A stretch of DNA of 64,000 nt from Nitrococcus mobilis Nb-231 (GTDB lineage: Bacteria > Pseudomonadota > Gammaproteobacteria > Nitrococcales > Nitrococcaceae). A model generated the notes under the pieces. That model was not told the origin of the DNA, ran no database searches, and worked only from the letters and a program-made list of their open reading frames with translations. Below are positions 1 through 64,000 of this stretch, piece after piece; positions within the stretch are counted from its first letter, which is position 1; the number at the start of each line of letters is the position of its first letter. The translations under genes were made by a program, and so were the position numbers. The stretch covers positions 1,620,160-1,684,159 of the forward strand of contig NZ_CH672427.1 of assembly GCF_000153205.1 (NCBI RefSeq), written 5' to 3'.

Positions 1-187
1 GCCGGAGGGGCAATCGGCTCGGCAAAGCGTTGCCAGGCGTATCTGCGCGACCTTTGAGGTCAGCACCAGGAAATGTAGAGTTGAGGAGCACCCAGCGCGA
101 CTTTGAGTTCCGAGTCGTTACATTGGCTGGGCCGGCGAAACGAAGCTGAGTGCCGAAATAGCGGAATGCTCCTCTTGAACGGGAGGC
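1..187. other. window edge, no gene seen
   Basis: I see no convincing coding region, RNA or terminator in the first 187 bases. The neighbouring GFA-family gene ends at 188 on the minus strand. Confidence 0.5.
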
Positions 188-604
188 TCACCACTCGACC
201 GTATCATCGACTCCGCCGAATCGGGCCGGAAAGGCTGCGAAGTGCGGTAGATCATCCTTGATCGGCAAAAGGGCATGCTGGCACTGGATGTGAAACTCGG
301 GTTTGAACATGCCTTTGGGTAGGCGGTGCGCTAGCACGCCACACCCGCCGAGACCGAGCACCCTGGCAATCATGGGCGTTCCACAGATCGCGCACCTCTG
401 ACGGGGAAGGCTCTTGAGCGTCCAACTCACCAGCTCACCTTGCGTCACAGCGACGGCCTGCGATGGATAGATCGCAACACCGATGTAAGCGCCGCCATGG
501 ACTGCCTGGCAGTCGTCGCAGTGGCAGTAGAATTGGACTAACGGCTCGCCGTTGATCCGCACTTTGACAGCCCCGCATAGACAACTGATTTCGATTGCGG
601 TCAC
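188..604 (-). CDS. GFA/CENP-V family zinc protein
   Basis: Small protein (138 aa from this start) of the glutathione-dependent formaldehyde-activating enzyme-like family, a beta-fold that binds zinc through cysteine motifs. Visible cysteine clusters are CLCG near the N-terminus, CHCDDC about 20 residues later and CAIC near the middle, the usual pattern of the family. The frame stays open to a GTG at 661, but the GTG at 604 is preferred: it has GGAG seven bases upstream and leaves the normal short lead before CLCG. Most members have no proven substrate, so a formaldehyde or glutathione role should not be assumed. It stands alone, divergent from the EAL-domain gene. Confidence 0.85.
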   Translation of the reverse strand: MTAIEISCLCGAVKVRINGEPLVQFYCHCDDCQAVHGGAYIGVAIYPSQAVAVTQGELVSWTLKSLPRQRCAICGTPMIARVLGLGGCGVLAHRLPKGMFKPEFHIQCQHALLPIKDDLPHFAAFPARFGGVDDTVEW

Positions 605-821
605 ATCGATTCTCCATCGCTCGAACGAGTCTCGTATCCTTAATGGCCGTCTCGTCGCCACGGCGGCTAATGATACACCTACAAGTGCCGAAATATACTA
701 AGGTACCGTAGAAGGGAGCAGTGCTAGCAGGAGGGGGATACCGTGTTTAGAAACGAACGCCCGCGTGTAGACGCCGCAACCTGGTTTCGACATCGCTCAG
801 CCATATGACCACCAATTAATC

Positions 822-3281
822 GTGCTGACGGTGACTGCCTATTATTTCAATCTATTTGCGCTACCGAACATTGTCGTAGCTGTCGGCCTGCTGTGCTGGG
901 GCGCGCTGCTGCGTTGGCGGGAAGCGGAATCCACCACAGGGACATGGGCCTTAGGGGTTGCCATCGCAGCGGCAACTTGGCAAACGGGTTTTGCCCTCGC
1001 CTATTGTTCGCTGACTCCCCCAATCGCTTTACAGTGGATTAGGCTGAGTCAAGTTGGCGTTGTGTTCCTCGCACCCACCCTCTACGAGTTGCTCAGGCGT
1101 CTTTTAGGGCTGACCGGCTGGCGCAGCCGCCTATCGCCCTGGGCCTGGACGGCATCCCTGGGCTTTCTTTATGTGCTATTGGCCACCAATGCGTACATGG
1201 GAACTCCGTATCTGTATTGGTGGGGTTATTATGCGCATTACCGTATCGGCGGTATGCTCTTGGCGGCCTATTTGTGCGCCATGATGGTCTATTTATTTAT
1301 TGAATGTTTACGCACGTGGTGTCTATCACCTCGCGGCAGCACACGCCGGCACAGGGCAAGAATTCTGCTGCTGGGCTTTGGAGTGGCTTTTACGGCCGCC
1401 ATTGACTTTCTGGCGGCTTGGGGGGTTGCCGTTTATCCATTCGGCTACCTCATGGTGGCCTTTATGGTGGTCACCATCGGTTACGCGGCTTGGCGTTATC
1501 GTATCATTGCGGTGACCTCGCGGGCGGCGGCAGAACATGTGCTTAAAACGCTCTCCGATGGGGTCCTGGTGCTCGATGAGTTAGGCGCCATCGCCCTTGC
1601 TAATAATCGTGCGGCCCTACTGCTCGGATTCGATCACGATGCACTGTTGGGTAAAACCGTGGACGCGGTGTTACCTCTAAGGGACGTGGTTCTGAACCCT
1701 TTGAGGATCCAGCCACCGGGGCCGGTCCATACTGAAATCGAACTACCCATTCGAAATGGCGATAAACGCGTGATCAACGTCACCGTCAACACGATGCGCG
1801 ATGCCGGCGGCGGATCACCGCTAACAGTATTGGTACTACAAGATGTCACGCACTATCGCGAGGCCACCGATAAAATCCGGAAACTGGTGTACTTCGATCA
1901 AGCGACCGGGCTTCCCAATCGGCGCCATCTACGCGACAAGCTCGGCCAAGCCCTGAAACTCTCTTCTCAAGGCCAACGCGTGGCGGTATGCGGTGTTCGT
2001 CTGAAGCATTTCCGGCACTTGGCGGATCACCACCCTTCAGCACACTCGAGTGATACCATGCTCAACGGGGTTGCTGCTCGTCTGCGCTCGTTCGCCCAGT
2101 CGGTTCCGCAAGGAAAAGTAACCGTAGCACGCCTGCAAAGCTATGAATTCGCCATACTGTTCGAGCAAGTAGACTCTGTCGGCAAGATGACGGCGGAGCT
2201 CGATCGGCTCCACAAGGCGCTTCGAGAACCGATAGCAATCGGCACGCGTCGACTGCACCCTGTTCTGTGGCTCGGTGTCAGCCTCTATCCCAATGACGGC
2301 AACAGTATCGATGCACTCATGGATCGCGCAGCCGCCGCTGTGGATCAAGCCGCGGAAGCCGGCGATGAGCAACACATACACTTCTACAACGCGGAGGCGA
2401 ATACAGCGGCGCTGCACTCGCTGATGCTCGGCGCCAAAATTGCCCGGGCTATCGAAACCGACCAGCTGTGCCTGTATTTCCAGCCCATCATCAATACAGA
2501 CTCCGGGACGATCGAATGCGCCGAGGCGCTGGTGCGTTGGCACGACCCTTTACACGGGCTGCGCTTACCCAGCGAGTTTATTCCGGTGGCGGAGCAAAAT
2601 GCGCTGATCATACCGCTTGACCAGTGGGTGCTCAAAAAAGCATGTGAGCACGCTTTGCAGTGGCAAGAACGCCCACCTTCGCGCGGGCCGAAGGTCGCCG
2701 TCAACCTCTCCGGCGCGCATCTGTCCTCGAACGGGGGCAGGCAAATCGCCGAGACGGTTCAATCCATTTTGGAAACCAGCGGCCTGCCGGGCAATCGATT
2801 GGAGCTCGAGATCACGGAGACTCGGATGGTCGGAACGGATCAGACGATAGTCGACGGGCTACGGCGTCTACGGGAGCTGGGGGTACGTATCGCTGTTGAC
2901 GATTTCGGCACGGGTTACGCCTCACTCAGCTACTTACACTGGTTTCCACTCGATAAGCTCAAAGTAGACCAAAGCTTCGTTGCGGCCATCGGCCAGGATC
3001 CGACCAAAACCGCTTTGCTCAAATCCATCTTGCTATTAGCCTCCCAGCTGGATCTTGCAGTGGTCGCCGAAGGCGTTGAAACACCCCATCAAGCGGCATT
3101 TCTGCTTCGCCACGGTTGCCCTTTCATGCAGGGCCACTTGCTTAACAAGCCGCTTCCCGCTGATGATTTCATGCAGCTCACCCGGAACTGGCACGTGCCG
3201 AGCGAGGTTCGGCTCGGCAGAAAACGCGCGGAAGGTTGGGATAGCGAACAACGCGTTGTCTTTAGACCCGGCTCGGGATAA
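822..3281 (+). CDS. 7TM-PAS-degenerate GGDEF-EAL membrane protein
   Basis: Predicted c-di-GMP phosphodiesterase (819 aa) with a membrane sensor. Residues 1-235 hold about seven hydrophobic segments resembling the histidine-kinase N-terminal 7TM region. About 240-350 is a PAS domain. About 355-530 is a GGDEF-like domain in which the signature reads QSYEF (439-443), so cyclase activity is unlikely. About 535-790 is an EAL domain with the expected residues: EAL at 568-570, VNLS, EITE, DDFGTGY, KVD, AEGVE and QGH. The start is GTG at 822; a nearby ATG leads directly to a stop. The ribosome-binding site is weak. It stands alone, so the signal it senses cannot be read from context. By analogy with other proteins of this build, the degenerate GGDEF domain may bind GTP and regulate the EAL domain; this is inference. 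Confidence 0.9.
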   Translation: MLTVTAYYFNLFALPNIVVAVGLLCWGALLRWREAESTTGTWALGVAIAAATWQTGFALAYCSLTPPIALQWIRLSQVGVVFLAPTLYELLRRLLGLTGWRSRLSPWAWTASLGFLYVLLATNAYMGTPYLYWWGYYAHYRIGGMLLAAYLCAMMVYLFIECLRTWCLSPRGSTRRHRARILLLGFGVAFTAAIDFLAAWGVAVYPFGYLMVAFMVVTIGYAAWRYRIIAVTSRAAAEHVLKTLSDGVLVLDELGAIALANNRAALLLGFDHDALLGKTVDAVLPLRDVVLNPLRIQPPGPVHTEIELPIRNGDKRVINVTVNTMRDAGGGSPLTVLVLQDVTHYREATDKIRKLVYFDQATGLPNRRHLRDKLGQALKLSSQGQRVAVCGVRLKHFRHLADHHPSAHSSDTMLNGVAARLRSFAQSVPQGKVTVARLQSYEFAILFEQVDSVGKMTAELDRLHKALREPIAIGTRRLHPVLWLGVSLYPNDGNSIDALMDRAAAAVDQAAEAGDEQHIHFYNAEANTAALHSLMLGAKIARAIETDQLCLYFQPIINTDSGTIECAEALVRWHDPLHGLRLPSEFIPVAEQNALIIPLDQWVLKKACEHALQWQERPPSRGPKVAVNLSGAHLSSNGGRQIAETVQSILETSGLPGNRLELEITETRMVGTDQTIVDGLRRLRELGVRIAVDDFGTGYASLSYLHWFPLDKLKVDQSFVAAIGQDPTKTALLKSILLLASQLDLAVVAEGVETPHQAAFLLRHGCPFMQGHLLNKPLPADDFMQLTRNWHVPSEVRLGRKRAEGWDSEQRVVFRPGSG

Positions 3282-3578
3282 ATCGACGCCGGTGCGCCGC
3301 GAGCACTTACCGGAAACGACCATAATAGCCCCCTGCCTGTCAAAGAACGCCGACACGGCGCTGGCACAGCGACCTGGAACTCCCTTCGGGCGGCGAGACC
3401 AGCGCCCTACTGGATTAGCCGGCATTCTTCTTCCGACATGCCTATGAACTATTTTCAGACTACCTACATGTCTGCTCGACGCCTGCACGGAGCATGAGCC
3501 CGTCCGTTTGGCGGCTGAGAAAGGTTAATAGGCATATTTTCCGAAGACATACATTCTTTTTGCCGGCAAAAAAGCTCC
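3282..3578. other. intergenic, no gene recognised
   Basis: Convergent space of about 300 bases between the EAL-domain gene and the last gene of the ter unit. Open frames here run in from the flanking genes and have no family resemblance. The only structure noted is a short palindrome next to the minus-strand stop codon (see separate entry). Confidence 0.5.
3556..3574 (-). terminator. possible end of ter transcription unit
   Basis: A palindrome, CTTTTTGCCGGCAAAAAAG, begins five bases after the stop of the CitE-like gene. Its arms are T-rich/A-rich around GCCGGC. It lacks a proper loop and a long U-tail, so an intrinsic terminator is only a possibility. Confidence 0.25.
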
Positions 3579-4517
3579 TTAGCCATGCACACCGTAGAAC
3601 TCGGCGCGCTTGCGCACCCGCACGGCCCACTCGCGATGGGTTGTGGGCTCGCACATCTGGCCGTTCATCTTAAAGACGGCCGGTGCATCCCGCCCAAGAA
3701 TCTTCTCGGCCAGCGCGTACTCTTGCTCGCTCACCCGGTAGGCCGTCTCGATCATGCCGACCTGAGTGGGATGGATCGCCGTCTTCGCCCACAGTCCATA
3801 CATGATATCCATTGCAACCTCGCGCTCTAGGGTCTGCCAGCTGTCGAGGTGTTCGAACACCGGCGAGGACAGCTCATAGCCGGCCGGCCGGAAAGTCACG
3901 ATGATATCGTTGATGACCGTGCGCAACGGCGTGTCGTAAACCGTCATGTGCTTGGGCCGCTTGAGTCCTAGGCATTGCAAAAGGTCGTTCCCGCCGATGC
4001 GCAGGCAAAGTACCGGATTAATAAGCAGCGCAAGGGAATCTCGCAACCGTTCCAGGCGGCCACGATCGAAAGCCACGGCCGTCTCGATCGTCGGCATCAG
4101 CGCAAGCCAGGGCGTCTTAGCCACCGTCTCGGCATAGGCGATGATATTGGTCTCATCGACCTTGGGCAGCACCAGGCCGTCGATTGCATTGATACCCGGC
4201 ATGCGCATGATCTCACCAAGCACCTTAGGATTACGCGGCCGCACGAAACGCATCAACGAGGCCGGCGAAAGACGATCGAGGGTGGCATCGAGGTTGCCCA
4301 GCGCCGCGGCAAGTTTGTTCTCGGGAACGGCATCTTCCGTGCAAACTACGAGCGAGCGAAGACCGCAGAGCTTCTTCTGGTTGAGCAGCGGCACCAAATC
4401 TTCGCGTGTAGCGGGCATATAAAGAGTAGCCCCCAAGCCCATATAGTGGGGCCCGGACGTCTCGCCAGCCTCCCTGGCGCGTACCGTGGCCGCAAACTGC
4501 GCCTTACGATCGGTCAT
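3579..4517 (-). CDS. HpcH/HpaI aldolase / CitE-like lyase of ter module
   Basis: 312-aa protein of the HpcH/HpaI aldolase / citrate lyase beta-subunit-like superfamily, TIM-barrel enzymes that make or break C-C bonds in CoA or keto-acid substrates. Recognisable segments are CTEDAVPENKL near residue 60, LPKVDE in the middle and RIGGNDLLQ, which resembles the metal-binding part of the fold. It is the last gene of a minus-strand run beginning at terZ, 23 bases after the StiP-like gene. CitE-like proteins with StiP, HAD and PRTase partners are known companions of Ter genes and are proposed to help make a nucleoside-like metabolite. The actual substrate is unknown. A free citrate lyase role is unlikely because the alpha and gamma subunits are absent. 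Confidence 0.85.
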   Translation of the reverse strand: MTDRKAQFAATVRAREAGETSGPHYMGLGATLYMPATREDLVPLLNQKKLCGLRSLVVCTEDAVPENKLAAALGNLDATLDRLSPASLMRFVRPRNPKVLGEIMRMPGINAIDGLVLPKVDETNIIAYAETVAKTPWLALMPTIETAVAFDRGRLERLRDSLALLINPVLCLRIGGNDLLQCLGLKRPKHMTVYDTPLRTVINDIIVTFRPAGYELSSPVFEHLDSWQTLEREVAMDIMYGLWAKTAIHPTQVGMIETAYRVSEQEYALAEKILGRDAPAVFKMNGQMCEPTTHREWAVRVRKRAEFYGVHG

Positions 4518-4540
4518 GATGGGTTTCGAACTCGTTGTTG

Positions 4541-5653
4541 TTATGTAACCTTGATAAAGGCGGCTGCATTGAAAGGCATTTCCGGCTCGATGTCGATCGG
4601 AATGCTTTTCTCCTCGGCCAGCACTCGCAAGTGCTCGACATCGGAACTTGTCGGATCGCGCAGCAGCAACCGTCCTGGAACCCGGCGCAACATCACCCGA
4701 GTCGCCTCTGCGATTCCCGGCTTAATGTAATTGACGTCTTTGACGCCATAGCGCGCCATCCAACATGCAACCCAGGCTCGGGAACGGGCCGCCCGATCTT
4801 CCTTGGCAACAAAGCGCAGCGGGTAACCGCTCGCCGCACCAGCGAACGCTGTGCTTATTTCATCCAGAAACCAATTGGTCAGATCGTGGCCGCGCAGGTC
4901 ATCATAGACAACACAGCCATGGAACCCGCACTCGCCAACCTCCTCGTTGAGAATGGAGCGGGAAATCAGCCCCGAGACCGTGGCATTGAGGATGCCTGAG
5001 GGAATCGCGTAATCCTCGTCGGTCGCCGCGACATCCGCCGTGCCCCCGATATCCGAGATCACGTACAACTCATCCGAGAGTTGCTCTGATTCCCGCAGGT
5101 TCCAGGCCTTGATCGCTGCCTTGAACTCGCGCGTGATCACACCTTTTGCGGTCCAGGCATCGGCGAAGAGCACGCCTGCAGCCGGACGCCGCGCAACGCG
5201 TAGGATATAGCGCAGAGCCTCAGTGTCGATCCCGCGATCGCGAATGATCGAGATCGAATAGTGAGTCGAGTCAACTGTAAACACCTCGGTCAGTGCCCGC
5301 TGCAGCAATGCACCAAACGGTGTGCCGGCCCGTGCGAGCGAAACAATGGTGATCGGTGCCGGCCGCGTGGCGACGATGTACTGCGCCAGAACCAAAATCT
5401 CGGTGGCGAGCCTCGCCTTGTAGCGCGCAGTCAGACTCTTGAATAGCGCACGGTACCGCTCGGGCGGCGCCCACTCCCGGCTGATCATCTCCGAATAGTG
5501 GCGCTTGCCACTCTGGATCATCCGCTCTTTCTCGATTACGTCGGTAAAACAGGCTTCTATCGGCCTCAGTAAAAACTGGCAATCACTCGCACGATAGCTG
5601 CCGGTAATGGGCTTACTGATATCGGTTACAAAGTCGGTGCGCCGCATACTCAT
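4541..5653 (-). CDS. StiP-like phosphoribosyltransferase-fold protein
   Basis: About 370 aa, resembling the family annotated as cysteine protease StiP / PRTase_1, which comparative analysis treats as a phosphoribosyltransferase-related enzyme of Ter gene clusters. Visible segments are ITIVSLARAGTPFGALL, matching the early PRTase strand-loop, and VLFADAWTAKGVITREF, in the position of the PRPP-binding loop. I chose the ATG at 5653 because it overlaps the HAD stop as ATGA, the same coupling used upstream. ATGs at 5659 and 5647 are alternatives, and the frame runs open further upstream to 5782 inside the HAD gene. The protease name rests on database labels; the sequence favours the PRTase reading. 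Confidence 0.82.
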   Translation of the reverse strand: MSMRRTDFVTDISKPITGSYRASDCQFLLRPIEACFTDVIEKERMIQSGKRHYSEMISREWAPPERYRALFKSLTARYKARLATEILVLAQYIVATRPAPITIVSLARAGTPFGALLQRALTEVFTVDSTHYSISIIRDRGIDTEALRYILRVARRPAAGVLFADAWTAKGVITREFKAAIKAWNLRESEQLSDELYVISDIGGTADVAATDEDYAIPSGILNATVSGLISRSILNEEVGECGFHGCVVYDDLRGHDLTNWFLDEISTAFAGAASGYPLRFVAKEDRAARSRAWVACWMARYGVKDVNYIKPGIAEATRVMLRRVPGRLLLRDPTSSDVEHLRVLAEEKSIPIDIEPEMPFNAAAFIKVT

Positions 5654-6378
5654 ACCCATGCACCCCGATGAATCTGGCTGCCTTGCGGAGTGAGCGCAAA
5701 GTGGCACAGCTTGAGAAAGGGCAGATCGGTGAGGCTGTCGCCCAGACCGATAAACAACGGCGGGACCGAAGCATCCTCGCAAATAAGCCCCATCACGTGT
5801 TCGACTGCCCGCGCCTTGCAGGCAAACGGCGGCAGCAACGCCATATTGCGGCCGTTGCGATGGATCGTGCCTTCGCGCCAGAATGGCTGGACGATCTTCG
5901 CCATGAGAGCGATTGCGCTACGCTCGCCTTTGATCGAGACGTAGACCGGGATGTCCCGATCATGAATGACTTTGGCTCGTAGCGGCAGATTTGCGGCCTT
6001 GATGTGCTCATGTGCGTAAGCCAGCGCTTGCGCAAACCGTGCCGACCACTTCGGCAACTCGGTCTCGAGCACCCGCTCCCATGCTGGCAGCAACCGCTCA
6101 TCCGCCCCGCACACCAACGCTCCATGGCTGGTAATCCGTACCCAGGGGAATTCCATCGAGCGAACTCGCTTGAGCGCCGCGAGGTTACGGCCGGTCACGG
6201 GGATGAGTGTTGCCGTCTTAAACAGAGCGAGTAGCGTGAGCTGTTCTTCGGTGTGAAAGGACAGCGCCTGGCCGGCCTTGTCGTAGGCCGCTTCATGCAC
6301 CGCGGCGTTCCCACACTTGTCTCGGACCTGGAAAAGTGTGTCATCGAGATCAGTAAAGACATAGACCGGACGGGTCAC
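5650..6378 (-). CDS. HAD-superfamily phosphatase of ter module
   Basis: 242-aa HAD hydrolase. Motif I is FTDLDDTLF at residues 8-16 with the nucleophile and acid/base aspartates. Motif II is the threonine in PVTGRN, and the last motif is GLGDSLTDLPF near residue 220. The size and the cap between motifs II and III resemble Cof/sucrose-phosphate-phosphatase-type members, so a sugar or nucleotide phosphate is a plausible substrate. It starts at GTG 6378, overlapping the previous stop (GTGA), and its own stop overlaps the StiP-like start (ATGA). Such coupling suggests the three enzymes are made in fixed proportion. In Ter clusters this HAD is thought to dephosphorylate the PRTase product. Confidence 0.88.
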   Translation of the reverse strand: MTRPVYVFTDLDDTLFQVRDKCGNAAVHEAAYDKAGQALSFHTEEQLTLLALFKTATLIPVTGRNLAALKRVRSMEFPWVRITSHGALVCGADERLLPAWERVLETELPKWSARFAQALAYAHEHIKAANLPLRAKVIHDRDIPVYVSIKGERSAIALMAKIVQPFWREGTIHRNGRNMALLPPFACKARAVEHVMGLICEDASVPPLFIGLGDSLTDLPFLKLCHFALTPQGSQIHRGAWV

Positions 6379-7511
6379 GCGCTTACCCTCCGGTCGAATC
6401 CTGGCAGGATCACCGGTATCGCATTCAACTGCTCGGACAGAGTGTGATTATAGGCGCAGTGTGGCGCTTCGTAGACCACCAGCACTTGAGCCGTTGTCGG
6501 CGGCGGGTTGTGGAGATAACTGGTCACGCCCTCACCGTGTTCGTCCTCGAATGAGATTGAACTCGCAATCGCGCCGCCCGGCGCGATCGGTGAGCGGGTG
6601 CTGCTTTGGTAGTAAACATCAAAGCCTTGGCGTTCGAGCTGTTCTGCGAGTAGAAAGGGCTGATAACCGAGCTCACCGGTTCCGATCACATACACGGGGC
6701 GCTGGCGATCGAGCGCCGCCGTTGGGGGAACGAGCTTATGTTCCCAACAACCCATACGAAGGCCGCGGCGTCCGATGTCAGCCCGCACCTCGACCTCGCG
6801 CTGTGCAGTCAACTGTCCAGGCAACTCGGCGTGAAACCTCGGATTACGCACAAAGCTGAAACCGCCTTCGAGCACGTTCGCAAAGCTCGGCGACAGACGT
6901 AGGCGCTGAGCGATCGCGCTCGTACGTGCATCGGCATCAAGCCAGTTGACGATGGAGGCAAAAACGATGTGCTGTAGCCTCGGCAGGTGCCGAATCATCG
7001 TTTCGGCGAGCCGCGTCAAAGTACGTCCGGTAGTGATCTCGTCATCGACTAGCACTAGGGTCTGCGCATTGTGATAATCGTGTGCGAGCACCGGCTGCGG
7101 CGCGTAAACGATATGATCAGGCGCATGGCTGTGCACCTCGTCAAAACGCGCGAGTTCCGTCGCTGGCACCGTATGGCGCGTGGTGTGTTGGTAAATTACG
7201 CTGTCTGCGCCGGCCCGCTGCGCAGCCAAACTATCGGCTATGCCACCACCCAGGCCGGTAGCCGTTTCCGCCATTCCCATCACCAGTATCGGAGTTGGCA
7301 TCGCGCACAACGGCTCTATCAACAAATCGTAGATGGCTCGCATACGGCTCGGTCGGCACGGAACGTGTTTGCCCAGCACCTTTGATACAAAGAGAAAACC
7401 TCGCTTTGGATTGCGCCGCGTAGCAAAACCCAGCAGTTCCTCGAGTGGCAGCGCCTCTTTCGTAGTATCGATACTCAGGCGGCCGCACGCTAGATCGATC
7501 TCGTAGCGCAC
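6375..7511 (-). CDS. phosphoribosyltransferase with TRSP domain
   Basis: 378-aa two-domain protein. The N-terminal part is a phosphoribosyltransferase with the PRPP-binding loop LVLVDDEITTGRTL near residues 150-165 and MGMAETATGLGGG before it. The C-terminal part carries the signature SSTRSPI, which names the TRSP domain found fused to this PRTase type (PRTase_2) in Ter-associated operons. It follows terD by about 136 bases, a gap that contains a strong hairpin, and overlaps the HAD gene by four bases. The expected chemistry is transfer of a phosphoribosyl group to an unknown base or from an unknown ribonucleotide. It is not an ordinary purine or pyrimidine salvage PRTase. Confidence 0.88.
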   Translation of the reverse strand: MRYEIDLACGRLSIDTTKEALPLEELLGFATRRNPKRGFLFVSKVLGKHVPCRPSRMRAIYDLLIEPLCAMPTPILVMGMAETATGLGGGIADSLAAQRAGADSVIYQHTTRHTVPATELARFDEVHSHAPDHIVYAPQPVLAHDYHNAQTLVLVDDEITTGRTLTRLAETMIRHLPRLQHIVFASIVNWLDADARTSAIAQRLRLSPSFANVLEGGFSFVRNPRFHAELPGQLTAQREVEVRADIGRRGLRMGCWEHKLVPPTAALDRQRPVYVIGTGELGYQPFLLAEQLERQGFDVYYQSSTRSPIAPGGAIASSISFEDEHGEGVTSYLHNPPPTTAQVLVVYEAPHCAYNHTLSEQLNAIPVILPGFDRRVSA

Positions 7512-7596
7512 CCTCTACCCCCATTTCATAATTATTCTTGTCGATCCACCCCGGACATAATTGGGTTTGATCCGCGCTGTAGGAATAGGCCTTGAA

Positions 7597-7629
7597 TCGA
7601 CACTGGGGTGCCTGGCACCCCAGTGTCGA
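7597..7629. repeat. perfect 15-bp-stem hairpin between terD and PRTase
   Basis: A perfect inverted repeat: left arm 7597-7611 (TCGACACTGGGGTGC), three-base loop, right arm 7615-7629. It lies between the terD stop (7648) and the PRTase-TRSP start (7511). There is no T-run on either strand, so it is not a standard intrinsic terminator. It could be an mRNA stability or attenuation hairpin, or a REP-like mobile palindrome. Confidence 0.85.
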
Positions 7630-7647
7630 ATGGGTTAGCGCCAAAGC

Positions 7648-8223
7648 TCAGATGTTGACGCCGTAGTCGCGAGCAACCGCGCCCAGGCCACCCGCGTAAC
7701 CCTGACCGATTGCCTTGAACTTCCACTCGTCGTTGTGCCGATAAAGCTCGGCGAAGATCATTGCCGTCTCGGTGGAGTAATCCTCGGAGAGATCAAAACG
7801 GGCGATTTCCTTGTCACCGGCATCGTTGACGACGCGTATGAAAGCATTGGAGACCATACCGAAGTTCTGGCCTCGCGTGTCGGCCTCGTGGATGGTGACC
7901 ACGAACACGACCTTTTTCGCCTCGGCCGGCACCGTGTTCAGTGCCACCTTGACGACCTCGTCATCTCCCTCGCCTTCGCCGGTGAGGTTATCGCCTTGAT
8001 GCGCCACGGCACCGGATGGGTCCTGCTTGTTGTTGTAGAAAACGAAGTGACCGTCCGAGAGAACCTTGCCGTTCTCGCCAACGATGAGCGCGCTGGCATC
8101 GAGGTCGAAGTCCTTGCCGTCGGTGGTACGAACGTCCCAACCGAGACCGACACTGACGTCGGTAAGACCTGGGGCTTCCTTGGACAGGGAAACATTGCCA
8201 CCTTTCTGTAGGCTAACTGCCAT
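7648..8223 (-). CDS. terD: tellurium resistance protein TerD
   Basis: 191-aa TerD-family calcium-binding beta-sandwich protein, full length for the family. It begins [15 protein letters not shown], and has GLGWDVR, FDLDASA and the acidic GEGEGDDE stretch, then IARFDLSED and [17 protein letters not shown], all typical of TerD/TerE. TerD proteins bind Ca2+ and are linked to resistance to tellurite, phage and colicins, probably through a membrane-associated complex with TerC and TerB. The start is supported by AAGGAG eight to nine bases upstream. It sits last in the core ter set and before the metabolite module. TerD and TerE cannot be separated with certainty by reading alone. Confidence 0.95.
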
Positions 8224-8355
8224 TGCTGTACTCCTTAATCGCTATTGCCTCTAGTGTAGAGAGTTGCCCTATTTAGCATTTATAGCGCCCTATGCCAGTG
8301 CAAGGCGGCGCTTGCCGGCGGGCTGTTCGCCGCGAGCAGGGGCTACTCATACCCC

Positions 8356-9396
8356 TCAGACGCAGCCGTCCTCACTCGCCTTGCCCTTCTCGGGAAAAAT
8401 GAAGGAAGCAATAACCCCTACGGCCAGGGTCCCGAGCACGATCATTAAGCTTAAGTTCGGACCGATCTCGAAGCCGATATTGCCGAAGATGTGATTGTAG
8501 CTCTCCAACGCGAGTTTGGCCGCGATAAAGAACAGCAGCCCGATGACCGCCTTCTCCAAATGCACGAGATACTTAGTCAGTGCTGAAAGCACGAAATAAA
8601 GACTGCGCAGACCCAGAATGGCGAAGATCATCGCCGCATAGACCAACAGCGGTTCTCGGGTAACTGCGATTACCGCCGGCACCGAATCGAAGGCAAACAT
8701 CACATCCGAGGTCTCGATTGCTATCAGACACAGAAAAGCCGGCGTTGCAAAGTAGGCTGCCGCTGCACGACCTCGGCCCTGAACCTTGATCGACGGATCC
8801 TGGCCCTGCAGGTCCTCGACGATCTTGCGGGTAATGAAAAACTTCTCCAGATGCAAGCGCGGAAACACCGGCACGACCCGTTTCGCCAGGCGCACCGACC
8901 AGTGATCAGAATAGTCCTCGATATCCTCATCAGCACCGCCCGAGGTGAGCATCTTCCAGCCACTCCAAGCAACGATCGCCGCAAACACGAAACCGACCCA
9001 CGCGCTGGCTTGGAAAAGGCTGGTACCAAGCAATATGAAGACCGCGCGGAAGAGCAGCGCGCCGATAATGCCCCAATAAAGGATCCGGTGCTGCAGCGCA
9101 CCCTTGATGCCGAAACTTGCGAAAATCGCCATGAACACCATCAGGTTGTCGACCGAGAGCGTCTTCTCCAGCACGTAGCCGGTGAGGTACATGTCGGCCC
9201 ACTTCTGTTGGAAGCGAATGGCGAGATAAACATAGAAAGCAAGTGCCAAACCGATCCAAAATACTGACCAAAGACTCGCATCCTTGAGCGTGATCTCCTG
9301 GCTCTTGCGATGCGCGAACAGATCGGCGTAGACCGAGAGCCCGATCACGGCGAAGAAGATCACCACCGTCTCGAGCGGAAAACCAAAATGACTCAT
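8356..9396 (-). CDS. terC: TerC-family integral membrane protein
   Basis: About 346 aa from the ATG at 9396 (MSHFGFPLET); the frame is open 12 codons further to 9432 but family members begin near MSHFG. Multiple transmembrane helices include the conserved YLTGYVLEKTLSVDNLMVF region with its acidic residues and the ETSDVMFAFDSVPAV segment, the two TerC half-repeats. TerC is the membrane anchor of the Ter system and belongs to a family also implicated in metal (manganese) export. The position between terB and terD matches classic ter operons. Confidence 0.95.
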   Translation of the reverse strand: MSHFGFPLETVVIFFAVIGLSVYADLFAHRKSQEITLKDASLWSVFWIGLALAFYVYLAIRFQQKWADMYLTGYVLEKTLSVDNLMVFMAIFASFGIKGALQHRILYWGIIGALLFRAVFILLGTSLFQASAWVGFVFAAIVAWSGWKMLTSGGADEDIEDYSDHWSVRLAKRVVPVFPRLHLEKFFITRKIVEDLQGQDPSIKVQGRGRAAAAYFATPAFLCLIAIETSDVMFAFDSVPAVIAVTREPLLVYAAMIFAILGLRSLYFVLSALTKYLVHLEKAVIGLLFFIAAKLALESYNHIFGNIGFEIGPNLSLMIVLGTLAVGVIASFIFPEKGKASEDGCV

Positions 9397-9526
9397 TGCA
9401 GCTGATTCCTCGTCTGCCGCCTCATGATGCAATGTTGAAAACGGCCTATCTTATCGAGAATATCGAGCCCACCGGCGAGCCGAGACACTGACTCGGTACA
9501 CCCGATAGATACCGTATTGCGGTGCC

Positions 9527-9979
9527 TTACAGATCGAAATCCGCTGGGTCGAGCCCGAGTTCGTTGCAGACCTTGCGAACCGCCTGCTTCTCCTGTTCAT
9601 CGAAATCGCCATCGGAGCTGGCGATCGCGCAGCACACGCGCACCAGCAGGCGCGCTTGATCCGGTTTGCTTTTCACCTTGGCGATCGCCGCAAAAGCGTC
9701 TATCTCGCCGATCTGGCGATCGAACTCGAAGCGGCTGGAGAACTTCTCGAACAGCTTGATGATGTCCTCGGTCTTGAACACGGACATGATGTCGTTGTTA
9801 CGCATGAAGCCCATCATTTTCTGCTTTTCCTCGGGCTTGACGATGCCATCGGCATAGGCCACTAATGCGCAACCGGCAACCACGCCTTCGAGGAAGGTTT
9901 GGTTGCGGATTTTGGTGACTTCACCTTTCAGGGACTTGGAAACTTCGTTGAACTTGCCCTTGAGCCAATTGAGTGCCAT
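9527..9979 (-). CDS. terB: tellurite resistance protein TerB
   Basis: 150-aa helical TerB-domain protein, normal length. It opens MALNWLKGKFNEVSKSL and carries two acidic, EF-hand-like turns: YADGIVKPEEKQKM in the first half and ASSDGDFDEQEKQAV in the second. TerB is a cytoplasmic metal-binding protein that associates with TerC at the membrane. It lies between terA (30 bases away) and terC (about 130 bases), in the classic order. Confidence 0.95.
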   Translation of the reverse strand: MALNWLKGKFNEVSKSLKGEVTKIRNQTFLEGVVAGCALVAYADGIVKPEEKQKMMGFMRNNDIMSVFKTEDIIKLFEKFSSRFEFDRQIGEIDAFAAIAKVKSKPDQARLLVRVCCAIASSDGDFDEQEKQAVRKVCNELGLDPADFDL

Positions 9980-10009
9980 AAGCGTTTACTCCGTAGAAAT
10001 GGTACGCGA

Positions 10010-11203
10010 CTACTTGCGCCCGGCGCGCCAGCTAAAGCCCCAGCCGTAGGCTTCATCCATAAAACGATGGCCACGATAATAATCGATGAGTTTACTAACT
10101 TTGATTTTGCCGCCGTCGTTCTCGAGCATAGCTACGGCGCACATGCCTTCGCTGCTGCTGTGGCTGTCGAGACGCACGACGAGTTCCGGCTGATCGGGAG
10201 CCTTGATCGTGATTACCGCATCGGCGGCGGCCCAGTTCGGCGCGCCCTCATAGATAAAAGCGTAGACAAGGACCCGACGCAGCTGCGACCATTGGTCGCC
10301 GTTGATGTGCAGAAACTCGCCTTGACTGGCCTCCCCGGTACGATCATCGGCGAGCAGGTGCGCGTACGGCTTGGAGTCGTAAGCGCCGAAGGTGTTGCCG
10401 AGCGCCTGGACCACGTCCTTAGCGCCGCTTTGGAGTTCGACAAAGCAGCCAAGATCAAGGTCGATACCCTTGTTGCGGCTGAAAAACCCGCCGCCACCCT
10501 TACCTTTCGTCCAGTTGAGGTTGACGATAATTCGACCGTATTGGCCACTCTCCTTGGTGAGCGAAACCGGTTTTTTCTTCTCCAGCGTGATCTTGTTGAG
10601 ATTCACTGGCGCTGAAGACGCTGTGGTTGATGGGGTCGGCGTCGCCGAATGTGACGGCGGGCTGGTAGAGGGCTCGGCTTGCTCGGGGTCGTCTTTGACC
10701 TCAACACCATAGTGAGTCGCCAGCGGACCGAGTCCGCCGTTGAACCCTTGGCCAACGGCACGGAACTTCCATTGACCATTGCGCTTGTAGAACTCGCCGA
10801 TGATAAGCGCGACTTCGCTCATCCCCGAGGCCGCAAGCGGAAAAACGAGGGGCTCGCCAGCACCAGTGACCGTAAGCTTTACCTCACTTAAGTCACCAAA
10901 TCGCTGCCCCCGCTTCTGCCCTTGGTCGATCGTGAGCGCGATCACCACTTTCTCGATGCCGGCCGACAGCCGCTTCAGCTCGAGTAAAAACTCGCGCCGA
11001 GCGGCATCCAACACCACAGCGCCGTCCGCTGATTTGGGCTGCCCGTAGAAAACGAAGCCCTCATCGCCTGCAACCTTGCCGGTACTGGTAAGAAGGAAGG
11101 CACTCGGATCAAGCTCAAGTGCCGTGGCCGCTGGGGTCCACGACAGTTCCGCGCATACACTCAGCTCGCTCAGCGCCGTATTCTGACCGGGCTGTAGGTT
11201 CAT
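10010..11203 (-). CDS. terA: TerA-type protein with TerD-like N-terminal domain
   Basis: 397-aa protein with two TerD-like halves. Residues 1-170 form a TerD-like domain (ELSWTPAATALELDPSAF, then FKRNGQWKFRAVGQGFNGGL-type ending). After a Pro/Ser/Thr-rich linker (about 175-200) there is a second domain beginning KKKPVSLTKE and containing KGIDLDLGCFVEL and GDQWSQLRRVLVYAFIYEG, typical of TerA. TerA is a cytoplasmic companion of TerZ/TerD thought to bind metal through the beta-sandwich. The low-complexity linker is longer than in minimal TerA proteins. Confidence 0.9.
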   Translation of the reverse strand: MNLQPGQNTALSELSVCAELSWTPAATALELDPSAFLLTSTGKVAGDEGFVFYGQPKSADGAVVLDAARREFLLELKRLSAGIEKVVIALTIDQGQKRGQRFGDLSEVKLTVTGAGEPLVFPLAASGMSEVALIIGEFYKRNGQWKFRAVGQGFNGGLGPLATHYGVEVKDDPEQAEPSTSPPSHSATPTPSTTASSAPVNLNKITLEKKKPVSLTKESGQYGRIIVNLNWTKGKGGGGFFSRNKGIDLDLGCFVELQSGAKDVVQALGNTFGAYDSKPYAHLLADDRTGEASQGEFLHINGDQWSQLRRVLVYAFIYEGAPNWAAADAVITIKAPDQPELVVRLDSHSSSEGMCAVAMLENDGGKIKVSKLIDYYRGHRFMDEAYGWGFSWRAGRK

Positions 11204-11239
11204 AGTCCCCCCCGTGACGGTTCCGCAACCAATTAACGC

Positions 11240-11824
11240 TTAGAGATGCTGCGCGATGACGGGCATCAGTTTGTCGAACGTACGACCCTCGCCGTAGGCG
11301 CCCACCGCCTGCATCTCCCATTCACCCGACTGGCGCGAGAGCTTGGCCATAACCAGACCAGTGTGTTCGCCGCCATCGAGCGAGAGATTGAACCGAGCAA
11401 TCTCCTTCTTTCCGTCCACATCGAATAAGCGGCAGAAGGCGTTGGGAATGCCCTTGAAGCTGTCGGCCAAAAACGAATTGACCGTGAAAACGAGTTGCTG
11501 GACGTTGGCCGGCAAATTCTTCAGGTCGACTTGGATACGTTCGTTGTCGTCGTCGGCCTGACCACCGCCGGAACGGTCATCACCACTGTGCTGAACGGTT
11601 TGGCACTTGCTACGCAGTTGGCGAAACCAAACCTGGTCGACGAGCTGGCCGTTGGCCTCGAACATAAGGCAAGAGGCGTCGAGATCGACATCGACTTCCT
11701 TCGTACCGAACAGCCCCTTCTTCGTCCGACGCCCCCACCCCAAACCTAAAAACACTTGTGCAAGACTTGTCCCCGCCTCTTTAGCGAGCGAGATCCGCTG
11801 ACCTTTCTCAAGACGAATCGCCAT
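11240..11824 (-). CDS. terZ: TerZ/TerD-family protein
   Basis: 194-aa TerD-superfamily protein, first gene of the ter unit. It starts MAIRLEKGQRISLAKEAG and has FLGLGWG, VDVDLDASCLMF, the acidic HSGDDRSGGGQADDDNE stretch, and KEIARFNLS. The VDVDLDAS and HSGDD forms and the position in front of terA favour TerZ over TerD/TerE. The product would be a Ca2+-binding beta-sandwich of the Ter complex. The start has AGGAG about ten bases upstream. Confidence 0.92.
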   Translation of the reverse strand: MAIRLEKGQRISLAKEAGTSLAQVFLGLGWGRRTKKGLFGTKEVDVDLDASCLMFEANGQLVDQVWFRQLRSKCQTVQHSGDDRSGGGQADDDNERIQVDLKNLPANVQQLVFTVNSFLADSFKGIPNAFCRLFDVDGKKEIARFNLSLDGGEHTGLVMAKLSRQSGEWEMQAVGAYGEGRTFDKLMPVIAQHL

Positions 11825-12134
11825 CTATGCCGTTCTCCTAATTGGCGCCATTGTAGGCGCTGAAGTTTGCCACCCCGACTCTGATATTCCCCATCGCGCT
11901 TAAACTCCACACTCAACAGATCACTTGCGGGTATTAAAGTTCACACACCGGTAGGGTTTTCGCCCAATCAGCAATTCCCGGTCAACGCTTAACAAACTGA
12001 TTTAAAAGCATATTTTTATTGAGCTTTTTACAAACCCAGAAACAATAAATATATATATTTCAAATAGTTATATAAAAATTGGCCGGGAATCGCTGCTGCT
12101 CAATGATACCCGCATCACCCAATCCTAGTTTTTT
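11825..12134. promoter_or_regulatory. AT-rich leader region of ter unit
   Basis: A 310-base gap between ssb (ending at 12135) and terZ. Positions about 11990-12080 are strikingly A+T-rich compared with the rest of the window. This block is bracketed by an inverted repeat, AGCAATTCCCGG at 11970-11981 and CCGGGAATCGCT at 12083-12094 (one mismatch). The ter promoter must lie here or be shared with ssb. I could not fix a single -35/-10 pair because several TATA-like hexamers overlap. An operator function for the inverted repeat is inference. Confidence 0.5.
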
Positions 12135-12578
12135 CTAAAATGGGATATCGTCATCGAAATCCTCTTGCGGCGCCGCCTGCGGCTTGGGTTCACGCGGCTG
12201 ATAATCTCCACCACGCGGGCGCTCGCTCGAGGATGCCTCGGTGCGACTGTCGAGCATCTGCATCTCACTCGCTACGATCTCGGTGGTGTAGCGATCCTGA
12301 CCGTCCTGCCCTTGCCACTTACGGGTCTGCAGGCGGCCTTCTATATAAACCTTGGCACCCTTGCGCAGGTATTCACCCGCAATCTCGGCCAAGCGGCCGA
12401 AAAAGACGATCCGGTGCCATTCGGTGCGCTCCTGCTGCTCGCCGCTCTGGCGATCCCGCCAAGCATCCGTGGTGGCAAGCCGCGCATTGGTCACGGCGCT
12501 GCCACTGGGACTGTAACGAACCTCCGGATCCGCTCCGAGATTACCAATTAAAATGACCTTATTGATGCCCCTGGCCAT
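12135..12578 (-). CDS. ssb: single-stranded DNA-binding protein
   Basis: 147-aa bacterial SSB. The N-terminal OB-fold starts [21 protein letters not shown] and contains [18 protein letters not shown] and [10 protein letters not shown] glutamine/proline-rich tail follows and ends in the acidic tip DFDDDIPF, which docks SSB partners such as RecO, PriA and exonuclease I. It is somewhat short compared with E. coli SSB (178 aa), with the loss in the disordered tail. In many gammaproteobacteria ssb lies beside uvrA and an MFS gene. Here those two lie 7 kb away, so the cluster has been split. Confidence 0.97.
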
Positions 12579-12745
12579 GCCAGTCCTCCCCTAAAACGTG
12601 CAAATCGTGGATGATCTCGCTCTCAGACCTGTCACGACATCGTTATCGAAACCGGTTCACCGGAGCGATTCTCCGCATAACAAAACACGCCAGCCCTATT
12701 GGCCGCTCGACGCCACAGCGGAGAACCCCGTCAGTCAAATGCAGC

Positions 12746-13804
12746 TCATTCGCCAAGGCCGAAGCCATGCTCCGCCGCCACCGCTTCCAACCGCTCGTGC
12801 AGCACCGTCTTCTCATCCGCATCGAGAAAGCTCGCGTCGATCGCGTTGCGCCCCAGTGTGAGCACCTGGGCCGGGACCAGTTCCAGCGCTTTGCGCACGG
12901 CGAGAAAATTCTCAGTTATATACCCGCCGAAGTAGGCGGGATCGTCCGAGTTGACGCAAACGCGCAGACCCAGCGCCAACATTCGAGACAGGCTGTGCGA
13001 GCCCAGATTTTTGACCACGCGTAGACGCACATTCGACAGTGGACAAACCGTGAGCGGGATTTCCTCCCGGACCAAGCGCTCGACCAGTTGCCCATCCTCA
13101 AGGCAGCGCACCCCGTGGTCGATGCGCTCGACACCAAGGGCATCCAGGGCGCCCCAGATATAATCGGGCCCGCCCTCCTCGCCGGCATGGGCCACGGCCT
13201 TCAGACCCGCGGCACGCGCCTTGGCATAGACTCGCCGAAACTTCTCGGGCGGATTGCCCACTTCGCTGGAATCCAACCCGACAGCCGCGAAGCAACCGAG
13301 GTGCGGTTGAGCCTGCTCCCAGGTGGCCAACGCCTCCGCCTCGCTCAAATGGCGCCAAAAGCAGAGAATGAGCCGCGAACTGATCCCGAAGCGTTGCTGC
13401 CCGGCCGCCAGGGCTCGGGTGATCCCGCCAACCACGCTCGCAAACGGAATGCCGCGACAAGTGTGCCCCTGAGGATCGAAAAAAATCTCCGTATGGACTA
13501 CATTTTGCCGAGCGACCCGCGCCAGGTAGTCCCACGTGAGATCATAGAAATCCTCCTCCGTGCACAGCACCCCCATAGTCGCGTTGTACAGATCCAGAAA
13601 CGACTGCAGATTCTGGAATTCATAGGCTCGCCGCAGCGCCTCGACACTGTCGAAGTCAAGCGATAGGCCGTTGCGTCGAGCGAAGCGGAACACGCTTTCC
13701 GGTTCCAACGTCCCCTCGATGTGCAAATGCAGCTCGACTTTCGGCATGGCTTCGATGAACGCATCGAGGGCCTGCCCCCGTTCATGGCTCTTAGCTCGGG
13801 CCAC
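12746..13804 (-). CDS. adenine deaminase (adenosine deaminase family)
   Basis: 352-aa amidohydrolase-superfamily purine deaminase. The metal and catalytic residues are visible: HLHIEGTLEPE (HxH, about residue 26), VAHAGEEGG (His/Glu), ERIDHGVRC and NSDDPAYFGGY (Asp). The IEGTLEPE form and DSSEVGNPPEKF are features I associate with the adenine-specific branch rather than true adenosine deaminases, so conversion of adenine to hypoxanthine is the likely reaction. The start is GTG at 13804 with AAGGGAG upstream. The IS701 element is inserted immediately upstream, its target duplication touching that ribosome-binding site, so the gene has lost its original upstream region. Adenosine as a substrate remains possible. 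Confidence 0.88.
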   Translation of the reverse strand: MARAKSHERGQALDAFIEAMPKVELHLHIEGTLEPESVFRFARRNGLSLDFDSVEALRRAYEFQNLQSFLDLYNATMGVLCTEEDFYDLTWDYLARVARQNVVHTEIFFDPQGHTCRGIPFASVVGGITRALAAGQQRFGISSRLILCFWRHLSEAEALATWEQAQPHLGCFAAVGLDSSEVGNPPEKFRRVYAKARAAGLKAVAHAGEEGGPDYIWGALDALGVERIDHGVRCLEDGQLVERLVREEIPLTVCPLSNVRLRVVKNLGSHSLSRMLALGLRVCVNSDDPAYFGGYITENFLAVRKALELVPAQVLTLGRNAIDASFLDADEKTVLHERLEAVAAEHGFGLGE

Positions 13805-13819
13805 AACGAATATTCTCCC

Positions 13820-13823
13820 TTAG
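13820..13823. repeat. target site duplication, left copy
   Basis: TTAG directly before the left end of the IS701 element; the matching copy is at 15273-15276. Confidence 0.85.
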
Positions 13824-15272
13824 TACTACAGTTGCAAATAATCATCGACGGACATCTCGAGGATGATCCCCGCAATTCGCTGCCGTCTCACCCAGTGGTA
13901 GAACTGAGCGAGGCGTTGGTGTAGCCAACGCCAGCGGCACCACTGTAACGCCTGTTCAGGCCCTCCGCGTCGCCAGGCGATGGGAGTGAGACACAGCCAC
14001 CGTCGCAGCTCGGCCAGAGAGAGGACCACGGGCATTGGCCGCCCAGGCTGAGCAGCAGGTTTTTTTTCAACTGGTGCCGCCGCAGCGTGACCAGCAGAGC
14101 ATAAGCCGCCATCACCAAAGTGATATGCCGGTGCCAGCCCGTCCAGGTGCGCACCTCGTACTGATCCAGTCCCAGCTGTGACTTGCTCTCCTGAAAGCAG
14201 CGCTCGATGTTCCACCGTGCTCCGGCCGCCAAGGCCAAATCCGCCAGCTCCGTTCCGTTCGAAGCAAAAATGAAAAACGCCTGCATCTCCTGCTCGGCGT
14301 CCAAGCTGCGGCGGACCAGTACCGCCCGCTGCCAGCCTTCGAACGGCGGCGGGTTGACCGCTAAGCAGGTCCAGTCGTACTCCCGGGGACCCTGACTACC
14401 GGCCCCGGCACTGAGCCGTGACCAGCGCGCCTGCGCATCGCCCCTCAAGGCCTCCAACAGCTTCCCCACCTTGCGTTGTTTACAGCCCTGCCAAACATAG
14501 GCTTTGCGGCTGACGGCCAGCACATACCCTTGGCCGCGCTCCTCCAGCATCCACCGCAGTCGAAAATCATCGCCGTAGAGCGCATCGGCTGTGACCCAAC
14601 GGGCGCTTACCCCGCTGTCCAAGGCACGCACCAACATCTGCCGGGCCAATTCCGTCTTGGGCTGATGAACCACCTCGTCCGGTATACCCGCCCGGCGGCA
14701 ACGCGCACGATCCTCCGACCACTCCCGCGGCACAAACAGCGCACGATCCAGTAGCCCCTGGCCCCAACAACTGGCATAACCGAGAAATACACCGATCTGA
14801 GCGTTCTCGATCCGACCCGCCGTACCGCTGTACTGGCGTTTCACTCCCGCCGAGTGTATGCCCTTTTTTATAAACCCCGTCTCATCCACCACCAGCACCC
14901 CGGCGGCATCCTTCAGGGCCTCGTAGACGCGCTGCCGCACGGCATCGCGCACGCCTTGCTCGTCCCAGCGGGCACGGTTGAGCAAGTGCTGAAATCCATA
15001 CGGATGGGCTTCACCCTGGTATTCGGATAACTGCCAGCTATTACGACGCTCAACCTCGCCCAGCAGCCCCCGCAGGTAGGCCCCCACCCGCTCACGGGCT
15101 TCGGCACGCTTGACATGGCCACCCAGTTGCCCTACCCAGCTACCCAGCTCCGCTTCCCAAGCGCCCGCCTGCTCACGCAAACCCTCCAGCGTCAGGAAAT
15201 GGTTCATCTCTACCGCCACTTCGTTCAACTATCTGATAACGAAGTATAGCGTATTTATTTACAACTGTAGTA
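13824..15272 (-). mobile_element. IS701-family insertion sequence
   Basis: A 1,449-bp element with imperfect terminal inverted repeats beginning TACTACAGTTG(C/T)AAATAA at both ends. It is flanked by a 4-bp direct repeat TTAG (13820-13823 and 15273-15276), which matches the YTAR target typical of IS701 elements. It carries one transposase gene on the minus strand. The intact duplication and repeats indicate fairly recent insertion. It separates adenine deaminase from guanine deaminase. Confidence 0.9.
13826..15228 (-). pseudogene. IS701 transposase, frame shifted at an A8 run
   Basis: DDE transposase of the IS701 family. In the first frame (start 15228) it shows VLVVDETGFIKKG (Asp), WVTADALYGDD (Asp) and RWNIERCFQESKSQLG (Glu), so the catalytic core is present. 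At 14060-14067 there is a run of eight A on the coding strand. The zero frame then gives a tail unlike IS701 proteins (ending at 13888). The -1 frame gives LAELRRWL...WRRGGPEQALQWCRWRW and HQRLAQFYHWVRRQR, which resemble the normal C-terminus, and ends at a TAG inside the terminal repeat. This is either a one-base indel (pseudogene) or programmed -1 frameshifting at A AAA AAC, which is in the correct phase. Confidence 0.8.
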
Positions 15273-15276
15273 TTAG
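15273..15276. repeat. target site duplication, right copy
   Basis: TTAG directly after the right end of the IS701 element, identical to 13820-13823. Confidence 0.85.
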
Positions 15277-15347
15277 TATGCGGCGCATCACTCGACCGCT
15301 CGTGCACCGATGCCGACGCTGCTTGCGGACGAATCTTTTGCCTGCCC

Positions 15348-15818
15348 TCAATACAATTTCTTGTCGGCTTTCTCTTGCCACACACGAAACACCGCCATGG
15401 CCTCGTTGCCCAACAGCCGCCGGGTCGGGATGCGCCGCTGATTCAGTGGCAATGCGAGTTCGTCGTAGACGAAGCTGTCATCAAAGCCAATCGCGGCCGC
15501 ATCGTCGCGGGTATTGGCGTAATAGATAACCTGCAATCGAGCCCAGTAGATCGCTCCCAGGCACATGGGGCAGGGCTCGCAGCTAGTGTAGATCGAACAA
15601 TCCGCCAGTTGATAGGTCTCAAGGATTCGGCAAGCCCGACGAATGGCAACCACCTCAGCATGGGCGGTCGGGTCCATAGCGCTCCAGACCCGATTCCATC
15701 CCTCTGCGACCACGCAACCATCGTGCACGATGACTGCCCCAAAAGGTCCACCGATGCCGGCGATCATTTTCTCATAGGAAAGATCGATGGCGCGTCGCAT
15801 GAAAGCGGCATGGTCCAT
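15348..15818 (-). CDS. guaD: guanine deaminase (CDA-fold)
   Basis: 156-aa cytidine-deaminase-fold enzyme, the same length as Bacillus subtilis GuaD and very similar in the motifs I can recall. These are GGPFGAVIV, DPTAHAEVVAIR with the zinc-binding His and catalytic Glu, and TSCEPCPMCLGAIYWAR with the two zinc-binding cysteines, followed by GFDDSFVYDE. The likely reaction is guanine to xanthine plus ammonia. The gene follows AMP nucleosidase on the same strand and originally would have led into adenine deaminase, so the three look like a purine-base salvage/catabolism set. The IS701 element now lies just downstream. A tRNA adenosine deaminase (TadA) is less likely given the GuaD-type ends. 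Confidence 0.88.
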   Translation of the reverse strand: MDHAAFMRRAIDLSYEKMIAGIGGPFGAVIVHDGCVVAEGWNRVWSAMDPTAHAEVVAIRRACRILETYQLADCSIYTSCEPCPMCLGAIYWARLQVIYYANTRDDAAAIGFDDSFVYDELALPLNQRRIPTRRLLGNEAMAVFRVWQEKADKKLY

Positions 15819-15954
15819 GATGCATCATTCTCCGATCCTGCGCCGATCAACCATCCGAGCCAAGAGGGAGCATACCGCGCGTGGCAAAATGGGAGAAGTC
15901 GATGTCTATCTTTGCGACGGCGGCTCGGTGTGCTTTACCGTTCGGGGTGCGAGG

Positions 15955-17427
15955 CTACCGGAAGGCCGGCTCGTCGAAGCTGCGCAACTTGCGTGAATGC
16001 AGCGCATCCACTCCCCCCTCTTTGAGGATGCGGATGGTCTCCAGGCCGATGGAAAGATGCTGGTTGATGCGCGTGCGATAGAAGGCGTTGGCCATACTGC
16101 GTAGCTTGAGCTCGCCGTGCATGGGTTTGTCGGAGACACATAACAGTGTGCCATACGGCACTCGCAGCCGGAAACCGTTCGCCGCGATGGTGGCACTTTC
16201 CATGTCCACCGCGATTGCCCGCGACTGGCTGAAGCGCTCGTAGAGCTCCTCATAGCGAAACTCCCAATTGCGATTGTCCGTCGTCGCCACGGTACCGGTA
16301 CGCAGCCGGGTTTTGACATCGACGCCCGTCAAACCCGTTATCTGCACCACCGCGCTCTGCAGTGCAACCTGAACCTCGGCGATCGTAGGCAACGGCACCC
16401 ACAACGGCAGGTCCTGATCGAGCACATGATCCTCGCGGATATAGGCGTGAGCGAGGACATAATCGCCAAGCTGCTGCGATCGGCGCAGCCCCCCACAGTG
16501 GCCGACCATGAGCCAGCCGTGCGGGCGCAGCACGGCCAAATGATCGGTCACGGTCTTGGCATTGGAAGGACCGAAGCCGATATTAATGAGCGTGATGCCG
16601 AGTCGATCCTCGCTCACCAAGTGATACGCCGGCATGGGCGGCAGGTGAGCCGCCGGCCGGCCCCGTGCCCGACCCTGGCTGAACCGCGGGTTGGGTGTTA
16701 TCACATCGCCTGGCTCGACAAAAGCGGCATACTCGCAGCCCTGCTCGACCTGCTGACGGCCGTAGGCGATGAAATCGTCCACGTAGCGCTGGTAATTGGT
16801 GAACAGCACAAAGCCCTGGAAATGGGACGGGTCGGTACCCGTGTAATGATACAGGCGTTGCAGAGCGAGATCCGCGCGCTGCGCTGGGAACAGCGCCAAC
16901 GGATAGGGGTGCCCGGACGGTGTGCGGTAAGTGCCATTGGCGATGGCGTCGTCGATTTGGCCCAGATTGGGCAGATAGAACACCGACTCCATAGCCCGCA
17001 GTTGCTCACGATCGAGATCGGCTGTCGCCTCCTCGATTACGAACGGCAACGGGATCGCTTGGCGGCTCACACCGATTTGTACCGGCACCCGATGATGCTT
17101 GAGCAACAACTCGATCTGCTCGCGGTAGTAGCCGGCAAACAGGTCAGGGCGTGTCAGTGTGGTACCGTGCACCCCCGGATTACGCAGGCTGCCGTAGGCC
17201 GGTCGGGCAACCGTCACCAAATGTTCGACCCCAACCTCGATGCCGATGTACGGATAACAGGCATCCAACGTCGGCTGCGCAGTGTGGTTGCCCGCAACGA
17301 ACTGTTGATACCGTTGCCGGATACGCCCCACCGCACCCTCGTAGAGCTCGGTGATATAGGCAACCGCCGCGTGCGCATCGGTGAAGGATCGTAGATCGCG
17401 TACCGCGCCATGACGCGTTCCGGGCAT
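15955..17427 (-). CDS. amn: AMP nucleosidase
   Basis: 490-aa AMP nucleosidase, near the E. coli length (484). It hydrolyses AMP to adenine and ribose 5-phosphate. The N-terminal AMN-specific domain covers roughly residues 1-190, and the C-terminal half is a purine nucleoside phosphorylase-like fold with INIGFGPSNAKTVTDHLAVL, MVGHCGGLRRSQQLGDYVLA and VDMESATIAANGF, where the glutamate contacts ribose. It lies upstream of guanine deaminase on the same strand. Together with adenine deaminase it gives a route AMP to adenine to hypoxanthine. In other species amn responds to phosphate or energy state; no such site is evident here. Confidence 0.95.
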   Translation of the reverse strand: MPGTRHGAVRDLRSFTDAHAAVAYITELYEGAVGRIRQRYQQFVAGNHTAQPTLDACYPYIGIEVGVEHLVTVARPAYGSLRNPGVHGTTLTRPDLFAGYYREQIELLLKHHRVPVQIGVSRQAIPLPFVIEEATADLDREQLRAMESVFYLPNLGQIDDAIANGTYRTPSGHPYPLALFPAQRADLALQRLYHYTGTDPSHFQGFVLFTNYQRYVDDFIAYGRQQVEQGCEYAAFVEPGDVITPNPRFSQGRARGRPAAHLPPMPAYHLVSEDRLGITLINIGFGPSNAKTVTDHLAVLRPHGWLMVGHCGGLRRSQQLGDYVLAHAYIREDHVLDQDLPLWVPLPTIAEVQVALQSAVVQITGLTGVDVKTRLRTGTVATTDNRNWEFRYEELYERFSQSRAIAVDMESATIAANGFRLRVPYGTLLCVSDKPMHGELKLRSMANAFYRTRINQHLSIGLETIRILKEGGVDALHSRKLRSFDEPAFR

Positions 17428-17598
17428 GAGTGAGCCTCCCTATCGATCCCCCGTGCGACGCCACGGATAAAGCCCCGCGGCGACCGTGCAGCGCAGCCGC
17501 CGCGCGCCTGCCAAAGCCGGGTCCGAAACAAGCCGTCAAGTACGGCACGCAGGCCCGAACTCCACGCTCTAGCAGCCCTTAGGCTGCCCAGACAGCAG

Positions 17599-19320
17599 TC
17601 ACCGCAGACTGATGTAACCGGTGTGCTCCAGCTTGAGAATGATCTGTTGGGCGGCTTCATCCGGCGTGCAATCGGTGGTATCGATGCGCAACTCTGGATT
17701 CTCCGGCACTTCATAAGGATCGTCGATGCCGGTGAAGTTCTTGATCAGGCCAGCCCGGGCCTTAGCGTATAAGCCCTTGCGGTCGCGGCGCTCGCATTCT
17801 TCCAAAGGTGTGGCAATATGGATCTCAAGAAAACCGCCGCCAGTTTCCTCCACCATTTGGCGCACACTCCGGCGAGTCTCGGTATAGGGCGCAATGGGCG
17901 CGCACAGGGCGACGCCACCGTTTTTGGTGATCTCGCCGGCTACGAAGCCGATGCGTTTGATATTGAGGTCGCGGTGCTCCTTGGAGAAGCCGAGCTCGCT
18001 GGATAGGTGCTTACGCACGAGATCGCCGTCCAGCAAAGTGACCCGGCGGCCGCCCAGTTCCATGAGCTTGACCATAACGGCGTTGGCGATGGTGGATTTT
18101 CCGGAGCCGGACAGTCCGGTGAAGAAGATGGTAAAGCCTTGTTTCGACTTCGGCGGATAGGTTCTTCGCAACTCCTCGACTACTTCCCGATAACCGAACC
18201 ACTCGGGGATCTCCAATCCCTCACGCATCCGTCGACGGAATTCGGTACCGGAGATGTTCAGCACGCTCTCATCGTCGTGGACCTCCGTGACCGGCGCATA
18301 CTCGGCCCGTTGCTTGACGTAGACCATCATCCGAAACGGCACGACCTCGATGCCGATCTCATCGCTATAGCGCTCGACCAACTCCTGCGCCTCGTAAGGC
18401 CCGTAGAAACTCTCGCCGTTGCTATTACTGCCTGGCCCGGCGTGGTCCCGACCAATAATGAAGTGGGTGCAACCGTGGTTCTTGCGGATCAGGGCGTGCC
18501 ACATAGCCTCCCGCGGCCCACCCATACGCATGGCCAGTGGCAGCAACGAGAGCATCGTCGTTTGCTCCGGATATTTTTTAAGAACGTGCTCGTAGCAACG
18601 CACGCGGGAGAAATGATCCACATCGCCAGGCTTGGTCATGCCGACCACCGGGTTGATCAGAAGGTTCGCTTCCACCTGTTTGGCGGCACGGAAGGTCAGC
18701 TCAACATGCGCCCGATGCATGGGATTGCGTGTCTGGAAAGCCACTACCCGGCGCCAACCTGCTTTAGCGAAACGCTCACGCAGCTGCTCGGGGGTCATTC
18801 GCAGATGGTTGAAATCGTAATGCACCGGCTCACTGAGACCATGCAATCGCCCCCCAAGGCAGACCGGATGCGCCTGGTGAAAGAGATAATGCACACCGGG
18901 ATGAGCCGCATCATCGGTACCGAAGACCCCGAGCCCCTCGGCGCGCCGATCAGGTTCCCAAATCTCAGCCACGTCCAAAACCGCGATCAACAGGCCTTCA
19001 GGATCGCGCAGAGCCACCTTATCCCCCACTGCGAGACCTTCGGCGAACTCGCGCGTAACATCCAAGGTGATGGGGATGGGCCACAATGTACCGTCGGCTA
19101 GTCGCATCTCCTCAACCACGCGCTCGTAGTCGGCACGGTCGAGGAAGCCTTCCAGTGGCGAGAAGCCACCATTGAGCAGCAATTCGATATCACAAAGCTG
19201 GCGTTGCGTTAGATCCCAGCTGACGTAGTCAACGGCTCGTACCTTCTCCTCGGCCGCGTCGGCGGACGGAAGATACAGTATCTTTAGCTGGCCCCCATGA
19301 GGCGCGATGAGATCGGTCAT
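17599..19320 (-). CDS. bifunctional ATP sulfurylase / APS kinase
   Basis: 573-aa fusion. Residues 1-390 are sulfate adenylyltransferase with QTRNPMHRAH (the HxxH site near 195-204) and IIGRDHAGPGSN. Residues 395-573 are adenylylsulfate kinase with the P-loop GLSGSGKST (about 401-409), DGDLVRKHLS and GLYAKARAGLIKNFTG. It would convert sulfate and ATP to APS and then PAPS for assimilation or sulfation. In sulfur oxidisers a Sat can also run in reverse to make ATP from APS, but fusion to an intact kinase favours the PAPS-forming direction. The start ATG at 19320 has GGAAAGG upstream. The neighbours are unrelated in function, and no other cys genes are in the window. Confidence 0.95.
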   Translation of the reverse strand: MTDLIAPHGGQLKILYLPSADAAEEKVRAVDYVSWDLTQRQLCDIELLLNGGFSPLEGFLDRADYERVVEEMRLADGTLWPIPITLDVTREFAEGLAVGDKVALRDPEGLLIAVLDVAEIWEPDRRAEGLGVFGTDDAAHPGVHYLFHQAHPVCLGGRLHGLSEPVHYDFNHLRMTPEQLRERFAKAGWRRVVAFQTRNPMHRAHVELTFRAAKQVEANLLINPVVGMTKPGDVDHFSRVRCYEHVLKKYPEQTTMLSLLPLAMRMGGPREAMWHALIRKNHGCTHFIIGRDHAGPGSNSNGESFYGPYEAQELVERYSDEIGIEVVPFRMMVYVKQRAEYAPVTEVHDDESVLNISGTEFRRRMREGLEIPEWFGYREVVEELRRTYPPKSKQGFTIFFTGLSGSGKSTIANAVMVKLMELGGRRVTLLDGDLVRKHLSSELGFSKEHRDLNIKRIGFVAGEITKNGGVALCAPIAPYTETRRSVRQMVEETGGGFLEIHIATPLEECERRDRKGLYAKARAGLIKNFTGIDDPYEVPENPELRIDTTDCTPDEAAQQIILKLEHTGYISLR

Positions 19321-19506
19321 ATCCCTTTCCTAAGTAAGAACTAAATCCACTGAAAAGCGGGCACTTCGTGTTAGCCGCAAAAACACCTCGCCCGCGACCG
19401 CAGGGTAGAGGCGCAACAACGCCCCACAAACGGAGGTTGGCAAGCATTGCCATCGACAGGATTGCTTATTGGCGAAGCGCCGCAACGTATCATCCTGCAC
19501 GTAGGC

Positions 19507-20706
19507 TCAAGCGCTATGATATTCGCTGTTCTCGGCCTGGTTCTGCCCAGGCGAGCGCAATCCCAACACCACCAGAAACCACAAACCCGCTACCACAGCA
19601 CAGAATTGGAACGTCCCGTCAACACCGAAACGCCCATAAACCGCCCCGCCCAGCACACCCCCGAGAAACGCGCCGATGAATTGGCAGGTGGAAAAGACTC
19701 CCAGTGCCGCCCCCTTGGCATCCGCCGGCGCGAAACGGGAGACCAACGAAGGGAGACTGGACTCCAAGATATTGAAGGCGGTGAAATAGACGATCAACCC
19801 CACGACGACCGCCCACGGCGCAACGTGGATCGCATCTCCTAACGCCAGTGTTCCAACGACCAGCACCGCAACCATCGCTGCGATCAAACGGTGCATCATA
19901 CCCTTAGCCTCGCCTACGCTCACGGCCGGGAAGAGCAAAGCGGCCGAGATCAGCATCACCGGGACATAGAGCTTCCAGTGCTCGGGAGGCGATAAATGGA
20001 TGCTGTTTTGTATGACTACCGGCAGAACTACGAAGCTGGCGGTAAGAATCAAGTGTAAGGCAAGCACACTCAAATCGAGCCGAATCAGATCTGGATGCCG
20101 CAATGCTCGACCGAAGGAACCCGGGCGAATCTCGCGATCATGGGTATGCTCGTAATGACCGGGAACGAACAAGTAGAGCAGTACCATGGACAGCAGTGCA
20201 AGCGCGGCCGTACACCAGAAGATCCCCGTCAGTCCAAGGTAATAAGCTACCGTGGGTGCGATAACGAGCGCCAGCATGAATGCCGCACCTACGCTGATCC
20301 CGAGGAAGGCCATGATCTTGGTACGCTGGCTCGCGCGCGTGGCATCGGCCGCCAGCGCCATGACCGCTGCGGCAATGGCGCCGCAACCCTGCAAAGCTCG
20401 ACCCAGGATCACACCGTAGATGCTCGTGGACAGCGCGGCCACCACGCTGCCCAATGCGAATATCAGCAATCCGCCGATGATAATCGGCTTGCGCCCGATC
20501 CGATCCGAAGCCATACCCATCGGTACCTGAAAAATGGCCTGGGTCAGGCCGTAAGCGCCCAGGGCAAGGCCAATCAGGGTCGGCGTGGCCGAGGTAAGCT
20601 GGTCCGCGTAGAGCGTGAACACGGGCATAATAAAAAACAACCCGAGCATACGCAGACCAAAAATCGAGGCGAGACCGAGCGACGCTCGGCGCTCGGCGCT
20701 CGTCAT
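19507..20706 (-). CDS. MFS transporter
   Basis: About 399 aa from ATG 20706, with some twelve hydrophobic segments. The loop 2-3 signature appears as PMGMASDRIGRKP, the classic GxxSDRxGRR-type motif of the major facilitator superfamily. The open frame continues to 20871, but the added 55 residues are polar and unlike a transporter N-terminus; MTSAERRASLGLAS fits. It is divergent from uvrA, and an MFS gene beside uvrA (and ssb) is a common gammaproteobacterial arrangement. The substrate is unknown; drug or small-molecule efflux is the usual guess. Confidence 0.88.
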   Translation of the reverse strand: MTSAERRASLGLASIFGLRMLGLFFIMPVFTLYADQLTSATPTLIGLALGAYGLTQAIFQVPMGMASDRIGRKPIIIGGLLIFALGSVVAALSTSIYGVILGRALQGCGAIAAAVMALAADATRASQRTKIMAFLGISVGAAFMLALVIAPTVAYYLGLTGIFWCTAALALLSMVLLYLFVPGHYEHTHDREIRPGSFGRALRHPDLIRLDLSVLALHLILTASFVVLPVVIQNSIHLSPPEHWKLYVPVMLISAALLFPAVSVGEAKGMMHRLIAAMVAVLVVGTLALGDAIHVAPWAVVVGLIVYFTAFNILESSLPSLVSRFAPADAKGAALGVFSTCQFIGAFLGGVLGGAVYGRFGVDGTFQFCAVVAGLWFLVVLGLRSPGQNQAENSEYHSA

Positions 20707-20898
20707 CGGATCACTTGACCGAGGTTTTTTGGAGCTCAAGGTCGTTCGGACACTATCTGGGCTATGGAGATGAGACGGGCTTCGCTGCTGGCGTATAGTA
20801 ACAGGTTGTCCTTCGGACCCCAAACTCGCCCCATGAAGCCCTCTTAGTCCTCGGCACGAGGGGTAACGCAAAGATCAGCACTAACAGGCTCTGTATTT
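20707..20898. promoter_or_regulatory. divergent promoter region MFS/uvrA
   Basis: 192 bases between the MFS and uvrA start codons must hold both promoters. I found no clear LexA box. The nearest candidate, CTG-N11-CAG at 20788-20804, has the wrong spacing. Confidence 0.4.
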
Positions 20899-23799
20899 AT
20901 GGACACCATTCGAATCCAAGGCGCGCGGACTCACAACCTGTGCAGCATCGATCTCGAGCTGCCTCGCGACCGGCTCACTGTAATCACCGGCATCTCGGGC
21001 TCGGGCAAGTCTTCGCTTGCCTTCGACACGATCTTTGCTGAGGGCCAGCGACGCTATGTCGAGTCGCTCTCGGCCTATGCCAGACAGTTTTTATCCCTAA
21101 TGCAGAAGCCGGACGTGGATCATATCGAGGGTCTCTCACCGGCCATTTCCATCGAACAGAAGGCCAGCTCACATAATCCGCGCTCCACGGTAGGCACAGT
21201 GACCGAAATCTATGACTACCTACGTCTGCTCTATGCGCGGGCCGGCACACCCTGCTGCCCTGAGCACGGTATTGAGCTCAATGCGCAGACGGTGAGCCAG
21301 ATGGTCGATCAGATTCTGAGCCTTCCCGAAGGAACCAAGCTCATGCTGCTGGCCCCGCGAGTGGAGGGCCGCAAGGGTGAGCATTACGCGGTCATGGAAG
21401 AGCTGCGCAGGATAGGATTTATCCGCGCCCGAATCGATGGCGAGGTAATGGAGCTCGATGAGCTACCGAGGCTCAATGCCAAGCACGTTCATACCATCGA
21501 GGCCGTAGTCGACCGGTTTCGGGTACGCCCCGATCAGGCGGCGCGTATCGCAGACTCTGTGGAGACTTGCCTAGAACTCACGGGTGGCAACGCACGGCTC
21601 AGTCTCCTTGAGGCGGGCTCAGCGGATGATGAGCTGATTTTTTCGGCCTGCTTCGCCTGCCCCCAGTGCGGGTACTCTCTGGCCGAACTCGAGCCGCGCT
21701 TGTTCTCTTTTAATAATCCGCAAGGGGCTTGTGCGCTTTGCAGCGGCCTAGGGCAGCAGCAGTTCTTCGATCCCGAGCGGCTCGTCCAGCATCCCGAGCT
21801 CTCGCTGCCCGGCGGTGCGGTACGAGGCTGGGACCGACGCAACGTTTATTACAGCCAACTGCTCAGCGATCTCGCCGATCATTACAGTTTCGGCCTCGAG
21901 ACACCGTTTGGTGCCCTCCCACAGCGAATCCGCGATATCCTACTCTACGGCAGCGGCGATGAATGCATCGAATTTCGCTATCGCACACCCCAAGGCCGGC
22001 ACAAGGTCAACCGTCACTCTTTCGAGGGCATCATCCCGAATATACAGCGCCGCTATCGCGAGACCGACTCCAGCGTCGTCCGCGAAGAACTTGCCCATTA
22101 CCTCACCCTGCGCGTGTGTCCGGACTGCCACGGCACCCGCCTCAATCGCGGCGCACGGCATGTCTTCATCGCTGGACAGAGCCTACCGGGACTTGCTGAG
22201 TGTTCTATCGGTCAAGCACTCGCCTTTTTCGAGCAGCTGGCCCTGCCCGGCAGTAAAGGGGCGATCGCCGAGCCGATCAGCAAGGAAATTCAAAAGCGGC
22301 TGTCGTTTCTCGTTAATGTCGGGCTGGAATATCTAACCCTTGCACGCAGCGCCAACACCCTCTCCGCCGGTGAGTCCCAGCGCATTCGCCTAGCAAGCCA
22401 GATCGGAGCCGGACTCGTTGGGGTGATGTACGTGCTGGACGAGCCGTCGATCGGTCTGCATCAACGAGACAATGAGCGGCTGCTGCAAACGCTGCTGGAG
22501 TTGCGTGATCTCGGTAACACACTCATCGTGGTCGAGCACGACGAGGATGCCATTCGTACCGCAGACCATATTGTGGATATTGGTCCGGGTGCCGGAACCC
22601 ACGGCGGCCGCGTCGTGGCACAGGGTCGCATCGCCGATATTGAGCGCAGCCTTGAATCGATTACCGGGGATTACCTCTGCGGTCGCCGCCGCATCGAGGT
22701 TCCCATCCGACGCAAGCCCGTCGAGCCAAGCCGAACCGTCCGTTTACGTAACGCCCGCGGCAATAATTTGCGCGGAATCGACGTCCAGATTCCGGCTGGA
22801 GTGATGATCTGCGTAACCGGCGTCTCAGGTTCCGGAAAATCAACTTTGATCAACGATACGCTGTACCGCTATGCAGCACGCGAGCTCAATGGGGCTAGCG
22901 AGACGCCGGCGCCGTGTGACGGCGTCGACAACTTGGAACTATTCGATAAAGTCACCGACATCGATCAGAGCCCCATCGGTCGCACGCCTCGCTCCAATCC
23001 CGCCACTTATACCGGAGTGCTTGCACCGCTACGCGCGCTCTTTGCGGGAACAGCCGAGGCCCGCTCGCGCGGTTACCGTCCAGGCCGCTTCAGCTTTAAC
23101 ATCAAGGGCGGGCGCTGCGAAGCTTGCCAGGGGGACGGGATGCTCCGAGTCGAGATGCATTTTCTGCCGGATATCTACGTCCCTTGCGACATTTGCAAAG
23201 GCCGGCGCTATAACCGCGAAACGCTGGAGATCAAGTACAAAGGCCGCAATATCTATGAAACTCTGCAGCTCACCGTAGCGGATGCCCTCGATTGTTTCGG
23301 TGCGGTGCCCGTTATCAAGCGCAAGCTGCAAACACTCGTGGATGTAGGCTTGGGGTATATCAAGCTCGGGCAAAGCGCTACCACCCTCTCCGGAGGCGAG
23401 GCTCAACGCGTCAAACTGGCGCGAGAGCTATCCAAGCGCGATACCGGTAAGACCCTCTATATTCTGGACGAGCCTACCACTGGACTACATTTCCACGACA
23501 TCAATCAATTGCTGCAAATCCTGCAGCGGCTGCGTGATCATGGCAATACAGTGATCGTCATCGAACACAACCTGGATGTGATCAAAACGGCTGACTGGAT
23601 CATTGATCTCGGCCCTGAAGGAGGTACCGGTGGTGGCCAAATCGTGGCCACCGGCACGCCAGAGGATATAGCGAATGCAGCGCAATCCCACACGGGGCGT
23701 TTTTTGAAACCGCTGCTGGCAGCGCAGCTCTTGCGCTGCGGCCAAGCAAAGCCGGCGGCACGACAGCACGATTCGCGCGACTCAGCGAGCCCCGTATAG
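20899..23799 (+). CDS. uvrA: excinuclease ABC subunit A
   Basis: 966-aa UvrA, the damage-recognising ATPase of nucleotide excision repair, somewhat longer than E. coli UvrA (940). Two ABC ATPase modules are visible: Walker [10 protein letters not shown] at 31-39 and GVSGSGKST near 641. The ABC signatures are [13 protein letters not shown] and [12 protein letters not shown], with Walker [10 protein letters not shown] and LDEPTTGLH. The zinc-binding clusters CPQCG...CALC and CEACQGDG...CDIC are intact. The extra length is a C-terminal tail rich in Ala/Arg after the last domain. Expression may be constitutive because no LexA site is evident upstream. Confidence 0.98.
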
Positions 23800-23807
23800 G
23801 CGCTTTG

Positions 23808-24788
23808 TTATGGTAGCAGGTGCTTGATCGCGCCGCGTTCTTCTGCTAGTTCCTGCTCGGTAGCGAGCATACGCGTGCGACTGAATTCATCGATTTCCAA
23901 CCCCTCTACCACTTGGTAGTTACCAGCACTGCAACGGCACGGGAAGGAAAAGAAAAGACCTTCGGCGATCCCATAGCTGCCGTCCGAGAGTATCGCCATG
24001 CTTACCCAATCGTCTTCCGGTGTACCCAGGATCCAACTACGCATGTGATCAATGATGGCATTCGCCGCCGAGGCCGCGCTGGATTGGCCGCGGGCCCTGA
24101 TGATGGCCGCACCACGTTGCTGAACGGTCGGTATGAAATCCTGCGTCAACCACTGCCGATCGACCAGGCCGTTGGCACGGCGTCCTTTAACCGTAGCCTG
24201 GCTGATATCCGGATACTGGGTCGATGAATGATTTCCCCAGATAATCATCTGCCGCAACTCATTGACGCGGGCGCCCGTCTTACTTGCCAGCTGGGCCAGC
24301 GCTCGATTGTGATCCAACCGCGTCATAGCAGTGAAACGACGGGGGGCGATGGTCGGGGCGTTGCGTTGTACGATCAGTGCGTTGGTATTGGCGGGATTAC
24401 CCACAACCAACACCCGAACGCTGCGGCTCGCCATTGCATCGATCGCCTTGCCTTGCTGGGAGAAGATGGCGGCATTCGCTTCCAGCAGATCCCGGCGTTC
24501 CATCCCCGGACCACGTGGTTTGGCGCCGATCAATAGGATGAAATGCGCATCCCGAAACGCAATTTTGGCTTGATCACTGGTCGTAACCCCAGCCAGCAAT
24601 GGAAAAGCACAGTCCTCGAGCTCCATTACCACGCCTTCGAGCACTTCCAACGCCGGAGTGATTTCGAGTAACTGCAGAATCACCGGCTGATCCTTGCCGA
24701 ACATCTCGCCAGCGGCAATTCGGAACAACAGGCTATAACCGATCTGACCCGCAGCACCAGTTACCGCAACGCGCACAGGTGCTTTCAT
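23808..24788 (-). CDS. mdh: malate dehydrogenase (NAD, long-type)
   Basis: 326-aa malate dehydrogenase of the TCA cycle, oxidising malate to oxaloacetate. The Rossmann motif is [17 protein letters not shown] at the N-terminus. The substrate-binding arginines lie in [25 protein letters not shown] follows, and the catalytic His is in [13 protein letters not shown]. This is the MDH type 2 form, not the shorter E. coli Mdh. The start ATG at 24788 has TAGGAGT upstream. It converges on uvrA with only eight bases between the stop codons. Confidence 0.96.
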
Positions 24789-24996
24789 GACAAGGCACTC
24801 CTAAGTGCTTGGGGACGAGAGGATGGCAAACGCCGGCCCGCAATCAGAGAACTCAGGTTCTGGTGGCATTCTAGCAAAAGCGTGGGGTAGCCTCGCCCTC
24901 GACCGGTAATATCGCTTATCGGCTAATCGCTTGCCCTAACCGCGCCGCGTCTTTGGTGCCGCCGAGCCAGTGCTGCCGCCACTGCCGAACCGTCCC
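24789..24996. other. intergenic, nothing recognised
   Basis: Upstream region of mdh and downstream of the SAM hydrolase. It should contain the mdh promoter; I see no gene. Confidence 0.4.
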
Positions 24997-25728
24997 TCAC
25001 GTAATAGTCTGGAAGCAGAGCGAATCGCCCACTTCCAGACCAAATCGCTGAGCCGCATTCCCCTGATTGACCGCGATCTCGACCAGTCCGAGTGAGTTTC
25101 GATACCAAAATACTATCCCTGGAGCCACATCGGCAAACGTGCGTGCCTCGATTATAGGCTGACCTGAAACTACAGGGCCCACGCCCCTCGACAACGTTGC
25201 GGCACGTCGGCCGGTTAGCACATTGCCGTAGCCATCAATGTAGACGATCCTATCGGTATCCGCAGGTAAATCCCGTCCGACCCAATCCACGATCTCGCAC
25301 TGATCAGCGATACGCCCGCATATGGCCAACTCGGCAGCCGCCGGAGCGAATACATCGCGACCATGGAAACTTGCCGAAACGCCGCCCGGTATAGGCAACG
25401 CAAACACCCGTCGATCCACCGCCGCGGCATTGATAGTCGGCGCCAACAAGCCATTATCAGGACCAACAAACCAGCGACCATCCAGTGTGGCGGCAATAGC
25501 GCGGCGCTCGGTGCCCACGCCCGGATCGACGACTGCCACAATCACCGCCGCGGGCTTAATCCAATGCGCGATGGCAGCGAGCAAGTAACCGGCCTCGCGT
25601 GGCCGAAAGGCTGCTGCATCATGCATCAGATCGATAATGGGATGTGTCGGGCATCGTGTCGCCAACACGGCCTTCACCTGCCCAACATACGGGCCCCGCC
25701 AGCCAAAGTCCGTGAACAGCAGGAACAT
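24997..25728 (-). CDS. SAM hydrolase / DUF62-family protein
   Basis: 243-aa member of the S-adenosyl-L-methionine hydroxide adenosyltransferase family (formerly DUF62), which splits SAM with water to adenosine and methionine and is related to fluorinase and chlorinase. Visible signatures are FTDFGWRGPYVGQVK at the N-terminus (Asp that binds SAM), VVDPGVGTERR, FVGPDNGLL and FHGRDVFAPAA. I use the ATG at 25728 (MFLLFTDFG) because members begin there; the frame stays open to 25794. The halogenating branch carries a distinctive extra loop that I do not see, so a hydrolase is more likely. It lies downstream of rplQ, in the same direction. Confidence 0.88.
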   Translation of the reverse strand: MFLLFTDFGWRGPYVGQVKAVLATRCPTHPIIDLMHDAAAFRPREAGYLLAAIAHWIKPAAVIVAVVDPGVGTERRAIAATLDGRWFVGPDNGLLAPTINAAAVDRRVFALPIPGGVSASFHGRDVFAPAAAELAICGRIADQCEIVDWVGRDLPADTDRIVYIDGYGNVLTGRRAATLSRGVGPVVSGQPIIEARTFADVAPGIVFWYRNSLGLVEIAVNQGNAAQRFGLEVGDSLCFQTIT

Positions 25729-25854
25729 GACATTAACTGCGTTGCTATTGCCGCAACAGGGTGGTACTGACCGACGAGGTGTCCCACGGCCCAACCGCCT
25801 CGCCGACCCGCTTTCCCGTACCCCTCCTAACTAAACCGGAGGCAGGCCGGACGA

Positions 25855-26253
25855 CTATTCAGCGGCTGGCGACTCAGCGGCTGGCGACTGCGGCTGCAAT
25901 CGATCTACCAGTTCGACGTATGCCATCGGTGCGTTATCCCCTGGCCGAAAGCCTGCCTTGAGCACGCGCAAATACCCCCCGGGGCGCTCTCGACAGTTCG
26001 GTCCAAGCTCATCGAAGAGCTTTCTCACTACACCCTTGTCACGTAGGCGTGAGAATGCCAAGCGTCGGTTGGCAACCGTATCCTCCTTGGCCAGGGTAAG
26101 CAGCGGTTCCGCTACCCGCCGTAACTCCTTGGCCTTGGGTAGCGTGGTGCGAATCGCCTCATGGTAAAAAAGCGAGGCCGCCATGTTACGGAACATCGCC
26201 TGCCTATGGCTGCTGGTGCGGCCAAGCTTACGCCCAGCTTTACGATGGCGCAT
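25855..26253 (-). CDS. rplQ: 50S ribosomal protein L17
   Basis: 132-aa L17 beginning [20 protein letters not shown], with [17 protein letters not shown] as expected. It lies at the exit of the peptide tunnel and is the last gene of the alpha operon after rpoA. The C-terminus ends in a short repeated [12 protein letters not shown]-like tail, a small local duplication not part of the core fold. Confidence 0.97.
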
Positions 26254-26363
26254 ATTCTGAGCTCCCTTTTTCGAGCCAACATTCCGGACTTTTGGGGAAA
26301 ACGCTCCCGCTCAGCCACTCCGCCTTAACTTCATTAATTCAAGTTCGTCTCAGCAGCCCAATT

Positions 26364-27365
26364 CTAACCAATTGCACGGTCTTTATCGTCGTAACCACGC
26401 GGTGGCCAGTTCTCCAAGCGCATACCCAATGCAAGCCCGTGCTGAGCAAGCACTTCCTTGATTTCATTGAGCGATTTCTTGCCAAGGTTTGGGGTCTTGA
26501 GCAATTCCACTTCCGTTTTCTGAACCAGATCACCAACGCAGTGGATATTCTCGGCTTTCAGGCAGTTCGCTGAGCGCACCGTAAGCTCCAGATCGTCGAT
26601 TGATCGTAGCAGGACCGGATCGACCTCCGGCGCCGTTCGCTCTTGATCCTCCGCTTCCTCGCCACCCTCGAGATCAACGAAGACGGACAGTTGATCCCGT
26701 AGCAACCCAGCAGCAAAACGAACAGCCTCTTCCGGCTCGAGCACTCCGTTGGTCTCGATATCCATGACTAATTTGTCGAGATCGGTGCGCTGCTCAACCC
26801 GAGCGCTTTCGACATTGTAGGCTACCCGTCGCACAGGACTATAGCTGGCATCCAACTGCAGGCGACCGATGGGACGCTCCTCGTCGTGCTCACCTCGAGT
26901 CGTTACCGGCTCATAGCCCCGACCACGTGCAATATGCAACGTCATATTGATCTCACTCGCTTTGGTGAGATTGGCGATCGCGAGCTCCGGATTCTTGATC
27001 TCGACATCGTGATCGATTCCGATATCCGCTGCCGTGACCAATCCCGGCCCCTGCTTAGAAAGATGCAATGTCGCCGTGTCCTTGGAATGAAGACGCACCG
27101 CTAGATTTTTGAGATTCAAAAGGATATCGACTACATCCTCCTGAACGCCTTCGATCGCGGTATATTCATGCAGCACGCCCTCGATCTCCACCTCGACCAC
27201 GGCATAGCCGGGCATGGAAGAGAGCAGCACCCGCCTAAGTGCGTTGCCAAGCGTATGACCAAACCCCCGTTCCAGCGGCTCAAGCGTGATCATCGCGTGG
27301 CGATCGCTTAGTGCTTCGACGCCAACAAGCCGTGGCCTTAAGAAATCCTTGAACTGACCCTGCAT
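26364..27365 (-). CDS. rpoA: RNA polymerase alpha subunit
   Basis: 333-aa alpha subunit. The N-terminal dimerisation domain has [23 protein letters not shown] short acidic linker near residues 235-250 ([12 protein letters not shown]) leads to the C-terminal domain with [20 protein letters not shown] and [19 protein letters not shown], which contacts UP elements and activators. It sits between rpsD and rplQ as in E. coli. Confidence 0.98.
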
Positions 27366-27412
27366 TGGATCAACCTCTCGATTCGATCGGCGACGCGGTG
27401 TTTATTGATCAC

Positions 27413-28033
27413 TTACTTGGAATAAAGTTCGACGATAAGATGTTCATTGATATCGGCCGACAAGTCACTTCGATCCGGCATGCGTTTGAACGTTCCTTCG
27501 AATTGTTTAGTATCCACCTCAACCCATGCCGGCAAACCGATCTGCTGTGCCATCTCAAGCGCGGCTTGCACCCGCAACTGCTTCTTTGCTTTCTCCTTGA
27601 CGGAGACGAGATCCCCAGGATTCAGGATACGCGAGGAAATGTTGCTCACCCGACCATTGACCAGAATCGCTCGGTGATTGACGAGTTGTCGAGCCTCCGC
27701 CCGGGTGGAACCGAAACCCATCCGGTAGACGGTATTATCAAGTCGCGACTCAAGCAGCTGCAGAAGAGTTTCACCCGTATTCCCTTTACGGCGATCCGCC
27801 TCCTTGTAGTATTTACGAAACTGCCGTTCCAACACGCCATACGTGCGCCGCACTTTTTGCTTCTCTCGCAACTGCAACCCGTAATCGGAGATTCGCCCAC
27901 GGCGCTGACCATGCTGACCCGGTGGAGTATCGAGCTTGCACTTATTGTCCAGCGGACGCACGCGGCTTTTCAAGAAGAGATCCGTACCCTCGCGCCGAGC
28001 GAGCTTGCAGGTCGGTCCAGTATACCGTGCCAT
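27413..28033 (-). CDS. rpsD: 30S ribosomal protein S4
   Basis: 206-aa S4 starting [16 protein letters not shown], the zinc-free form with a single N-terminal cysteine. The S4 RNA-binding domain contains [22 protein letters not shown]. In E. coli S4 is the translational repressor of the alpha operon. Whether the same site exists here is not clear. Confidence 0.98.
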
Positions 28034-28054
28034 TACTGTAATGCCTCTTGATCT

Positions 28055-28444
28055 TCAAACACGCCGCTTTTTAGGTGGGCGGCAGCCATTGTGCGGAATA
28101 GGCGTGACATCCGAGATGTTGGTGATGCGGTAGCCGGCGTTATTTAGGGCACGGACAGCCGACTCTCGCCCCGGACCCGGGCCTTTAACTCGCACTTCCA
28201 GGTTCTTCAACCCATAGTCCTTGGCTGCTTCACCCGCACGCTCGGAGGCTACCTGCGCAGCAAATGGCGTGCTCTTGCGGGAGCTGCGAAAACCGCTGCC
28301 ACCGGCACTGGCCCATGCCAATACGTTACCTTGCCTATCAGTGAGCGTGATAATCGTGTTGTTGAACGACGCGTTAATATGCGCGATACCGTCTACCACA
28401 GTCCGTTTGACGCGCTTGCGTGTTCGGCTGCTCGCTTTAGCCAT
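28055..28444 (-). CDS. rpsK: 30S ribosomal protein S11
   Basis: 129-aa S11, standard length, with [32 protein letters not shown] and the basic C-terminus [11 protein letters not shown]. It forms part of the platform of the 30S subunit. It follows rpsM after an unusually long 170-base spacer. Confidence 0.98.
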
Positions 28445-28614
28445 ATCTTTTCCTTAAATTGCAGGCCGATATCCGCCAACCGCCTGCAGATCGTTCAATA
28501 AACAATGCGGCAAAATCGGCTCAGCCCGCGAGTGTAATTCAAATCCAAAGATTACGCAGCGGCGGTAACTGACAGCATGGCCCGCATTCGTATCCGCAAT
28601 CCGCGCTTTTACTT

Positions 28615-28971
28615 TTATCGACTGATCGCTCGCCTGGGCCCCTTACGTGTACGAGCATTGGTCCGCGTCCTTTGCCCGCGTACCGAGAGCCCACGTCGAT
28701 GTCGGATCCCGCGGTAGCAACCCAAGTCCATTAGCCGCTTGATGTCCATCGCCACCTGGCGGCGTAGATCGCCCTCAATTACGTACTTACCAAGTTCACC
28801 ACGTAGATGCTCAAGTTCGGCTTCGGTCAATTCTTGGATCTTGCACTCCGGCGCAATACCCGTTGCCCGGCAGATAGCCGCTGCGCAACTACGTCCAATT
28901 CCGTAGATGGAAGTAAGCGCAATCGCCGTATGCTTGTTGGCTGGAATGTTAACACCAGCAATTCGGGCCAT
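28615..28971 (-). CDS. rpsM: 30S ribosomal protein S13
   Basis: 118-aa S13 beginning [14 protein letters not shown] and ending in the basic tail [13 protein letters not shown]. It lies in the 30S head and contacts the P-site tRNA and L5. First gene of the alpha operon, 64 bases after rpmJ. Confidence 0.98.
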
Positions 28972-29035
28972 AGACTCTCGCTCCTAATCGGATCCGACTG
29001 CTACATATAGACCAATCATCGGCATTATCGACGGG

Positions 29036-29149
29036 TTAGCCTTGCCGCTGCTTGTGCCGGGCCTCGATACAGATAACCCGTATCGTCCCTCTGCGGCGAA
29101 TCACCTTACAGTTTCGGCACATTTTTTTGACCGACGCACGCACCTTCAT
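29036..29149 (-). CDS. rpmJ: 50S ribosomal protein L36
   Basis: 37-aa L36 read directly from the minus strand: it starts [16 protein letters not shown] and ends HKQRQG. It has the zinc ligands Cys11, Cys14, Cys27 and His32, so it is the zinc-binding form. It lies between secY and rpsM, its normal place. Confidence 0.96.
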
Positions 29150-29262
29150 CACTCATCCTCCACACCCGCCCGCTTTTACGGCGGATATCTGTCCCAACCA
29201 ACCGCCTCAGCGTGCAACCGACTGCATTCTGCGCACCGCGCACCAGCAACCGCTCGGAATCA

Positions 29263-30606
29263 TCAGCGCATCAAACCGCTGCCAGCACGACCATGAGCGT
29301 GCAGCTTAGCCTTCTTCATCAAGGGTTCGTATTGATGACTTAGCAGATGCGCCTGTACCTGGGACATGAAATCCATAATGACCACGACGATGATCAGTAA
29401 CGATGTACCGCCGAAATAAAACGGTACATTATAATACAAAATTAAAAACTCCGGCAATAGACAAACGGCAATCAAGTAGATCGCTCCGGCAAGCGTAAGC
29501 CGCGTCATGACCTTATCAATGTAACGTGCAGTCTGTTCGCCCGGCCGAATACCCGCGATGAAGGCCCCGGATTTCTTCAAATTATCCGCAGTTTCCCTCG
29601 AATTAAAAACCAACGCCGTATAGAAAAAACAGAAAAAAGCGATCGCCCCAGCGTAGAACGCGATATATAACGGCTGCCCCGGACTCAATGTTTGTCCCAG
29701 CCGATTCAGCCAGGACAGCCCCTCGGAGGATCCGAACCACTGTCCTAGCGTTGCCGGAAACAAAATGATGCTCGACGCAAAGATGGGCGGGATGACACCC
29801 GCCATATTGAGCTTCAGCGGTAGATGGCTGCTCTGAGCCGCGTACAAACGCCGCCCTTGTTGCCGCCGCGCGTAGTTGACGGTGATCCGCCGCTGGCCCC
29901 GTTCGATAAAAACGATCACCCAGACCACAGCGACGGCGAGCGTCAACAAAAACAAAATGGTCCCCACGCCCAATTCACCGGTGCGCGCCAATTCCACAGT
30001 TCCGGCGAGCGCGCTTGGCAAGCCGGCGACGATACCCCCAAAGATCAACAGCGATATACCGTTACCAATACCTCGCTCGGTAATCTGCTCACCCAGCCAC
30101 ATAAGGAACATGGTCCCAGTCACCAGAGTAGCAGTACCGATAAATATAAAGCTCGGCCCTGGGCTAAGTACTACCGCCTGATTCTGCAACGCAACCGTAA
30201 TACCCACGCCCTGGAATGTCGCTAATAACAAAGTTCCGTATCGAGTGTATTTGGTAATTTGGCGGCGTCCTTGCTCTCCTTCCTTACGCATTTGTTCCAG
30301 CGCCGGAACCACCGCACTCATCAGTTGCATGATAATCGAGGCCGAAATATAGGGCATGACACCAAGCGCAAACACACTCAGTCGCCGCAAGGCACCACCG
30401 GAGAACATGTTGAACATGTCCAGAATCGTGCCTTGCTGGCGCTCGAACATGGCGGCGAGCGCAGCTTGATCGATACCTGGTATGGTCAGATGAGCGCCGA
30501 AGCGATAGACAACCAACGCGAGCAACACAAAGACCAGTCTTTGCCGCACCTCGGTCAGCCGGCCAAACCCCGCCAGCGAATTCAGATTAGCTGCTGCTCT
30601 AGCCAA
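29263..30606 (-). CDS. secY: preprotein translocase SecY
   Basis: 447-aa integral membrane protein with about ten transmembrane helices, the channel of the Sec translocon. Visible family segments are [11 protein letters not shown] near the N-terminus, [20 protein letters not shown]-like [15 protein letters not shown] and the cytoplasmic loop [13 protein letters not shown]. It is separated from rplO by 162 bases, more than usual. Confidence 0.97.
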
Positions 30607-30769
30607 GGTTAATCCTACCGTACGTATTGGCCCGATTGGGACTCAGAGGCGGCTTGCCGAGAACGTAGACTGCCGGGAAAGAGCGGCCTACGCATCTACA
30701 GGGAAGTATTCATGGCGTATCTCGGCCAGCCATCCTGCATCCATTTCGTCACAGGAATGGCTTGCGCGT

Positions 30770-31207
30770 CTAGTAACCCTCGACTTTGCCACCCGCCTTC
30801 TCAATCGCCGCGCACGCGCCTTTGGTCACAGCCACCCCACGCACGACATAGGCACGCTCCACGTCCCCGGAAGCGATGATCTTGACGCAGCGTGCGTGCT
30901 GCGGCACCACATTCGCCGCCTTCAACGCCGATAAATCAACCGTATCCGTGGCGAGATACTTCAGCTCGGAGAGCCGAACCTCGGCACTGAAACGGCCACG
31001 GCGCGACCGGAACCCAACCTTGGGAACACGCCGCTGCAGGGGCATCTGCCCCCCCTCGAAACCGACCTTGTGGAACCCACCGGAACGCGAATGCTGGCCC
31101 TTATGCCCACGCCCAGCCGTCTTACCATTACCCGATGCCGTTCCCCGGCCGACCCGGTAACGCCCCGGCCGACTGCCTTGTGCCGGCTTGATCGTATTCA
31201 GCCGCAT
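30770..31207 (-). CDS. rplO: 50S ribosomal protein L15
   Basis: 145-aa L15 starting [15 protein letters not shown] at ATG 31207, just after rpmD. It contains [18 protein letters not shown]-like and [15 protein letters not shown] segments. A late assembly protein of the 50S subunit. The open frame continues upstream through rpmD, which is not coding in that frame. Confidence 0.96.
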
Positions 31208-31209
31208 AG

Positions 31210-31398
31210 TCAGGCGTCCTCCACCTTGAGCATATAAGAAACCTTGCGAATCATGCCCCGGTTCTGCGGAGTATCGGTTACCATTACCGTTTGGTGAATT
31301 CGGCGCAAACCCAATCCCGCGATACACGCTTTGTGCCGACTCAACCGGCCATTGGGGCTACGCACCAGGGTGACTTTGAACTGCTTATTCTGCGCCAT
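31210..31398 (-). CDS. rpmD: 50S ribosomal protein L30
   Basis: 62-aa L30 starting at ATG 31398 ([14 protein letters not shown]), with [14 protein letters not shown] in the middle. A TTG at 31404 overlapping the rpsE stop is a possible alternative. Between rpsE and rplO, two bases from the latter's start. Confidence 0.95.
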
Positions 31399-31400
31399 GT

Positions 31401-31904
31401 TCAACTCAGAATCTCTTCCACCTGTTTACCGCGCTTGGCAGCGACCTGTTCCGGCGCGCTGCTGCATGCCAGCGCCTTGATCGTGGCGCGTACAACATTG
31501 ACCGGATTACGTGAGCCGATCGTCTTTGCCAATACATCCTGCACGCCCACAACTTCAAAGACCGCGCGCATCGCACCACCTGCGATAATTCCAGTACCCT
31601 CGGAGGCTGGTTGCATGAAAACCTTGCTAGCGCCATGATTCGCGGTCACCGGATACTGCAAGGTCGCACCGTTGAGATGCGCTTTGCGCATGCTCTTACG
31701 AGCCTTTTCCATCGCCTTTTGGATAGCGAGCGGCACCTCGCGCGCCTTGCCGTAGCCAAAACCCACGGAACCTTGGCCATCGCCCACCACCGTCAACGCA
31801 GTGAAACCAAATTGCCGGCCACCTTTGACGACTTTCGCCACCCGGTTAATCGAAATCAGCTTCTCCCGCAGGCCCTCACCACTCGCTTCGCCGCTCGTCG
31901 CCAT
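31401..31904 (-). CDS. rpsE: 30S ribosomal protein S5
   Basis: 167-aa S5 from ATG 31904, chosen because GAGGCGG lies eight bases before it; an ATG at 31922 overlaps that site. [21 protein letters not shown] and [15 protein letters not shown] are the expected dsRBD-like and C-terminal segments. S5 contributes to decoding accuracy and mRNA entry. Confidence 0.97.
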
Positions 31905-31996
31905 ATTTACCGCCTCTATCATCAGCGAGGTCGCCCTGGGCGCAACCCCTACGCTGGGCCGGGCACTATCGCCGGCGCACCGTTATCAATACTGCC

Positions 31997-32350
31997 TCAG
32001 AACTTCAAACCCGCCTCGCGGGCCGCCTCAGCGAGTGCTTTGACCCGGCCGTGAAACCTGAACCCGGAGCGGTCGAATGCAACTGTATTCACGCCCGCCG
32101 CCTGGGCACGCTCGGCGATCATACGCCCCACCACTTTAGCGGCCTCAATGTTCCCGCCGCTACGCAGCGTTCCGTTAATCGCCTTCTCCAGAGTAGAAGC
32201 CGCGACCAGCGTTCGATCGGCTGCCGGCGCAATAATCTGGGCGTAGGTATGCCGCGGTGTACGGTACACACACAGCCGATAAGCACCAAATTCTCGAATC
32301 TTGACGCGGGCCCTACGGGCGCGTCTTTGACGTGCAACCTTTTTGTCCAT
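31997..32350 (-). CDS. rplR: 50S ribosomal protein L18
   Basis: 117-aa L18, which binds 5S rRNA in the central protuberance. The basic start [20 protein letters not shown] and the end [20 protein letters not shown] are typical. Located between rplF and rpsE. Confidence 0.97.
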
Positions 32351-32365
32351 GCCCGCCTCGTTACC

Positions 32366-32899
32366 TTACTTTTTCTTGGCTTCCTTCAACACGACCGGCT
32401 CGTCGGTGTATCGCACACCCTTACCCTTGTACGGCTCCAAAGGCCGCAGACGGCGAATGTTCGCCGCGACTTGCCCGACCTGCTGCTTGTCGATCCCTTT
32501 AATCTGGATTTCGGTCTGAGTCGGCGTCTCGATGGTCACGCCCTTCGGCACCGGATAGTCCACAGGAAACGAGAAACCAAGTGTTAGATTGAGGTTATTA
32601 CCCTGCGCTTGCGCCCGGTAGCCCACACCCACCAGTTGGAGCCTACGCTCGAATCCCTGGCTGACGCCAAGCACCATATTATAGAGCAAAGCACGGGTCG
32701 TGCCGGCCAGTGCCCAGGCATCCTGACGCTGCTTGTTCGGGACCAGGCAAAGCCGATCGTTCTCCTCCTTAACATCGACCCAGGGGTGAACCTGATGCTG
32801 CAGCGTGCCCAACGGGCCCTTGACTTTGAATAATCGATCCTCCAGCTCGACGCTCACGCCGGCGGGAATCGTTATTGGACTCTTAGCGACTCGGGACAT
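32366..32899 (-). CDS. rplF: 50S ribosomal protein L6
   Basis: 177-aa L6, standard length, with two similar RNA-binding halves. The C-terminal signature [15 protein letters not shown] is visible. It lies near the factor-binding site of the 50S subunit. Confidence 0.98.
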
Positions 32900-32917
32900 G
32901 ACAGTTGGATCTCGTGA

Positions 32918-33313
32918 TTAAAATACTACACACAACACTTCGCCGCCTTGACCGGCCGCACGAGCTGCACGATCCGTCATGACACCCTGCGAGGTCGAGA
33001 TGATGGCGGTACCCAGCCCACCCCGAACCGTTGGTAATGTCCGCTTGCCCTCGAACCGTCTGAGGCCCGGTCGACTGACTCGCTGCAACTCCTCGATCAC
33101 CGGCCGCCCTTGGTAGTAGCGCAGCCGAACGCTCAAGGTTGGTTTCTTTGCGTCGCCGTCAACTCGGAAGTCCTCGATATAGCCTTCCTCCTTAAGCACG
33201 CGGCAAATGGACGCCTTTAGCTTAGAGGCGGGCATATTGACTTCGGCCTTTTCCGCCGTCTGGCCATTGCGGATCCGTGTCAACATATCCGCGATCGGGT
33301 CGGTCATGCTCAT
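32918..33313 (-). CDS. rpsH: 30S ribosomal protein S8
   Basis: 131-aa S8 beginning [18 protein letters not shown] and ending with the RNA-binding segment [16 protein letters not shown]. In E. coli S8 represses the spc operon by binding near the rplE start. I did not resolve such a site here. Confidence 0.98.
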
Positions 33314-33358
33314 GCTGTCGTTACCTGACTCCCAACATCATGGTTATATTGCGCGGAC

Positions 33359-33664
33359 TTACCAGCTTGCCTTGACCAGACCGGGAATTTCACCGGCCAT
33401 AGCCGCCTCGCGTAGCTTATTGCGCGCCAGGCCAAATTTGCGGTAATAGCCCCGCGGCCGCCCGGTAATGTTACAGCGATTCCGCTGCCGCACCGGGCTC
33501 GCATTCCGGGGTAACCCCTGCAGCTTAAGCTGCGCCGACTGGCGATCCTCGGGGGTGCTGCCGGGATCCCTGATAATTATCTTGAGCGCCAGGCGCTGCT
33601 TGGCATACCTATGGTAGAGCCGCTCGCGTTTACGCTCGCGCTCAATCAAGGAAACTTTTGCCAT
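33359..33664 (-). CDS. rpsN: 30S ribosomal protein S14
   Basis: 101-aa long-form S14 with a single cysteine ([12 protein letters not shown]), so it is the zinc-independent type. Located between rplE and rpsH. Confidence 0.98.
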
Positions 33665-33677
33665 GGTCGAGCCTCAC

Positions 33678-34217
33678 TTAGCGGCGAAGCGGAAAATTGA
33701 AACTCTCGAGTAGACCTTGAGCTTCTGCGTCAGTCCTCGCCGTTGTTGTAAAAGCGATGTCCATTCCCCGTGTCGCATCTACTCGGTCGTATTCAATCTC
33801 AGGGAAAATAATTTGTTCACGCACGCCGAGGTTGTAGTTACCACGGCCATCGAAGGCGCGCGGCGAAAAGCCGCGGAAATCACGGATTCGGGGGGCTGCA
33901 ACATTAATAAAACGGTCGAGAAACTCGTACATCCGCTCTCGGCGCAAAGTAACCTTCAGGCCAATCGGCCATCCTTCGCGTATCTTAAAGCCTGCTACCG
34001 ACTTGCGAGCATAAGTGATTACCGGTTTCTGCCCAGAAATCAACGCAAGCTCCTTTTCTGCGAATTCAAGCACCTTCTTGTCGCGAACGGCCTCGCCCAA
34101 GCCCATATTAATGGTGATTTTAACCAGCCGTGGCACGGCCATGATGTTGTCATAACCGAACCGATCCATGAGGGTCCGGACAATTTCACTCCGGTAGAGC
34201 TCTCGCAGCCTTGCCAT
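33678..34217 (-). CDS. rplE: 50S ribosomal protein L5
   Basis: 179-aa L5, a 5S rRNA-binding protein. Expected segments are [31 protein letters not shown] and [16 protein letters not shown]. Standard length and place. Confidence 0.98.
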
Positions 34218-34226
34218 CAGGGCACC

Positions 34227-34547
34227 TTACAGTTCAACGATTTCGCTAGTCGACTTGAAGTAACGAACTTTACGTCCGTCCTCCAAAGTGCGAATCCCAA
34301 CGCGGTCAGCCTTACCGGTGCCGGGGTTATAGAGCGCTACATTGGACAGATGTAACGGCTTTTCCTGTTCGAGGATACCGCCCGCGCTGCCGGTACGTGG
34401 ATTTCCCTTCTGGTGTTTTTTCACTTTATTGATGTTGGCAACGACCACCTTGTTTACCTTCGGCAGAACCCGCAAAACCGTCCCTCGCCGCCCCTTATCC
34501 TTACCGGCAATCACAACGACTTCATCATTTCGCCTGATGCGTCTCAT
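34227..34547 (-). CDS. rplX: 50S ribosomal protein L24
   Basis: 106-aa L24 with the KOW motif near the N-terminus ([17 protein letters not shown]). It is an assembly-initiating protein that contacts the tunnel exit. Separated from rplN by a 160-base spacer instead of the usual dozen bases. Confidence 0.97.
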
Positions 34548-34707
34548 TGGTTTGTCCTACGTGGTCAACGTTCGCACTGCGTCTTATCGCCCAGGAACAA
34601 ACGGTGCTTTGGGCCCTCTGTATGGACCCGACCCATCCAACAACCGTCGGCCTCGGCCTGACTACCGTCGAAAACAGGCCAACCCAGCCCAACCAAAGCC
34701 CTAACGG

Positions 34708-35076
34708 TCATAACACTTCCGGCGCCAGCGAAATAATGCGCATGAATCGTTCGCTGCGGAGCTCGCGAGTCACTGGGCCGAACACACGTGTTGCAATCGG
34801 CTGTAATTGATTATTTAGTAGAACAGCCGCATTGCTATCGAACCGAATGACCGAGCCATCAGGGCGGCGCACCCCATGCCGGGTACGAACAACGACGGCG
34901 TTGTATACCTCGCCTTTTTTGACTCGCCCGCGCGGAATCGCATCCTTAACGCTGACTTTGATGATGTCACCGATTTGGGCATATCTCCGGCGTGAACCGC
35001 CCAACACTTTTATACACTGAAGCCGCCGAGCACCACTGTTATCGGCCGCATTCAATGTCGTCTGCATTTGAATCAT
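34708..35076 (-). CDS. rplN: 50S ribosomal protein L14
   Basis: 122-aa L14 beginning [19 protein letters not shown] and containing [20 protein letters not shown]. It lies at the subunit interface. First gene of the spc section. Confidence 0.98.
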
Positions 35077-35134
35077 GGTGACTTACCCGTTATCCGGAAG
35101 CTCGACCTTTCGAACAGCGACTCGTTGAGTCGGT

Positions 35135-35398
35135 TCACTCGGCCGCTCGCTCGATAATTTTCACCAGCCGCCACGATTTAATCTTCGACATCGGCCGGCA
35201 TTCCTCAACCGCCACCCAATCGCCGAGCTGACAGCTATTGTCTTCATCATGGGCATGCAGTTTCGTACTGCGGCGAATGTATTTCCCATACAGGGAATGG
35301 CGGATAAGGCGCTCAACCACAATCGTGACTGTTTTGTCCATCCGATTGCTAACTACTCGGCCGTTCACCGTCCGTTTAGCCGTTTTCCGTTCAGTCAT
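35135..35398 (-). CDS. rpsQ: 30S ribosomal protein S17
   Basis: 87-aa S17 with the OB-fold segment [19 protein letters not shown] and [15 protein letters not shown]. Its start overlaps the rpmC stop by four bases (ATGA). Confidence 0.97.
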
Positions 35399-35598
35399 GG
35401 CGTATCGCTGATCCTCGCCTTTTCATTCTGCACGGTTTTGATTCGCGCAATGTCGCGGCGAACTTTTTTCATCTGATCAGGCCGGGTAAGTTGACCACTT
35501 GCCTGTTGCATGCGCAAATTGAATTGCTCTTTGCGGCGCTCGAACAGCTCATTTTGCAACTCGGCAATGGACTTCCCACGCAGTTCGCTTACTTTCAT
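35395..35598 (-). CDS. rpmC: 50S ribosomal protein L29
   Basis: 67-aa L29, two long helices: [20 protein letters not shown] and [12 protein letters not shown]. Linked by ATGA overlaps to rplP upstream and rpsQ downstream, suggesting coupled translation. Confidence 0.97.
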
Positions 35599-36011
35599 CC
35601 CAACACCGTTCGCTGGACAAACGCGGTCTGCACCGGTAACTTCGCAGCCGCGCGGCGAAATGCCTCACGCGCCACATCCTCAGTTACGCCTTCGATTTCA
35701 TAGAGCACACGGCCCGGTCGGATCGGACACGCCCAATGATCGACATTACCCTTGCCTTTGCCCTGTCGGACTTCGAGTGGCTTAGAGGTAATTGGCTTAT
35801 CCGGGAATATCCGAATCCAGATCTTGCCACCACGCTTCACATGACGGTTAATGGCACGCCGCGCTGCCTCGATCTGGCGTGCCGTGATCGGCCCTCGGGT
35901 CAGCGCTTTGAGCCCGTACTCACCGAAAGCGACCGTGTTGCCACGCATTGCCATACCCCTGTTACGGCCTTTTTGCTGTTTGCGAAATTTCGTTCGCTTG
36001 GGCTGTAACAT
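35595..36011 (-). CDS. rplP: 50S ribosomal protein L16
   Basis: 138-aa L16 starting [19 protein letters not shown], with [20 protein letters not shown]. It is needed for the peptidyl-transferase centre and tRNA positioning. Between rpsC and rpmC. Confidence 0.98.
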
Positions 36012-36033
36012 ACAATTCCTACCTCAGATTCAG

Positions 36034-36708
36034 CTAGCTGGCACGTGCCTTGCGGGCTGTCGAGCCGGGCACGCTATCCGTATCCAGAATCTCACCCTTG
36101 AAGATCCACACCTTAACCCCGATGACACCATAAGTTGTCTTCGCATGGGCCAAGCCATAATCGATATCAGCCCGCAGAGTATGTAACGGCACTCGCCCTT
36201 CCCGATACCATTCCGTTCGCGCAATCTCGGCGCCGTTAAGTCGGCCAGACACTTGAATTCTGATGCCCTGACCACCCAAGCGCATGGCATTACCGACTGC
36301 ACGCTTCATGGCACGGCGGAACATAATACGGCGTTCGAGTTGCTGCGCTACGTTTTCGGCCACAAGCTGAGCGTCGAGCTCGGGTTTACGGATCTCCTCA
36401 ATATTCACGTGCACCGGAATATCCATCATCCGGGCCAACCGAACTCGCAGCGCCTCAATATCAGCACCTTTCTTGCCGATGACAATCCCAGGCCGTGCCG
36501 TGTAGATCGTGATCAGGGCATTCTTTGCAGGGCGCTCGATCTTGATTTTGCTGATCGATGCGTGTGCAAGTTTATGCTTGATAAAATTACGGACTTTCAA
36601 ATCCGTGTTCAGATAATCACCGAAATTGGCGCTGTCCGCATACCACATTGAACGCCATTCTTCAGTGATACCGAGACGGAAGCCCGTCGGATGTACCTTA
36701 TGACCCAT
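36034..36708 (-). CDS. rpsC: 30S ribosomal protein S3
   Basis: 224-aa S3 beginning [18 protein letters not shown]. It has the KH domain loop [11 protein letters not shown] and the C-terminal [19 protein letters not shown]. It forms part of the mRNA entry helicase site. Confidence 0.98.
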
Positions 36709-36723
36709 AGGGGGTTCCTCGAC

Positions 36724-37056
36724 TCATTGCTCCGCCACAGCCACCGTAATATGACTGGTTCGTTTACGAATGCGATTCGCCCGTCCCTTGGCCCGCGGCT
36801 GTATTCGCTTATACATAGGCCCCTCATCAACGAAGACACGGGCAACGGTCAATTCGTCTATATCCGCACCTTCATTGTGCTCTGCATTTGCGATTGCGGA
36901 CTCCAAAATCTTCCGGATAACCCGCGCTGCTTTTTTCGAGCTGAACTCCAGCATCTGAAGTGCCTGCGCAACGGGTAATCCGCGTATTTGATCCGCCACC
37001 AGCCGAGCCTTCTGCGGCGAGATCAAGGAGTATCGCAACTTAGCCGCCGTTGCCAT
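36724..37056 (-). CDS. rplV: 50S ribosomal protein L22
   Basis: 110-aa L22 with [14 protein letters not shown] at the N-terminus and the tunnel-loop region [16 protein letters not shown]. Standard length; mutations in this loop affect macrolide binding in other bacteria. Confidence 0.97.
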
Positions 37057-37059
37057 GGA

Positions 37060-37335
37060 TTACCTCTTGGCTTTTCTATCAGCCGCATGACCTCGAAACA
37101 TTCGCGTCGAGGCAAACTCACCAAGCTTGTGCCCAACCATATTCTCGTTGATCAACACTGGCACGTGCTGGCGCCCGTTGTGAACCGCAATCGTCAGGCC
37201 AACCATATCCGGAACGACCATGGAGCGGCGCGACCACGTTTTGATTGGCCGCTTGCTACGACTCGCGCTTGCCGCCTCCACCTTTCTTAAAAGGTGGACG
37301 TCAACGAATGGACCTTTTTTGATCGACCGCGGCAT
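37060..37335 (-). CDS. rpsS: 30S ribosomal protein S19
   Basis: 91-aa S19 starting [16 protein letters not shown], with [20 protein letters not shown]. It lies in the 30S head next to S13. Preceded by a 206-base spacer from rplB. Confidence 0.98.
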
Positions 37336-37541
37336 GCTTCATCCACCTGTTTTGCCAATACCACGAAATACGCGCATCAAAACCCCCGCTGTCCTATACC
37401 AGCAACCCTTGATAGGTACGGACAAAACCCGAACCGTCGTCTGCGCACCACACGCCTTTGGCGTATCCTCCCGCCCTAGCCTCAAGGGTTTGCGACTATG
37501 CGAGGTAAGGGATTCCACATGTGATCTATACGCCGAAACTG

Positions 37542-38366
37542 TTACGACTTGCGGCGCCGGACTATGAAACGATCGGTCCGTTTGTTACTGCGGGTTTTAT
37601 GACCCTTGGTCGGCACACCCCAGGGCGTTACCGGATGCCGCCCCCCCGAGGTGCGCCCTTCTCCGCCCCCATGTGGGTGATCAACCGGGTTCATGGCCAC
37701 ACCACGCACCTGCGGCCGCTTACCGCGCCAGCGCTGCGCCCCCGCCTTGCCCAACGAGCGCAGCGAGTGTTCAGCATTGCCGACCTCTCCAACCGTGGCC
37801 TTGCAATCGGCCGGTACCCTACGCATTTCCCCGGAGCGAAGCCGCAGGGTGGCATAAGCTCCCGCCCGCGCCACAAGCTGTACCGCAGAACCCGCGGCCC
37901 GCGCAAGTTGCGCCCCTTTACCTGGGCGCATCTCCACACAGTGCACTTGTGTACCTAGCGGAATGTTGCGCAGCGGTAACGCATTGCCGAGCTTAATGGG
38001 CGCATCGGTACCCGAGACGATTTGCGCGCCGATCTCAAGCCGGCGAGGTGCGATAATATACCGTCGTTCGCCATCACGATAAAGAACTAAAGCAATATTG
38101 GCACTGCGATTGGGGTCGTATTCCAAGCGCTCGACGCGGCCAACAATGCCATCCTTGTCGCGCCGGAAATCGATTGTGCGATAGCGCCGCTTATGGCCCC
38201 CTCCCCGGTGTCGCGTAGTAATACGCCCAGCGTTATTACGACCGCCCGTCTTAGATAGCTTACGTACGAGCGGGGCGTAGGGCTCGCCCTGGTGCAGATT
38301 CTTGTCCTTGACCTGCACCGCGAAGCGCCGGCCTGGCGATGTCGGTTTTGCCTTAACCAAAGCCAT
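37542..38366 (-). CDS. rplB: 50S ribosomal protein L2
   Basis: 274-aa L2 from ATG 38366 ([17 protein letters not shown]); a TTG at 38372 is less likely. The C-terminal segment [18 protein letters not shown] contains the conserved histidine near the peptidyl-transferase centre. Confidence 0.98.
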
Positions 38367-38393
38367 GGTCAATCGTCCTATCGTTTACAGCGC

Positions 38394-38693
38394 TTATTCA
38401 GGCGCCCCAAACATATCGATATTCTGGCCTTCCGCCAAAGAGACGTAAGCCTTCTTCCAGTCACTACGCCGACCGCGCAGCCGCCCAAAACCCTTGCGCT
38501 TGCCTTTCAGGCTCACTACACGAACACCCTTGACCTGGACCTCGAAGAGGCGCTCGACAGCCTTTTTAATCTCAAGCTTGTTTGCATCACGCCCCACTTT
38601 GAACACCACCTGGCCAGCTGACTCACCAAGCGTTGTACTCTTCTCGGAGACATGCGGGCCGCGCAGAATCTGATAGATCCGCTCAGGGTTCAT
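38394..38693 (-). CDS. rplW: 50S ribosomal protein L23
   Basis: 99-aa L23 starting [19 protein letters not shown]. The ATG at 38693 overlaps the rplD stop as ATGA and is preferred over a GTG at 38702. L23 docks SRP and trigger factor at the tunnel exit. Confidence 0.96.
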
Positions 38694-39295
38694 CCGAGCC
38701 ACTCCTCTAAGCGATGCACCGCATCCACCGTTAACAGCACCTTCTCATGCCGCAACAGCACGACCGGGTTTAAGCGGTTCGTTTCCCAAACATCCACCGC
38801 CGCAAGATTCCGAGCAGCCAAACGCACATTCTCACTGGGCTCGTTGCTGACGATGAGAACATCCGCGAAACCGAGACTCCCAAGTTCGTCAAGAAGCAGT
38901 TTCGTTTTTGGCTGGGCAAGGTCGAAACGCTCCATTACACATAGCCGCTCCTGTCGAACGAGCTCGGAGAGAATGGCGCGCAAAGCACCACGATACATCT
39001 TACGGTTGACTTTCTGGCTATGATCACGCGGAGCCGAAGCAAAACTTCGCCCACCTCCGCGCCATAGCGGGCTGCGAATAGACCCGGCACGCGCACGGCC
39101 CGTTCCTTTCTGGCGCCACGGCTTGGCGCCGCCACCACGCACCGCCGCACGATCCTTCTGAGCCTTGCTACCGGCACGTCCACCGGCAAGATAGGCGACT
39201 ACGACTTGGTGGATCAGGGGCTCTTTGAACTCGGCGCCGAAAGTTCGCTCCGATACCTGGACCGCACCCGCACCTTCGCGCAGCGGCAGCTCCAT
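38690..39295 (-). CDS. rplD: 50S ribosomal protein L4
   Basis: 201-aa L4 with the tunnel loop [19 protein letters not shown]. In E. coli it is the feedback repressor of the S10 operon. Its start overlaps the rplC stop (TGATG). Confidence 0.98.
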
Positions 39296-39954
39296 CAGGT
39301 TACCTCCTTGCCACGTCGAGTCTTGATCGCCGGTCGAACGACAACGTCAGCCCCCGGACTACCCGGTACGGCGCCTTTAATGATAAGGAGATTGCGCTCC
39401 GTATCCACTCGGACGATCTCCAGATTCTGCACTGTGCGCCTTACAGCGCCCAAATGTCCGGCCATCGCCTTACCCTTGAATACCCGCCCCGGATCCTGGT
39501 TCTGCCCGATCGATCCCGGCGCGCGGTGGGAAAGTGAATTGCCATGCGTAGCATCCTGGGTCCGGAAATGGTGGCGCTTCACAGTGCCGGCAAAGCCCTT
39601 CCCCTTGGTCCTGCTCGTTACATCGACTCGCTGGCCGACGACGAACTGATCGACTCGCAATTCATTATTGTCCGAGGACTCCGTTTCGACACCTCGAGGC
39701 AGACGAAACTCCCACAGCCCACGCCCCATTTCCACACCGACCTTAGCGACATGACCAGCTTGTGGCTTATTCACCCGAGCCGGCCGACGCGTTCCGGTGG
39801 TCACTTGGATCGCCGAATAACCATCCTTGTCTTCGCGTCGATGCTGAGTGATGCGATTCGGCGCGGCCTCGACAACCGTTACCGGCACCGAGGTTCCATC
39901 CTCTGCAAACAGACGCGTCATACCACATTTTCGACCGACGATCCCAATCGCCAT
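39295..39954 (-). CDS. rplC: 50S ribosomal protein L3
   Basis: 219-aa L3 from ATG 39954 ([16 protein letters not shown]); the frame is open five codons further. [15 protein letters not shown] and the loop [20 protein letters not shown] are typical; the glutamine in the latter is the residue methylated by PrmB in E. coli. Confidence 0.97.
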
Positions 39955-40123
39955 CGTCGTTACCCTCATCTTAACGGCAACAGAAATACCTTTGCCTTGC
40001 GTAGCGCTACAGGCTTACTCGAATTGTTTGAATGGTCGCTGACACCGGGGTTATCCGGTGCTGTTCAGGGCCCGCCCCAGCTGACCGAAAACAACAAAGA
40101 ACTGGGGTAGTTCCCAAGATAGC

Positions 40124-40438
40124 TCAATATACCTTAATTTGAACTTCTACACCCGCAGCCAGATCAAGTTTCATCAGGGCATCGACGGTCTTGTCCGTTG
40201 GATCGACGATATCCATAAGGCGCTTGTGTGTGCGCATTTCATATTGATCTCGTGCATCTTTATTGACATGCGGCGAAACCAAAACGGTGAAACGCTCCTT
40301 CTTGGTCGGCAAAGGCACCGGTCCTTTCACCTGAGCACCCGTGCGTTTAGCCGTTTCGACGATTTCCCGTGCCGATTGGTCGATCAACCGATAATCGAAC
40401 GCCTTGAGTCGAATGCGGATACGCTGACTGGTTGCCAT
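40124..40438 (-). CDS. rpsJ: 30S ribosomal protein S10
   Basis: 104-aa S10 (NusE) from ATG 40438 ([18 protein letters not shown]). It doubles as a transcription antitermination factor with NusB. The segment [19 protein letters not shown] is typical. It starts three to six bases after the tuf stop, so the S10 genes are cotranscribed with str here. Confidence 0.97.
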
Positions 40439-40443
40439 CACCG

Positions 40444-41634
40444 TCACTCCAAGATTTTGGAGACGACACCGGCGCCGACGGTGCGTCCGCCTTCGCGGAT
40501 GGCAAAGCGTACGCCCTCCTCCATCGCGATCGGCGCGATCAGCGTCACCGACATCTTCACGTTATCCCCGGGCATCACCATCTCGGTACCCTCAGGCAGG
40601 TCGACTGAACCGGTCACATCCGTCGTGCGAAAGTAAAACTGCGGCCGATAACCCTGGAAAAACGGCGTATGCCGGCCACCCTCCTCCTTGGAGAGCACAT
40701 AAACCTCACACTCAAAACGCGTGTGCGGCGTAATGCTGCGCGGCTTGCACAGCACCTGCCCGCGCTCGACATCATCGCGCTTGGTGCCCCGCAATAACAC
40801 TCCGACGTTATCGCCCGCCTGCCCCTGATCAAGCATCTTGCGAAACATCTCCACACCGGTGCAGATCGTTTTGGTCGTATCCCGAATCCCAACGATCTCC
40901 ACTTCCTCGCCAACCTTGACCACACCGCGCTCCACTCGGCCCGTAACCACCGTGCCACGCCCCGAGATCGAGAACACATCCTCAATGGGCATCAAAAACG
41001 GGCGGTCAATCGCACGCTCAGGCTCCGGTATATAACTGTCCATCGCCTCCACTAAACGCAGGACCGCCGGCGCCCCAATCTCCGAATCGTCCCCCTCCAG
41101 CGCCTTCAACGCCGAACCGGTCACAATCGGTATGTCATCGCCCGGAAAATCATACTGGCTCAGAAGCTCCCGGACCTCCATCTCCACCAGCTCCAAAAGC
41201 TCCGGATCGTCCAGCATGTCCGCCTTGTTCAAAAACACGACGATATACGGCACACCCACCTGACGCGCCAACAAAATATGCTCTCGCGTCTGCGGCATCG
41301 GTCCATCCGCGGCGCTCACCACCAATATCGCACCGTCCATCTGCGCCGCACCCGTGATCATGTTCTTCACATAATCCGCATGCCCAGGGCAGTCTACGTG
41401 CGCGTAATGACGCTGCTCCGTCTCATACTCCACATGCGCCGTGGCAATCGTAATCCCACGCGCCCGCTCCTCCGGCGCATTGTCAATCGAGTCAAACGCA
41501 CGCGCCTCACCACCGTACCGCGACGACAATACCTTCGTCATCGCCGCCGTCAACGTCGTCTTACCATGGTCTACGTGACCAATCGTCCCAACATTTACGT
41601 GCGGCTTGGTACGCTCAAACTTCGCCTTGGACAC
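40444..41634 (-). CDS. tuf: elongation factor Tu, copy 1
   Basis: 396-aa EF-Tu with [13 protein letters not shown] (G1), DCPGHADYV (G3) and [10 protein letters not shown] (G4). It delivers aminoacyl-tRNA to the ribosome. The start is GTG at 41634. Every stretch I compared is identical to the second copy at 57390-58580, including a few bases beyond the stop and start. Flanks diverge immediately outside, as expected for gene conversion between the two loci. Confidence 0.98.
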
Positions 41635-41691
41635 GGCTCATACCTCTTGGCTCAAAGCTGTTGCAATCCGCTAGTTCGCTGTGCCCCGCCA

Positions 41692-43785
41692 TCAGGAGGC
41701 TTTTTGGATTATCTCGCTCGCTATGTTGGCTGGCGCCTCGGCATAGCCACGGAATTCCATAGCGTACGAGGCGCGCCCCTGAGTAGCCGAGCGCAAATCC
41801 GTGGCATAACCGAACATTTCCTTCAATGGCACCTCGGCCCGGATGATTTTGCCGGACAAACTGTCTTCCATGCCCTGAACTGTACCCCGACGCCGGCTGA
41901 TATCGCCCATCACGGCACCCATAAACTCCTCGGGCGTCACGATCTCGACTTTCATGATCGGTTCGAGCAAAACCGGGTTGGCCTTCATGAAAGCTTCCTT
42001 GAAGGCCATGGAGCCGGCAATCTTGAATGCCATCTCCGAGGAGTCCACATCATGGTAGGACCCGTCGAATAACGTCACCTTGAAATCGATCACTGGATAA
42101 CCGGCCAGCACGCCGTTGTCCATCTGCTCCCGAATCCCTTTGTCCACCGACGGGATGTATTCTTTCGGAATCGTACCGCCGACAATGGCGCTGACGAACT
42201 CATAGCCTTTGCCACGCTCTTGCGGCTCCAAACGGAGCCAAACATGGCCATATTGGCCCCGCCCACCGGTCTGCCGAATAAACTTACCCTCAGCCTCGGA
42301 GTGTCTGCGGATACTCTCCCGATAGGCAACCTGCGGTTTACCGACATTCGCTTCGATCTTGAACTCCCGCTTGAGCCGATCGACGATGATCTCGAGATGC
42401 AGCTCACCCATACCGGAGATGATGGTCTGCCCCGACTCTTCGTCGGTGCGCACCCGAAACGAGGGATCCTCCTGCGCGAGCTTCTGCAGCCCGATCCCCA
42501 TTTTCTCCTGATCACCCTTGGTCTTGGGCTCCACCGCGACCGAAATTACCGGCTCCGGAAACTCCATTCGCTCCAGGGTAATCTTCCGGCTCGGGTCGCA
42601 AAGCGTATCGCCGGTCGCGACATCTTTGAGGCCGATCGCAGCCGCGATATCACCCGCCCTCACCTCATCGAGCTCCTTACGCTCCTTCGAGTGCATCTGC
42701 ACGATCCGACCAAAACGCTCGCGCTTATCCTTCACCGGATTCCATACGGTGTCACCGGTGCGGACCACGCCCGAGTAGACCCTGAAAAAAGTCAGAGTAC
42801 CGACGTACGGATCGGTGGCAATTTTGAATGCCAACGCTGCAAAGGGCTCATCGTCAGCGGCATGACGTTCGGCGGGCGAACCGTCTTCGAGTTCGCCACC
42901 AATCGATGCAATATCGCGCGGGCTCGGCAGGTATTCGATCACGGCATCCAGCAACGCCTGCACGCCCTTATTCTTGAACGCACTACCACAGAGCACCGGC
43001 ACGATTTCGTTATTCAACGTCCGGATACGCAGCCCCTCATTAATCTCCTCGCTGGTGAGGCTTTCTTCGTCAAGGTAGCGCTCCATCAACTCTTCGTTCG
43101 CTTCCGCCGCGGCCACGATCAACGCCTCGTGGTAATGCTGGCAGGCCTCGAGCATGTCCGCCGGCGGGTCATCCTGCTTGTAGGTCGCCCCCTGAGTTGC
43201 CTCATCCCAGTAGATGGCTTTCATACGGATGAGATCCACGACTCCGGCAAAATCTTCTTCTGAGCCGATCGGCAACTGCACGGGGATCGCCTGTGACCCA
43301 AGCCGCTGACGGATTTGCTTGACCACTCGCAAGAAATCGGCACCGGCCCGGTCCATCTTGTTGACGAACGCAATCCGCGGCACCTGATACCGGTTGGCCT
43401 GTCGCCAGACGGTCTCGGACTGTGGCTCGACCCCACCGACAGCGCAGAACACACCCACCGCGCCGTCGAGCACCCGCAAAGAGCGCTCCACTTCGATGGT
43501 AAAATCCACGTGCCCCGGCGTGTCGATAATATTGATCCGGGTCTCTGGATACTGCTGATCCATCCCCTTCCAAAAGCAAGTAGTGGCGGCGGAGGTGATG
43601 GTGATACCCCGCTCCTGCTCCTGCTCCATCCAGTCCATAACGGCAGCGCCCTCGTGCACCTCACCTATTTTATGGGAGATACCCGTATAGAAGAGAACGC
43701 GCTCGGTAGTCGTTGTCTTACCGGCATCGATATGGGCCATGATGCCGATATTACGGTAGCGCTCGATGGGTGTTTTGCGTGCCAC
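41692..43785 (-). CDS. fusA: elongation factor G
   Basis: 697-aa EF-G, standard length, with [17 protein letters not shown] (G1), [20 protein letters not shown] (G3) and [12 protein letters not shown] (G4). It catalyses ribosome translocation. Between rpsG and tuf in the str section. Confidence 0.98.
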
Positions 43786-43806
43786 AGCTCAATAACCCCG
43801 TTGCCG

Positions 43807-44277
43807 TTACCAGCGGAAGTGCGAGAAAGCCTTGTTCGCCTCGGCCATGCGATGCGTGTCTTCCCGCTTCTTTGCCGCGGCGCCACGGCTCTCTGCAGCT
43901 TCCTGCAGTTCGGCGGCTAAACGATGTTGCATGGTCGTCTCGCCCCGCTTGCGGGCTGCATCGATCACCCAGCGCATGGCCAACGTCGTACGCCGCTGCG
44001 GCCGAACTTCGACCGGTACCTGATAGGTGGCGCCACCGACCCGACGAGATTTCACCTCGACGACGGGCCGCACATTATCCAGAGCGGATTCCAATACCGC
44101 CATAGGCTCTGCCACACCCCGCTCCTTAATGCGGTCCAAGGCACCATATACGATCTTTTCGGCCACCGAGCGCTTACCGTCGCGCATTAACATGCTTACG
44201 AACTTGGTCAGCAACTCGCTCCCGAATTTAGGATCCGGAAGCACCTTACGCTTGGGAACTTCCCTTCGCCGTGGCAT
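43807..44277 (-). CDS. rpsG: 30S ribosomal protein S7
   Basis: 156-aa S7 beginning [20 protein letters not shown]. It nucleates assembly of the 30S head, and is the str-operon repressor in E. coli. Standard length. Confidence 0.98.
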
Positions 44278-44320
44278 CGCCTCTACCTGATTAGCTCGAG
44301 ATCAAAACCGCAGCGCTCAG

Positions 44321-44695
44321 TCAGGCCTTGGGCCGCTTCGCGCCGTACTTCGAACGCCCCTGCCGACGCTTGCTCACACCCGCCGTATCGAGTGAACCGC
44401 GCACCACATGATAGCGTACTCCTGGCAAATCCTTCACCCGGCCGCCTCTAATCAATACTGCAGAGTGTTCCTGCAAATTATGCCCCTCGCCACCGATATA
44501 GACAGCTACCTCGTAGCCGTTCGTCAGACGAGCGCGCATGACTTTACGCAGTGCCGAGTTCGGCTTCTTCGGCGTTGTTGTATAAACGCGCGTGCATACA
44601 CCACGCTTTTGTGGGCAGCTCTCGAGGGCCGGGACGTTGCTTTTTGACGCCCTGCGCGTGCGTCCTTTTCTGACCAGCTGATTGGTCGTCGCCAT
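44321..44695 (-). CDS. rpsL: 30S ribosomal protein S12
   Basis: 124-aa S12 from ATG 44695 ([15 protein letters not shown]). [19 protein letters not shown] and [17 protein letters not shown] are typical; Lys43-region residues are the common streptomycin-sensitive form (PKKPNSA). The frame is open upstream to 44824 across the terminator hairpin, but that part is not coding. Confidence 0.98.
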
Positions 44696-44722
44696 AAACC
44701 GTTCACTCCGCCTCAAAACGAA

Positions 44723-44749
44723 CGACAGGCCGGTCGATCCGGCCTGTCG
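44723..44749 (-). terminator. hairpin between rpoC and rpsL
   Basis: Perfect 11-bp stem CGACAGGCCGG / CCGGCCTGTCG with a five-base loop, followed on the minus strand by TTCGTTTTG. It sits between the rpoC stop (44834) and the rpsL start (44695), in the right place to terminate or attenuate rpoBC transcription before the str genes. The T-tract is interrupted, so partial readthrough is likely. Confidence 0.7.
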
Positions 44750-44833
44750 AAGGTGCGCCAGTTTAGACTTGCACGTCAGGGGTGTCAACCAGAATCCTAG
44801 AGATAGCGGCCGTTGCGACCCCATCCGAGACTT

Positions 44834-49111
<4,278 letters not shown>

Positions 49112-49300
49112 AACCGCGGCCCGTCCAGGCTTGAGTTCATATAGGGCTGACAAGCGCTCGAAGCGCCGTAGCGGCTTATTCCCGCTACCGTGGCCAGCAG
49201 GAGGTACCCCTTTATCGCAGACTCCGTCAATTACCCGACTCCACCGCCAAGGTAGAGACGAGCGGCCCACGTATTGAGCGAGGTGACTGCTGCATTAGGC

Positions 49301-52300
49301 TCAGTCCTGCTCCAGCTCAATATCAATGCCGAGCGAACGGATCTCCTTGACCAGCACATTGAAAGACTCCGGCATACCGGCTTCCATCCGGTGGTCGCCG
49401 TCCACGATATTTTTGTACATCTTGGTGCGGCCCGAGACGTCGTCCGATTTCACGGTCAACATCTCCTGCAACGTGTAGGCTGCACCGTAAGCCTCGAGCG
49501 CCCATACTTCCATTTCACCGAAGCGCTGACCGCCGAACTGCGCCTTGCCTCCCAGCGGCTGCTGCGTCACGAGACTGTAAGGACCGGTCGAGCGGGCATG
49601 AACTTTATCGTCCACCAAGTGGTTGAGCTTCAACATGTACATGTAGCCGATGGTCACAGGGCGATCGAAGGCTTCCCCGGTACGCCCGTCGTACAAGATG
49701 GCCTTGCCTGATTCCGGCAGACCGGCGAGTCGCAACATGGCTTTGATCTCGTTTTCATGAGCACCATCGAAGACCGGCGTGGCCATGGGCACGCCGCTGC
49801 GCAGATTGTCCGCTAGTTCGATGAACTGCTGGCTGGAGAACGAGTCCAAATCCTCTTCGCGACCGCTGGAATTGTAGATTTGCTGAAGGAACCCCTGTAG
49901 CTCGCTTATCTCGGTATGGGTATCCAGCAAATCGGCGATCTTGCGACCCAACGCCTTAGAGGCCCAGCCCAGATGGGTCTCGAGTACCTGCCCGACGTTC
50001 ATACGCGAAGGCACACCCAGGGGATTAAGCACAATATCCACCGGTGTGCCATCCTTGAGATACGGCATGTCTTCCACCGGAACGATGGTAGAGATTACGC
50101 CTTTATTGCCATGGCGGCCTGCCATCTTGTCACCGGGCTGCACTCGACGCTTGACGGCCAGATAAACCTTGACCATTTTGAGCACGCCTGGAGCCAGATC
50201 GTCACCCGCCGTGATCTTGGCCTTCTTCTCTTCGTACCGGCTATCGAAGATCTCGCGCTGTGCCTTGAGCTGCGACTGCACGGCCTCGAGTTGCTGATTG
50301 ACCTCCTCGTCGCGCATACGGATTTCGAACCAGCGCTCGCGCTCGACGCCCGCGAGGTAAGCGCGACTCACCTCGGCGCCGCTGCGCAGACCACCTGGGC
50401 CGCCCGCTACGGCCTTACCCTCCAGCAAGCGCTCGAGGCGGGTGAATGCATCATCCTCGAATATCCGGTATTGATCGTTGAGATCCTTGCGGACATCGGC
50501 CAATTGGCCGGCTTCGATGGATAAAGCCCGCTGATCCTTCTTCACTCCGTCGCGCGTAAAGACCTGAACGTCAATCACGGTGCCATCCATTCCAGTCGGC
50601 ACACGTAGCGACGTATCTTTCACATCAGAGGCTTTCTCACCGAAAATAGCGCGTAGCAGCTTCTCCTCCGGGGTCAACTGAGTCTCCCCCTTCGGCGTAA
50701 CTTTGCCCACTAGGATATCGCCGGCCTTGACCTCGGCACCGATGTAGACGATCCCCGACTCGTCTAATTTGGACAATGCGCTCTCGCCGACGTTCGGGAT
50801 ATCCGCTGTGACCTCCTCCGATCCCAGCTTGGTATCACGGGCCACGCAGGTGAGTTCCTCGATATGGATCGTGGTATAGCGATCTTCTTGCACCACCCGT
50901 TCCGAGATCAGGATGGAGTCTTCGAAGTTGTAGCCGTTCCAAGGCATGAAAGCGACCAGCATATTCTGGCCTAGAGCCAGCTCGCCCATATCCGTCGACG
51001 GGCCATCGGCCAGCACATCGCCCCGCACCACCTGCTCGCCGGGTCGCACTAGAGGGCGCTGATTGATGCAGGTATTTTGGTTGGAACGCGTATACTTGGT
51101 CAGATTGTAGATATCCACGCCTGGCTCGCCCGGCACCGCCTCCTCATCGTTAACCCGGACCACGATACGCGCCGCATCCACCTGTTCCACAGCGCCGCCA
51201 CGCTCGGCAATCACGGTTACACCCGAGTCGATTGCCACCGCCCGTTCCATCCCGGTGCCGACCAACGGTTTCTCCGAGCGCAGCGTCGGCACTGCCTGAC
51301 GCTGCATGTTGGAACCCATGAGCGCACGGTTGGCATCGTCGTGCTCGAGAAAGGGGATCAGCGACGCCGCCACGGAGACGATCTGTTTGGGAGCGACGTC
51401 CATGTATTGAACACGCTCCGGAGTCGCCATGCCAAACTCGTTCTGAAAACGGCAGGAGATTAGATCATCCAGCAACCGACCGTCTTCGCTCACCCGCGCG
51501 TTCGCCTGGGCGATTACGAAGCGGCCTTCCTCAATAGCCGAAAGGTATTCCACTTCGCTAGTCACCCGGCCATCCACAACCTTGCGATACGGCGTTTCCA
51601 GGAAGCCATAGCGGTTGGTACGGGCGTACACCGCCAACGAATTAATCAAACCAATATTCGGCCCTTCCGGGGTCTCGATCGGGCAGACGCGCCCATAATG
51701 AGTTGGGTGAACATCGCGCACCTCGAATCCTGCCCGCTCGCGGGTCAGTCCACCGGGGCCGAGTGCGGATACCCGGCGCTTGTGCGTGACCTCGGAGAGC
51801 GGATTGTTCTGATCCATGAATTGCGAGAGCTGACTGGAGCCGAAGAATTCCTTGATCGCCGCCGCCACAGGCTTGGCATTAATCAGCTCCTGGGGGATCA
51901 GGCCCTCGCTCTCCGCCAAACTCAACCGTTCACGCACCGCACGTTCGACACGCACAAGGCCCACGCGAAAGACATTCTCGGCCATCTCCCCTACGCAGCG
52001 CACCCGCCGGTTGCCGAGGTGATCGATATCATCCACTTGGCCTTTGCCGTTGCGGATATTGATCAGCTCATGCAAAACATCCAGGATGTCCTCATTGCTG
52101 AGCGTACCCGAACCGGTAACCTCTTGGCGCCCAACCCGCAAGTTGAACTTCATGCGCCCGACCGGTGAGAGATCGTAGCGGTCTTCACTGAAAAACAGAT
52201 GTTGAAAAAGGTTCTCCGCCGCTTCGCGGGTGGGCGGTTCCCCGGGGCGCATCATGCGGTAGATTTCGACCAAAGCCTCCAATTGGGTGGTCGTTGGATC

Positions 52301-53365
52301 ACCGCGCAACGTAGTGGAGATGTATGCGCCGCGATCGAGATCGTTGACATAGAGCGTCTCGATGTTCTTGATGCCCGCATCACGTATCGCCTGCACCAGC
52401 TCGCCAGTCAGCTCGGTATTGGCGGTAGCCAATATCTCGCCGCTGCTCTTGTCCACGACATCGTGCGCCAGGATTTTGCCGGTGAGGTAGTCATCCGACA
52501 CATCGAGCTCAGTCAGCCCGCCTCGTTCTAATTGCCGAATATGGCGTGCCGTGATTCGCTGACCGCTCTCAACCAAGAGCACATCATCGATATGGATATC
52601 GAAGGAGGCCGTCTCCCCGCGCAGCCGCTCGGGTATGAGTTCAAGAACAGCCTTGTCTTTTCTTATGTGGAATGTATTTTTCTCGAAGAACCGATCCAGA
52701 ATCTGCTCGTTGTCATAACCGAGTGCGCGAAGCAATATCGTTGCCGGCAACTTGCGTCGGCGATCGATACGCACGAATATCGCATCCTTGGGATCGAATT
52801 CGAAATCCAGCCAGGAGCCTCGATAGGGAATGACTCGGGCGGAGAACAGCAACTTTTTCGAAGAATGGGTCTTGCCTTTGTCGTGATCGAAGAATACGCC
52901 CGGCGAGCGATGCAACTGCGAGACAATGACCCGCTCAGTACCATTGATGACGAACGTGCCGTTGCGCGTCATAAGCGGCAGCTCGCCCATATAGACTTCC
53001 TGTTCCTTGATGTCCTTGACGGTACTCGCGTCCTTATCGTAGATCACCAAACGCACCCGTACGCGCAGCGGAGCAGCATAAGTCTGCCCACGCAGCTGGC
53101 ACTCCTTGACATCAAACGGCGGCTCACCAATACGGTAACTCACATATTCCAGCACCGCACTGCCCGAGTAGCTGGAAATTGGAAAGACCGATTTAAAAGC
53201 CATATGCAGACCGATTTCCGCGCGGTCTTCGACGCGCTTGTCGAACTGCAGGAACTCACGATATGACTCGATCTGGGTAGCGAGAAGGTACGGAACATCT
53301 AGGATTTTCGACTGCTTGCCAAAATCCTTGCGGATACGCTTCTTTTCGGTGAACGAGTAATCCAT
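49301..53365 (-). CDS. rpoB: RNA polymerase beta subunit
   Basis: 1354-aa beta subunit starting [17 protein letters not shown]. The rifampicin region reads [20 protein letters not shown] followed by [12 protein letters not shown], the sensitive-type sequence. [10 protein letters not shown] and the C-terminal [19 protein letters not shown] are present. It is followed by rpoC after about 190 bases. Confidence 0.98.
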
Positions 53366-53569
53366 CGAGGTTCCTCATCAGTCTGATTCCGTTGGGCGTT
53401 AAGCAAAGTACTAGTACGGTATTGAACAGCGGGATCCTCCCGAATCCGAAGGCAGCAAGCCATAAATTAATCCGGCGATTTGCATTTGCCACAAACGGGA
53501 AAAGGCCGGCAGCTACGACGGCCACCAGCCAACTCCGCGGCGCTCGCGCGCTCTAATCGCTGCAGGCCC
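53366..53569 (-). promoter_or_regulatory. rplL-rpoB intergenic region
   Basis: 204 bases between rplL and rpoB. In E. coli this interval holds an attenuator and an RNase III site that lower rpoBC expression relative to rplJL. A GC-rich self-complementary stretch lies near 53531-53552, but I could not assign a clear terminator. Confidence 0.35.
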
Positions 53570-53950
53570 TTACTTGAGCTCGACGCTCGCACCCGCCTCT
53601 TCCAGTTTCCCTTTGATCTCGTTGGCTTCCTCTTTAGGAATACCCTCTTTGATTGGAACCGGAGCGCTCTCCACAAGTTCCTTCGCCTCTTTCAGTCCAA
53701 GACCGGTAACCGCACGGGCCGCTTTGATCACAGCGACCTTATTGGCGCCAAAGCTGCTCAAAATGACATCGAACTCGGTCTGCTCCTCGGCAGCCTCGGC
53801 AGCTCCCGCACCGGCTGCTGGCGCAGCGGCTACAGCAGCGGCTGCTGTTACACCAAATTTTTCCTCCATGGCATCGATGAGCTCGACGACTTCCATGACG
53901 GTCATATTGCCGATAGTCTCTAAAATGTCCTCTTTGGAAACGGCCATCAT
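53570..53950 (-). CDS. rplL: 50S ribosomal protein L7/L12
   Basis: 126-aa stalk protein with the N-terminal dimer helix ([17 protein letters not shown]), an alanine-rich hinge near 38-55, and the C-terminal domain with [12 protein letters not shown] and [17 protein letters not shown]. ATGs at 53950 and 53947 are adjacent; GAGGAG lies upstream. Confidence 0.98.
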
Positions 53951-54013
53951 TCATTCTCCTCGGTTGACGCGATATTTTTAACTTAATAGCAGCACACAAT
54001 GGACTTGATCTGA

Positions 54014-54541
54014 CTAGCCGCTCTGTTTAGCATCCCGCACGGCAGCCAACGTCCGGGCCAACTTGCTAGGCACTTCGTTGAGCGTCGTCACCAATTTCTG
54101 AATCGGCGCCTGCATAGTTGCCATAAGACGGCTGAGCGCCTCATCATAGGTCGGCAGGCTAGCGAGACGGTCTGCTTCGGTGGCTGGATAGAGCTTCCCA
54201 CCGATAGCCACCATCTTGACCACGAGTTTGGCGTAGTCCTTGGAAAAATCCTGCACCACCCGCGCCGCCGATGCCGGATCCTCGCGCGAGAATGCCAGCA
54301 GCAAGGGCCCTTCAAAGCCCTCCGCCATGCACTCGAAATGTGTACCTGCTACAGCCCGCTTGGCCAGCGTGTTTTTGATAATCTTCAAGTAGACGCCGGC
54401 CTCACGCGCCTTGACGCGGAGCTGATCCATCTCCGCCGCAGTGAGCCCCCGATACTCCGCGGCGAGCGCGGAGTGTGCCTCCGAGGCAACACCCGTCAAA
54501 TCCCGCACCATCCGCTGCTTTTGATCTAAACTCAATCCCAT
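54014..54541 (-). CDS. rplJ: 50S ribosomal protein L10
   Basis: 175-aa L10 from ATG 54541 (MGLSLDQKQRMVRD), with GGGAGA upstream. It anchors L7/L12 dimers to the ribosome through its C-terminal helix. The frame is open into the leader to 54751, but that part does not resemble L10. Confidence 0.96.
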   Translation of the reverse strand: MGLSLDQKQRMVRDLTGVASEAHSALAAEYRGLTAAEMDQLRVKAREAGVYLKIIKNTLAKRAVAGTHFECMAEGFEGPLLLAFSREDPASAARVVQDFSKDYAKLVVKMVAIGGKLYPATEADRLASLPTYDEALSRLMATMQAPIQKLVTTLNEVPSKLARTLAAVRDAKQSG

Positions 54542-54975
54542 CCGAAATTCTCCCGAAACGCGGTTGGTTTGCGCGCCTATGCCGTACCGGCCCACCTCGA
54601 TCGGGCACACCGCGAACGACCCACGCTTTTCCCAACTTACTCTCCGAATCTTCAGCGGTGGCCTAACGCAGGAAAATGAATGATCCTGTCCCAGCTGCAC
54701 CGTCTGCGCAGGTGGCCTCTGGATAAACCAATGGCCTTTAAGCGTTTGCACGCGCCTAGCGGTCTATGACAAGTGTCCCGTCGAACCGACAGCCTCCATT
54801 GAGCTACTTAATAACTAGATGGCTACAAAAAAAGCGCTAAACTTCATGGCAGCCAGTGAAATGACAGAGCAGAGCCATAGCGTACATAAACAAGGGGCAC
54901 GTCCCAGGCATCCCCATTCCAGCGGCGCTCAGCCTTAAGGTGAGTCGTCCATTCGCCCCCGCCCAAGGCCTACTT
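54542..54975 (-). promoter_or_regulatory. long leader before rplJ
   Basis: 434 bases without a gene between rplA and rplJ. This is where gammaproteobacteria carry the rplJL promoter and the L10(L12)4-binding mRNA leader. The length fits such a leader. I did not resolve the conserved kink-turn fold by eye, so the assignment is by position. Confidence 0.5.
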
Positions 54976-55671
54976 TCACGCGTGCAATGATGAGAGATCC
55001 ACCTGTAGACCCGGCCCCATCGTGGTGGAAACCGTAACTTTCTTCAGATAAACGCCCTTTGCCGCGGCCGGCTTGATCTTGGCCAAATCACCGATCAAAG
55101 CTTCTAAATTCTGTTGTAACTGTGCCACCTCGAAGGTGACCTTGCCCAAGGTGCAGTGAATCAGCCCGCCTCGATCCGTCCGATAGCGCACTTGGCCGGC
55201 CTTTGCGTTGCGCACGGCTGCCGCCACATCCGCAGTAACAGTGCCCACCCGGGGGTTGGGCATCAAGCCGCGGGGACCTAGAATCCGCCCCAAGCGCCCA
55301 ACAACGCCCATAGCATCCGGCGCGGCGATCACCACCCCGAAATCAAGCTCTCCTCCCTGAATGCGCTCGGCCAAATCGTCCATACCAACTACATCGGCAC
55401 CCGCCTCCTTGGCGGATTCAGCGTTTGTTCCCTGAGCGAACACAGCCACCCGCACCGTTTTGCCCGTACCATGGGGCAACACAGTGGAACCACGCACAAC
55501 CTGATCGGACTTACGGGGATCGACGCCCAAGTTGACAGAAACATCAACCGACTCAGTGAATCCAACCGTCGAGAGATCCTTAAGCAGCGAGAGGGCCTCC
55601 GCTGCCGAAAACACCGCAGCGCGATCCACCTTCGCCCGAATCGCCTGCTGACGCTTGCTCAGCTTAGCCAT
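54976..55671 (-). CDS. rplA: 50S ribosomal protein L1
   Basis: 231-aa L1 from ATG 55671 ([15 protein letters not shown]), overlapping the rplK end by eight bases. [18 protein letters not shown] and [16 protein letters not shown] are typical. It binds the mobile L1 stalk and represses rplKA in E. coli. Confidence 0.97.
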
Positions 55672-56104
55672 TCTCAGAACCCTCAACCGTGATACCCATA
55701 CTCCGCGCGCTGCCGGCAATGCATCGCAGCGCAGCCTCCATATCCGAGGCCGTCAAATCCGGCCATTTTGTTTTGGCAATCTCTGCAACCTGCTCGCGAC
55801 TTACAGTCCCGACCTTATTGGTGTTCGGCGCTCCGCTACCGGACTTTATGCCGGCCGCTTTTTTAAGCAACACCGAAGCCGGAGGCGTCTTGGTGATAAA
55901 AGTAAAGCTGCGATCACTGTATACGGTGATCACCACCGGGATAGGCAACCCGGGCTCCATATCCTGGGTTTGAGCGTTAAATTGCTTACAAAACTCCATG
56001 ATATTCACGCCCCGCTGCCCTAGCGCCGGGCCCACGGGGGGGCTTGGGTTGGCCTGACCAGCGGCCACCTGCAGCTTGATGTACGCATCGACCTTTCTCG
56101 CCAT
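55664..56104 (-). CDS. rplK: 50S ribosomal protein L11
   Basis: 146-aa L11 with [20 protein letters not shown] at the N-terminus and [12 protein letters not shown] at the end. It forms the factor-binding stalk base and is needed for RelA activation. It ends four residues longer than most. Confidence 0.98.
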
Positions 56105-56190
56105 CTCGGCCTCCTGGTTTAGGCACTAGCCCGTTGTGCCGACAGCACCCTTATCGCAACCGGATCGGCCGCTGCGGATGCAGCAGCTTG

Positions 56191-56724
56191 TCACCCCTTC
56201 TCGACCTGACTGAACTCCAACTCAACCGGCGTGGACCGACCGAAGATCAATACCGCCACCCGAAGGCGGTTCTTCTCGTAATTGACCTCCTCAACCACAC
56301 CATTGAAATCCGTGAACGGACCGGATACGACCCGAACGACCTCGCCTACTTCGAACAATATCTTGGGTCGGGGGCGCTCCGCGCCTTCTCTAACACGATT
56401 GAGTATCTGTTCCGCCTCGGCATCCGAAATCGGTGCCGGACGATCGCTGGTTCCACCAATAAACGCCATGACCCGTGGAACATCCCGCACCAGGTGCCAA
56501 GTCTCCTCGGTCATCTCCATCTGAACGAGCACATAGCCTGGGAAGAACTTGCGCTCACTGCGGCGCTTCTGACCCTCGCGCATTTCGACCACTTCCTCGG
56601 TCGGCACGAGAATCTCGCCGAACTTGCTTTCCACTCCTTCGCGCTTGATGCGCTCCTCCAGCGAACGCTTCACCTGGTTCTCGAAACCGGAGTAGGCATG
56701 AACCACGTACCAGCGCTTCGCCAT
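56191..56724 (-). CDS. nusG: transcription factor NusG
   Basis: 177-aa NusG from ATG 56724 ([17 protein letters not shown]). An N-terminal NGN domain binds RNA polymerase, and a C-terminal KOW domain ([19 protein letters not shown]) contacts Rho or S10. It lies five bases after secE, as usual. Confidence 0.98.
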
Positions 56725-56729
56725 ATCCG

Positions 56730-57107
56730 TCAACCTCCAGGATGAAGCAAAAGTTGAATCGCCCAGAGGAAGAACGTGTCCAATAGCCACAAGAACACAC
56801 CCACCAGCACGACCACGACCAGCACGACCAGCGTGCTCTGCAAAGACTCCTGCTTAGTGGGCCAAACCACCTTGCGCAACTCTTGCCGTGAGTCTCGCGC
56901 AAAAGCCCACACTTCGCGCCCAGCGTGGGTAGTCATGCAAATACCCACCGCAACCAAGCTCACCGCAAGCAGCCCAAGCACACGGTAGAGCAACAACTCA
57001 TCGGAGTAATAATAGAAGCCACCGACTCCGCCTAAAAAGACGAGGGCGGCGACGACCAATTTGATGGTATCGATAACGGATGATTCGCTTTCGGCTCTAG
57101 CATTCAT
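56730..57107 (-). CDS. secE: preprotein translocase SecE
   Basis: 125-aa SecE from ATG 57107 ([16 protein letters not shown]). Three transmembrane segments, the first two specific to the E. coli-like form, then the conserved [13 protein letters not shown] and a final helix. The frame is open into the tRNA-Trp gene to 57176, but that part is not coding. Confidence 0.96.
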
Positions 57108-57146
57108 GGGACGGCATTGCAACCAGGTGCGCCGGTAATCAGGATA

Positions 57147-57222
57147 TGGCAGGCCAGGAGGGACTCGAACCCCCAACCTGCGGTTTTGGAGACCGCTGCT
57201 CTACCAATTGAGCTACTGGCCT
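57147..57222 (-). tRNA. tRNA-Trp (CCA anticodon)
   Basis: 76 nt with 3' CCA encoded. Acceptor arms AGGCCAG and CTGGCCT pair, anticodon loop reads CTCCAAA, and the T-loop is GTTCGAGTC. It lies between tuf and secE, as in E. coli. Confidence 0.97.
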
Positions 57223-57389
57223 ATACTGCCTTGCAGGGCAGATAGAGATGATGGCGCAGATAATTTCATCGGGTACCCCAAAGACACGACCTTAACGCCG
57301 TGACCAAACGCGCAATTATAAATTGATATCACAAATAAGTGAAGCCCATAAGGCTACTTATTGGCGCCACCGATCACGCCCCGTTATTC

Positions 57390-58580
57390 TCACTCCAAGA
57401 TTTTGGAGACGACACCGGCGCCGACGGTGCGTCCGCCTTCGCGGATGGCAAAGCGTACGCCCTCCTCCATCGCGATCGGCGCGATCAGCGTCACCGACAT
57501 CTTCACGTTATCCCCGGGCATCACCATCTCGGTACCCTCAGGCAGGTCGACTGAACCGGTCACATCCGTCGTGCGAAAGTAAAACTGCGGCCGATAACCC
57601 TGGAAAAACGGCGTATGCCGGCCACCCTCCTCCTTGGAGAGCACATAAACCTCACACTCAAAACGCGTGTGCGGCGTAATGCTGCGCGGCTTGCACAGCA
57701 CCTGCCCGCGCTCGACATCATCGCGCTTGGTGCCCCGCAATAACACTCCGACGTTATCGCCCGCCTGCCCCTGATCAAGCATCTTGCGAAACATCTCCAC
57801 ACCGGTGCAGATCGTTTTGGTCGTATCCCGAATCCCAACGATCTCCACTTCCTCGCCAACCTTGACCACACCGCGCTCCACTCGGCCCGTAACCACCGTG
57901 CCACGCCCCGAGATCGAGAACACATCCTCAATGGGCATCAAAAACGGGCGGTCAATCGCACGCTCAGGCTCCGGTATATAACTGTCCATCGCCTCCACTA
58001 AACGCAGGACCGCCGGCGCCCCAATCTCCGAATCGTCCCCCTCCAGCGCCTTCAACGCCGAACCGGTCACAATCGGTATGTCATCGCCCGGAAAATCATA
58101 CTGGCTCAGAAGCTCCCGGACCTCCATCTCCACCAGCTCCAAAAGCTCCGGATCGTCCAGCATGTCCGCCTTGTTCAAAAACACGACGATATACGGCACA
58201 CCCACCTGACGCGCCAACAAAATATGCTCTCGCGTCTGCGGCATCGGTCCATCCGCGGCGCTCACCACCAATATCGCACCGTCCATCTGCGCCGCACCCG
58301 TGATCATGTTCTTCACATAATCCGCATGCCCAGGGCAGTCTACGTGCGCGTAATGACGCTGCTCCGTCTCATACTCCACATGCGCCGTGGCAATCGTAAT
58401 CCCACGCGCCCGCTCCTCCGGCGCATTGTCAATCGAGTCAAACGCACGCGCCTCACCACCGTACCGCGACGACAATACCTTCGTCATCGCCGCCGTCAAC
58501 GTCGTCTTACCATGGTCTACGTGACCAATCGTCCCAACATTTACGTGCGGCTTGGTACGCTCAAACTTCGCCTTGGACAC
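57390..58580 (-). CDS. tuf: elongation factor Tu, copy 2
   Basis: 396-aa EF-Tu starting at GTG 58580, apparently identical to the copy at 40444-41634. G motifs [22 protein letters not shown] and [10 protein letters not shown]. Placed after tRNA-Thr and before tRNA-Trp, matching the tufB locus. The frame is open upstream to 58610, but the extra codons are leader. Confidence 0.98.
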
Positions 58581-58660
58581 GGCCTTATCTCCCGTTAATC
58601 CGCGCTGCACCTGCCATTGGTGACCAGGGGCGCTTAATTAAAGCATCACCGCCTTATAGA

Positions 58661-58736
<76 letters not shown>

Positions 58737-58775
58737 CTTATGTCTGTCGCACCTTTGGCTCGGGCACTCGCAACA

Positions 58776-58849
<74 letters not shown>

Positions 58850-58911
58850 GGAAAAACCCACCGCGCACAGCCCACAAACTGCGTCGACAAACGTCATCCA
58901 CTCGCCCGTGC

Positions 58912-59037
58912 AATCTGGTGGAGAGAGTAGGATTACTCTGGGCATCCTGCCCTCCGCCCTACGGGCCGCCACGCTGCGCGCAGCGTTCCAAATCGCTCCC
59001 GGCGATTTGGTCGAACCTACGGTTCTCATCCTACCCT
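58912..59037. repeat. tRNA-Tyr-derived structured repeat (rtT-like)
   Basis: Positions 58912-58934 copy the tRNA-Tyr 3' end plus four downstream bases (59097-59119) with two mismatches in 23 and a 185-base offset. 59011-59021 copies the adjoining T-arm (59120-59129). Between them lie 76 bases with several stem-loops: 58988-58995/59003-59010 (CCAAATCG/CGATTTGG), palindrome ACGCTGCGCGCAGCGT at 58971-58986, and GGGCATCCTGCCC at 58940-58952. The outer edges are inverted repeats around TAGGAT. This resembles the E. coli tyrT spacer, where the tRNA 3' end recurs every 178 bases. Confidence 0.75.
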
Positions 59038-59100
59038 ATTAACCGCAATCCAACTTTAAAAGGTCTCTCCAGAATTCAATGCACGACCCCTGCTCAAATC

Positions 59101-59185
59101 TGGTGGAGGGGGTAGGATTCGAACCTACGAAGGCTGAGCCAGCAGATTTACAGTCTGCCCCCGTTGACCGCTTGGGTACCCCTCC
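59101..59185 (-). tRNA. tRNA-Tyr (GTA anticodon)
   Basis: 85 nt class II tRNA with encoded CCA. Acceptor GGAGGGG pairs with CCCCTCC (the run reads CTACCCCCTCCACCA), anticodon loop CTGTAAA, long variable arm, T-loop GGTTCGAATCC. First gene of the tRNA-tuf unit. Confidence 0.97.
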
Positions 59186-59269
59186 AGATGGCGAATTCAG
59201 CGCCATACGCGGACCGCGCCTCGCCGTCAAGCGACCAGTACGCACCCACCTACGCCGAAGTGGGCGCAA

Positions 59270-59297
59270 ATTATAATACCTGTAGCCGCAAGCGCAA
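59270..59297 (-). promoter_or_regulatory. stable-RNA promoter of tRNA-tuf unit
   Basis: On the minus strand TTGCGC, 16 bases, TATAAT, followed by TTGCGCCC. The perfect -10 and GC-rich discriminator are typical of growth-rate/stringently controlled tRNA promoters. It lies about 85 bases upstream of tRNA-Tyr. Confidence 0.8.
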
Positions 59298-59392
59298 AGC
59301 CCCAGCTGCGAAATAACCGGGCAATTGGAACCTGCGGCCTATTGAATAATTCTCATTTCTATCCTAGCGAACGGTCAAGGCCTTACGCTACT

Positions 59393-60175
59393 CTAATCCA
59401 GGCGATCGAGAAGCTTGCGGATATAAATCGAAGGCACCGCATAAGAAATCCCGCTCGGCTGCTCGATTGCCGCGGCCAATGCCGCCTCCTTGGTCGCTTT
59501 GACAAAGACTTTATTGATGACTCCGATCACCGTCCCGCTCTGCGGGTCATACAGCGGACTGCCACTATTGCCAGGGTAGGCGGTCGCATCCAGCTGATAG
59601 ACGCGAAACGGTGACCGCAAGCTTTTGATCATTCGAGCGTCGAGCTGGCGCGAATGATCCACCGGTATGGCGATCGGAGTGATGGCGGAGATGATTCCAC
59701 GGTGGGTAACAGGATAGAGCCCAAGGATGGCTCCGATAGGGAAGCCGGTAAATGCATAAAGCCCCCCCTCACGCACGTGCTCACTCGTAGCAATCTTCAA
59801 CGACGGAAAGGGGGCACCTTTGATCTCGAGCACAGCCAGATCATGCACACGATCGAGCCCTATACGCTGCGCCTTGCGGGCCTCCAAACGATCGCCGCGG
59901 CGTTGGAACACGGCGAGGTATTCGCGGCGCGCCGAGTTCACGCTTTTGGGAAGCACATGGGCGTTGGTAATAATGCGCCGCCCATTGTCCACCGCAAATC
60001 CGGTCCCTCGAAATTGGGCGGGCGGCCGGCGGGTGGATTCATAGGTCCCCACCCCGACAACGGCGGTCTTGACGCGCTCGATTGTATCGGCAAGCTCGGC
60101 ATGAGTATTTACCCCCCCGCCCAGCAAGACAACCACAGCAAACGCGGCCGCGGCAAAGCGTACAGTGACCGTCAT
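59393..60175 (-). CDS. exported trypsin-like serine protease
   Basis: 260-aa protein from ATG 60175 with a signal peptide (MTVTVRFAAAAFAVVVLLGG, cleavage likely near THA). The chymotrypsin-fold triad is visible: His in ITNAHVL, Asp in VHDLAVLEI and Ser in TAYPGNSGSPL. No PDZ domain follows, unlike DegP/DegS. It would act in the periplasm or outside. It is divergent from the VanZ-like gene by about 80 bases, and a short trypsin-like protease beside polysaccharide genes is seen in several polysaccharide/exosortase loci. That functional link is inference. The frame is open to 60334 but lacks a signal there. Confidence 0.88.
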   Translation of the reverse strand: MTVTVRFAAAAFAVVVLLGGGVNTHAELADTIERVKTAVVGVGTYESTRRPPAQFRGTGFAVDNGRRIITNAHVLPKSVNSARREYLAVFQRRGDRLEARKAQRIGLDRVHDLAVLEIKGAPFPSLKIATSEHVREGGLYAFTGFPIGAILGLYPVTHRGIISAITPIAIPVDHSRQLDARMIKSLRSPFRVYQLDATAYPGNSGSPLYDPQSGTVIGVINKVFVKATKEAALAAAIEQPSGISYAVPSIYIRKLLDRLD

Positions 60176-60254
60176 AGGATTACACCTTGAATAGCGAACA
60201 AGCTGGGGGCGGTGCGCTTTACCCATCAAACCCAGCTGGCGCAACGAAGCCATT

Positions 60255-61610
60255 TTGTATATAGAATCACCAGCCCTCGACCACAACGCCGCTGGCACAG
60301 AGGAGCACCATTTGCATAACGATAAATCCCCCAAGCTAAGACTGCTATTCGCTAGCTATCTGATTCTTATTGTCTACGGGACGCTTTATCCACTCGCCGA
60401 TTGGCGAATTCCAGCCACTGGCCCAGTGCAACTGCTGCTGGCACCACGCAATGATTACTCCCTCTCAGACATCGCGACCAATTACGTTATCTATATCCCC
60501 GCAGGCGCGCTATTCATGACCGTGCTACCGGGGCGCAGCCTAATTGGCCGCATTGCCGCCGCCATACTCCTGCTCGGTGGGCTGAGCCTGCTGCTGGAGA
60601 TGCTCCAAACGTTGTTGCCCTCCCGCGTGTCGTCCATCACCGACACCATACTGAATACTGGCGGCGCGGCAACCGGCGCCCTTCTCGCCCCCTTTTTGCT
60701 AAAGCTATTGGCGCTCACTGGGCGAGTGCAACAAATCCGCCAAGCGCATCTGCGCAATGATGCCATAGCCCGGGCAGCCACCGCTGGGCTACTCTTGTGG
60801 CTGGCAGCGCAATGGAGTCCGTTCGTGCCCTATGTCGACCCATATGCCATGTGGGGCGCACTCGAGCCACTGCGCCAGGCTCTGAATGGAGCCGAACTCA
60901 ACCCGCAGCGGATCGTCGAGCACACCCTGGAGCTAACGGCACTCGGCATGCTACTCAATGCCACTTTGCGCGACCCTTACACAACCGCCCCCTGGCTAGC
61001 CGCACTACTAGGGCTCGGCCTCGCCGGCAACACGCTCATCATTACCCAGCAGATCTATCCGGAACGGGTAATCGGAATAGCGGCCGCTATTGTTCTGACC
61101 GGAGTGTTACAGGGTCCGATGAACCGACGCCGCGCCGTAACCGGCCTGGTTCTGCTCGGATTGAGTATGCTCATCGGCAAGCTTTGGCCGCCATTTAGCA
61201 GCGGCGGAGCAACCTTCAACTGGATTCTGCTGAAAGGGCAGCTATTGCACCCACTGCTCGGCATCCGGGACCTGCTGGACGATATTTGGCCATTCTGTGC
61301 CTTAGCCGCATTTGCCGCCGGCGCGCTGCCGCGCCGCCTCGACTGGTTTACCTTCACTGTAGGTGGGTTACTTGTCGTAGGCTATGCGGGCAGCCTCGAA
61401 TGGGCCCAGCAATGGCAGCCCCATCGCTATCCGGACATCACCGATATCCTAATGGCAGGCGCAGGTTGGACTATCGGGCACATCAGCGCAACCAGCCTCC
61501 GCTCGGCGTTGCCGCACAAACAGACCCGCACACCGAGACGAGCACTTGCCCGAATGCCACATGATAAGAAAACCACCGTTTCCGCATGCAATGTGAATGA
61601 AACAACCTGA
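60255..61610 (+). CDS. tandem VanZ-like membrane protein
   Basis: 451-aa membrane protein with about ten hydrophobic helices. VanZ-type signatures appear twice: LLEMLQTLLPSRVSSITDTI near residue 115 and SLEWAQQWQPHRYPDITDIL near 380, each E-x-x-Q then R-x5-DI. This suggests an internal duplication of a VanZ domain. VanZ proteins occur in polysaccharide and glycopeptide-resistance loci, with unclear chemistry. The start at 60255 is provisional; an ATG-less stretch to 60310 precedes the first helix. It overlaps the next gene by 14 bases. Confidence 0.8.
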   Translation: MYIESPALDHNAAGTEEHHLHNDKSPKLRLLFASYLILIVYGTLYPLADWRIPATGPVQLLLAPRNDYSLSDIATNYVIYIPAGALFMTVLPGRSLIGRIAAAILLLGGLSLLLEMLQTLLPSRVSSITDTILNTGGAATGALLAPFLLKLLALTGRVQQIRQAHLRNDAIARAATAGLLLWLAAQWSPFVPYVDPYAMWGALEPLRQALNGAELNPQRIVEHTLELTALGMLLNATLRDPYTTAPWLAALLGLGLAGNTLIITQQIYPERVIGIAAAIVLTGVLQGPMNRRRAVTGLVLLGLSMLIGKLWPPFSSGGATFNWILLKGQLLHPLLGIRDLLDDIWPFCALAAFAAGALPRRLDWFTFTVGGLLVVGYAGSLEWAQQWQPHRYPDITDILMAGAGWTIGHISATSLRSALPHKQTRTPRRALARMPHDKKTTVSACNVNETT

Positions 61611-62799
61611 TTTAACTCGCAACGGCAGTGACGTCGCAACCGCCTCACCGGAACCAACCCCTGCGCAGGGCTTGGCCGTGACGTTGCTCACCCACGAGCG
61701 CGATTTCGCTGCTTTACGGACCGAGTGGAACCCACTCGCCGCAGCGCATCCGATCGCCAGCGCTTTTCTCCGCTACGAATGGGCCGATGCCGCCTGGCAG
61801 TGGCGGCGCCAGGACGCTACCTTGGCCTTGTTGACGGTGCGCGGCGGTAACGGCGAGCTGGTGGGGGTTGCGCCCTTGGTGCGAACCCAGGATCGAGAGA
61901 TCGGCCTTTCCTTTCGCCGCCTGGAGCTGCTGAGCGTACCGGATAATCAATTTGCGGACATCCTCTTCGCCCCCGACCATCTTCCTGCGGTTGCCGGAGC
62001 CATTGCCGGCTGGCTAAGAGACAATCCCCAATATTGGGACCAGCTCACCCTGCGGCTGCTGCATAATGAATCCCCGACGGCGCAGACATTGTCCGACGCC
62101 CTGGAACAGATGGGGCTGCTCGTAGTGCGACAAACCAACACGGTGAACTATTCGATCGACCTGACCGGTACCTGGGAAAACTACTATCGCAGTCGCAGTC
62201 GGCGTCTCAAAAAAGGCAACAACCTGGTGGCGAACCGACTACATCGAGCAGGAGAGTTGCAGCTGACCTGCCTGAAAGGGAGGGAGATCGACGAGCAGAC
62301 CGCCAACATCGTGCGCCACCTTTCGGCCGCCAGCTGGAAACAAGCCACCGGCACTACGCTCGATCAGCCCGGACCAAAAGCCTTCTTCGACCGCCTCTTT
62401 CAGTACGCCTGCCAGCAGGAATGGCTCTCCGTGTGGCTGCTCACACTCGACACCCTACCGGTAGCGGCTGAGTTGCAGCTCGAACACAAGGGTCTCGTGC
62501 ACGGGCTGCGCTCGGATTTCCGCACGGACCTAGAAGCGCTCTCGCCCGGCACCTATCTTAATTGGAAGATCATAGAAGGCCTATTCGACCAAGGCCTGAA
62601 GGTTTATTTCCTAGGCCCCGGAGAGAACCCGTATAAGCGGCGCTGGACCGATACCGGAACCCCATTGACGCGGCTCGATGCCTGGAGCCCCGCTCTCCGT
62701 GGTCGGCTGCTAAGGGCCTTGCGGCAATGGCTGCGCCCCACCCTACGAAGCGCCCGTGACCACTTGCAGGACCTCTACCACCGAGCGCGCCGCTTATGA
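61597..62799 (+). CDS. CelD/BcsL-type GNAT family protein
   Basis: 400-aa protein resembling the CelD/BcsL acetyltransferase-like (GNAT) family of polysaccharide loci. Recognisable pieces are TEWNPLAAAHPIASAFLRYEW, LRLLHNESPTAQT and the C-terminal LSPGTYLNWKIIEGLFDQGL followed by YFLGPGENPYKRRWTD. Such proteins probably transfer an acyl or aminoacyl group to a saccharide. It overlaps the VanZ-like gene and its stop overlaps that of the convergent asparagine-synthase-like gene. Confidence 0.82.
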   Translation: MKQPDLTRNGSDVATASPEPTPAQGLAVTLLTHERDFAALRTEWNPLAAAHPIASAFLRYEWADAAWQWRRQDATLALLTVRGGNGELVGVAPLVRTQDREIGLSFRRLELLSVPDNQFADILFAPDHLPAVAGAIAGWLRDNPQYWDQLTLRLLHNESPTAQTLSDALEQMGLLVVRQTNTVNYSIDLTGTWENYYRSRSRRLKKGNNLVANRLHRAGELQLTCLKGREIDEQTANIVRHLSAASWKQATGTTLDQPGPKAFFDRLFQYACQQEWLSVWLLTLDTLPVAAELQLEHKGLVHGLRSDFRTDLEALSPGTYLNWKIIEGLFDQGLKVYFLGPGENPYKRRWTDTGTPLTRLDAWSPALRGRLLRALRQWLRPTLRSARDHLQDLYHRARRL

Positions 62800-64000
62800 G
62801 GCTCCGGACGCCACGGACATACCGCCACGCTTGCTCCCGCGCTCCCGGGTTTGAAACCACTGCTCCAACATCATCAACGTCCACACCAATGTCCCATAAT
62901 AAGCAGGATACGCGTGCAAGCGGTGCGACATGAGCTCGTCGAGAAACTGCGGACGCACGATGGCGCGGCTACGCAATGTCTCAAGACTGTCGCCCGCCAG
63001 CTCGCGGAGCGCCGGCTGCTGGGTCAGCCAAATGCCAAATGGCAGCCCGAAGCCGTGTTTTTGCTTGCCGATCACAGCACGCGGTAGAAAATCCTGCAGC
63101 GCGGCCTTGAAAAACGGGCGCAGTTTGGTGCGACTCACCTTCCAGGCCGCCGGCAGCCGCAGCGAGAGCGCGACGATATCATCATCGAGCAGAGGAAAGG
63201 CGGTGTCCACCCCCGCCAAAGCACAGGCACCGCGGACCTTGACCAGATCATCGTCGGCGAGAGTGAACTTGAGATCGCGTGCCAGCATGCGGTTGACCAT
63301 GCTTTGCGCCTGAGCCGACCAATAGACCTCCCGAATCATCTCCAGCGGTCGGCCCGTATCGAGCTCGGCCAAAAAGTCCGGCTGCAGGATACGATCAAGC
63401 CCTATTCGTATAAGCAAGTTGTAGCTCTCAAGCCGCTCGGGCATGGGCAGTTGCGCCTGCTGCAGATAGCTACGCAATTTGCGCACCCCCGGCCAAGCCG
63501 GCAGCCGATGCCCGAGCGGCCACAATAGGTGCCGCTGCACGCCGCGCGGCAGGTGCTCCGGTAGAGTAAACACCCATTGCTTGGCGTAGCGAGCATTCCC
63601 GCCAAAGAGCTCATCGCCACCATCGCCGCCCAGCAAAATATCGATCCCGCTTTGCCGGGCCAATTTGGCGCAGTAATAGGCCGGAATAACGGAGGCGTTG
63701 CCGAAAGGCTGATCGTAACCGGCCGCGATGATGGGGATAGCGGCCACGACGTCCGCGGGCGTCACATAATATTGTTGGTGATCGGCATCGAAATGCCGAG
63801 CGGCCGTCTGGGCATAACCCGTCTCATCATAGCCTTCAGCGTCGAAGCCGATGGAGAAGGTGCGCGGCCGCTCACCGGTCACCTCTCGCAGCATTCCCGT
63901 TACGGTCGAGCTATCCGTACCGCCGCTGAGGAATGCGCCTATCGGTCGACCATCCAGCGAACGCTCTACGCCTGTGTACAGGCGGTTGCGGAACTCGGCG
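62794..64000 (-). CDS. asparagine-synthase-like amidotransferase, partial
   Basis: C-terminal part of an asparagine synthase (glutamine-hydrolysing)-like protein; the N-terminal glutaminase domain lies beyond the window edge. The PPi-loop FLSGGTDSS is encoded near 63907-63935, and ILLGGDGGDELFGG and GIDILLGG-type segments follow. In polysaccharide loci such proteins amidate or modify sugars rather than make asparagine. Reading continues past 63894 to the edge without a stop. Confidence 0.85.
   Translation of the reverse strand, partial: AEFRNRLYTGVERSLDGRPIGAFLSGGTDSSTVTGMLREVTGERPRTFSIGFDAEGYDETGYAQTAARHFDADHQQYYVTPADVVAAIPIIAAGYDQPFGNASVIPAYYCAKLARQSGIDILLGGDGGDELFGGNARYAKQWVFTLPEHLPRGVQRHLLWPLGHRLPAWPGVRKLRSYLQQAQLPMPERLESYNLLIRIGLDRILQPDFLAELDTGRPLEMIREVYWSAQAQSMVNRMLARDLKFTLADDDLVKVRGACALAGVDTAFPLLDDDIVALSLRLPAAWKVSRTKLRPFFKAALQDFLPRAVIGKQKHGFGLPFGIWLTQQPALRELAGDSLETLRSRAIVRPQFLDELMSHRLHAYPAYYGTLVWTLMMLEQWFQTRERGSKRGGMSVASGAS

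Follow-up and report, generated by a model that had tools for sequence, protein, structure and literature searches.

In Nitrococcus mobilis Nb-231 the Ter core is probably coupled to the ribosyl-metabolite module known from Ter systems, here as a recurrent variant from which the ATP-grasp ligase was lost or in which it was never present. The window, by which we mean the whole stretch of DNA analysed, comprised 64,000 nt (assembly GCF_000153205.1, contig NZ_CH672427.1, forward-strand positions 1,620,160-1,684,159). In it five Ter-core genes (11824-7648) were followed by genes for PRTase_2-TRSP, a HAD phosphatase, StiP-PELOTA and a CitE-like lyase (7511-3579), all nine on the minus strand:

11240-11824, minus strand: TerD-domain protein, first Ter-core gene (terZ position); PF02342, 2.8e-44
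10010-11203, minus strand: terA, TerD-domain protein with C-terminal extension; PF02342, 5.8e-44; TerA HMM match
9527-9979, minus strand: terB; PF05099, 7.6e-27
8356-9396, minus strand: terC, TerC/Alx-family membrane protein; PF03741, 9.1e-42; TIGR03718, 343.5 bits, above cut-off
7648-8223, minus strand: terD; PF02342, 1.2e-86
7598-7628, minus strand: stem-loop in the terD-PRTase gap, structure conserved in three species of the genus
6375-7511, minus strand: PRTase_2 plus TRSP, adenine-phosphoribosyltransferase-like; PF15609, 3.7e-62; PF12500, 2.4e-17
5650-6378, minus strand: HAD phosphatase, HAD-IIB-like, homologue of a P. aeruginosa PDB entry named 'Trehalose phosphatase'
4541-5653, minus strand: StiP-PELOTA, phosphoribosyltransferase-fold domain and L7Ae-like C-terminal domain; PF11202, 4.8e-94; PF15608, 3e-28
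3579-4517, minus strand: CitE-like C-C bond lyase; PF15617, 3.4e-92

The Ter-associated biosynthetic module was reportedly defined by Anantharaman, Iyer and Aravind in 2012. The window has its PRTase_2-TRSP, StiP-PELOTA, HAD and CitE-like lyase, the linkage to ter genes and the usual gene order, and lacks the ATP-grasp gene.

Gene order and coupling to the Ter core

Re-reading of the sequence confirmed the coordinates, strand and order that the first-pass annotation had given for the nine genes, as well as its two stop/start overlaps, GTGA (6375-6378) between PRTase_2-TRSP and HAD and ATGA (5650-5653) between HAD and StiP-PELOTA. StiP and the lyase are 23 bases apart, and a gap of 136 bases, absent from that annotation, separates terD from PRTase_2. 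For terC the ATG at 9396 was taken as the start and the TTG at 9432 considered less likely, because the L009 orthologue begins at the equivalent ATG. The names terZ and terA were presumed from position and customary nomenclature; Pfam gives just 'TerD domain', which it places in three of the window's proteins.

Both PRTase-like proteins belonged to the Ter-associated families proposed for them, with PF15609 and PF12500 in one and PF11202 and PF15608 in the other above cut-off. The HAD had no Pfam match (TIGR01484 matched below cut-off), and HpcH family PF03328 stayed below cut-off in the lyase, whose specific family is PF15617. Against the PDB the lyase matched citrate-lyase-like proteins and acyl-CoA lyases, with E down to 9.9e-12. 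None of the nine proteins matched the PADLOC-DB anti-phage defence models at E <= 0.001, and searches of the window for VWA, TerY, PP2C and InaA-type genes, which left out terW, gave no match.

Of the 77 loci examined that have all four module genes, 69 carry them side by side and in the same direction. The gene order is therefore not due to chance; it is stiff across loci, while the position of ATP-grasp varies. Plasmids pSH111_227 (L018) and pJX10-1 (L015) also have ter genes next to PRTase_2-TRSP, HAD, StiP-PELOTA and the lyase, in that order. The window differs from them in lacking ATP-grasp and in having the module downstream of, and co-directional with, the Ter core; its StiP is 40% identical to that of pSH111_227.

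It could be argued that the four genes are no more than neighbours of the Ter core, kept next to it but working separately, a view that we consider rather doubtful. The terD-PRTase gap lends it some weight. The whole gap gave a fold z of -3.3, and in the stem-loop 14/14 pairs were kept in 3/3 sequences, four of them with changes on both sides; one arm used as a pattern had no other occurrence in the genome at <=1 mismatch. Since the stem-loop lacks a T-run it is not a standard intrinsic terminator, and the terminator scan did not call it. A promoter scan found three candidates where 4.0 were expected on average by chance, thus no excess. Because of the gap and the conserved hairpin, a single transcript is not certain. 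Moreover, in the plasmids examined from Klebsiella and Salmonella the Ter core and the module are transcribed away from each other, and terZ-F by itself is reported to make E. coli MG1655 resistant to tellurite (PMC8115787). Ten of the 77 untruncated loci that made up our gene-content sample had no Ter gene in the stretch examined, including L019 and L020, which outside the genus are closest to the window; coupling of module and Ter genes is therefore usual, not universal. The other 67, however, keep a Ter gene, and they lie on chromosomes, plasmids and a phage, which speaks against this view. A word search of the ter papers PMC11003894 and PMC5822837 for the module enzymes found none of the words.

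Absence of ATP-grasp and nested gene content

The first-pass annotation had noted no ATP-grasp gene in the window, and we found none there either. A search of the whole genome with a Ter-specific alignment did not find a Ter-type ATP-grasp either: the best score, 31.1 bits, fell to a CarB-like frame of 1080 aa, compared with 387-463 bits in six positive-control genomes. The HMM census was bimodal, with 48 ORFs at >= 67 bits, and a second round contributed just two more matches, a CarB-like frame at 32 bits and an unrelated ATP-grasp at 22 bits. A search with a single ATP-grasp protein as query, which had no positive control, gave no match.

It is unlikely, in our view, that an unlinked general ATP-grasp supplies the ligase step in trans and so completes the pathway. 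The candidate was a 425-aa ATP-grasp protein about 90 kb away, which scored 30.7 bits with PF15632 (cut-off 29.1), and the L020 genome does carry a Ter-like ATP-grasp (241.6 bits) away from its StiP locus. PF15632 is unspecific, however, since it matched in 13 of 14 control genomes, and it was dropped as a test in favour of the Ter-specific alignment with its positive controls. With the Ter-specific model the 425-aa protein reached just 22 bits, and in Pfam, searched as a protein, 28.4 bits, below cut-off, so it was rejected as the missing ligase.

In a StiP tree the window fell into a clade of 18 rows with support of 100/100, 17 of them without ATP-grasp at the locus. The compact form proposed in the first-pass annotation is thus recurrent and makes up a supported lineage. 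To this clade belong a plasmid of Halomonas sp. I5-271120 (L013), Halomonas LBP4 (L027) and Halovibrio (L028), in which ter genes are followed by the four genes with no ATP-grasp at the locus; their StiP proteins are 52-54% identical to that of the window. Unlike the window, all three have more Ter genes downstream of the lyase, and L013 and L027 also have another HAD. All-against-all clustering of ORFs from 18 clade loci revealed no unassigned family in more than three, which speaks against a replacement enzyme, except that small or diverged genes could escape such clustering. Nor is the clade special in the sense that elsewhere the gene is merely unlinked, an idea that we dropped because absence of ATP-grasp recurs in many lineages outside it. 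Among 19 genomes outside the clade without ATP-grasp at the StiP locus, three had it elsewhere at >200 bits and one at 110 bits; the remaining 15 had nothing above 42.1 bits. Titles and abstract starts in the literature held no description of an ATP-grasp-less module, in a search that did not include the text of Anantharaman, Iyer and Aravind.

Might the window then hold a decaying remnant, in which the loss of ATP-grasp came first and that of the remaining module genes is under way? ATP-grasp presence is scattered, with 12 changes on the tree; G347 appears to be a single loss, with the gene present at the locus in three further genomes of the family; and 2 of 5 genomes of the window's genus, both fragmented, showed no ter cluster. 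Decay is nevertheless very unlikely. Purifying selection acts on all four module genes, with dN/dS of 0.08-0.24 in comparisons of three species of the genus, and the lyase (0.083-0.095) is as constrained as Ter genes, for which the terZ-position gene gave 0.08 in two species of the genus. Catalytic residues are kept, and mostly ATP-grasp-less loci form a deep clade.

Gene content in the 77 untruncated loci was nested: 45 had lyase and ATP-grasp, 19 the lyase without ATP-grasp, 13 neither, and none ATP-grasp without the lyase. ATP-grasp was thus unmatched at 32 loci, and because so many clear members of the module lack it we treat it as optional, not defining. The 13 loci with neither gene comprised 11 with PRTase_2, HAD and StiP and 2 with StiP alone. 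Moving the four loci with ATP-grasp elsewhere in the genome changed the counts to 49/15/13/0. Nesting gave a Fisher p of 1.9e-6 with relatedness ignored; on the tree no independent pair went against it, and the sign test, with a median p of 0.125-0.25, fell short of significance. After tree correction the nested content is therefore only suggestive of an order of steps, and we do not take it as proof of one. The lyase-less genome G508 (L084), with a 110-bit ATP-grasp elsewhere, is a possible exception. The idea that the window might be a minimal version of the pathway did not hold, since these 13 loci are smaller still, and Acinetobacter jumbo phage ME3 has such a three-gene set; the window stands between the smallest and the full sets.

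Predicted enzymes and candidate product

PRTase_2 carries a canonical PRPP loop (VDDEITTG), of which D156, D157 and E158 were invariant in 46/46 rows. Its structure model (pLDDT 92.8) aligned with E. coli APRT (VIA Z 12.0, 176 residues aligned, rmsd 3.3). StiP also models as a phosphoribosyltransferase (pLDDT 93.5), with a predicted fold no further from CriT, the O-ribosylating part of Bcs3 (8a0c_A: VIA Z 11.8, 197 aligned, rmsd 3.9; 8a0m_D: Z 10.4), than from HGPRT (Z 10.5, 148 aligned). Its PRPP-loop-like motif has D165 without a second D after it. In CriT, D680 and E818 form a split acidic pair in place of the DD motif (PMC10299916). When PDB chains were searched with a StiP profile, Bcs3 did not appear among the matches with E up to 1. 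The C-terminal domain matched L7Ae (E 0.0025) and keeps its K-x-G-x-x-E-x-T-R/K stretch. L7Ae binds RNA.

Pfam and plasmid annotations name StiP a cysteine protease, and the Cys of its FHGC motif is conserved in 50/52 rows, but a protease role, which would make the module not purely biosynthetic, is most improbable: that Cys is Ser in the other two rows, whereas D165, W167, T168, K170 and G171 are invariant in 52/52; the best-scoring matches listed for the confident model were phosphoribosyltransferases, with a few low-probability Foldseek rows of PLP enzymes; and the StiP gene stands between the HAD and lyase genes in most loci. No protease occurred among the 50 rows listed by each structure search of StiP, which we do not count against the protease reading, as families outside the lists may match too.

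The HAD keeps both Asp of what we take to be motif I, a Thr, a Lys and both Asp of the presumed motif IV in 98/98 homologues. It aligns with five Ter-module HADs and belongs to the module's own HAD family. The P. aeruginosa 'Trehalose phosphatase' belongs to the same family (family profile E 1.8e-104), and the window's HAD is a distant member relative to it (E 2.8e-22 to PDB 6cj0/6d3v). Counted from the alignment, the P. aeruginosa protein is about 92% identical to the HAD inside the pPA30 Ter module, in which the only two Cys are residues 85 and 231. An extrachromosomal trehalose-6-phosphate phosphatase of P. aeruginosa has been assayed, and the account names Cys 85 and 231 (PMC6838324); we take PDB 6d3v, 6d3w and 6cj0 to be this enzyme. 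From sequence we identify the crystallised 'trehalose phosphatase' as a Ter-module HAD, and trehalose-6-phosphate may be other than its natural substrate.

Pairs of a PRTase-fold enzyme and a HAD phosphatase that ribosylate from PRPP have been described, namely Bcs3 CriT-CrpP and other pairs of glycan phosphoribosyltransferase and HAD phosphatase, or gPRT-PRP (PMC10299916, PMC11127046). StiP, through its fold match, and the HAD parallel these pairs. The differences are that StiP has an L7Ae-like domain and gave no sequence match to Bcs3 among PDB chains, and that the Ter module lay beside ter genes and outside glycan clusters in the annotated module-bearing records examined, apart from a Rhizobium stretch with neither.

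In the pathway that we consider most probable for the module, APRT-like PRTase_2 would transfer ribose-5-phosphate from PRPP to a base-like acceptor, and StiP, which would likewise use PRPP but through a non-canonical site, would carry out a further ribosyl transfer. Removal of the 5-phosphate by the HAD would make the step irreversible. The lyase may then cut or form a C-C bond of the product, which the TerB, TerD and TerC proteins might sense or respond to. In relatives ATP-grasp would presumably join a further group to the lyase product, so that the window's pathway would end one step earlier.

The nucleoside-like product put forward in the first-pass annotation is still a proposal, as the fold and HAD evidence would fit an O-ribosylated product equally well and does not distinguish a nucleotide from a sugar acceptor. 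Tentatively, an O-ribosylated product such as a disaccharide nucleoside might be considered, although we regard this reading as rather improbable: PRTase_2 would make a nucleoside 5'-phosphate, CriT-like StiP would O-link a second ribose-5-phosphate and the HAD would dephosphorylate it, with the lyase and then ATP-grasp adding successive optional decorations. The naming and assay of the HAD's kin as a phosphatase of a disaccharide phosphate, trehalose-6-phosphate, may be cited in its favour. Natural variants, the window included, would then represent the pathway halted at different steps, and an RNA acceptor would be conceivable through the L7Ae-like domain of StiP.

Whichever product is made by the ribosyl-metabolite module, it is not described in the literature searched, though StiP matched in 2567 of 72,556 plasmid records. 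The links of StiP to PRPP O-ribosyltransferases and of the HAD to a crystallised phosphatase supply concrete enzymes and substrates, and natural variants without the last one or two genes form a ready pathway series, comparison of which should reveal the product and the order of steps.

The Ter set of phage ME3 has been described, and Ter PRTases and HAD are viewed there as signal makers (PMC7824862). Like the window, ME3 has PRTase, HAD and StiP with TerD; unlike it, the phage locus lacks both the lyase and ATP-grasp, and its StiP is 32% identical. A viral scan confirmed two loci among 21 candidate stretches: L100, which agrees with phage ME3 in length and place, and L099, which carried the full module, ATP-grasp included, together with Ter genes.

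Layout of the ter locus and search for the ATP-grasp ligase

The nine genes of the Ter core and the adjoining module all lie on the minus strand, from 11824 down to 3579 of the window, in the order given by the first-pass annotation, and the 4-base stop/start overlaps described there are real (GTGA at 6375-6378, ATGA at 5650-5653). Its assignment of the proteins to Ter-associated families was borne out by Pfam:

Minus strand, Ter core proteins: TerC, TerB and three TerD-domain proteins
Minus strand, PRTase_2 and TRSP gene: PF15609 and PF12500
Minus strand, StiP and PELOTA_1 gene: PF11202 and PF15608
Minus strand, C-C_Bond_Lyase gene: PF15617

The HAD had no match of its own in the Pfam scan, and its sole family-profile match, HAD-IIB, fell below the cut-off. 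The G+C content of the ter-module stretch (0.55-0.59) lies inside the range of the window (0.54-0.61).

The ATP-grasp ligase that often accompanies the module had been left to be looked for elsewhere in the genome. The Pfam ATPgrasp_Ter model matched two places in the N. mobilis genome and was discarded as a test, as it matched 13 of 14 control genomes. A Ter-specific model was therefore built from ATP-grasp genes adjoining StiP. Its scores were bimodal across loci: 48 ORFs reached at least 67 bits, and the only additions from a further round were a CarB-like frame (32 bits) and a 425-aa protein of locus L001 (22 bits). In the genome-wide search six positive controls, picked for an ATP-grasp gene at the locus, gave 387-463 bits, whereas the sole place matched in N. 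mobilis and two genomes of the same genus was a CarB-like frame of 1080-1088 aa at 31-33 bits. A Ter-type ATP-grasp was thus not found in this single assembly (9 contigs; the tool rates it 100% complete). The locus belongs to a known type of module and represents a variant lacking ATP-grasp.

Distribution of the ATP-grasp and lyase genes

The contig scan kept only the best 80 of at least 595 StiP loci, so the sample leans towards the kin of the window. A StiP tree of 91 rows combined the scan loci with plasmid, phage, viral-contig, same-genus and same-class loci. In this tree the window groups with genomes G004 and G002, and next with two metagenome bins (L019 and L020), inside an 18-row clade with support of 100/100. 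Seventeen of the 18 rows, some of them on short contigs (e.g. L022 and L093), lack ATP-grasp at the locus; only Candidatus Contendobacter (L026) has it there. Because of the short contigs whole genomes were searched for 16 of the 18 rows, all except L093 and the Halomonas sp. I5-271120 plasmid locus L013. Besides L026, the genome of L020 has an ATP-grasp, away from StiP (241.6 bits), and that of L021 a doubtful match (64.3 bits); in the other 13 genomes nothing exceeded 53.6 bits. The separate ATP-grasp gene in the genome of L020 (L107, 1507-2583) is of Ter type and has no other module gene beside it in the 4-kb stretch covered.

Outside the clade, 19 genomes without ATP-grasp at the StiP locus were searched. 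Three have one elsewhere at more than 200 bits (L075, L034 and L054), and 15 gave nothing above 42.1 bits genome-wide. The remaining genome, that of the lyase-less locus L084 (G508), has a 110-bit ATP-grasp elsewhere, which was not counted as Ter-type and is a possible exception to the nesting described below. Since absence also occurs outside the clade, and ATP-grasp presence requires 12 changes on the tree, the ATP-grasp-less state is recurrent rather than confined to one clade, and the clade of the window is one supported case.

Gene content is nested. Of 397 phylum members drawn independently, 15 had StiP over the cut-off: two already sampled (N. mobilis itself and G066) and 13 new loci, several of them same-genus pairs. 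Counts were made on the 77 of 104 loci that extend 5 kb or more upstream of StiP and 2.5 kb or more downstream of it. Lyase and ATP-grasp occur together in 45 of these, lyase alone of the two in 19 and neither gene in 13, and no locus has ATP-grasp but lacks lyase (Fisher p 1.9e-6, relatedness ignored). Reassigning L020, L034, L054 and L075, which have ATP-grasp elsewhere in the genome, changes the count to 49/15/13/0. When relatedness was taken into account with a quick tree, no independent pair contradicted the nesting, but their small number kept the test short of significance (median p 0.125 to 0.25). All four genes are present in 16 of the 19 lyase-only loci; PRTase_2 is absent in L034, L076 and L079, and HAD also in L076. 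A genome-wide lyase search of 16 genomes matched three controls at 383-487 bits; in the other 13, picked because the locus has no lyase, no score exceeded 46 bits. Most simply, the lyase would act before the ATP-grasp ligase, and a core of PRTase, HAD and StiP would be extended optionally by either step. Eleven of the 13 loci with neither gene have PRTase_2, HAD and StiP (L065 and L078 have StiP alone), so the proposal of a compact, possibly minimal pathway holds for compactness and not for minimality.

The four genes are contiguous and co-directional in 69 of the 77 loci that have them all, a different set of 77 that includes truncated loci. The position of ATP-grasp varies among 52 loci (upstream, downstream or on the opposite strand), and in L098 it lies between PRTase_2 and HAD. 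Six Chromatiaceae loci (L030, L048, L050, L051, L053 and L055) have TerD, TerA and TerB between PRTase_2 and HAD, which breaks the four-gene order. A 10-kb contig of the same class (L011, from G066) carries PRTase_2-StiP-lyase at 5843-9155; HAD and Ter genes are absent from the contig, and the set is followed by genes that on reading resemble the hydrogenase-maturation genes hypB, hypF and hypD.

The transferases, the HAD and a possible pathway

The PRTase_2 model (pLDDT 92.8) has adenine phosphoribosyltransferases as its top structural matches (Z 12.0, 176 aligned, rmsd 3.3), and its PRPP loop, VDDEITTG, contains D156, D157 and E158, invariant in 46/46 rows. For the StiP model (pLDDT 93.5) hypoxanthine-guanine phosphoribosyltransferases (HGPRT) head the matches listed by Foldseek. 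A second structure search placed the capsule polymerase Bcs3 on top, over the residues of its PRPP-dependent O-ribosylating part CriT (Z 11.8, 197 aligned, rmsd 3.9; another Bcs3 entry, Z 10.4, 219 aligned), compared with Z 10.5 (148 aligned) for HGPRT and 10.3 for PyrR. StiP thus shares a predicted phosphoribosyltransferase fold with CriT and, the scores being near ties, appears at least as close to it as to HGPRT or PyrR. StiP has no vicinal DD; D165-x-W-T-x-K-G is invariant in 52/52 rows. The database name 'cysteine protease' finds no support in the fold matches listed, despite a cysteine retained in 50/52 rows. The C-terminal part weakly matches ribosomal L7Ae (E 0.0025), with iKPGigEatR aligned to IKKGtnEttK.

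The module-HAD profile matched PDB entries 6d3v, 6d3w and 6cj0, named 'Trehalose phosphatase', over its full length (1.8e-104). A HAD annotated 'trehalose phosphatase' lies between PRTase_2 and StiP in the Ter module of P. aeruginosa plasmid pPA30 (L014, 11247-12005). It is about 92% identical to the crystallised 6d3v/6cj0 protein, as counted from the alignment. The only two cysteines of the plasmid protein, 85 and 231, are the residues given in PMC6838324 for the extrachromosomal trehalose-6-phosphate phosphatase of that species. Because of this identity and the same two cysteines, that enzyme is probably a Ter-module HAD, and it may naturally act on some other disaccharide-like or ribosyl phosphate.

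Conservation was measured by simple Nei-Gojobori counts in three species of the genus, for some genes in two only. The dN/dS values were 0.23-0.24 for PRTase_2, 0.13-0.22 for HAD, 0.15-0.20 for StiP and 0.08-0.095 for the lyase, compared with 0.02-0.11 for the Ter genes and 0.05-0.06 for ssb and AMP nucleosidase. The HAD motif residues are retained in 98/98 homologues and the acidic residues of the lyase (segment positions 156, 211 and 215) in 85/85.

According to PMC7824862, which also describes the Ter set of Acinetobacter jumbo phage ME3, Ter PRTases and HADs make a nucleoside or nucleotide derivative possibly sensed by TerB and TerD; pairs of PRTase-type transferase and HAD form a family already recognised in glycan synthesis (PMC11127046). 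In the most likely pathway PRPP would be the ribose donor for two transfers, both driven by the HAD through phosphate removal; the lyase would remodel the product and the Ter proteins would read it. To this the present analysis adds a clade lacking ATP-grasp, the nesting of gene content, the fold match between StiP and CriT and the identification of the HAD. Such variants and the leads on two enzymes make it possible to test what the Ter metabolite is.

Stem-loop and neighbouring DNA

One further element lies between core and module:

7628-7598, minus strand: stem-loop in the 136-base terD-PRTase_2 gap, just downstream of terD

Three species of the genus retain it: both bases have changed in four of the pairs, and none of the pairs is broken. 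It has no T-run, and one arm does not occur elsewhere in the genome at up to one mismatch. Judging from these three sequences, it may protect the end of the ter transcript or determine the proportions of core and module.

StiP was over the cut-off in 4 of 95 relatives, N. mobilis included. Two other genomes of the genus, both fragmented, match the ssb/add flank at 77-78% identity, but the ter stretch found a match in neither. An adenosine-deaminase-family gene, a tadA-like deaminase and an AMP nucleosidase occupy 12746-17427 on the minus strand, upstream of both ssb and the ter genes. A DDE_5 transposase gene (13888-15228, minus strand) separates the first (12746-13804) from the second (15348-15818); since these two abut in L009, a same-genus locus, it looks like a recent insertion. 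The same purine-salvage group likewise lies upstream of ssb/ter in L009, which has the ter cluster.
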